Source: Treponema sp. (lineage in GTDB: Bacteria > Spirochaetota > Spirochaetia > Treponematales > Breznakiellaceae). Taken from it: a stretch of 32,814 bases of DNA. The position numbers were made by a program, and so were the translations under genes. Positions 1 through 32,814 of this stretch are shown here, piece by piece (position 1 is the first letter of the stretch; the number at the start of each line of letters is the position of its first letter). The notes beneath the pieces are model-generated. The model did not search any database. It was not told the origin of the DNA and saw nothing but the letters and a program-made list of their open reading frames with translations. The DNA is taken from assembly GCA_003245635.1 (NCBI GenBank), contig QKCO01000114.1, positions 1-32,814 of the forward strand, written 5' to 3'.

Positions 1-26
1 AGGCGGCGAAAAGTAAAGCGCCGGGG

Positions 27-2585
27 TCAGGGCATGCGCAGAAGGTCCCGGGGCTTCGAACCCTGGGCCGGGCCTACCAGGCCCCGCTCCTCCATGAGCT
101 CCACCAGGCGCGCGGCGCGGTTGTAGCCGATCTTGAGCCGCCGCTGGATGAAGCTCGCGCTCGCCTTCCCCTGCTGCGCCACGATCTCGAGGGCTTTGTC
201 GTACAAGGGATCCTCCTCGTCGCCGAAAAGGCTCGGTTCGGGATTCTCCTCGTCTTCGTCGTCGTAGAAGATCTCCTCGTCGATGTAGTCCGGCTCGCCG
301 AGCGTCTTCACGTATTCGACGACGCGCTCAACCTCCTCCTCGGAGACGAAGGCGCCCTGCATGCGGATCGGGAAGGGATCGGTGACGCCGGCGTAGAGCA
401 TGTCGCCCTTGCCCAGCAGCTTCTCGGCCCCGACCATGTCGATGATGATGCGGCTGTCCATCTTGCCGGCGACCATGAACGCGATGCGGCTGGGAATGTT
501 CGCCTTGATCAGGCCCGTGATGACGTCGATGGACGGGCGCTGCGTGGCGAGCACCAGGTGGATGCCGACCGCGCGGCTCATCGCCGCCAGACGCGCCACC
601 GTGGACTCGAGTTCCTTGCCCGTGGTCGCCATGAGATCCGCGAACTCGTCGATGACCACGACGATGTACGGCAGGCGCTCGGTCGCGATGCTCCGCTCCT
701 TGATGCGCCGGTTGTAGCTTCGGATGTCGCGGACGCCCATCGAATCCAGAAGCGCATAGCGCCGCTCCATCTCGAAGATGCAGTACTGGAGAGCCTGGAA
801 GGCGCGCTTGGGTTCGGTGATGACCGGCGTCAGCAGATGGGGGATGTCGTTGTAGAGCTTGAGCTCGACGATCTTGGGGTCGATGAGGATGAGCCGGACC
901 TCCGCCGGCGACTTCTGGTACAGGATCGACAGGATCATCGAGTTCACGCAGACCGACTTTCCCGATCCCGTGGCGCCCGCGATCAAAAGGTGCGGGGTGG
1001 ATACCAGATCGATGGAGATCGCCTCTCCGGTGATGTCCTTGCCGAGAATCATCGGGATTTCGGGCTTCTTGCCTTCCCGGTGCAGCTCGCCCTCGACCAT
1101 TTCCTTGAAGGAGACGATGTTGCGCTTGCGGTTCGGCACCTCGATGCCGACCGCGTGCTTGCCGGGGATCGGCGCGACGATGCGTACGGACGAGGCGGCC
1201 AGCCGCAGTGCGATGTTGTCCTGCAGATTCACGATCTTGGAAAGCTTCACGCCGGGAGCCGGCAGGATTTCGAACATCGTGATGACCGGCCCCTTGCGGA
1301 TGCCGGTGACCTCTGCCTGGATCTTGAATTCCTCGAGGGTATTCTTGAGGATAAGCGCGGAGTCCCGGGTCGCCTGATCGATGATCCAATACTGACCGTC
1401 GGGATACGCGGTCAGTATGCCTTCGACGGGGATGCCGTACGGGGCGTTGGAGCGGCGGCGCGGCGGCGGCGCGGAATGCTCGCCGGCCATAGCCGCGGCG
1501 TGCTCCGCGGCGGCGCGGGACTTGGCTTCGGCTTCCGCCTCGGCGGCTGAAAGCGCCCGGTCGAGGTCGCCGCCGCTGTCCGGCCCTTCGGCCGCGGCGG
1601 GCGACGGCTCGGCCGAAGCGGGCGACGGCTCGGCCTCGGCGGCGGACGCGGCTTCCGGCGCCGCGGACGTTTCAGCCTCCCCGCGCGTCGGCGGCTCTTC
1701 CGGAATATCCGAGCCGACGGCGATTTCGGCGAGATCTTCCGCCGTTTCCGGGGATTCAGGCGCATCGACCGCCTCGACCGGTTCTATGGGACCTTCAGCG
1801 TCCGCCTCGGCATCGTCGCCGAGAAAGATCGCCGGATCGACGGGCTCCAGATCGGACGGCTCCTCGACCTTCGACTCTTCCTGCGGTTCGGAGACCGGCA
1901 TCGAAACGCCCGCCGGCCGGGACCGCCCTTCGCGCTCCGCGGCGACGCTGGCGAGTTCCTTGAGGGCCGGCAGCTCGGGATATCCGCGGAAGGCCGGCTC
2001 GGGCAGATCGTCGCCGGCCGGGATATCGCCTCCGACGGAAGCGGCGGCCAGGGGAACCGGCAGGAAGCGCAGCCTGATGCCTTCGGAAACCGGCTCTTCG
2101 CGCGGTGGATCGAACCTGACGGACCGCTTGCGCCTCCCGAAAATGAGTTCGGCCAAAGCGACGATGATCAGCCCCTCGACGACGGCGGCCGCTCCGACCA
2201 GAGCGGCGACGCCGGTGGGACTGAGGAACGATGGGATCGAAAGCAGCGGGAAGAACTCCTCCGGCCGGCGAACGACGGCCGCTCCGAGCGCCACCGTCAG
2301 GAACGGGAAGACGGAAGCGGCGAGCGCGAACAGACGGGCCGGGCGGTAGGTAGGATCGGCGAGGATGACCGCCGCGAGCAGGAGATAGGCCGGCACGAGG
2401 AAAGCGGCCAGTCCGTAGACACGGGAAAGAAAAATCCCGGCGAAGAATACGGGACTGTCGTATCCGAGCACCGCGGCGAAAATGGACAGCGCCAGGACCG
2501 CCGAAGACGAACCGAGGGCGACGGCCCCTATGAGCGCGCGGGGGAATTGAATTCGGGTTCGGGGCACGAGCGAGATTTCCTCCAT
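27..2585 (-). CDS. ftsK: DNA translocase FtsK/SpoIIIE, 852 aa
   Basis: Septum-anchored ATPase that pumps chromosomal DNA during division and dimer resolution. The sequence shows four hydrophobic segments in residues ~17-150, then a long acidic Ala/Glu/Pro-rich linker (~155-385). The RecA-like motor follows, with Walker A GATGSGKS (Lys543) and Walker B VVVIDEFADL (~645). A C-terminal winged-helix gamma domain, the part that reads KOPS sites in the family, covers the last ~65 residues (DKALEIVAQQGKASASF onward). The linker DNA holds a 21-bp direct repeat (18-bp identical cores at 1597-1614 and 1618-1635). The ATG at 2585 has no SD sequence, and GATAAT lies 6 bp upstream (2592-2597), though no good -35 is visible. 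It lies 29 bp after the transglycosylase gene, so cotranscription is also possible. Family assignment is secure. Confidence 0.97.
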   Translation of the reverse strand: MEEISLVPRTRIQFPRALIGAVALGSSSAVLALSIFAAVLGYDSPVFFAGIFLSRVYGLAAFLVPAYLLLAAVILADPTYRPARLFALAASVFPFLTVALGAAVVRRPEEFFPLLSIPSFLSPTGVAALVGAAAVVEGLIIVALAELIFGRRKRSVRFDPPREEPVSEGIRLRFLPVPLAAASVGGDIPAGDDLPEPAFRGYPELPALKELASVAAEREGRSRPAGVSMPVSEPQEESKVEEPSDLEPVDPAIFLGDDAEADAEGPIEPVEAVDAPESPETAEDLAEIAVGSDIPEEPPTRGEAETSAAPEAASAAEAEPSPASAEPSPAAAEGPDSGGDLDRALSAAEAEAEAKSRAAAEHAAAMAGEHSAPPPRRRSNAPYGIPVEGILTAYPDGQYWIIDQATRDSALILKNTLEEFKIQAEVTGIRKGPVITMFEILPAPGVKLSKIVNLQDNIALRLAASSVRIVAPIPGKHAVGIEVPNRKRNIVSFKEMVEGELHREGKKPEIPMILGKDITGEAISIDLVSTPHLLIAGATGSGKSVCVNSMILSILYQKSPAEVRLILIDPKIVELKLYNDIPHLLTPVITEPKRAFQALQYCIFEMERRYALLDSMGVRDIRSYNRRIKERSIATERLPYIVVVIDEFADLMATTGKELESTVARLAAMSRAVGIHLVLATQRPSIDVITGLIKANIPSRIAFMVAGKMDSRIIIDMVGAEKLLGKGDMLYAGVTDPFPIRMQGAFVSEEEVERVVEYVKTLGEPDYIDEEIFYDDEDEENPEPSLFGDEEDPLYDKALEIVAQQGKASASFIQRRLKIGYNRAARLVELMEERGLVGPAQGSKPRDLLRMP

Positions 2586-2614
2586 CTATTCATTATCGGC
2601 GGATTCCGGCGGGT

Positions 2615-4840
2615 TCATTGAGCGGTCGCGGGGAAAAAACCGGCGACGACGCGGGCGAGCGGTTCGTTGCGGTAAAGATACCCGTATACGGCGGCGGACG
2701 CAAGAACCTTGCTCGCGTATTCGCGGGTCTCCTTGATCGGCACCGTCTCGAGGAAGAGGTCCTCAGGCAGCCCCGCTTGCGCCGAACGCCATCTGCGGAC
2801 CCGGGTTATGCCTCCGTTGTAGGCGAACAACGAAAGCACCGGACTCTTCAGCCGCTCGTTCAGGTTCGAAAGGTACCAGGCTCCCAGCGCGAGATTCGTC
2901 GCCGGATGGCTCAAATCGAGTCCGCCTTCCGGAAGATAGCGCAATTCCACTTGCTTTCCGATTCTGCGGGCGACATCCTCCGCGGTCGGCCGCATCAGCT
3001 GGGCCAAGCCTTCGGCGCCGGCCCGGGAAACGATAGAGGACATGAAGGCGCTCTCGATGCGGACCAGGCCGAACAGCATGTCCTCGGAAAGGCCCCAGCG
3101 CGATGCCGCCTGCCGTATCTCGAGCGGGTACGCGCGGGGGTACATCAGCTCCATGTCCGCGCGCGTCAGCGCGTAGCCCGGCCGTCGCGCGAGCAAGCCG
3201 ACGGTCCTGATCGAATCCCCCGGCAGCCCTTCCTGCGCGAAGCGGGCGGAAAGCGAGCGCAGATCGTCGGCGCTCAGCTCGCCGAGAAAGTACAGCGCGT
3301 ACCCATAGACGCCATCGCCCAGTCCATAGTCGAAGAAGGCGAGCAGAAAATCGACGGCAGGAGAATGAACGGTTTCGGCTTTGGCGGAAGCGGGGGGCGG
3401 AACGGCCGGACCTGCGGCAGAATCGTCGGCGCCGAAACGGTTCAGGGCAGCCTCGGCGGGTACCGGATCCAGCGACTCGCCCAGCTTCGCAGACGCGAGC
3501 GCCCGGTAATAGAAGGATGCGGCGTCGGATTCGAAGGCGATGCGGAAAAAAGATCGGGCGACGGCGATCCGAGAACGCGGCTTATCCGAACCGTTGCCGA
3601 GCAGACCGTCCCCGAGCATCTCCAGGGGACGGTCGGCTCCGATGTAGCCTTCCTCGACGGCCCTGCCGATGACGTAAGCGTACCGGGCTACGACCTCCGG
3701 CTCCGCCGCGGGACGGATCAGCCGGAAGGTTTCGACCAGTTCGCGCCAATATTTTCCGGAAACGAGCGCGCCGCAATACGATTCGAGAAAATCGGAAAAC
3801 GAATCGGCGTTCTTCCAAAGCGGCACGTACTTGCGCAGGAGCGGCACGGCGGAAACGGGAGAAAGCGCGGCTGCTCCGTCCAATACGTACCAGAGGCACG
3901 CGTCCCGCTGCGTATCGTCGGGAACCGAAGGCAGCGCGCGGGCGAACAGCCGGTTGGCCGCTTCGGTGTCCCCCGAGGACCGGCGCATCCGCCCCGCGTA
4001 GAAAAGCAGCCTGAAGCGCGAGGAATCGGTCAACGTCGAGCGCGACGCCCAGGATTCGAACAAGTCGGCGCCCTCGTCGGCAGCGCCTCCGTACTGAAAG
4101 GCCTTCCCGAGGTCCGCAAGCGTCTCCGGGTGGGCCAAGACGAAATCGGGTCCCTTAGAGATCGATTCGCGGAAGAAGGACAGAGCCTCCGCGTAGGAAC
4201 GCCGGAATACCGCGAAGCGCGCGCGGGCGATCCGTTCGAGCGCGGGGCCTTGCGGGCCCCCGCCCAGGAAGCCGGAAGCGGATTCCGCAACTGCGGCGAG
4301 CACCCGGCCGTATTCAGCCTCGACCGGCGCATCGTAAAGATAGGAGGACAGGACGATTCTGCGGTCCTCCGCGGCCGCGGCGAGCGCCTGGACGGCGCGC
4401 TCGGCCCCCGTCGCAGCCGGATCTTCGGCCGTGAACAGAGACAGCGCGCCGGCCGGGTCCCCCGCGCTCAGGCGCGCGGAGCCGAGCAGAGCCCGCGCGC
4501 CCCGATCGCTCGGGAATTCGCGCTCGTACCGCCCGACCGAGGCGAGCAGATTGTCCTTTTCGGAGCTGCCGGCGCGGACCGCGGCGGATTCGAGCTCGAT
4601 CAGCATGCGCGCCGCCTCGCGGCGGGCGAAGGATCCCGACCGGTCCCAGGCAAGCGACAGCAGCGCGGAACGCGCCTCCTCCGGCGCGCCGAGACGATCC
4701 GCCCGAAGCGCGACGAAGAAGGGAGCGTTTTCATCCAGTGAAGCCAGGACGTTCCAATCGCTCGGTTTCGACTCGAGCACGAAATCGATGTCGCCTACGG
4801 ATAGACGCGCGGCCGCTTCGGCGCGGGGCAAGCCCAACAC
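2615..4840 (-). CDS. Soluble-lytic-transglycosylase-like protein, probable lipoprotein
   Basis: Peptidoglycan-cleaving enzyme of the Slt/MltE type. A long alpha-helical, repeat-rich N-terminal part (~540 residues) precedes a C-terminal SLT domain with the ES motif RIESAF (Glu596 counted from GTG 4840, the predicted catalytic acid), then GLAQLM and the AYNGG motif. This architecture matches Slt70. The only conventional start near the 5' end is GTG 4840, which would give a protein without a signal. In-frame codons just upstream encode a typical lipoprotein signal: basic RRSRSS, hydrophobic VVFILAYAFAALA, and lipobox LASC with Cys at 4853-4855. No ATG, GTG or TTG was found in that frame before the signal. 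An ATT at 4886-4888 or a sequence error are the possible explanations. It follows the LysM gene and precedes ftsK. The family is firm; the start is not. Confidence 0.88.
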   Translation of the reverse strand: MLGLPRAEAAARLSVGDIDFVLESKPSDWNVLASLDENAPFFVALRADRLGAPEEARSALLSLAWDRSGSFARREAARMLIELESAAVRAGSSEKDNLLASVGRYEREFPSDRGARALLGSARLSAGDPAGALSLFTAEDPAATGAERAVQALAAAAEDRRIVLSSYLYDAPVEAEYGRVLAAVAESASGFLGGGPQGPALERIARARFAVFRRSYAEALSFFRESISKGPDFVLAHPETLADLGKAFQYGGAADEGADLFESWASRSTLTDSSRFRLLFYAGRMRRSSGDTEAANRLFARALPSVPDDTQRDACLWYVLDGAAALSPVSAVPLLRKYVPLWKNADSFSDFLESYCGALVSGKYWRELVETFRLIRPAAEPEVVARYAYVIGRAVEEGYIGADRPLEMLGDGLLGNGSDKPRSRIAVARSFFRIAFESDAASFYYRALASAKLGESLDPVPAEAALNRFGADDSAAGPAVPPPASAKAETVHSPAVDFLLAFFDYGLGDGVYGYALYFLGELSADDLRSLSARFAQEGLPGDSIRTVGLLARRPGYALTRADMELMYPRAYPLEIRQAASRWGLSEDMLFGLVRIESAFMSSIVSRAGAEGLAQLMRPTAEDVARRIGKQVELRYLPEGGLDLSHPATNLALGAWYLSNLNERLKSPVLSLFAYNGGITRVRRWRSAQAGLPEDLFLETVPIKETREYASKVLASAAVYGYLYRNEPLARVVAGFFPATAQ

Positions 4841-4904
4841 GTCACCAGCCCCGCACGAGGCGAGCGCAGCGAACGCGTAGGCTAGAATGAAAACGACGGA
4901 GGAT

Positions 4905-5870
4905 CTACTTCTTCGGAGGAACCTTGATGAAGGAGCCGGAAATAATGAGATCGGGGTTGCGGATATTGTTGAAGCGCGCGATGCGCGGGTAGAGCCAAGG
5001 ATTGCGATAGAAAGCCTCCGAGATATCCCATAAGGTATCGCCCCAGCGGACCCGATACCGGAATCCGGCCTTCGGAATCGTTTTGGGCACCTTGTACGTT
5101 TTCACCGGCGCGACCGGCCGGGTCCGGCGGGCGGCCGCTTCGGACTTGGAGACCGGAGCGGGAGCGGCGGGTTTCGGCGGCTCGACGCGCACGGGCTCCA
5201 CCGCAACGGGCTTCGGCGCCGCGGGAGCGGCCTTCGCCGGTTCCGGAGCGGGCTTCGGCGCCGGGGGCGGCGCGGGAACCGGCTTCTCGACGGCGGAGGC
5301 GGCGGGCTTTTCGGCAGGGGCGGCGGGCAGTCCGCTGAACACGAAGTACCAGAGCATGGCGCCGGCGCCGATCAGCACGACCAGCGCTATCAGGACCACG
5401 GGGATCAGGGGGAAATCGGCGCGGGCCGGACGGGCGTCCGCCGCGGCATCCCGCGCGTAAAGGCCGGGGGGAGGAGCAGATGGCGATTCGGTTTCGAGCT
5501 CGAAATCGGGGACTTCGTAGGTTTCGCCGTCCTCCATCGAATGGAGGAGCACGTTCAGCTGCTGGCGGCCGCCGGCGCCGGCGTCGAGATCGACCGCTTC
5601 GGCGACCAGCTCGTCGGCCCCGTCCGAGCCGATGACCAGCTCGATGGAAGGCTCGCCCTTCGGCTTCTCGACGATGTTCTCGACAACGAGACTGCCGATG
5701 TAGGAAGCATCGGCCATGCTGCGCGAATCGCTGCGGTACAGATCGATCTGCACGCTGCGCTGCCCGTCATGCACGGTCGTGAGGACCAGACGCTTCTTTA
5801 CGGTGGAGCCTTCCTCGAGGACAGGATAGAACTCCCCGTTCGCGATCTTGATACCGATGCTCGAAGCCAT
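4905..5870 (-). CDS. Membrane LysM protein with Hsp70 substrate-binding-domain-like N-terminus, 321 aa
   Basis: The C-terminal ~50 residues form a LysM peptidoglycan-binding domain (YRVRWGDTLWDISEAFYRNP ... IKVPPKK). A membrane segment lies at ~152-178 (PLIPVVLIALVVLIGAGAML), followed by a Pro/Ala/Lys-rich linker to ~255. The first ~110 residues read like the beta-sandwich substrate-binding domain of DnaK: an SIGIKIANGEFYPVLEEGST-type start, TTVHDGQRSVQIDLY, ADASYIGSL, KPKGEPSIEL, then DGADELVAEAVDLDAG. These align in order with the DnaK blocks (TTIP/T..DNQ.AV.IHV/ADN..LG.F/P.G.PQIEV/D.DGIL.V.A.D). No Hsp70 ATPase domain is present. The topology would place the Hsp70-like part in the cytoplasm and LysM outside. 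ATG 5870 is chosen because AAGGAAGG sits 8 nt upstream; GTG 5879 would lie on top of the SD. LysM and membrane segment are clear; the N-terminal assignment is by eye. Confidence 0.85.
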   Translation of the reverse strand: MASSIGIKIANGEFYPVLEEGSTVKKRLVLTTVHDGQRSVQIDLYRSDSRSMADASYIGSLVVENIVEKPKGEPSIELVIGSDGADELVAEAVDLDAGAGGRQQLNVLLHSMEDGETYEVPDFELETESPSAPPPGLYARDAAADARPARADFPLIPVVLIALVVLIGAGAMLWYFVFSGLPAAPAEKPAASAVEKPVPAPPPAPKPAPEPAKAAPAAPKPVAVEPVRVEPPKPAAPAPVSKSEAAARRTRPVAPVKTYKVPKTIPKAGFRYRVRWGDTLWDISEAFYRNPWLYPRIARFNNIRNPDLIISGSFIKVPPKK

Positions 5871-5893
5871 CGACCGCACCTTCCTTATATTTT

Positions 5894-5922
5894 AATGTAG
5901 ACGCGCCGGCATGCTTTGTCAA
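5894..5922 (-). promoter_or_regulatory. Promoter for the LysM gene
   Basis: On the minus strand TTGACA (5917-5922), a 17-bp spacer and TACATT (5894-5899). The start codon is 23 bp further on with an SD sequence, so this is a conventional leadered transcript. It is divergent from the promoter of the TPR gene at 6022. Confidence 0.65.
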
Positions 5923-5986
5923 CGACGGAAAACTTTTACGATAATCGGCCGAAAAGCGTGAATTCTTTAGCTGCCGGCGGCTTTCC

Positions 5987-6015
5987 TTGACAGTCCGTAA
6001 ACCTATACCGATAAT
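5987..6015 (+). promoter_or_regulatory. Promoter for the TPR/Mrr-like gene, predicted leaderless
   Basis: TTGACA (5987-5992), 17-bp spacer, GATAAT (6010-6015). Only 6 bp separate the -10 from ATG 6022, so the A of the ATG is the expected +1. No SD sequence is present. Confidence 0.7.
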
Positions 6016-6021
6016 GGCCCT

Positions 6022-7404
6022 ATGTTCGGAATCGTCCCCATACTCGCGGTCGTCGTCTTCCTCGCCCTCGTCTTGATCGTCCTGTTGCTCGTGACGGGAA
6101 GAAAAAGCGACCGCAAAACAGACGCGCGCAAGAAGCAGAAGACGAAGGGGCGCGACGCGCTCATCCGCGACGCGACGCGCAAGCTCGCCCAGAATCCGAA
6201 GGATGCCGAATCGCTGGTCGCGCTCGGCGATCTGTACTACCGCGAGGAAGCCTGGGACAAGGCGCTCAAGACCTACGAAGTGCTCATCGAGCTCTGCGGC
6301 TCGAATCCCGATCTCGACGAGTTCGAGATCAACATGCGGTACGGGATGGCCGCCCTGAAGCTCGGCAGGACCGAGGACGCCCACAAGGGACTGGTGATCG
6401 CCCGAACCCTCAAGCAAAGCAATTTCGAAGTCAACTTCAACCTCGGCGTGCTCGAGTTCAACAAGAAAAGCTACGAGAAGGCCATTCAGCTGCTTCAACA
6501 GGCGCGCACCCAGGACCCCGACCACTCCCCTACCCTGCGCTACCTCGGCCACGCCCTCTTCCGCATCAAGAATTATCGGGATGCGCTGGCTCTCCTGCGC
6601 AAGGCGATCGATCTGAGCCCCGAGGATAAGGAATCCCTGTACGCCGTCGGCGAATGCTACTACGAGCTCAACAACACCGACCAGGCCATCAAGATATTCA
6701 CGCACCTGCGCGCCGATCCCGGCCTCGGCCCCAACGCGTCGCTGTTCGCCGGAACCATCCACCTCAACCAGCATCAGTTTCCCAAGGCGATCATGGACTT
6801 CGAAATCGGGCTCAAGCACGAAAACCTCAAGATCGAAGTCTCCGTCGAACTCAAGTACCGCCTGTCGATGGCCTACCTCAAGCAGCAGGAGATCGGCCGC
6901 GCGCTCGGGTTCCTCCGCGACATCCAGACCACCTACCCCAACTACCGGGACGTGCCGGCGCTCATCGCGAAATACCAGGAGCTCAACGCGAACAAGAACC
7001 TTCAGATTTTCCTGATGGCTCCGACCGGCGATTTCGTCACCCTCTGCCGCAAGGTGGCGCTCGCATACTTCCCCCACGCGAAGGTGAAGATCCTCGACAT
7101 TTCGGTGAACAAGAACGAATGGGCGGACATCCTGGCCGAAGTCGAGACGCGGAAATGGCAGGATACGGTCTTGTTCCGCTTCATACGCACCCAGGGGTCG
7201 ATCGGGGAACTCATACTCCGGGACTTCCACGCGCGAATCAAGGAAGTGAAGGCGGGCAAGGGCTACTGCCTGACGACCGGATCGTTCACCGAAGAAGCCC
7301 AACGCTTCGTCGAGGCGCGCCTGATCGACCTCATCGAGAAGGACCGGATCGGCAAGATCCTCGACTCGGTCGACTCCGGCGTGGCCACCCTGCCGATCGG
7401 CTGA
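6022..7404 (+). CDS. Membrane-anchored TPR protein with a degenerate Mrr-like C-terminal domain, 460 aa
   Basis: An N-terminal membrane segment (residues ~3-28, FGIVPILAVVVFLALVLIVL) is followed by a basic stretch. Tetratricopeptide repeats then run from ~45 to ~310 (for example AESLVALGDLYYREEAWDKA and PTLRYLGHALFRIKNYRDAL). The last ~130 residues differ: QIFLMAPTGDFVTLCRKVAL, then VLFRFIRTQGSIGELILRDF, GKGYCLTTGSFTEEAQRFVE and LIDLIEKDRI. The final blocks resemble the Mrr-type endonuclease fold (GxxxTTGxFTxxA, then xLIDxxxL). The expected catalytic D...QxK is not visible: the QxK strand reads FRF. A non-catalytic binding fold is therefore inferred. The TPR part would scaffold protein contacts near the membrane. 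It is divergent from the LysM gene and convergent with rsmG. TPR and anchor are secure; the Mrr relation is moderate. Confidence 0.87.
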   Translation: MFGIVPILAVVVFLALVLIVLLLVTGRKSDRKTDARKKQKTKGRDALIRDATRKLAQNPKDAESLVALGDLYYREEAWDKALKTYEVLIELCGSNPDLDEFEINMRYGMAALKLGRTEDAHKGLVIARTLKQSNFEVNFNLGVLEFNKKSYEKAIQLLQQARTQDPDHSPTLRYLGHALFRIKNYRDALALLRKAIDLSPEDKESLYAVGECYYELNNTDQAIKIFTHLRADPGLGPNASLFAGTIHLNQHQFPKAIMDFEIGLKHENLKIEVSVELKYRLSMAYLKQQEIGRALGFLRDIQTTYPNYRDVPALIAKYQELNANKNLQIFLMAPTGDFVTLCRKVALAYFPHAKVKILDISVNKNEWADILAEVETRKWQDTVLFRFIRTQGSIGELILRDFHARIKEVKAGKGYCLTTGSFTEEAQRFVEARLIDLIEKDRIGKILDSVDSGVATLPIG

Positions 7405-7432
7405 CGAGCCGCGGGCAGCCTTACAGAGCCTG

Positions 7433-8119
7433 CTACCGCCGCGGCGGCCGCACGACTACCAAGCGGCGAGGCTCCTCCAGGAACGGCACCGGTGTCTCGA
7501 TCTCTTCCCATCCGCCGACCAGACTCCCGATCGCCGACATCTCCTCGGAAACTTTCTCTTCCCGGGCCTTGTACGCGGCGAGCGAGCCGCCGGGGGCTAG
7601 CAGGCGGAAAAGGGCCTTCACCATCGGCGCCTCGAGCGGCCGGAACGCCCTGAACGTCACGAGGTCGTACCGGCCGGCGCGGCCGCGCTCCACCTCGGTC
7701 TGCTCGACATCCACGTTCTGCAGCTTCAGCACGGCGACCGTGTTCTCGAGGAAGCCCACCCGCCGGCCCATGCGCTCGAGCAGGGCGAAATTGACGCCCG
7801 GAAGGCAGATCGCGAGCGGGAGGCCGGGAAGGCCGGCGCCGGACCCCGCGTCGGCCACGATGGGCACGCCCGGAGGCAGCAGAGAGCGGATCGCCGACAG
7901 CGGCGCGAGGCTGTCGAGGATGTGTTTGACGATCAGCTCGTCCCGGTCCTTCGCGCCGACCAGCCCGTAGGCGGGATTGAAGAGCTCGATCTCCGCGACG
8001 TAGGCGCGGAGCAAGCCGAGCGCGCGGGGATCCGCCACGGCTTCGGCGGCGATGTTGTCGCCGGCGGAGGCGAACCGGGAGGAAAGCTCCGCAAGGCCGC
8101 GCTCGAGGATATCTCCCAT
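7433..8119 (-). CDS. rsmG: 16S rRNA (guanine-527-N7)-methyltransferase RsmG (GidB), 228 aa
   Basis: SAM-dependent methyltransferase that in known homologues makes m7G527 in the 530 loop of 16S rRNA. Visible are the N-terminal helix with LFNPAYGLVGAKDRDELIVK HILDSLAPL, the SAM-binding motif I VADAGSGAGLPGLPLAI, the ERMGRRVGFLENTV segment, and VTFRAFRPLEAPM. Length is usual for the family. It starts 4 bp after the tex stop codon, so the two form an operon. It converges with the TPR gene, leaving a 28-bp gap with no clear terminator. Confidence 0.95.
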   Translation of the reverse strand: MGDILERGLAELSSRFASAGDNIAAEAVADPRALGLLRAYVAEIELFNPAYGLVGAKDRDELIVKHILDSLAPLSAIRSLLPPGVPIVADAGSGAGLPGLPLAICLPGVNFALLERMGRRVGFLENTVAVLKLQNVDVEQTEVERGRAGRYDLVTFRAFRPLEAPMVKALFRLLAPGGSLAAYKAREEKVSEEMSAIGSLVGGWEEIETPVPFLEEPRRLVVVRPPRR

Positions 8120-8123
8120 CGTG

Positions 8124-10577
<2,454 letters not shown>

Positions 10578-10586
10578 GGCCCGAGA

Positions 10587-10614
10587 ATTGTACACGAAGG
10601 GCGCAAAAAGGCAA
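10587..10614 (-). promoter_or_regulatory. Promoter for tex-rsmG, nearly leaderless
   Basis: Minus strand TTGCCT (10609-10614), 16-bp spacer, TACAAT (10587-10592). The ATG at 10577 follows after 9 bp without an SD sequence. The -35 is weak. Confidence 0.5.
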
Positions 10615-10647
10615 GGCACCCGATTCGGGAACCCCGGGCCGGCGGGC

Positions 10648-10676
10648 TTGTTGACGGAGCCCGGCTCGGGTACACT
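10648..10676 (+). promoter_or_regulatory. Promoter for the pseudouridine synthase gene, nearly leaderless
   Basis: TACACT (10671-10676) lies 8 bp before ATG 10685. With a 17-bp spacer the -35 is TTGTTG (10648-10653). A better-looking TTGACG (10651-10656) would need a 14-bp spacer. A GC-rich inverted repeat (CCGGGC at ~10634, GCCCGG at ~10659) brackets the -35. Confidence 0.45.
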
Positions 10677-10684
10677 GGCGGCGA

Positions 10685-11503
10685 ATGAAACGACCGATTC
10701 CCTATACCGTCGTCCGCGAGGACGCGGACATCGTCGCCGTCGACAAAGCCGCGGGCATCGCCGTGCTCGCCGACCGCTGGGACGATTCGAAAGAACGCCT
10801 GGACGAGCTTCTCAACGCCGCGTACGCGAAAGCGATCGACGCGGCGCCGGAAGCGGCGCCGCCCCTTCCCTTCCCGCACCGCGTCTTCGTGGTGCACCGG
10901 ATCGACCGCGACACTTCGGGCCTGGTGGTGTTCGCGAAGAACGCCGACGCGCATCGCGCCCTCTCCGCGGCCTTCGAATCGCGGAAAGTCGACAAGACCT
11001 ACCTGGCCGTCGTGCACGGAAATCCCGCCTGGCGCGAAACCGAATGCGACCTCCCGCTGAGACCCGACGGAGACCGCGAGCACCGCACCGTCATCGACAA
11101 GGCGAACGGCAAGCGCGCGCGCACAGCCTTCCGACTTCTCGGCTCATACGGGCACCTGTCGATAGTCGAAGCGAAACCGGAAACCGGCCGGACGCACCAG
11201 ATCCGCGTGCACCTGGCCGCGCTCGGCCACGCAATCGTCGCCGACCCGCTCTACGGGGACGGCCGCCCGGTGAAGCTCTCTGCCTTCAAGCGCGGCTGGC
11301 GCGGGGACCCCTTCGAAGAACGGCCGATCCTGTCCCGCCTCGGCCTGCACGCGGCGAAGCTCTCGCTTCCCCTCTTCAAACCCGCCGACCGCGAGTTCGG
11401 TCCCTACGAGCTGAAGGCCGAGCTCCCGCGGGACATCGCCGCGCTCATCGCGCAGCTCGAAAAATCCGCGGGCGAGGACTTCGACCTCTCGGGCTACCGC
11501 TGA
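10685..11503 (+). CDS. RluA-family pseudouridine synthase, 272 aa
   Basis: Isomerises uridine to pseudouridine in rRNA or tRNA. The catalytic motif HRIDRDTSGLVVFAKN is present with Asp74 as the predicted nucleophile. KTYLAVVHG, the GRTHQIRVHLAALGHAI block and DPLYGDG follow, as expected for RluA/RluC/RluD relatives. There is no N-terminal S4 domain, so it resembles the RluA/TruC branch; the target site cannot be told from sequence. Its last 10 bp overlap the 3' end of the convergent methyltransferase gene. Confidence 0.93.
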   Translation: MKRPIPYTVVREDADIVAVDKAAGIAVLADRWDDSKERLDELLNAAYAKAIDAAPEAAPPLPFPHRVFVVHRIDRDTSGLVVFAKNADAHRALSAAFESRKVDKTYLAVVHGNPAWRETECDLPLRPDGDREHRTVIDKANGKRARTAFRLLGSYGHLSIVEAKPETGRTHQIRVHLAALGHAIVADPLYGDGRPVKLSAFKRGWRGDPFEERPILSRLGLHAAKLSLPLFKPADREFGPYELKAELPRDIAALIAQLEKSAGEDFDLSGYR

Positions 11504-12744
11504 CCTTTCTTCTTTACTCCGCCGCGCGGCGGCAGGCGCGAAGGACCGGCGCTCGGTGTTCCCGCCGCCGCCGCGCGCGGCGCCTTCGTTCCCGGCAGGC
11601 GGAACACCAGCGCTCCCGACTTGGCGTCGCGTTCGCCCGCATCCGTAGAACCCTGCGGCGCCGGCAGCGCCGCGAGCGAACCTGAAGCGTAGGCCTCCAC
11701 CCCCCGAGCGTCCCCTGACAGAAGCACCAAGCCGCGCGCGGCGCAGGCGTAGCGGCCGAACGAGCCGTCGGGCAGCGGAAAGGCGTCGGAGACGACGCGG
11801 ATCTTCATATCGGACGCGGCGGCCGTCGGAGCCTTCGGCGCAGAGTCGGGACCGGCGTACAGGAAGCTCAGCGTCGCGCGCTCCTTCGGAATTCCCGCCG
11901 CCGCGGAAAGCCGCAGCAGCCGCTCGGGAGCCTCGTCCGTATCGAAAGCGAAGTGGCACCATTTCGCGCCGCGTCGGCCCCCGGGCAGGGGGCAAGTCCC
12001 CGCGTGCGGACAGGGCGAAAGAGGGACGCGGCCGGCTTCGATGAAAGCCCGGCGGAGTTCGGATAGGAACGATCCGGAACGGGGAATGCCCGGCTCGACC
12101 ACAAGGATTCGTCCGTCATCGCGCGTCAGGCCGGACAGGAAGGAAGCCTTGCGCTCAGCCTGCTCCGGCACCGGATGCCGATCGTCCCAGAACAATTCAT
12201 TCAGCACGTTCGCTGCCGTCGTGAGCGCGGCCTTGGGACCTTCCACGCGGGCGCCGATCGGCCCCCGGATCGTCCTTATCTTCCAGCGGCAGCCCTCGCC
12301 GCTCAGCGCGGAGAACAGGGAGGCTCCCGCCTCGAGCACCTTGCCTGTCCGGTCGAGGCAGCGGAATTCGAGTTCCGTCCCGCGGAGGTCCGGCCGGGAC
12401 AGCCAAAGCGCGATAGCGACGGTGAGAGGCCCGGCGCCCAGATCGGTTACGACATCGCCTTCCTTCAAATCGAGCGGCAGCGAAGTAAGGAGCCGGGACA
12501 GCCGATACACGTTCCAGGGCAGGAAATAGCGGAGGTAAGCCGACAGCTCGGCGGGCTTTCCCAGGTAGCCGCCTTCCCGGTCCGAGCGGTCGGCGGTAAG
12601 AAGCCGCGAAAGGGCGGCGACGTCCCGGGGCAGCTCCGCTCGGAAGCGGGAAGGAAGCGGAAAAACCCGGTCTATGGTTTCGAGCAGACGCGCCGACTCC
12701 GCGCGGAGTTCGGCGGCGAGCGGAGGAAACAATTGGTCATGCAT
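11494..12744 (-). CDS. Rsm22/METTL17-family methyltransferase-like protein with predicted Fe-S cysteines, 416 aa
   Basis: A SAM-binding fold with VVTDLGAGPLTVAIAL (~residues 97-112), ANVLNELFWDD and VVEPGIPRSG is followed by a cysteine region SPCPHAGTCPL ... KWCHF. Cys245, Cys251, Cys263 and a later Cys334 (RYACAARG) correspond in order to the four cysteines that bind a [4Fe-4S] cluster in mitochondrial METTL17/Rsm22. The family acts in small-subunit ribosome assembly; whether bacterial members methylate RNA is unsettled. The start ATG 12744 has GAGGAG upstream and overlaps the MerR gene by 8 bp (ATGCATGA), implying translational coupling. The C-terminus is basic (KKKGQR). Family call firm, activity uncertain. 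Confidence 0.87.
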   Translation of the reverse strand: MHDQLFPPLAAELRAESARLLETIDRVFPLPSRFRAELPRDVAALSRLLTADRSDREGGYLGKPAELSAYLRYFLPWNVYRLSRLLTSLPLDLKEGDVVTDLGAGPLTVAIALWLSRPDLRGTELEFRCLDRTGKVLEAGASLFSALSGEGCRWKIRTIRGPIGARVEGPKAALTTAANVLNELFWDDRHPVPEQAERKASFLSGLTRDDGRILVVEPGIPRSGSFLSELRRAFIEAGRVPLSPCPHAGTCPLPGGRRGAKWCHFAFDTDEAPERLLRLSAAAGIPKERATLSFLYAGPDSAPKAPTAAASDMKIRVVSDAFPLPDGSFGRYACAARGLVLLSGDARGVEAYASGSLAALPAPQGSTDAGERDAKSGALVFRLPGTKAPRAAAAGTPSAGPSRLPPRGGVKKKGQR

Positions 12745-13117
12745 GGGGAAGCTCCTCGGAGCCGGACTCGCCGTCGTCGAGGCCGAGCGCTGAAGCGGCG
12801 TTCGACTTGAGGCGGCGGGACAGAAAATAAGCGGACACGAGATCCGAGCGCAGCGCATCGACGATCGCGCGCGCATCCTGCGCGGCGCCGGTCATTTCAA
12901 GCAGTAGTTGGCCGCGCGCGCCTTCGATGGTAAAATGCCGCTCGTAGAGCAGATGCTTCAGCCGTAGCAGAAGGGTCACGTCACGGCCCGAATAGACGCG
13001 GCGGCCGAACGCGTCCTTGCGCGGCTGGAGCAGCGGGATCTCCTTCTCCCAGTAGCGGAGCGTGTGCGGCTTCACGCCGAGAAGCCGCTCGACTTCGCCG
13101 ATCTGGTAGCCGGCCAC
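12737..13117 (-). CDS. MerR-family transcriptional regulator, 126 aa
   Basis: The N-terminal ~70 residues form a MerR winged helix-turn-helix: YQIGEVERLLGVKPHTLRYW, then PLLQPRKDAFGRRVYSGRDV. The C-terminal half is a short helical segment without conserved effector-binding cysteines, so the signal is unknown. The GTG start at 13117 has a GGGAG SD sequence. It lies 9 bp after der and overlaps the Rsm22-type gene by 8 bp. It is part of a run of closely spaced minus-strand genes after ptsI. Target promoters cannot be inferred. Confidence 0.9.
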   Translation of the reverse strand: MAGYQIGEVERLLGVKPHTLRYWEKEIPLLQPRKDAFGRRVYSGRDVTLLLRLKHLLYERHFTIEGARGQLLLEMTGAAQDARAIVDALRSDLVSAYFLSRRLKSNAASALGLDDGESGSEELPHA

Positions 13118-13126
13118 GCGCGCTCC

Positions 13127-14674
13127 CTACCGGCCTTTCTTGCGGCTGGGCGCCGAGCGCCTTCCGCCGCGCGGCATCTGGCCTTTTCCGCCCGGCTTGG
13201 CGGCCGCCGCGGACCGGGAGGATTTGGGCTTGATCGACTCGACGGGAACTCCCTTCGCGGCCGCTTCCTCGGCGGCGGCCTTCTTGGCGGCGACCCGCTT
13301 TTCCTCCATATCCTTGCGCGCCTGGATCGGATCCTTGCGCGAACCGCGGAGCTCGATCTCGATCGGTACCATGGAGAAGCCGAGGTCCTTCCGGATCCGG
13401 TTGCGGAGGTACGCCACGTACGGCTCGGTCACCGCGTCCGGACGCGAAACGAAAAAGGCGAACTTGACCGGATTGGCCGAAAGCTGCGTGGCGTAGCGGA
13501 CCTTGAAGCGCGTCCGCGGGCCGATAGGCGGCGGATAATCGGCCAGCCAGCGCTCCAGGGCCTGATTCAGCGGGCCGGTGTCCACGCTGCGGGTCAGCTG
13601 GGCGAACATGCGCAGCGCCGTATCGAGCAGCTTGTCCACGCCCGAGCCGTCGAGCGAGCTCACGGGGACGATCGGAGCGTATTCCATCTGTCCGAACATG
13701 AAGCGTATGCGGTCGGAGACGGCCTCGAAGGTATTCTTCACCGCGGGCATCTTGTCCCACTTGTTGAGCACCAGGATGACGCCGCGGCCGCGCTCGTGCG
13801 CGAGAGCGGCGATCTTCTTGTCCTGGTCGGTCAGCCCCTCCTCCGCGTCGATCATGAGGAAAACCAGATCGGCGGAGTCCAGGGTCTTTATCGCCCGATT
13901 GACCGAATAGTACTCGACGTTCTCGGTGACTTTGTTCTTGCGCCGTATGCCCGCGGTATCGAGCACCGCGAAGCGCCGGTTCTTGTAGTCGAAAGCGCCT
14001 TCGACGACGTCGCGCGTCGTACCGGCGATCTCGCTTACGATGGAAGCGTCGCTCGAGGTGAGCCGGTTCGACAAGGTCGATTTTCCGGTATTCGGCTTTC
14101 CGATCAGCGCGATCTTGATGGCACGGGTTTCGTCGTCGTTCTCCTGGACCGCCGAGAAATCCAGACGCGCGACGATGGCTTCCTCGAGTTCGATGATATT
14201 GTCGCCGTGCTCGGCCGACACCATCAGGATATCCTCGAATCCGAAAGCGAGGAGGTTCCAGGATTGGGCCTCGCGCCGGCCGCCCTCGGTCTTGTTGACC
14301 GCGACCAGCATCCGGTCCCGGTAGGGACGCAGAAACTCGATGAACTGCTCGTCCTCCGGCGTCGGGTCCCCGGCTTCGAGCACCAGGACGACCAGGTCCG
14401 CGCGGGAAAGGGTATCCATCGTCTTTTCGACGACCAGACCGTCGAAGCCTTCGCGGTCCAGCTTGAAGCCGCCGGTATCGACCAGACGCACCGGCTTCCC
14501 GTACAGGAAGGCGTCGGACTCTATCGGATCGCGGGTCACGCCCGGCGTCGGATCGGTGATGGACCGCCGTTCGCGGAGCAAGCGGTTGAAGAGGGTCGAT
14601 TTGCCGACGTTCGGACGGCCGGCCAATACGACGACCGGCAGATTGCGGTATTTCTTTTCGAGGTCGAATTCCAT
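13127..14674 (-). CDS. der: Ribosome biogenesis GTPase Der (EngA), 515 aa
   Basis: Tandem-GTPase factor for 50S subunit assembly. The first G domain has GRPNVGKSTLFNRLL, DTGGF and NKTEG; the second has GKPNTGKSTLSNRL, DTAGIRRK and NKWD. A KH-like domain follows (KFAFFVSRPDAVTEPYVAYL). After this core there is a ~65-residue Lys/Arg/Ala-rich extension (from RKDPIQARKDMEEKRVAAKK to the C-terminal SRKKGR), longer than the usual Der of about 440-490 residues and probably RNA-binding by charge. It follows ptsI by 43 bp with GGAG upstream of the ATG. Confidence 0.97.
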   Translation of the reverse strand: MEFDLEKKYRNLPVVVLAGRPNVGKSTLFNRLLRERRSITDPTPGVTRDPIESDAFLYGKPVRLVDTGGFKLDREGFDGLVVEKTMDTLSRADLVVLVLEAGDPTPEDEQFIEFLRPYRDRMLVAVNKTEGGRREAQSWNLLAFGFEDILMVSAEHGDNIIELEEAIVARLDFSAVQENDDETRAIKIALIGKPNTGKSTLSNRLTSSDASIVSEIAGTTRDVVEGAFDYKNRRFAVLDTAGIRRKNKVTENVEYYSVNRAIKTLDSADLVFLMIDAEEGLTDQDKKIAALAHERGRGVILVLNKWDKMPAVKNTFEAVSDRIRFMFGQMEYAPIVPVSSLDGSGVDKLLDTALRMFAQLTRSVDTGPLNQALERWLADYPPPIGPRTRFKVRYATQLSANPVKFAFFVSRPDAVTEPYVAYLRNRIRKDLGFSMVPIEIELRGSRKDPIQARKDMEEKRVAAKKAAAEEAAAKGVPVESIKPKSSRSAAAAKPGGKGQMPRGGRRSAPSRKKGR

Positions 14675-14717
14675 GTCGCGTGTTTCTCCGACGGCGCAGC
14701 GGCGCCGCCTTTTGGGG

Positions 14718-16466
14718 TTACAATTCGCTTTTCAGCGAAGGGAAGCGCACGTCCATCCAAGACCGGACGAGCGCTTCGACATCCCGGTACGAACAGAGCT
14801 TCAAGGCCTGCTCCGCCAGGGACGCGCAGTCGGCGGCGCTCGAACCGCGGATGATGCGCTTCACCAGCGGGATCGATGCGGCCGACATGCTGAATTCGTC
14901 CAGGCCGAATCCGAGAAGAACGGCGGTCGCCATCGGATCGCCGGCGAGCTCTCCGCACATCGCGGCGGGGATGCCGGCGGCGTGGGCCGCGTCGATCGTC
15001 GTCTTGATGAAGCGGAGGACGGCGGGATGGAAGGGCTGCGCCAGATAGGCCACCCGTTCGTTTCCGCGATCGGCCGCGAGCGAATACTGAACCAGATCGT
15101 TCGTCCCGATAGAGAAGAACGCGGTCCGCGCGGCCAGGATGTCGGCGGTCATCGCGGCGGAAGGGATTTCCACCATCAGACCGACGGTGAGGCTGTCGCA
15201 GCACGTGTGTCCCTTGGCGCGGCACTCCGCCTTCGCTTCCTCGAGCACCTCCAGGGCCGCCTCGTACTCCTCGATGCCCGAGATCATGGGGAACATGATG
15301 CGCAGGTCGCCCGCCGCCGACGCGCGGATCAAAGCGCGCAGCTGGGTCTTGAAGAGTTCGCGGTGCGCCAGGCAGAAGCGGATCGCCCGCCAGCCGAGCA
15401 GCGGATTCTTCTCCTCTTCCTGGAGTTCCGGAATGATCTTGTCGCCGCCTACGTCCAGCGTCCGAATGGTCACCGGCTTCCCCGGCAAGGCCTCGATGAC
15501 GCGCTTGTACGCCTCGTACTGGCTCTCCTCGTCGGCCTTGTAGCCGGAGGACAGGAAGAGGAACTCGGACCGATAGAGGCCGATCCCCTCCGCGCCGTGG
15601 TCGAGCACGTGGTCGGCCTCTTCGGGAATCTCGATATTGGCTTTGAGCGCGACGCGCCTTCCGTCCGTCGTGACCGCCGGCAGATCCCGCTCCGACAGCA
15701 GATTGGAGACGTCGGCCCGCATCCGCTCGGTGAGGCCGCGGTAACGCTCCACGACGGCCTCTTCGGGGTTCACCAGCACGATGCCCGACGAACCGTCGAC
15801 GATGACGAAATCGCCGCTCGCGATCTCCCTAGTCGCTTCCGTCAGCCCGAGCACGGCCGGAATTTCGAAGGCACGGGCGAGGATTGCGGTATGGGAGGTG
15901 CGGCCGCCCATGTTCATCGCGATCCCCTTCACGCGCTTCTTGTCCATCACCAGCGTGTCTGAAGGCAGCAGGTTGTGCGTCACGAGAACGACATCGTCGG
16001 GAAGCTCGGCAAGGGACATCTTCTTGACGTGCAGGAGCCGGTTGAGCAGACGCTGGGAAACGTCGCTGATGTCGATCGCGCGTTCGCGGAGGTACGCGTC
16101 TTGCGCCGCCGACATCTTCTGGTACAGATCGCGGGCCAAATCCCACACGACCCATTCGATATTCCGCTTCTGCGCCGTCAGCCGGTCGCGGATCTGCTCC
16201 ATGAGGTCCGGATCGCCGAGCATGAGAAGATGCGCTTCGAAAATTTTCGCGTGCTCGACGCCCATTTCAAGGGAAGCCCGCTCGGCGAGTTCGCGCACCT
16301 CCTCTTCGGCGGCGCGCACGGCATCGGTGAGCCGAGCCCATTCGGACTCGATATCCCCCACCCTGATGCCGTATCGGGGAATTGACGGAGACTCGTCGTC
16401 AGTATACAGGAAGGCTTTCCCCATCGCCACGCCGGGCGCGGCGGAGATACCCCGTAACTCCTTCAT
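14718..16466 (-). CDS. ptsI: Phosphoenolpyruvate-protein phosphotransferase (PTS enzyme I), 582 aa
   Basis: Transfers phosphate from PEP to HPr. The phosphohistidine motif GGRTSHTAILAR places the active His at residue 192. The PEP-binding barrel shows IRTLDVGGDK, NPLLGWRAIRFCL, MFPMISGIEEY, GLMVEIPSAA, FFSIGTNDLVQY and MCGELAGDP. Full family length. No HPr, HprK or enzyme II gene is in this window, so its role in sugar uptake or regulation cannot be judged here. The ATG at 16466 has no SD sequence and lies 7 bp from a -10 element. Confidence 0.97.
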   Translation of the reverse strand: MKELRGISAAPGVAMGKAFLYTDDESPSIPRYGIRVGDIESEWARLTDAVRAAEEEVRELAERASLEMGVEHAKIFEAHLLMLGDPDLMEQIRDRLTAQKRNIEWVVWDLARDLYQKMSAAQDAYLRERAIDISDVSQRLLNRLLHVKKMSLAELPDDVVLVTHNLLPSDTLVMDKKRVKGIAMNMGGRTSHTAILARAFEIPAVLGLTEATREIASGDFVIVDGSSGIVLVNPEEAVVERYRGLTERMRADVSNLLSERDLPAVTTDGRRVALKANIEIPEEADHVLDHGAEGIGLYRSEFLFLSSGYKADEESQYEAYKRVIEALPGKPVTIRTLDVGGDKIIPELQEEEKNPLLGWRAIRFCLAHRELFKTQLRALIRASAAGDLRIMFPMISGIEEYEAALEVLEEAKAECRAKGHTCCDSLTVGLMVEIPSAAMTADILAARTAFFSIGTNDLVQYSLAADRGNERVAYLAQPFHPAVLRFIKTTIDAAHAAGIPAAMCGELAGDPMATAVLLGFGLDEFSMSAASIPLVKRIIRGSSAADCASLAEQALKLCSYRDVEALVRSWMDVRFPSLKSEL

Positions 16467-16473
16467 TGCGCTA

Positions 16474-16503
16474 AGGATATCCTATACCCGACGGCGCTGT
16501 CAA
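16474..16503 (-). promoter_or_regulatory. Promoter for ptsI, predicted leaderless
   Basis: Minus strand TTGACA (16498-16503), 18-bp spacer, TATCCT (16474-16479), then 7 bp to ATG 16466 with no SD sequence. Confidence 0.6.
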
Positions 16504-16531
16504 ACCGTCGACGCCCAAGGCGCGCATGCGC

Positions 16532-16560
16532 TTGACCCCGCCGCGCTTCCCCCGTATCAT
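16532..16560 (+). promoter_or_regulatory. Promoter for the GerMN gene, predicted leaderless
   Basis: TTGACC (16532-16537), 17-bp spacer, TATCAT (16555-16560), then 6 bp to GTG 16567. The G of GTG is the expected +1. This also supports the GTG as the true start. Confidence 0.65.
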
Positions 16561-16566
16561 TCTCCC

Positions 16567-17409
16567 GTGGCCGCACGGAATACGTCCCCTAAAGCGAAAA
16601 GCAAAAACAACGGCTCGGGCTGCCTGCTCATGCTCGCCTTCCTCATCCTCATGATCGTGCTGTTCATGGTGAATCGGGAGACTATAGCGAAGAATCTGAA
16701 AGACACGCAGTTCATAGAGCGCATCCTCAACAAAAAACCGGCTGAAAAGACGCCTGCGCCGGAGAAACCAGCGACGCCCGAGAAGCCGGCGGCCCAGCAG
16801 CCGGCCCGCCCAGAGGGGACCTCCACGCCAGCCAAGAACGACGCGCCGGCGACCGCTCCCGAGAAGCCCGCCGCGGATATGCCGAAGGAACAGCCGAAAC
16901 CCGCCGAAGCGCCGCCCCAAAAGACGGCCCCGAAAGACGTCCCCGCCGCGAAACCCGCTCCGGAAAAGCCGGCCGCGAACACGCGCGAGCGGATGCTCTG
17001 GTACGTCCGCATAGACAACGACGGCGTCATCGCCCGCGTCGGCGTGCGGCGCCCGCTCCCCACGACCGATTCGCCGCTCGTCGACGCGATCGGAGCGCTG
17101 CTGAAGGGGCCGACAGCCGCGGAATCGAAAAAAGGCTACTCGTCGTTGATCCCCGCCGGCACGAAGCTGCTCTCGGCCACCGTCCGGGGGACGACCGCGT
17201 ATCTGAGCTTCAACGATGCGTTCCAATTCAACCCGTACGGCATCGAAGGCTACGCGGCCCAGCTGCGGCAGATCGTCTGGACAGCGACGGAATTCGATAC
17301 GGTCGCGGATGTCCAGATACTCATCGAGGGACGACGGGTCGACTATCTCGGAGCGGAAGGAATCGTGATCGGCGTGCCGCTCACCCGCTCATCGCTCGAA
17401 AGACCGTAA
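16567..17409 (+). CDS. GerMN-domain membrane protein, 280 aa
   Basis: A basic N-terminus and one membrane segment (~residues 18-40, CLLMLAFLILMIVLFMV) lead into a long linker of Pro/Ala/Glu/Lys repeats (EKPATPEKPA-like, ~55-140). The C-terminal GerMN domain (about 145-265) contains LVDAIGALLKGPTA, SLIPAGTKLLSATV, AYLSFNDAFQFNP and GYAAQLRQIVWTATEF. GerMN domains occur in GerM of spore-formers but are also widespread in non-sporulating bacteria as extracytoplasmic domains of unknown function. GTG 16567 is preferred because promoter spacing fits it; an internal ATG at 16630 would cut into the membrane segment. It converges with ymdB, 7 bp apart. Confidence 0.85.
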   Translation: MAARNTSPKAKSKNNGSGCLLMLAFLILMIVLFMVNRETIAKNLKDTQFIERILNKKPAEKTPAPEKPATPEKPAAQQPARPEGTSTPAKNDAPATAPEKPAADMPKEQPKPAEAPPQKTAPKDVPAAKPAPEKPAANTRERMLWYVRIDNDGVIARVGVRRPLPTTDSPLVDAIGALLKGPTAAESKKGYSSLIPAGTKLLSATVRGTTAYLSFNDAFQFNPYGIEGYAAQLRQIVWTATEFDTVADVQILIEGRRVDYLGAEGIVIGVPLTRSSLERP

Positions 17410-17416
17410 CCAGCGC

Positions 17417-18211
17417 CTACGTCAGCTCGACGGGAACCGTGAAGCCCTCGATCGAGACCGCCGCCCGGCTTTCCGCGTCGAAGACGATCAGCGCGCCGTT
17501 CAGGGACGCCTTGCCGACGGCGCATTCCATTCGCAGCGGAATGCTCGTCCTGCAGCGCTCGAGGCAGATTTTCGCATCCATGCCGATGATCCCGTCGACC
17601 ACTCCGCTCATCCCCAGATCGCTGATGTAGGCGGTCCCCTTCGGCAGAAGACGCGCGTCCGCGGTGCGCACGTGTGTGTGCGTACCCGCGACCGCCCCGG
17701 CCAGGCCGTCCAGGTGGAAGCCGAACGCCTCCTTCTCCCGCGTCGTCTCGGCGTGGAAATCGACCAGCGTGATAGCCCCTTGCCCGCGCAGCTCCTCGGC
17801 GAGCGATGCGGCGGCGCGGAACGGACAGTCGATGGGGGTCAGGCCCTGCCGCCCCTGCGCGTTGACGACGCCCCAGAGGGTCCCGTCCTTTTCGTACAGC
17901 CCGGAGCCCCGACCGGGAACGCCTGCTGGATAGTTCGCCGGCCGGAGCACGCGTTTTTCGGACTCGAGCGTCGGCCAGACCTCCCGCTTCTCCCAGACGT
18001 GGTTCCCCGAAGTCACCACGTCGGCACCGGCGGCGAGTATGCGGGCGAGCGTCTCGGCGGTCAGGCCGAAGCCGGCGGCGGCATTCTCGCCGTTCACGAC
18101 GACGAAGGACGCGCCCCTCTCGGCGGCCAGAGGCCGCAGCGCGGTCTCGAGCGCATTGATTCCCGCCTCGCCGACGACGTCTCCGATCATCAGTGCCCTA
18201 ACCTCGCCCAT
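17417..18211 (-). CDS. ymdB: YmdB-family metallophosphoesterase, 264 aa
   Basis: The TIGR00282/YmdB family binds two metals, and in Bacillus YmdB hydrolyses cyclic nucleotides. All expected motifs are intact: MIGDVVGEAG, VVNGENAAAGFG, SGNHVWEKREV, VDFHAETTREKEAFG, AGTHTHVRTADARLLPKGTA and ISDLGMSG. ATG 18211 is chosen because GGGAGGGA lies just upstream and the protein then begins with the family's usual N-terminus. It lies downstream of rny, the same neighbourhood as in Bacillus, but an intrinsic terminator separates the two. A second, degenerate paralogue is at 26810. Confidence 0.94.
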   Translation of the reverse strand: MGEVRALMIGDVVGEAGINALETALRPLAAERGASFVVVNGENAAAGFGLTAETLARILAAGADVVTSGNHVWEKREVWPTLESEKRVLRPANYPAGVPGRGSGLYEKDGTLWGVVNAQGRQGLTPIDCPFRAAASLAEELRGQGAITLVDFHAETTREKEAFGFHLDGLAGAVAGTHTHVRTADARLLPKGTAYISDLGMSGVVDGIIGMDAKICLERCRTSIPLRMECAVGKASLNGALIVFDAESRAAVSIEGFTVPVELT

Positions 18212-18228
18212 TCCCGTCCCTCCCGCCG

Positions 18229-18259
18229 AAAAAAAAGGCGCGGCCCATTCGGCCGCGCC
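18229..18259 (-). terminator. Intrinsic terminator between rny and ymdB
   Basis: A perfect 9-bp GC stem (18237-18245 with 18251-18259), 5-nt loop, and eight U residues on the minus strand (18229-18236). It would end or attenuate rny transcription before ymdB. Confidence 0.9.
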
Positions 18260-18304
18260 CCAACTGATCAAATAGCCGTCCCGCAGGAAACGCGCCTGCG
18301 CTTA

Positions 18305-19831
18305 CTAGCGCGCGTATTCCACGATGCGGGTTTCGCGGATGATCGTGACCTTTATGCGGCCCGGATAGCGCATATCGGTTTCGATCTTCTTGGCGATCTG
18401 CTTCGCCAGATCCTTCGACTGGTCGTCGTTGACGCTCTCGTTGTTCACGAGGATGCGCAATTCGCGGCCGGCCTGGATCGCGTACGCCTTATCCACGCCG
18501 GAGAAGCTCTCCGCGATGGACTCCAGATTCTCGAGGCGCTTGATGTAGTTGTCCAGCGTCTCGCGCCGCGCACCGGGACGGGCCGCCGAGATCGCGTCCG
18601 CGATCTGAACGATGACCGACTCGATGCACGAGGGCTCAACATCGTTGTGGTGGCTCCCGATCGCATTGATGACGCGCGCGTCCTCGCCGAGCTTGCGGGC
18701 CATCTCCATGCCGATCTCGGCGTGGTTGAGGTCCGAATCCGACTCGACGCCCTTTCCGATATCGTGCAGCAGGGCGCCCCGCTTCGCGATCTCCCGGTTC
18801 GCGCCTACCTCCGCCGCGAGCATGCCCGCGATGACGGCGACTTCCTTCGAATGATACAGAACGTTCTGGCCGTAGCTCGTGCGGAAATACAGCCGTCCGA
18901 GCATCTTGATCGAGTCCTGCCCCATATTGTGCAGCCCGAGATCGAACAGGACCTTCTCGCCTTCCTCGAAAATCTTCTGAGAAATCTCCCGGGTAACCTT
19001 CTGGACGACCTCTTCGATGCGGGCCGGGTGGATCCGTCCGTCGGTGATGAGGCGCTCCATGGCGACCTTGGCGATTTCGCGCCTGACCGGATCGAAGCAC
19101 GAAATGACGACCGCTTCCGGCGTATCGTCGATGATGACGTCCACGCCCGTCAGGGTCTCGAGGGTGCGTATGTTCCGACCCTCGCGGCCGATGATCCGGC
19201 CCTTCATCTCGTCGTTCGGAAGCGTCACCGTCGTGACGGTCACCTCGCTGGTCACTTCCGTGGCGAGCCGCTGCACCGTCGTGATCAGGATATCCCTCGC
19301 CTTCTTCTCGGCGGAGAGATTCGCTTCCTGCTCGATCTTGTTCAGGAGCGCCTGCGCGTCGTGCTTGGCCTCATTTTCCAGACTCTGGACGATGAGGGCT
19401 TTCGCCTCTTCTACGCTCAGGCCGGAAATCCGCTCGAGTTCGGAACGATAACGCTCCTCCTCGTGCTCCAGCGCGTTTTCGCGTTCGTTGAGCGTCTTAT
19501 CGCGTTCAACGAATTTCTCTTCCTGTTGCTCAAGCTGGGCGGTCTTCTTGTCGATCGCCTCTTCCTTCTGCAGCACCCGCCGTTCGTAGCGCTGCAGCTC
19601 ACCTCTGCGTTCCCGGATTTCCCTTTCTTGCTGTGTCCGTTCCCGAATTAAATTGTCTTTCGCTTCGAGAAGGATCTCCTTCTTCTTGGCCTCAGCTTCT
19701 TTTATCGCATCCTGCTTGATGCGTTCGGCCCGCTGTTCGGAGGCCGAAAGTTGGAATCTGGCGTACAGCCATCGAATGAACCAGCCTAAGGTCAATCCGG
19801 CGAGAGGGAGGATGATTATCCACAGTCCCAT
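18305..19831 (-). CDS. rny: Ribonuclease Y, 508 aa
   Basis: Membrane-anchored endoribonuclease that starts mRNA decay. It has an N-terminal membrane helix (GLWIIILPLAGLTLGWFI), a long charged coiled coil (~30-200), a KH domain (GRIIGREGRNIRTLETLTGV) and an HD domain with LLHDIGKGVE (~residue 355). The terminal block YPGRIKVTIIRETRIVEYAR is typical of the family. Full length. The ATG has AGGAGGG upstream and a strong promoter at 19865-19892. Confidence 0.97.
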   Translation of the reverse strand: MGLWIIILPLAGLTLGWFIRWLYARFQLSASEQRAERIKQDAIKEAEAKKKEILLEAKDNLIRERTQQEREIRERRGELQRYERRVLQKEEAIDKKTAQLEQQEEKFVERDKTLNERENALEHEEERYRSELERISGLSVEEAKALIVQSLENEAKHDAQALLNKIEQEANLSAEKKARDILITTVQRLATEVTSEVTVTTVTLPNDEMKGRIIGREGRNIRTLETLTGVDVIIDDTPEAVVISCFDPVRREIAKVAMERLITDGRIHPARIEEVVQKVTREISQKIFEEGEKVLFDLGLHNMGQDSIKMLGRLYFRTSYGQNVLYHSKEVAVIAGMLAAEVGANREIAKRGALLHDIGKGVESDSDLNHAEIGMEMARKLGEDARVINAIGSHHNDVEPSCIESVIVQIADAISAARPGARRETLDNYIKRLENLESIAESFSGVDKAYAIQAGRELRILVNNESVNDDQSKDLAKQIAKKIETDMRYPGRIKVTIIRETRIVEYAR

Positions 19832-19864
19832 AGGACCCTCCTACCTGACTAGCCGTATTAACCG

Positions 19865-19892
19865 ATTATAGCAATGCAGGGATAAAAGTCAA
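19865..19892 (-). promoter_or_regulatory. Promoter for rny
   Basis: Minus strand TTGACT (19887-19892), 16-bp spacer, consensus TATAAT (19865-19870). The start codon is 33 bp downstream with an SD sequence, so this transcript has a leader. Confidence 0.75.
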
Positions 19893-19911
19893 GCAAATCA
19901 TTGATTCGGAA

Positions 19912-20641
<730 letters not shown>

Positions 20642-20652
<11 letters not shown>

Positions 20653-21271
20653 CCCGTCCCTTTTCCTTGATCGATCCGCTGATCGAGCCTTCCATAAAGA
20701 TGTCGTCGGTCTCCAGATCGACGCGCATGCGGTCGGCGCGGAATTCGTCGCCTTCCTTATACACGACCGGCATGCCGGCGAGATCCAGCTTCTTCTCCTC
20801 GCGGCGGTAGAGCGCCCACTCCGAACGGCACACCAGCTCGTCCTTGAACAGACGCACGCCGACCTGCAGGACGGTCGTGCCGCCCGCGTCGTTGTACTCG
20901 ATGAAGCGGCCCTTCGCGATGACGCCGTTCTTCTTGTCCTCGAGCGTCGAATCGCCCTCGAGCCGGGCGATCTTCGCCGTCCGGTCGTAGCGGAGCCGCT
21001 GGGTCCTGAAATAGACGCCCTTCTTCTCGTCGACACCGGTGACCGATCCGGAGCAGTCGACGTAGCGATTCCCGTCGCCGGAAAGCTCTATCCGGTCGGC
21101 GTTCAGCACCAGGTCATCGGTGGAGACCTGCGCGGAGCCTTCGAGTATCGTGCTTTCCCGGCCGGAAGCCCGGCTGCCGCTCATCGATTCGGCGCGGAAA
21201 CGGAACGACTCGGCCCGCGAGGAGAGGAGGGAAAGGCAGAAAACGGCGGCCGCGAAGATACGGCGCCTCAC
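20642..21271 (-). CDS. lptA: LptA/OstA-family periplasmic protein, 209 aa
   Basis: A short signal peptide (MRRRIFAAAVFCLSLLSSRA) is followed by the repeating beta-strand pattern of OstA-like domains: STILEGSAQVSTDDLVLNAD, SGSVTGVDEKKGVYFRTQRL and KKNGVIAKGRFIEYNDAGGT. In the family this forms the periplasmic bridge for LPS. It overlaps lptC by 4 bp (ATGA) and lptB by 11 bp. The call rests on fold pattern and operon position more than on conserved residues. Confidence 0.85.
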
Positions 21272-21894
21272 CGGAAGTCCTCCGTGCCGGACTCCGCGGA
21301 ACCGGACTCCGCGGTGCTTGGCGACTCCGGCGGCTCTTCGGGCGCGGATTTATCTTCTTCCACCATGGTGCCGAAAACCGAGCCGGTAAGCGTCCAGCTT
21401 TTCGAACGCGCGTCCGCCGTGAAGCCGCGGCCGCTCAAAAAGGACCCGTCCGACTTCTTCACCAACACGGGAGCGTCCGGCGAGCCCAGAAGCACGCGGT
21501 CGTCGTTCTTCCAAGTCAGCTTGTCGGTCTCGATCACCAGATCTTCCTGCGGCACAGAAAGGCTCACGGCACCGTCCAGCGACACGTCTCCGGATTCCAG
21601 GTCGACGACCGCGGAAGAGGCCCCTCCGACGGCGCCCTGCGAACCGTCGCCCGCGTACTGGGCGAAACGAGCGCCGGACACGACCATGCGCCGCTCCTTC
21701 TCGTAGCGCTCGACCGAATCGGCCTGCAGGCGCACGACGGGCTTGCCGTCGCGCACGCGGATGTACTCGACGTCGCTCATCGCTATGTCGGGCACGGAAT
21801 CGGGAGCCTCGTCGGAGAGGCTCCCGTAATCGAACGAACAGGAAAGGGAGAAAGCGGAAACGATGAATAAGAGCGGCGCGAGCCGTCCTTTCAT
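21268..21894 (-). CDS. lptC: LptC-like lipoprotein, 208 aa
   Basis: A lipoprotein signal (MKGRLAPLLFIVSAFSLSC, lipobox SLSC, Cys19) precedes LptC-like strands: IAMSDVEYIRVRDGKPVVRL, ADSVERYEKERRMVVSGARF and DLVIETDKLTWKNDDRVLLG. The C-terminal ~40 residues are a Glu/Ser/Pro-rich tail. The family normally anchors LptA to the inner-membrane complex with a membrane helix; here a lipid anchor is predicted instead. It lies 16 bp after pyrG and overlaps lptA. Confidence 0.82.
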   Translation of the reverse strand: MKGRLAPLLFIVSAFSLSCSFDYGSLSDEAPDSVPDIAMSDVEYIRVRDGKPVVRLQADSVERYEKERRMVVSGARFAQYAGDGSQGAVGGASSAVVDLESGDVSLDGAVSLSVPQEDLVIETDKLTWKNDDRVLLGSPDAPVLVKKSDGSFLSGRGFTADARSKSWTLTGSVFGTMVEEDKSAPEEPPESPSTAESGSAESGTEDFR

Positions 21895-21910
21895 TGCGGC
21901 GGGCCCCGCT

Positions 21911-23579
<1,669 letters not shown>

Positions 23580-23615
23580 CGGATGCGCGAAGGAACGGAG
23601 CGTGTTGCCGCGCGT

Positions 23616-24104
23616 CTAACGGATGCGGTCTTCGCAGTTTTTCGTCTCCAGGTACAGGACCGACCCGGCCAGCGATTCGGCGGCGTGCCCGGCGGGAGCC
23701 TCGCAGGATAGGGAATCGAAGATATCGGCCTCCACGCGGATCGGAGCGCCGAGGCGAAGCGCGAGCGCGATGCCGTCGGACGGGCGGACCTCCATAGAGT
23801 AGGAACGGAACCCCTTCCGGTATAGGATTTTGCCCAGGAAGCCCTCGTCGCCGCGCGCGTAGATGCCGAAAGCGATGAATTTGAAGCCGTGGCGCGAGAA
23901 CAATTCCGCGAACAGGTCGTGGGTCAGCGGCCGGGGCGGCTTTATGCCTTCGATTTCGATGATGATCGCGCTCGCCTCGAACGCACCGACGGGGACCGAC
24001 AGGTACCGTCCATCCGCCGAATCCCGGAGCAGGACCAAAGGAGTATCCCCATCGTCGGCCAATGCGACGCCGGCTACCGAAAGCATGATATTTCGCGGAA
24101 CCAT
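23616..24104 (-). CDS. Bifunctional nuclease family (BFN/DUF151) protein, 162 aa
   Basis: DUF151 proteins are small nucleases or regulators of poorly known substrate. The family pattern is visible: VVLLRDSADGRYLSVPVGAF-like first block (here PLVLLRDSADGRYLSVPVGA), EASAIIIEIEG, RPLTHDLFAELFSRHGF and the conserved EVRPSDGIALALRLGAPI. ATG 24104 (MVPRNIMLSVAGVAL) is chosen because TATAAT ends 7 bp before it; a longer frame to 24194 would run through the promoter. Divergent from cheR. Confidence 0.9.
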   Translation of the reverse strand: MVPRNIMLSVAGVALADDGDTPLVLLRDSADGRYLSVPVGAFEASAIIIEIEGIKPPRPLTHDLFAELFSRHGFKFIAFGIYARGDEGFLGKILYRKGFRSYSMEVRPSDGIALALRLGAPIRVEADIFDSLSCEAPAGHAAESLAGSVLYLETKNCEDRIR

Positions 24105-24111
24105 ATCGTCG

Positions 24112-24140
24112 ATTATACCACGCCGCAAGCTTGAAGTCGG
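24112..24140 (-). promoter_or_regulatory. Promoter for the DUF151 gene, predicted leaderless
   Basis: Consensus TATAAT (24112-24117, minus strand) with a weak -35 CCGACT (24135-24140) at 17 bp. ATG 24104 follows after 7 bp and lacks an SD sequence. Confidence 0.6.
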
Positions 24141-24158
24141 CATTATGCGGGCAATCGA

Positions 24159-24187
24159 TTGACAGCCGATAACGGCGTCCTTACACT
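24159..24187 (+). promoter_or_regulatory. Promoter for cheR-cheB
   Basis: Consensus TTGACA (24159-24164), 17-bp spacer, TACACT (24182-24187). ATG 24212 is 24 bp downstream with AGAGGAG, so the transcript has a short leader. Confidence 0.7.
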
Positions 24188-24211
24188 TTGACATCAGAGG
24201 AGCTGGTTTGT

Positions 24212-25030
24212 ATGGCGGACTTCGTTACCGACGGCGATTTCGAGCAATTCCGAAAGCTGATATACGACGAGAGCGGCATCCATTTTTCGGCCACGAACCG
24301 GTCGATACTGGAAAGCCGCCTCAAGGAACGGCTTCGGGAAAAGAAGCTCGAGCATGTTCGCCAGTACTACGACGTGATCGTGAAGGACAAGGAAGAAATG
24401 AAGGCCTTCCTCGATTCGATCACGACGAACCTGACGCGCTTCTTCAGGAACCAAGCTCATTTCGACGCGTTCGAGAAATTCATCATCCCCGAGCTGATGA
24501 AGATCAAAAAGCCGGCAAACGACCACAAGTTGCGGATCTGGAGCGCGGGATGCTCGACCGGCGAGGAGCCGTACACCATCGCCATCATGCTCAAGGATCT
24601 GCTGCCCCCGCCCTGGACGGCGGAGATCATAGCGAGCGACATCAGCCTGAAATCGCTGATGGTCGGCAAGGAAGGGTTCTACGCCGACTCCCGCATCGCC
24701 GGCATCCCCGAGGCCACGCTCAAAAAGCATTTCGACCGAGTCGAAGGCGGCTACAAGATCCACGACGAGCTGAAGAAAATGATACGCTTCGACTACCACA
24801 ACCTTAAGAACGACTCGGGGCAGCGGAACCTCGACGTGGTTTTTTGCCGCAACGTTCTGATCTACTTCGACGAAGCGGCGCAGAAGGCGGCTGTGGAACG
24901 CTTCTGGGACGCCATGGCGCCGAAGTCGTTCCTCTTCATAGGCCATTCGGAATCGCTGTTCGGCATGAACACGAAGTTCGAGTTCGTGAAAACGGAATGG
25001 GCCTGTTTCTATCGTAAATTCTTATCATAG
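24212..25030 (+). CDS. cheR: Chemotaxis protein methyltransferase CheR, 272 aa
   Basis: Methylates glutamates of chemoreceptors using SAM. An N-terminal helical domain (DGDFEQFRKLIYDESGIHF, LESRLKERLREKKL) precedes the SAM-binding domain with LRIWSAGCSTGEEPYTIAIM, IIASDISLKSL and LDVVFCRNVLIYFDEAAQ. ATG 24212 has an AGAGGAG SD at proper distance; an upstream in-frame start at 24188 would fall immediately after the -10 element. First gene of cheR-cheB-small CxxC protein. Confidence 0.97.
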   Translation: MADFVTDGDFEQFRKLIYDESGIHFSATNRSILESRLKERLREKKLEHVRQYYDVIVKDKEEMKAFLDSITTNLTRFFRNQAHFDAFEKFIIPELMKIKKPANDHKLRIWSAGCSTGEEPYTIAIMLKDLLPPPWTAEIIASDISLKSLMVGKEGFYADSRIAGIPEATLKKHFDRVEGGYKIHDELKKMIRFDYHNLKNDSGQRNLDVVFCRNVLIYFDEAAQKAAVERFWDAMAPKSFLFIGHSESLFGMNTKFEFVKTEWACFYRKFLS

Positions 25031-25046
25031 CGAGCAAGGAGCTTTT

Positions 25047-26198
25047 GTGGCCGATACCGTTTCCGTTCTGATCGTCGATGACTCGGCGCTCATGAGAAAT
25101 CTGATATCGAGGATGGTGGAAGCCACCCCCGGAATGAACGTCGCCGAACGGGCGATGAACGGCGTATTCGCGCTCCAGAAAATACCGCGCTGCGATCCCG
25201 ACGTCATCGTGCTCGATCTCGAGATGCCGGAAATGAACGGCATCGAGTTCCTGAAAGAACGCAAAAGGCTGGGAATCGAAATACCGGTCGTCATCTTGTC
25301 GTCGATAGCCCGCCGAGGGGCGGAGATCACGATGGAGGCTCTATCCCTGGGCGCGAGCGACTTCATCATGAAGCCGACCGGAGCGGCGTCCGAGGACGTC
25401 CGATTCGTCAAAGACCAGCTGATGGAGATGCTGTTCGCCTACGGCGCCAAGTATCGGGCGAAGCGGGGCAAGACCACATCGACCGAAAAGCTCGAGGAGC
25501 TCGAGCGAGCGCGAGAGACCGAAACACGCCCCAGGCCCACGATGCCGCGCCCGATGGGGCTCCCGAGCCGGGTTCCCGAACCGGCCCCCGCAAAGCCGAC
25601 CCCCGCGCGCAAGCCCGGACCGACCGAGCTCATCGCCATCGGCATTTCCACGGGAGGACCGAACGCGCTGCGGGAAGTGTTCGCGAAAATCGACGCGGAT
25701 CTTCCGCAGCCCATACTGGTGGTCCAGCACATGCCTCCGGGGTTCACCGCGGAATTCGCGAAGAGCCTCGACCGGGTCTGCCCGCTCGAAGTCAAGGAAG
25801 CGGCGGACGGGGATGTCGTGAAGAGCGGCCGTATCCTGATCGCGCCCGGCGACCGGCATATCGAAGTCGAGAAGAAGCCGCTGGCTACCATCGTCCGGGT
25901 CATCGAGACCCCGCCGGTGAACGGACATCGGCCTTCGGCCGACGTGCTGTTCGCGTCCGTGGCCAAGGAATTCGGAAACCGCGCCCTGGGAGTCATCATG
26001 ACCGGCATGGGGCGGGACGGAGCGAAGGAAATCGGAAGTATTTTCAAGGAAGGCGGGATAACGCTTGGACAGGACGAGCATTCGTCAGTAGTTTATGGTA
26101 TGCCCAAAGTAGCCTACGAAATGGGTCATATAAGCGAACAGGTGACGCTGGCCGATATGGCCGCGCGAATCTGCTCAATCGCCAAGGAGAAGCGATAA
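25047..26198 (+). CDS. cheB: Chemotaxis response regulator protein-glutamate methylesterase CheB, 383 aa
   Basis: Removes receptor methyl groups, antagonising CheR. A receiver domain (residues 1-~120) carries the phosphoacceptor Asp57 in VIVLDLEMPEMNG. A Pro/Arg-rich linker (~140-190) leads to the methylesterase domain with GISTGGPNALREV (Ser201), VVQHMPPGFT (catalytic His) and MTGMGRDGAKEIG (catalytic Asp). The GTG start at 25047 has an AAGGAG SD, 16 bp after cheR. Confidence 0.98.
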   Translation: MADTVSVLIVDDSALMRNLISRMVEATPGMNVAERAMNGVFALQKIPRCDPDVIVLDLEMPEMNGIEFLKERKRLGIEIPVVILSSIARRGAEITMEALSLGASDFIMKPTGAASEDVRFVKDQLMEMLFAYGAKYRAKRGKTTSTEKLEELERARETETRPRPTMPRPMGLPSRVPEPAPAKPTPARKPGPTELIAIGISTGGPNALREVFAKIDADLPQPILVVQHMPPGFTAEFAKSLDRVCPLEVKEAADGDVVKSGRILIAPGDRHIEVEKKPLATIVRVIETPPVNGHRPSADVLFASVAKEFGNRALGVIMTGMGRDGAKEIGSIFKEGGITLGQDEHSSVVYGMPKVAYEMGHISEQVTLADMAARICSIAKEKR

Positions 26199-26214
26199 GC
26201 GAAGGAGGCCCTCG

Positions 26215-26400
26215 ATGAAGAAAGCGTATCGATGCAAGGACTGCGGAAACGAAGTGGTTCAGGATTCGACGAAGAAGGCGCCCGACTGCTGTGGCGAAAC
26301 GATGAAGGAAATTCCCCTCGAAGCCTGCAGAGGCTCGGGACAGGAAAGCGGCCTGACCGGCGAAGAACCCTGCGAAGACTTCACCGGCAAACAGAGCTGA
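26215..26400 (+). CDS. Small CxxC/CC zinc-ribbon-like protein, 61 aa
   Basis: A small protein starting MKKAYRCKDCGNEVVQ, with a second pair of adjacent cysteines (PDCCGETMKEIP) about 17 residues later and two more in the C-terminal tail. The first two pairs resemble a rubredoxin/zinc-ribbon knuckle set that could bind one metal. It has a strong AAGGAGG SD, begins 16 bp after cheB and ends just before a terminator, so it is the last gene of the chemotaxis operon. No specific function recognised. Confidence 0.78.
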   Translation: MKKAYRCKDCGNEVVQDSTKKAPDCCGETMKEIPLEACRGSGQESGLTGEEPCEDFTGKQS

Positions 26401-26407
26401 CCCAAAA

Positions 26408-26431
26408 CGAAGGCCCCTTCCGGGGCCTTCG
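26408..26431. terminator. Bidirectional hairpin between convergent operons
   Basis: A perfect 10-bp stem (26408-26417 with 26422-26431) with a TTCC loop. On the minus strand it is followed by TTTT (the AAAA at 26404-26407), on the plus strand by a weaker CCGTTT. It lies between the cheB operon and the RseC-like gene. Confidence 0.8.
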
Positions 26432-26442
26432 CCGTTTAAACA

Positions 26443-26871
26443 TCAGTCATCGGCAGGCGGCTCCGTTTCGTTGATCGTTCGAGTGACGATCGGAACGTCC
26501 TTTGCCGGTTTCGCCTTCCTGAAGAAGTAGACCCCGAAAAAGCCGAGCACCAGCCCGAGGACGCCGCCCGACGCGCGGGCCGCTTCGCTCGCTCCGGGAA
26601 ACAGCACCGCGACGAGAGCGAAAAAGAGAATGAAGGCCACTATAGGCGGGAGCAGCACCAGGAACGCGTTCGAGGCGGTAGCCCCCGCGCTGACGTTGAT
26701 CTCGACCAGCTCGCCGAGCTTCAGATCCAAGCCTCTGCGGTTCTCCGCGGTGAAAACCTTCCCGTTGGCCTTGCACTCCTCGTTCATGCAGCCGAAGCAG
26801 CCGCCGAGCTCACCGCCCTGAATCGTTACCGTCGTCCCCGTTATCTTCGTTATCCTTCCGATTTCCTGCAT
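26443..26871 (-). CDS. RseC/MucC-family membrane protein, 142 aa
   Basis: N-terminal soluble part with GRITKITGTTVTIQGG and a cysteine cluster (GGCFGCMNEECKANG), then a second beta stretch (LDLKLGELVEINVSAGAT). Two membrane helices follow (AFLVLLPPIVAFILFFALVA and GGVLGLVLGFFGVYFF) and a short charged tail. This is the RseC/MucC layout; members act in SoxR reduction, envelope-stress control or Rnf-linked electron transfer. No rnf or rse genes are in the window. Its first 62 bp lie inside the end of the upstream gene. Confidence 0.85.
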   Translation of the reverse strand: MQEIGRITKITGTTVTIQGGELGGCFGCMNEECKANGKVFTAENRRGLDLKLGELVEINVSAGATASNAFLVLLPPIVAFILFFALVAVLFPGASEAARASGGVLGLVLGFFGVYFFRKAKPAKDVPIVTRTINETEPPADD

Positions 26872-27661
26872 CTTGAGCCTCCGGGCATACGACCCGTATA
26901 CGTTCGATAGACGAGGCGCGCCCCTCGTCGTCCGCTTCGATCAACACGCCCTGCAGCTCCGGCCGCGCCCACGCGTCGCGGGTCCAGTCCGGAATGCCGG
27001 TCAGAAATTCGTTCACCCGGGACGCGGGATCGCAGCCGCCGACCGAATCCGCGCTGCCGGTCCGTCCGGCGTCGCAGATCACGGCCGTGCCTCCCGGAAG
27101 AACGGCCTCGTCGGCCGTCTGCACCCGGCCGTGCGAGCCGACCATCGCCGTGCAGCCTCCCGCGGCGGCGCGGAAAAGGGAAAGCTTCTCCGCCGTCGCG
27201 CTCGCGTGGAAGTCCACCAGCACGAACGGCGTTTCTCGCCGCAGGCGCTCGAGCAGTTCCGGGAGCAGGTCGAACGGGCTGTCCGCGTGCATGCGGTCGA
27301 ACCCCGACTGCCCCAAGAGGCTCGCGACCGCGACCTTTCTGCCGCCCGCGTTGAAGACGCGGGAGCCCCATCCGGGCGCCTGCGCGCTCAGATTCGCCGG
27401 ACGGAGCACATAGGGCATCCGGGAGATGTTTTCGACAAGATCCTTCTTGAAATAGACCGAGTCGCCCATCGTGATCGCATCGACTCCGAGCTTGCGGATG
27501 TAGGCGGCATGATTGCGCCCCAAGCCGGCCCCCCCGGTCGCTCCATCGCAGTTGGCTACGACGAAATCGACGCTGCGCGAACGGCGCAGTTCGGGGAGCG
27601 CTTTCTTGAGGCTGTATATGCCGGCCTTGCCGACGACTTCCGCGACGTACAGGATCCTCAA
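26810..27661 (-). CDS. YmdB-like protein with degenerate metal site, 283 aa
   Basis: Clearly a paralogue of YmdB over its length: VVGKAG, SVDFVVANCDGATGGAGLG, LGVDAITMGDSVYFKKDLVE, YVLRPANLSAQAPG, VDFHASATAEK, MVGSHGRVQTADEAVLPGGT. Metal-ligand motifs are altered: GDVVG becomes AEVVG, NGEN becomes NCDG, GNH becomes GDS and THTH becomes SHGR, while DFHA is kept. Hydrolysis as in YmdB is therefore doubtful; a binding or regulatory role is inferred. A highly charged Asn/Asp tail overlaps the RseC-like gene. The start is TTG 27661 with GAGGGGG upstream; no better start is seen. Middle gene of TPR-this-RseC. Confidence 0.87.
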   Translation of the reverse strand: MRILYVAEVVGKAGIYSLKKALPELRRSRSVDFVVANCDGATGGAGLGRNHAAYIRKLGVDAITMGDSVYFKKDLVENISRMPYVLRPANLSAQAPGWGSRVFNAGGRKVAVASLLGQSGFDRMHADSPFDLLPELLERLRRETPFVLVDFHASATAEKLSLFRAAAGGCTAMVGSHGRVQTADEAVLPGGTAVICDAGRTGSADSVGGCDPASRVNEFLTGIPDWTRDAWARPELQGVLIEADDEGRASSIERIRVVCPEAQDAGNRKDNEDNGDDGNDSGR

Positions 27662-27673
27662 ACCATTTCCCCC

Positions 27674-28198
27674 TCAGCGCCGAGGAGGAGGCAGCTCCCT
27701 GAGACGGCGCTCGAATTCCGACGCGGCCCGGCCGTCGCCGAGTTCCGCGCAGGCGTCCTTGAGATTGTAGAGCGCATCCCAGTAATTGGGATCGATCGTT
27801 ACGGCGCGCTCGAAGCAGTCCCGAGCCTCGCCGTACGCGCCCTCGGTAAAATACAGCACGCCGAGGTTGTTCCACAAGCTCGATGAGGACGCATTCCGCT
27901 CGAGGGCTCCATTGTAGAAGAACTCGGCTTCCTCGTACTGCTCCCGCTCGTAGTGGAGCAGACCGAGCGCGCCCCAGGCTTCCGCGTTGTCCTCGTCCAG
28001 CGCCCGGCAGCGCTCCAGGCTGTCTTCGGCGCTGTCCAACTCGCCGCTCCGGTGCTGGGCGATGCCGAGATTCAACCACAACAAGGGATTCCCGGGTTCC
28101 ATGATCAGGGCCTTCCGGAACAAGGGAATCGCGTCGATCGGCCGGTTCGCCTCGGTAAGGGCGATGCCGGAGTCGTTCAGTGATGCCGCAGTTTCCAT
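27674..28198 (-). CDS. TPR-repeat protein, 174 aa
   Basis: Four to five tetratricopeptide repeats fill the protein: ASLNDSGIALTEANRPIDAI, PLLWLNLGIAQHRSGELDSA, AEAWGALGLLHYEREQYEEA, SSLWNNLGVLYFTEGAYGEA and YWDALYNLKDACAELGDGRA. No signal peptide or membrane segment, so a cytoplasmic adaptor is likely; the partner is unknown. ATG 28198 has a strong AGGAGGAG SD sequence, and a TATATT lies upstream without a convincing -35. Upstream codons in frame read through the intergenic region and are not protein-like. Confidence 0.9.
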   Translation of the reverse strand: METAASLNDSGIALTEANRPIDAIPLFRKALIMEPGNPLLWLNLGIAQHRSGELDSAEDSLERCRALDEDNAEAWGALGLLHYEREQYEEAEFFYNGALERNASSSSLWNNLGVLYFTEGAYGEARDCFERAVTIDPNYWDALYNLKDACAELGDGRAASEFERRLRELPPPRR

Positions 28199-28259
28199 AG
28201 GCTCCTCCTGCTTGAAATATAGTCCAAACGGCCCCGGGCGGCCAGTGCGAACGTTCGTA

Positions 28260-28288
28260 TTGATCGGGGCCGGCCGCCGCGGTATATT
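28260..28288 (+). promoter_or_regulatory. Promoter for the small heat-shock gene
   Basis: TTGATC (28260-28265), 17-bp spacer, TATATT (28283-28288). It implies a leader of about 90 nt before ATG 28388. No CIRCE inverted repeat is seen. Confidence 0.6.
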
Positions 28289-28347
28289 TAAGGGGACGAC
28301 GGAGGCGAGCCGCCCCGCCGCCGGATCGCTCCGTAGGAGGATCCACC

Positions 28348-28362
28348 ATGACCGGGCCATGA
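28348..28362 (+). other. Possible four-codon leader ORF upstream of hsp20
   Basis: ATG ACC GGG CCA TGA follows a strong TAGGAGGA SD sequence at good spacing, within the predicted 5' leader of the heat-shock gene. The downstream gene has its own AAGGAG. It may be fortuitous. Confidence 0.25.
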
Positions 28363-28387
28363 CGGCCGGCGCACTAAGGAGCCTTGC

Positions 28388-28972
28388 ATGAAAGGCAATA
28401 GAGTCTATGTCGATCTGGGAACCATCTTCGACGAAATCTTCGACGCGGCGCGCAATTTCAGCGACGAATTCCAAACCAATTTCGGGCAGTACGGCCAAAA
28501 GTTCGGGGAGCGCGGCCCCTTCGGAGAGAAGGGCCCCTTCGGAGAACATGGTCCGTTCGGCGGGAAAAGCCCCTTCGGCTTCTCCCAGGACGAGAACGTC
28601 GACTATTATCCGAGCTATTCCTACCCGCCCATGAACGTCTACATGACCGCCGACCGGACGCTCGTGTTCGAGTTCGCGCTCGCGGGCTTCGACGAGAAGG
28701 ATATAGGGCTTTCCTTCCAAGGCGACTACATGGTGTTCTCGGCGACGATGTCCCTGGAGGTTCCGCCCGACGAGGGCGTCCGCTACTTCAAGCGGCGGCT
28801 CAAGCTCAAGGATATCGACAAGCAGAAATACTACGTTCCCGCGGACAAGTACGCCCAGGAAAAGGTCAAGGCCGTCTTCCGGAACGGCATCCTCAGGGTC
28901 ACGATTCCTCCGAAAGAGGAGCCGGAAACCAGCGGCGGGATCAAGATCGAGATTATGAAAGACGGCGAATGA
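28388..28972 (+). CDS. Hsp20/alpha-crystallin small heat-shock protein, 194 aa
   Basis: ATP-independent chaperone that holds unfolding proteins. The alpha-crystallin domain covers about residues 80-180 (PPMNVYMTADRTLVFEFALA, GFDEKDIGLSFQGDYMVFSA, FKRRLKL, VKAVFRNGILRVTIP). The N-terminal arm is unusual: after DEIFDAARNFSDEF it holds hexapeptide repeats GPFGEK, GPFGEH, GPFGGK and SPFGF (residues 43-64). The C-terminal I-x-I-type anchor may be IKIEI. It has an AAGGAG SD and is followed by a strong terminator, so it is a single-gene unit. Confidence 0.92.
   Translation: MKGNRVYVDLGTIFDEIFDAARNFSDEFQTNFGQYGQKFGERGPFGEKGPFGEHGPFGGKSPFGFSQDENVDYYPSYSYPPMNVYMTADRTLVFEFALAGFDEKDIGLSFQGDYMVFSATMSLEVPPDEGVRYFKRRLKLKDIDKQKYYVPADKYAQEKVKAVFRNGILRVTIPPKEEPETSGGIKIEIMKDGE
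28514..28579 (+). repeat. 18-bp tandem repeat encoding GPFGxx
   Basis: Three 18-bp units (28514-28531, 28532-28549, 28550-28567) and a partial fourth, inside the hsp20 coding sequence. The first two units differ only near their 3' ends, suggesting recent duplication. Confidence 0.85.
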
Positions 28973-28989
28973 GCCGTTGCAGATAAATA

Positions 28990-29028
28990 AAGCGGCCGCC
29001 TCAGTTGCCTGGGGCGGCCGCTTTTATT
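28990..29028 (+). terminator. Intrinsic terminator of hsp20
   Basis: An 11-bp stem (28990-29000 with 29013-29023) extends inward through a T-G and three more pairs to a TTGC loop, and ends in TTTTATTT. Confidence 0.92.
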
Positions 29029-29046
29029 TCAGGCCGGAGCCTTCGA

Positions 29047-29084
29047 GGCTGCCGAAGGACCGTGTTCGGGTTCCTTCGGCAGCC
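29047..29084. repeat. Perfect 13-bp inverted repeat without U-tract
   Basis: GGCTGCCGAAGGA (29047-29059) pairs with 29072-29084 around a 12-nt loop. It lies 11 bp beyond the hpf stop codon. No T run follows on either strand, so it is not a classical terminator; it could be a Rho-dependent 3' end or RNA-stabilising hairpin. Confidence 0.75.
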
Positions 29085-29095
29085 GATCTTGACCG

Positions 29096-29386
29096 CTAAT
29101 GCTTATCCTTCACCTTCTCCTTTTCCTTGACTACTTTCGCTTCCAGCTTGTCGATGAGCTTGTCGATCGCCGGGTTGAGCTCGAAGTCGTGCTCGGCCAC
29201 GTGGATGGACAGCCCCCAGCGGAAATTGACGGTGCACTCCGCCTTGAAGTCTTTTTCCTTGGTGAAGGTGAACAGAAGGTCTATGATCATGTTTTCGGCG
29301 TTCGGGATGCGGGAGATTTTCTTTTCCAGGAATTCGCGGGTTCCTTCTCTCAGAGCGAAGTGGACGGCCTTAACGTCGATGTTCAT
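29096..29386 (-). CDS. hpf: Ribosome hibernation-promoting factor (HPF/RaiA/YfiA), short form, 96 aa
   Basis: Family landmarks: MNIDVKAVHFALREGTREFL, EKKISRIPNAENMIIDLLFT, FKAECTVNFRWGLSIHVAEH and PAIDKLIDKLEAKVVKEKEK. It lacks the C-terminal dimerisation domain of long HPF, so it should bind 30S subunits and support ribosome dimerisation or silencing of the short type. ATG has AGGAGG upstream. It lies 53 bp after rpoN, the same order as in Proteobacteria; the gap holds a GCGGCATGCCGC palindrome. Confidence 0.94.
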   Translation of the reverse strand: MNIDVKAVHFALREGTREFLEKKISRIPNAENMIIDLLFTFTKEKDFKAECTVNFRWGLSIHVAEHDFELNPAIDKLIDKLEAKVVKEKEKVKDKH

Positions 29387-29439
29387 ACTTGCCTCCTAAA
29401 AGCCTGATTAAAATCCGCCCCGCGGCGGCATGCCGCGCC

Positions 29440-30798
29440 TTACCGGTCGTAGGACGAGCCGAGAGCCAGTTCCTTCCGGTATTTCGCGACGGTCCGCCGC
29501 GCGAGCGGAATCCCTTTACGCGCAAGAAGATCGGCCAGCTCCTGATCGGAGAAGCGCTTCCCTTCTTCCGCGATTATCTCCTTGATGATCTCCTTCACAC
29601 CTTCCTTCGAATAGCGCGACCCGCTCGAGCCGGCTCCGCTGATCGAGTTGGTGAAGAAATGCTTTATCTCGTAGATGCCCCACTCGGTCTGGATGAACTT
29701 GCCGTTGGCGATGCGCGACACCGTCGTCTCGTGCACGCCGATCTCCTGGGCGATATCCTTGAGCGTGAGCGGCGCCAGATGCTTCGGACCGCTCATGAAG
29801 AAGCTGCGCTGGAATTCGACGATGGCCCGCGCCACGCGCAGCAGCGTGTGGTTGCGCTGATTGACCGAACGGATGAACCAGCGCGCCTCCTTGATGTTTT
29901 CCTTGACGAAATCGCGGACCGGCTTCTCGCCGTCCTTTCCGTCCGAAATCTTCATGAAGAAGGGACTGATGCCGAGGACGGGAATCTCCTCCTCGTTCAG
30001 GATAATGACGAATTCGCCTTCCTTCCTGACCACCTGGATATCCGGAACGACGTAGCGCGTCTCGCTCGTGTCGTACTGGCGGCCGGGGAACGGAGACAGC
30101 TCCTTGATGCGCTCGAGGGCCTCCTGGATCTCCGATTCGGGCTTCTTCATGCGCTTGGCGACTTCGGCGATCTTGCCCCGCTCGAGAAGCTCGAGGTGAT
30201 CCGAGATGAGCTCCTCGACGCGATCCGGAGGATCGCTCATGAGGCGCGCCTGCACGAGCAGGGATTCCCGATAGTCGGCGACGCAGGTCCCCTGAGGATC
30301 GAGCGCGCGGATGAGGCCGATCATCTCGGACAAGAGCTTTTCGGAAACGTTCTTGAAAAGCAGCTCGGGGCGCTCGACGTAGAAGCCGTCGGTATCCAAG
30401 TTCTGGACGAGACGCTCGCCGACGATGAAGCGCTCGTCGTCTATCGGCTGGAGCCGAAGCTGCCAAAGCAGATGATCCTGCAGGGTTTCGGACCGGGAAA
30501 GCACGCCCTCTATGAACTTGCGCTGCTCGTCCGAATCGTCGTCGCTGCCGCGGCGCGCGAAACCGGAGTCGGAGGTTGCCTCGAAATAATCGTCTTCTTC
30601 CCTTCGGGGCGTATAGTCGTCGAGGGACACCATGGACCGGTCTTCGACCACCTCGAGGGCGGGGTTGCGCTCGATTTCTTCCTGGATGCGATCGCGAAGC
30701 TCAACGACGGGCAACGCCATCAGCTTGATCGATTGGAAGAGTTGCGGGTTCATTTTGAGTCTTTGCTCTTGAACGAAAGAAGGCCTCTGAAGCTGCAC
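29440..30798 (-). CDS. rpoN: RNA polymerase sigma-54 factor, 452 aa
   Basis: All sigma-54 regions are present: the Gln-rich activator-contact region (LKMNPQLFQSIKLMALPVVE, then ERNPALEVVED), an acidic region II, the core-binding domain, the helix-turn-helix (KDIAQEIGVHETTVSRIANG, then GIYEIKHFFTNS), and the RpoN box ARRTVAKYRK. The GTG at 30798 (MVQLQRPSF) is chosen because GGAGGAG lies 8 nt upstream; an in-frame TTG at 30822 overlaps the predicted -10. Sigma-54 promoters need activator ATPases; none is encoded here, and no clear GG-N10-GC site was noticed in the window. Confidence 0.97.
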   Translation of the reverse strand: MQLQRPSFVQEQRLKMNPQLFQSIKLMALPVVELRDRIQEEIERNPALEVVEDRSMVSLDDYTPRREEDDYFEATSDSGFARRGSDDDSDEQRKFIEGVLSRSETLQDHLLWQLRLQPIDDERFIVGERLVQNLDTDGFYVERPELLFKNVSEKLLSEMIGLIRALDPQGTCVADYRESLLVQARLMSDPPDRVEELISDHLELLERGKIAEVAKRMKKPESEIQEALERIKELSPFPGRQYDTSETRYVVPDIQVVRKEGEFVIILNEEEIPVLGISPFFMKISDGKDGEKPVRDFVKENIKEARWFIRSVNQRNHTLLRVARAIVEFQRSFFMSGPKHLAPLTLKDIAQEIGVHETTVSRIANGKFIQTEWGIYEIKHFFTNSISGAGSSGSRYSKEGVKEIIKEIIAEEGKRFSDQELADLLARKGIPLARRTVAKYRKELALGSSYDR

Positions 30799-30821
30799 TA
30801 CCCGAACTCCTCCACGGATCA

Positions 30822-30851
30822 AATATTCGTCCGAGGCCGCCCCTTTGTCAA
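30822..30851 (-). promoter_or_regulatory. Promoter for rpoN-hpf
   Basis: Minus strand TTGACA (30846-30851), 18-bp spacer, AATATT (30822-30827). Start codon 30798 follows with an SD sequence. Confidence 0.5.
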
Positions 30852-30869
30852 GTTAATAGGCGGCCCTCG
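30832..30869. repeat. Inverted repeat between rpoN and the DUF1015 gene
   Basis: CGAGGCCGCC (30832-30841) and GGCGGCCCTCG (30859-30869) are inverted copies with one extra base, flanking the rpoN -35 and adjoining the divergent -35 at 30871. Position suits an operator; no binding factor can be named. Confidence 0.4.
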
Positions 30870-30870
30870 C

Positions 30871-30899
30871 TTGACGCCTCCCCGGTCCCCCACTATATT
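30871..30899 (+). promoter_or_regulatory. Promoter for the DUF1015 gene
   Basis: TTGACG (30871-30876), 17-bp spacer, TATATT (30894-30899). ATG 30917 is 17 bp downstream with GGAGG, giving a very short leader. Confidence 0.68.
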
Positions 30900-30916
30900 C
30901 GGGCCCGGAGGACACG

Positions 30917-32260
30917 ATGAAGGATATCGACGAACGCTTGGCCCGGCTGGGAACCGCGGTGCCCGAAGTGCTGCTGCCGAAAACGGGGACCGATTTGGAG
31001 GCTTGGGCGGTCGTCGCCTGCGATCAGTTCACCCAGGATAGGGAATACTGGAGCCGCGTCGAGGCGCGGGCCGGAACCGCCCCCTCCACCCTCCAGATGA
31101 TATTCCCTGAAGTCTACCTCGAGGACGGCGACCGCCCCGCGCGCATCGCCGCGATCCGTTCCGCCATGGAATCGTACCTTGAGGACGGGACCTTCGCGCC
31201 TTCCGTCAGGGGATTGGTCTATATCGAGCGGAAGACGCCGCTGCAGCCGCTTCGCCGGGGACTGATCGTCGCCGTCGACCTGGAGCGTTACCGTTGGCAG
31301 CCGGAAGAACGCCCGCTCGTCCGGGCGACCGAAGGCACCGTCAAGGAACGGATCCCTCCCCGAATGGAAATCCGCCGCGGCGCTCCGGTCGAAAGCCCCC
31401 ACGTGCTGATCCTGATCGACGACGACGAGCGCCGTCTGGTCGAAGGAATCGGCTCCCGCGCGAGACGCGGGAAGCCGCTCTACGATACCCCGTTGATGCT
31501 GGGCGCCGGCTCCATATCGGGTTGGCTGGTCGATGCGGAAGCAGACCTGTCGTATTTCGCCGACGAGCTGGAACGGCTGGCGGACAAAGCGGCCAGCCGC
31601 TACGGCGCCGCGGCCGGGACGGACGAGGAGCCGTTCCTATACGCCGTCGGAGACGGCAACCATTCGCTGGCAACGGCGAAGGCGGTGTGGGACGAATACA
31701 AGGCGGCGCACGATGCCGAACCCTGCCTCATGGCGCATCCGGCCCGCTGGGCTCTGGTCGAAATCGAAAACATCTACGACGAGGGCATCGAATTCGAACC
31801 CATCCACCGAGCGATCTTCGGCGCCTCGCTTTCCGAGGTCGAAGACGCGCTCGCGGCCTTGCCCGGATTCGCGGCGCGGACCGTCCCGGACGACCGAAAG
31901 CTTGCGGAGCTGGTCGCCGACGGCAAGGCGGACAAGATGCGGTTCGGGCTGGTCAGCGCGGAAAGCCGCGTCCTGATCGAAAGCGACGCGAAGGGCCTTT
32001 CGACCGATGCCCTGCAGCCTCTGCTCGACCGTTTCGTCGCGGAGATGGCGGGCCGGAGCATCGACTACCTCCACGGAGAAGAAGAGACCATCCGAGTCGG
32101 CCGCGGCGCGGGAGCCGTGGGCATCCTGCTCCCGCCGGTCGGAAAAGCCGACCTGTTCTCCACCGTCGCCCGGTCCGGCCCGCTGCCGCGCAAAAGCTTC
32201 TCCATGGGCGAGGCGATCGAGAAACGTTTCTATCTTGAATGTCGCCGGCTTTTCGGCTAG
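30917..32260 (+). CDS. DUF1015-family protein, 447 aa
   Basis: Widely conserved cytoplasmic family of unknown reaction. Recognised by WAVVACDQFTQDREYWSRVE near the N-terminus and the central YAVGDGNHSLATAKAVWDEY, the variant of the family's GDGHHR-like motif, followed by HPARWALVEIENIYDEG. No signal or membrane segment. Some members sit with serine or glycerate metabolism genes; here there is no such neighbour. Its stop codon overlaps the -10 of the tRNA promoter. Confidence 0.88.
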   Translation: MKDIDERLARLGTAVPEVLLPKTGTDLEAWAVVACDQFTQDREYWSRVEARAGTAPSTLQMIFPEVYLEDGDRPARIAAIRSAMESYLEDGTFAPSVRGLVYIERKTPLQPLRRGLIVAVDLERYRWQPEERPLVRATEGTVKERIPPRMEIRRGAPVESPHVLILIDDDERRLVEGIGSRARRGKPLYDTPLMLGAGSISGWLVDAEADLSYFADELERLADKAASRYGAAAGTDEEPFLYAVGDGNHSLATAKAVWDEYKAAHDAEPCLMAHPARWALVEIENIYDEGIEFEPIHRAIFGASLSEVEDALAALPGFAARTVPDDRKLAELVADGKADKMRFGLVSAESRVLIESDAKGLSTDALQPLLDRFVAEMAGRSIDYLHGEEETIRVGRGAGAVGILLPPVGKADLFSTVARSGPLPRKSFSMGEAIEKRFYLECRRLFG

Positions 32261-32263
32261 TAT
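32235..32263 (+). promoter_or_regulatory. Promoter for tRNA-Leu
   Basis: TTGAAT (32235-32240), 17-bp spacer, TAGTAT (32258-32263), 10 bp before the mature tRNA. It overlaps the DUF1015 stop codon. Read-through from DUF1015 is the alternative. Confidence 0.45.
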
Positions 32264-32273
32264 CTTCCGCACC

Positions 32274-32356
32274 GCCGGCGTGGTGAAATGGCAGACACGG
32301 TGGACTCAAAATCCACTGCCTTCACGGGCGTATCGGTTCAAGTCCGATCGCCGGCA
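32274..32356 (+). tRNA. tRNA-Leu (anticodon CAA)
   Basis: The acceptor stem GCCGGCG/CGCCGGC with discriminator A is complete. The anticodon stem GTGGA/TCCAC encloses loop CTCAAAA, giving CAA and so decoding UUG. A long variable arm (class II) and a T arm with GGTTCAAGTCC are present, as expected for leucine. CCA is not encoded. Confidence 0.97.
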
Positions 32357-32363
32357 ATAGAGC

Positions 32364-32395
32364 GAGCGCGCCGCAAGGCGCGCTCTTTGCTTTTT
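32364..32395 (+). terminator. Intrinsic terminator of tRNA-Leu
   Basis: A 9-bp stem GAGCGCGCC/GGCGCGCTC (32364-32372, 32377-32385) with a GCAA tetraloop, followed by TTTGCTTTTT. Confidence 0.92.
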
Positions 32396-32399
32396 AGGC

Positions 32400-32415
32400 G
32401 CGATCGGACTTGAAC
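32400..32415 (-). repeat. Inverted 16-bp copy of the tRNA-Leu T arm
   Basis: GCGATCGGACTTGAAC is the exact reverse complement of tRNA positions 32336-32351 (T arm and start of the 3' acceptor strand). Identity stops at both ends. It lies just beyond the terminator. Confidence 0.8.
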
Positions 32416-32491
32416 GTTCCGGCGCGCTCCGCGAAGCGGAGGAAGGCGGACGGGGTCATGGAGGCGATACACCGTTTCTATTCGCAGAGAC

Positions 32492-32567
32492 GGGGACTAA
32501 TCTGGCATTCGGAACTGATTTGAATCGTCCCTGATGACGTGATCGAGTTCCAAACGAATAAGTCCCC
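32492..32567. repeat. Imperfect inverted repeat with two paired blocks
   Basis: Outer GGGGACT (32492-32498) pairs with AGTCCCC (32561-32567); inner GGAACT (32511-32516) pairs with AGTTCC (32546-32551). Unpaired arms are 12 and 9 nt. It resembles a REP-like or transposon-end structure, but no transposase gene is visible. Confidence 0.45.
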
Positions 32568-32814
32568 ATCGATTTTCGGGATAGATACAATTTTTACGAA
32601 ATTGTTCGTATCAAATTCAATTTCAGCATACTATCGATTAAATCTATGCTAAAATATGGTATCAATGTCTGACTTTAATGTGTTTTAAGAAGAATAATCC
32701 TGAGTATCTATATTTAAAAGACGAAAGTGATCAATACTTTATCCAAGAGACTCAATTTTGTTAGGTAGTAGTATTATGTTTCTTATCAAGAATGAGCAGG
32801 CTAAACCACAATGA
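32518..32814. other. AT-rich segment without a recognised gene
   Basis: Base composition falls sharply from the GC-rich chromosome to about two-thirds A+T. Only very short frames are present: 28 codons at 32678-32764 (plus), 12 codons at 32776-32814 (plus), and minus-strand frames open past the window end. None is recognisable. An imperfect palindrome, GATAC...GTATC with inner AATTT/AAATT, lies at 32584-32612. Together with 32396-32517 this is a ~420-bp gene-free stretch, probably the edge of foreign or decayed DNA. Confidence 0.6.
32678..32764 (+). CDS. Very short frame in AT-rich DNA, 28 codons, doubtful
   Basis: The frame starts MCFKKNNPEYLYLKDESDQ and ends at TAG. The composition is protein-like for an AT-rich genome, but there is no SD sequence and no recognised family. 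It may be a remnant of a longer gene. Confidence 0.12.
   Translation: MCFKKNNPEYLYLKDESDQYFIQETQFC

Follow-up and report, generated by a model that had tools for sequence, protein, structure and literature searches.

Membrane Proteins of Spirochaetes Joining an Hsp70 Substrate-Binding Domain to LysM, and Their Possible Link to Periplasmic Flagella

Introduction

A single gene of a Treponema strain creates a puzzle: What could the substrate-binding domain (SBD) of an Hsp70 protein be doing when it has no ATPase beside it and is joined, through a membrane helix, to a LysM domain? The gene lies in a contig of 32,814 nucleotides (QKCO01000114.1, assembly GCA_003245635.1), the whole of which is called here the window. 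A first-pass annotation, made from the letters of the window alone, had recognised this arrangement and suggested that it links cytoplasmic or inner-membrane clients to the cell wall. Our analysis confirms the observation and lends partial support to the interpretation.

The Gene and Its Domains

The coordinates first given for the open reading frame are confirmed. It runs on the minus strand from an ATG start at 5870 to a TAG stop at 4905-4907, and the source genome contains one full-length copy of the gene. Its features are the following:

4905..5870, minus strand: coding sequence of the SBD-TM-LysM protein, 321 aa (P0001), from ORF translation
5535..5861, minus strand: Hsp70 substrate-binding beta-sandwich, residues 4-112, eight strands (Pfam HSP70 above cut-off; AF2, Foldseek)
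5409..5534, minus strand: acidic linker, residues 113-154, predicted to be cytoplasmic (26% D+E; conserved PDF(E/D) motif)
5337..5408, minus strand: single predicted transmembrane helix, residues 155-178, N-terminus probably inside (hydrophobicity, K/R bias)
5058..5336, minus strand: Pro/Ala-rich spacer, residues 179-271, predicted to be periplasmic (low confidence in the model, mostly unstructured)
4917..5057, minus strand: LysM domain, residues 272-318 (Pfam LysM, 1.8e-7; model pLDDT about 90)
5894..5922, minus strand: sigma-70-like promoter match TTGACA-17-TACATT, 5' of the gene (consensus match only)

Such promoter matches number three in 1.5 kb, against 0.3 expected, and none precedes the following transglycosylase gene in the 1.5 kb scanned. 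PADLOC returned no match, and a defence-system reading was set aside.

The module at the N-terminus, proposed at first sight to be a DnaK-like beta-sandwich of about 110 residues, is a complete Hsp70 SBD beta-sandwich, on which Pfam, AlphaFold and Foldseek agree. Residues 4-81 match positions 393-472 of the Pfam HSP70 profile (23.3 bits against a gathering score of 20.6), NCBIfam models of DnaK match the protein through their SBD part alone, and phmmer searches of PDB chains retrieve the Hsp70 SBDs of many organisms (best E=3e-6). The structure prediction on which the proposal had been made to depend returned the Hsp70 fold: The full-length AlphaFold model, built with 33 aligned sequences, has eight confident strands within residues 4-108, followed by a helix (155-178) and an alpha-beta arrangement resembling LysM, with pLDDT of at least 90 for 134 residues and a mean mostly of at least 88 in the SBD region. 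All 50 top Foldseek matches of this model in the PDB are Hsp70 proteins, as are all 50 for the SBD alone (TM-score 0.72-0.84, mostly about 0.8), and superposition on DnaK SBDs gives an rmsd mostly about 2 A. Chance resemblance, or kinship with some other beta-sandwich, is ruled out by the Pfam, phmmer and Foldseek results. At the other end, residues 272-318 score 31.5 bits against a Pfam cut-off of 20.9 and belong to the LysM family, from which a capacity to bind peptidoglycan may be presumed.

Lost and Retained Parts of Hsp70

The protein begins at the position equivalent to DnaK 395, with no match to a nucleotide-binding domain (NBD) and no interdomain linker, so that the ATPase partner is indeed missing, as had been noted. 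The alpha-helical lid is also absent, the acidic linker and the membrane helix standing in its place after the sandwich. Lacking ATPase, linker and lid, the protein is not an Hsp70 chaperone by membership, and the loss of ATPase and lid makes a chaperone cycle impossible. The residue numbering and the set of peptide-groove residues used below are those which we take to be established for DnaK. Among 101 SBDs of the family, the features that couple the domain to the ATPase have disappeared: The linker and D393 are absent, I418-P419 is deleted in all 101 and K/R414 is replaced by E in 93. The groove presents the opposite picture, T428 and Q433 being invariant and I438 (100/101), I401 (I in 96/100) and V436 (88/101) nearly so or largely kept, with M404 always changed to A and A429 to V in 95. 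Mean column entropy is 0.49 bits in the groove vs 1.15 elsewhere (permutation p=0.005), which indicates constraint on the peptide-groove residues.

In a tree of SBD sequences, a branch with 100/99 support separates all those of LysM type from DnaK and Hsp70 paralogues, and the family can be considered on this basis to have a single origin, the exact source of which is uncertain because of the long branches. This single-origin clade, together with the complete and separate DnaK genes of related genomes, rules out a degenerate DnaK gene.

Distribution and Common Core of the Family

Some match was found in 57 of 59 related genomes, mostly to the fused protein and in some cases to DnaK or LysM alone, and the two-domain fusion is present in several families of the phylum besides that of the source organism. 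Among 25 orthologues, Pfam recognises LysM in every one and HSP70 in 23, and in the alignment of these members the SBD and LysM are far better conserved than the spacer. In a separate scan of contigs for relatives, the best 80 of 504 were all spirochaetal, judged by their titles. The survey of homologues that had been recommended has therefore found the same architecture across many genera and several families, which rules out an assembly artefact or a local fusion: SBD-TM-LysM is a spirochaete family and not a local oddity.

The charges flanking the helix indicate its orientation. The 15 residues before it contain on average 4.3 K+R vs 2.3 in the 15 residues after it, and the N-terminal side is the richer in 62 of 76 proteins, the reverse being true in six. 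This bias favours the topology first envisaged, with the N-terminus inside, the SBD probably in the cytoplasm and LysM on the wall side. The stretch between SBD and helix varies from 29 to 386 aa across the family and contains 14-36% D+E, exceeding 20% in 22 of 23 sampled proteins. LysM was not detected in members of families f7 (Borrelia-type), f8, f9 and f12, whose proteins end soon after the helix. The common core of the family is hence formed by SBD, acidic tether and membrane helix, with wall binding as a frequent yet optional addition; the proposed linkage of clients to the wall cannot be the universal core, since LysM, present in most lineages, is dispensable in several, including the Borrelia type.

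The family reaches a genome of T. pallidum size, in which the gene order is SBD-LysM, transglycosylase and mnmG-like gene, and the SBD-LysM copy falls below HSP70 recognition. The gene lies there (L032) a few kb from the region that gene order would equate with TP0046-TP0048, genes that an interactome study of T. pallidum has reported as connected with motility (PMC2386257). TP0046-TP0048 as the orthologue itself is ruled out, because the flanking mnmG-like and adenosine-deaminase-like genes place the orthologue a few genes upstream.

Without LysM, the family extends to the Borrelia type, where the order is TPR, SBD-like, transglycosylase, UppP-like ORF and FtsK. The SBD-like protein has no Pfam match, and hhalign aligns its family profile with that of SBD-LysM at 94.4% probability over 63 columns, vs 1.5% with Hsp70 itself. 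Given this profile match and its position before the homologue of BB0259, the protein is most plausibly a diverged orthologue devoid of LysM, probably BB0260, a locus tag deduced from gene order, for which no relevant paper was found in the open-access literature.

These outlying members bear on a possibility that we consider unlikely, namely that the SBD fold now serves only for structure or dimerisation, with a groove that no longer binds peptides. In its favour are the Borrelia-type protein, in which the groove motif is eroded or gone, the copy of the T. pallidum-sized genome that escapes HSP70 recognition, the missing lid and the fact that the invariant K8, F14 and G59 of the 101 SBDs fall outside the groove set. 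Against this stand the significantly stronger conservation of the groove than of the rest of the domain in the same 101 members and the retention of hydrophobic residues in its pocket.

Neighbouring Genes

Three genes surround the SBD-LysM gene in the window:

2615..4840, minus strand: lytic transglycosylase, BB0259 family (NF047373, E=2e-131, 440 bits against a cut-off of 234)
27..2585, minus strand: FtsK DNA translocase (domain match)
6022..7404, plus strand: divergent TPR protein, conserved neighbour (neighbourhood comparison, domain match)

Transglycosylase and ftsK follow directly, as had been annotated, and lie on the same strand. The translated transglycosylase displays the motifs ES, GLAQ and AYNGG and the lipobox LASC. 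Its homology continues beyond the GTG at which the gene was called, as far as about 4894, through a signal-peptide-like stretch that ends in this lipobox; between 4840 and 4894 of the window there is no in-frame ATG, GTG or TTG upstream, which might reflect a rare start codon or an error in the sequence. The C-terminal part of the TPR protein matches the Mrr_cat restriction-endonuclease family (27.5 bits against a cut-off of 21), and the protein is kept as far as Borrelia-type genomes, in which the homologue matched TPR only.

An independent scan of the best 80 of 504 relatives found a transglycosylase homologue to be the next gene in 75 of the 76 loci with room for it, the single exception, L049, having a large SLT protein elsewhere; the divergent TPR gene adjoins in 60 of the 73 loci with room. 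The adjacency to the transglycosylase extends to other families and to the T. pallidum-sized genome. It is broken in family f6, in which the two genes are unlinked, and distant families also place the SBD-LysM gene elsewhere. In f6 the gene is followed by a protein of 1600 residues (L154:845-5710, L155:7310-12133), with bacterial Ig-like repeats in L155. FtsK follows in many loci, and rsmG and mnmG-like genes also occur in the neighbourhood; since FtsK and tRNA-modification genes share it, this adjacency is not one of flagella only.

Possible Association with Periplasmic Flagella

The hook of B. burgdorferi depends on BB0259 to cross the peptidoglycan, and FlgJ is an interaction partner of BB0259 (PMC8517470). 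Because the neighbouring transglycosylase is of this flagellar type, periplasmic flagella are the likely setting of the SBD-LysM protein, rather than a general link to the wall. The source genome has FliF, and among members of the order with genomes at least 90% complete, the SBD gene is present in 30 of 32 that have FliF and absent from four of five that do not, all four retaining the transglycosylase family. The association is significant by Fisher's test (p=0.001), a value that is overstated since it ignores kinship: The four FliF-less losses come from a single family-level clade and amount to about one independent event. A joint loss of the SBD gene and flagella in one clade is thus indicated. 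The one genome scored FliF-less that has the SBD gene, G039, probably represents a gap in FliF detection, because its congener G044 has FliF. In the other direction, G011 and G023 have FliF and lack the SBD gene, and some flagellated lineages, for example G322, have no orthologue beside the transglycosylase. The locus of the flagellated G023 (L163:977-3295) contains the transglycosylase and, upstream, only what is left of LysM, interrupted by two in-frame stops, with no SBD, an apparent case of gene decay. Retention of the BB0259-family enzyme in the FliF-less G043, G046, G049 and G058 suggests that it may act outside flagella in these organisms.

The same loci could be seen as evidence for a general scaffold of envelope and division, in which the SBD would bind a peptide of FtsK or another protein of wall synthesis or division, LysM would tie it to the sacculus and the adjacency to the transglycosylase would reflect a shared neighbourhood only. 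The frequent presence of FtsK downstream, which in family f10 follows the SBD gene directly with no transglycosylase between, speaks in its favour, as do the neighbouring rsmG and mnmG-like genes. However, the FliF-less genomes belong to organisms that divide and keep the transglycosylase, yet they are without the SBD gene, and the adjoining transglycosylase family is flagellar-specific in Borrelia (PMC8517470). We regard this scaffold as improbable.

Several relatives possess a second Hsp70 of full length, accompanied by an adjoining J-protein of its own (L168:5112-7528, L170:5265-7708, L171:4217-6539). In L168 its neighbours are sigma28/whiG-, fapA- and flhA-like genes, and fliF is about 27 kb away in several genomes; the pair is possibly a flagella-associated Hsp70 system. 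Derivation of the SBD-LysM family from this paralogue is suggested by better pairwise scores but finds no support in the tree, whose long branch leaves some room for it. A membrane holdase or adaptor that takes clients from this Hsp70/J-protein pair, encoded where the flagellar cluster ends in many relatives, or competes with it, is very improbable: The pair does adjoin flagellar genes and the paralogue's SBD resembles that of SBD-LysM more than DnaK's does, but the two SBDs stay apart in the tree, no such paralogue turned up in the T. pallidum-sized genome, which has the SBD-LysM protein, and the features for docking an NBD are lost.

A Possible Function for the SBD-LysM Protein

The explanation that we prefer, evenly poised in our judgement between right and wrong, is that of a type II protein in which a membrane-tethered SBD without ATPase holds an extended peptide from some flagellar or polar protein of the cytoplasm and LysM, where present, fastens the SBD to the wall. 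The SBD would sit in the cytoplasm on a flexible acidic tether, followed by a single membrane helix and, for most lineages, by LysM on the peptidoglycan. Devoid of lid and ATPase, it would be a constitutive, fast-exchanging binder of a short extended peptide, most likely one from a cytoplasmic component of the periplasmic flagellar base or of the subpolar site. The whole protein could then be an anchor or landmark, fixing the site of flagellar assembly relative to the wall and adjoining the place where the BB0259-type transglycosylase makes a passage for the hook through the peptidoglycan. Such a role in building flagella is probable because the gene adjoins that of the wall-opening flagellar enzyme. 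No experiment on any member of the family was found in the literature.

More tentatively, and with doubts that outweigh our confidence, one may imagine an Hsp70 SBD turned into a permanent, ATP-free membrane receptor, which would read a peptide tag on some flagellar or polar protein of the cytoplasm and couple that protein through the membrane to the wall and the local flagellar transglycosylase, as a landmark in the role that HubP and FipA have in other bacteria. If this were true, spirochaetes would have a concrete gene for marking the subpolar sites of their periplasmic flagella and the opening of the wall, and half of a universal chaperone would have found a new use as a fixed receptor that recognises peptides and spans cytoplasm, membrane and wall. 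We know of no described system of the latter kind.

Comparison with Known Systems

The protein is built from known parts, to which automatic annotation will already give LysM or Hsp70 names. A search of the open-access literature found no paper describing the fusion or its genes, in keeping with the initial impression that no system of this form had been described. With DnaK/Hsp70 (PF00012) it shares the eight-stranded fold, at a TM-score of about 0.8, and largely the groove residues, differing in the lack of ATPase, interdomain linker, lid and I418-P419, in its membrane tether and in its fusion to LysM. The adjacent gene is a member of the BB0259 family (NF047373), and its product, though no homologue of SBD-LysM, is the latter's likely partner in a shared process. 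SflA of Vibrio is a single-TM flagellar regulator that also borrows a module of the chaperone system, a DnaJ domain (PMC7226244), but it has a J domain instead of an SBD and is without LysM. FipA (DUF2802), which recruits FlhF, is reported to be confined to gamma-proteobacterial polar flagellates, spirochaetes using FlhF/FlhG without it (PMC11620751); like the role proposed here, it has a membrane-anchored cytoplasmic domain governing flagellar placement, yet it contains neither SBD nor LysM. The closest known architecture appears to be that of HubP, a cytoplasmic hub with LysM and one TM, in which LysM is required for polar localisation and which recruits FlhG (PMC7226244). If the order of parts is disregarded, the SBD-LysM protein has what HubP/FimV proteins have, namely LysM, one TM and a putative cytoplasmic partner-binding region, here on an acidic tether. 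It is not HubP, because this order is reversed: LysM is C-terminal instead of N-terminal, with the SBD replacing the HubP repeats, in a different phylum. The likeness would then be one of architecture.
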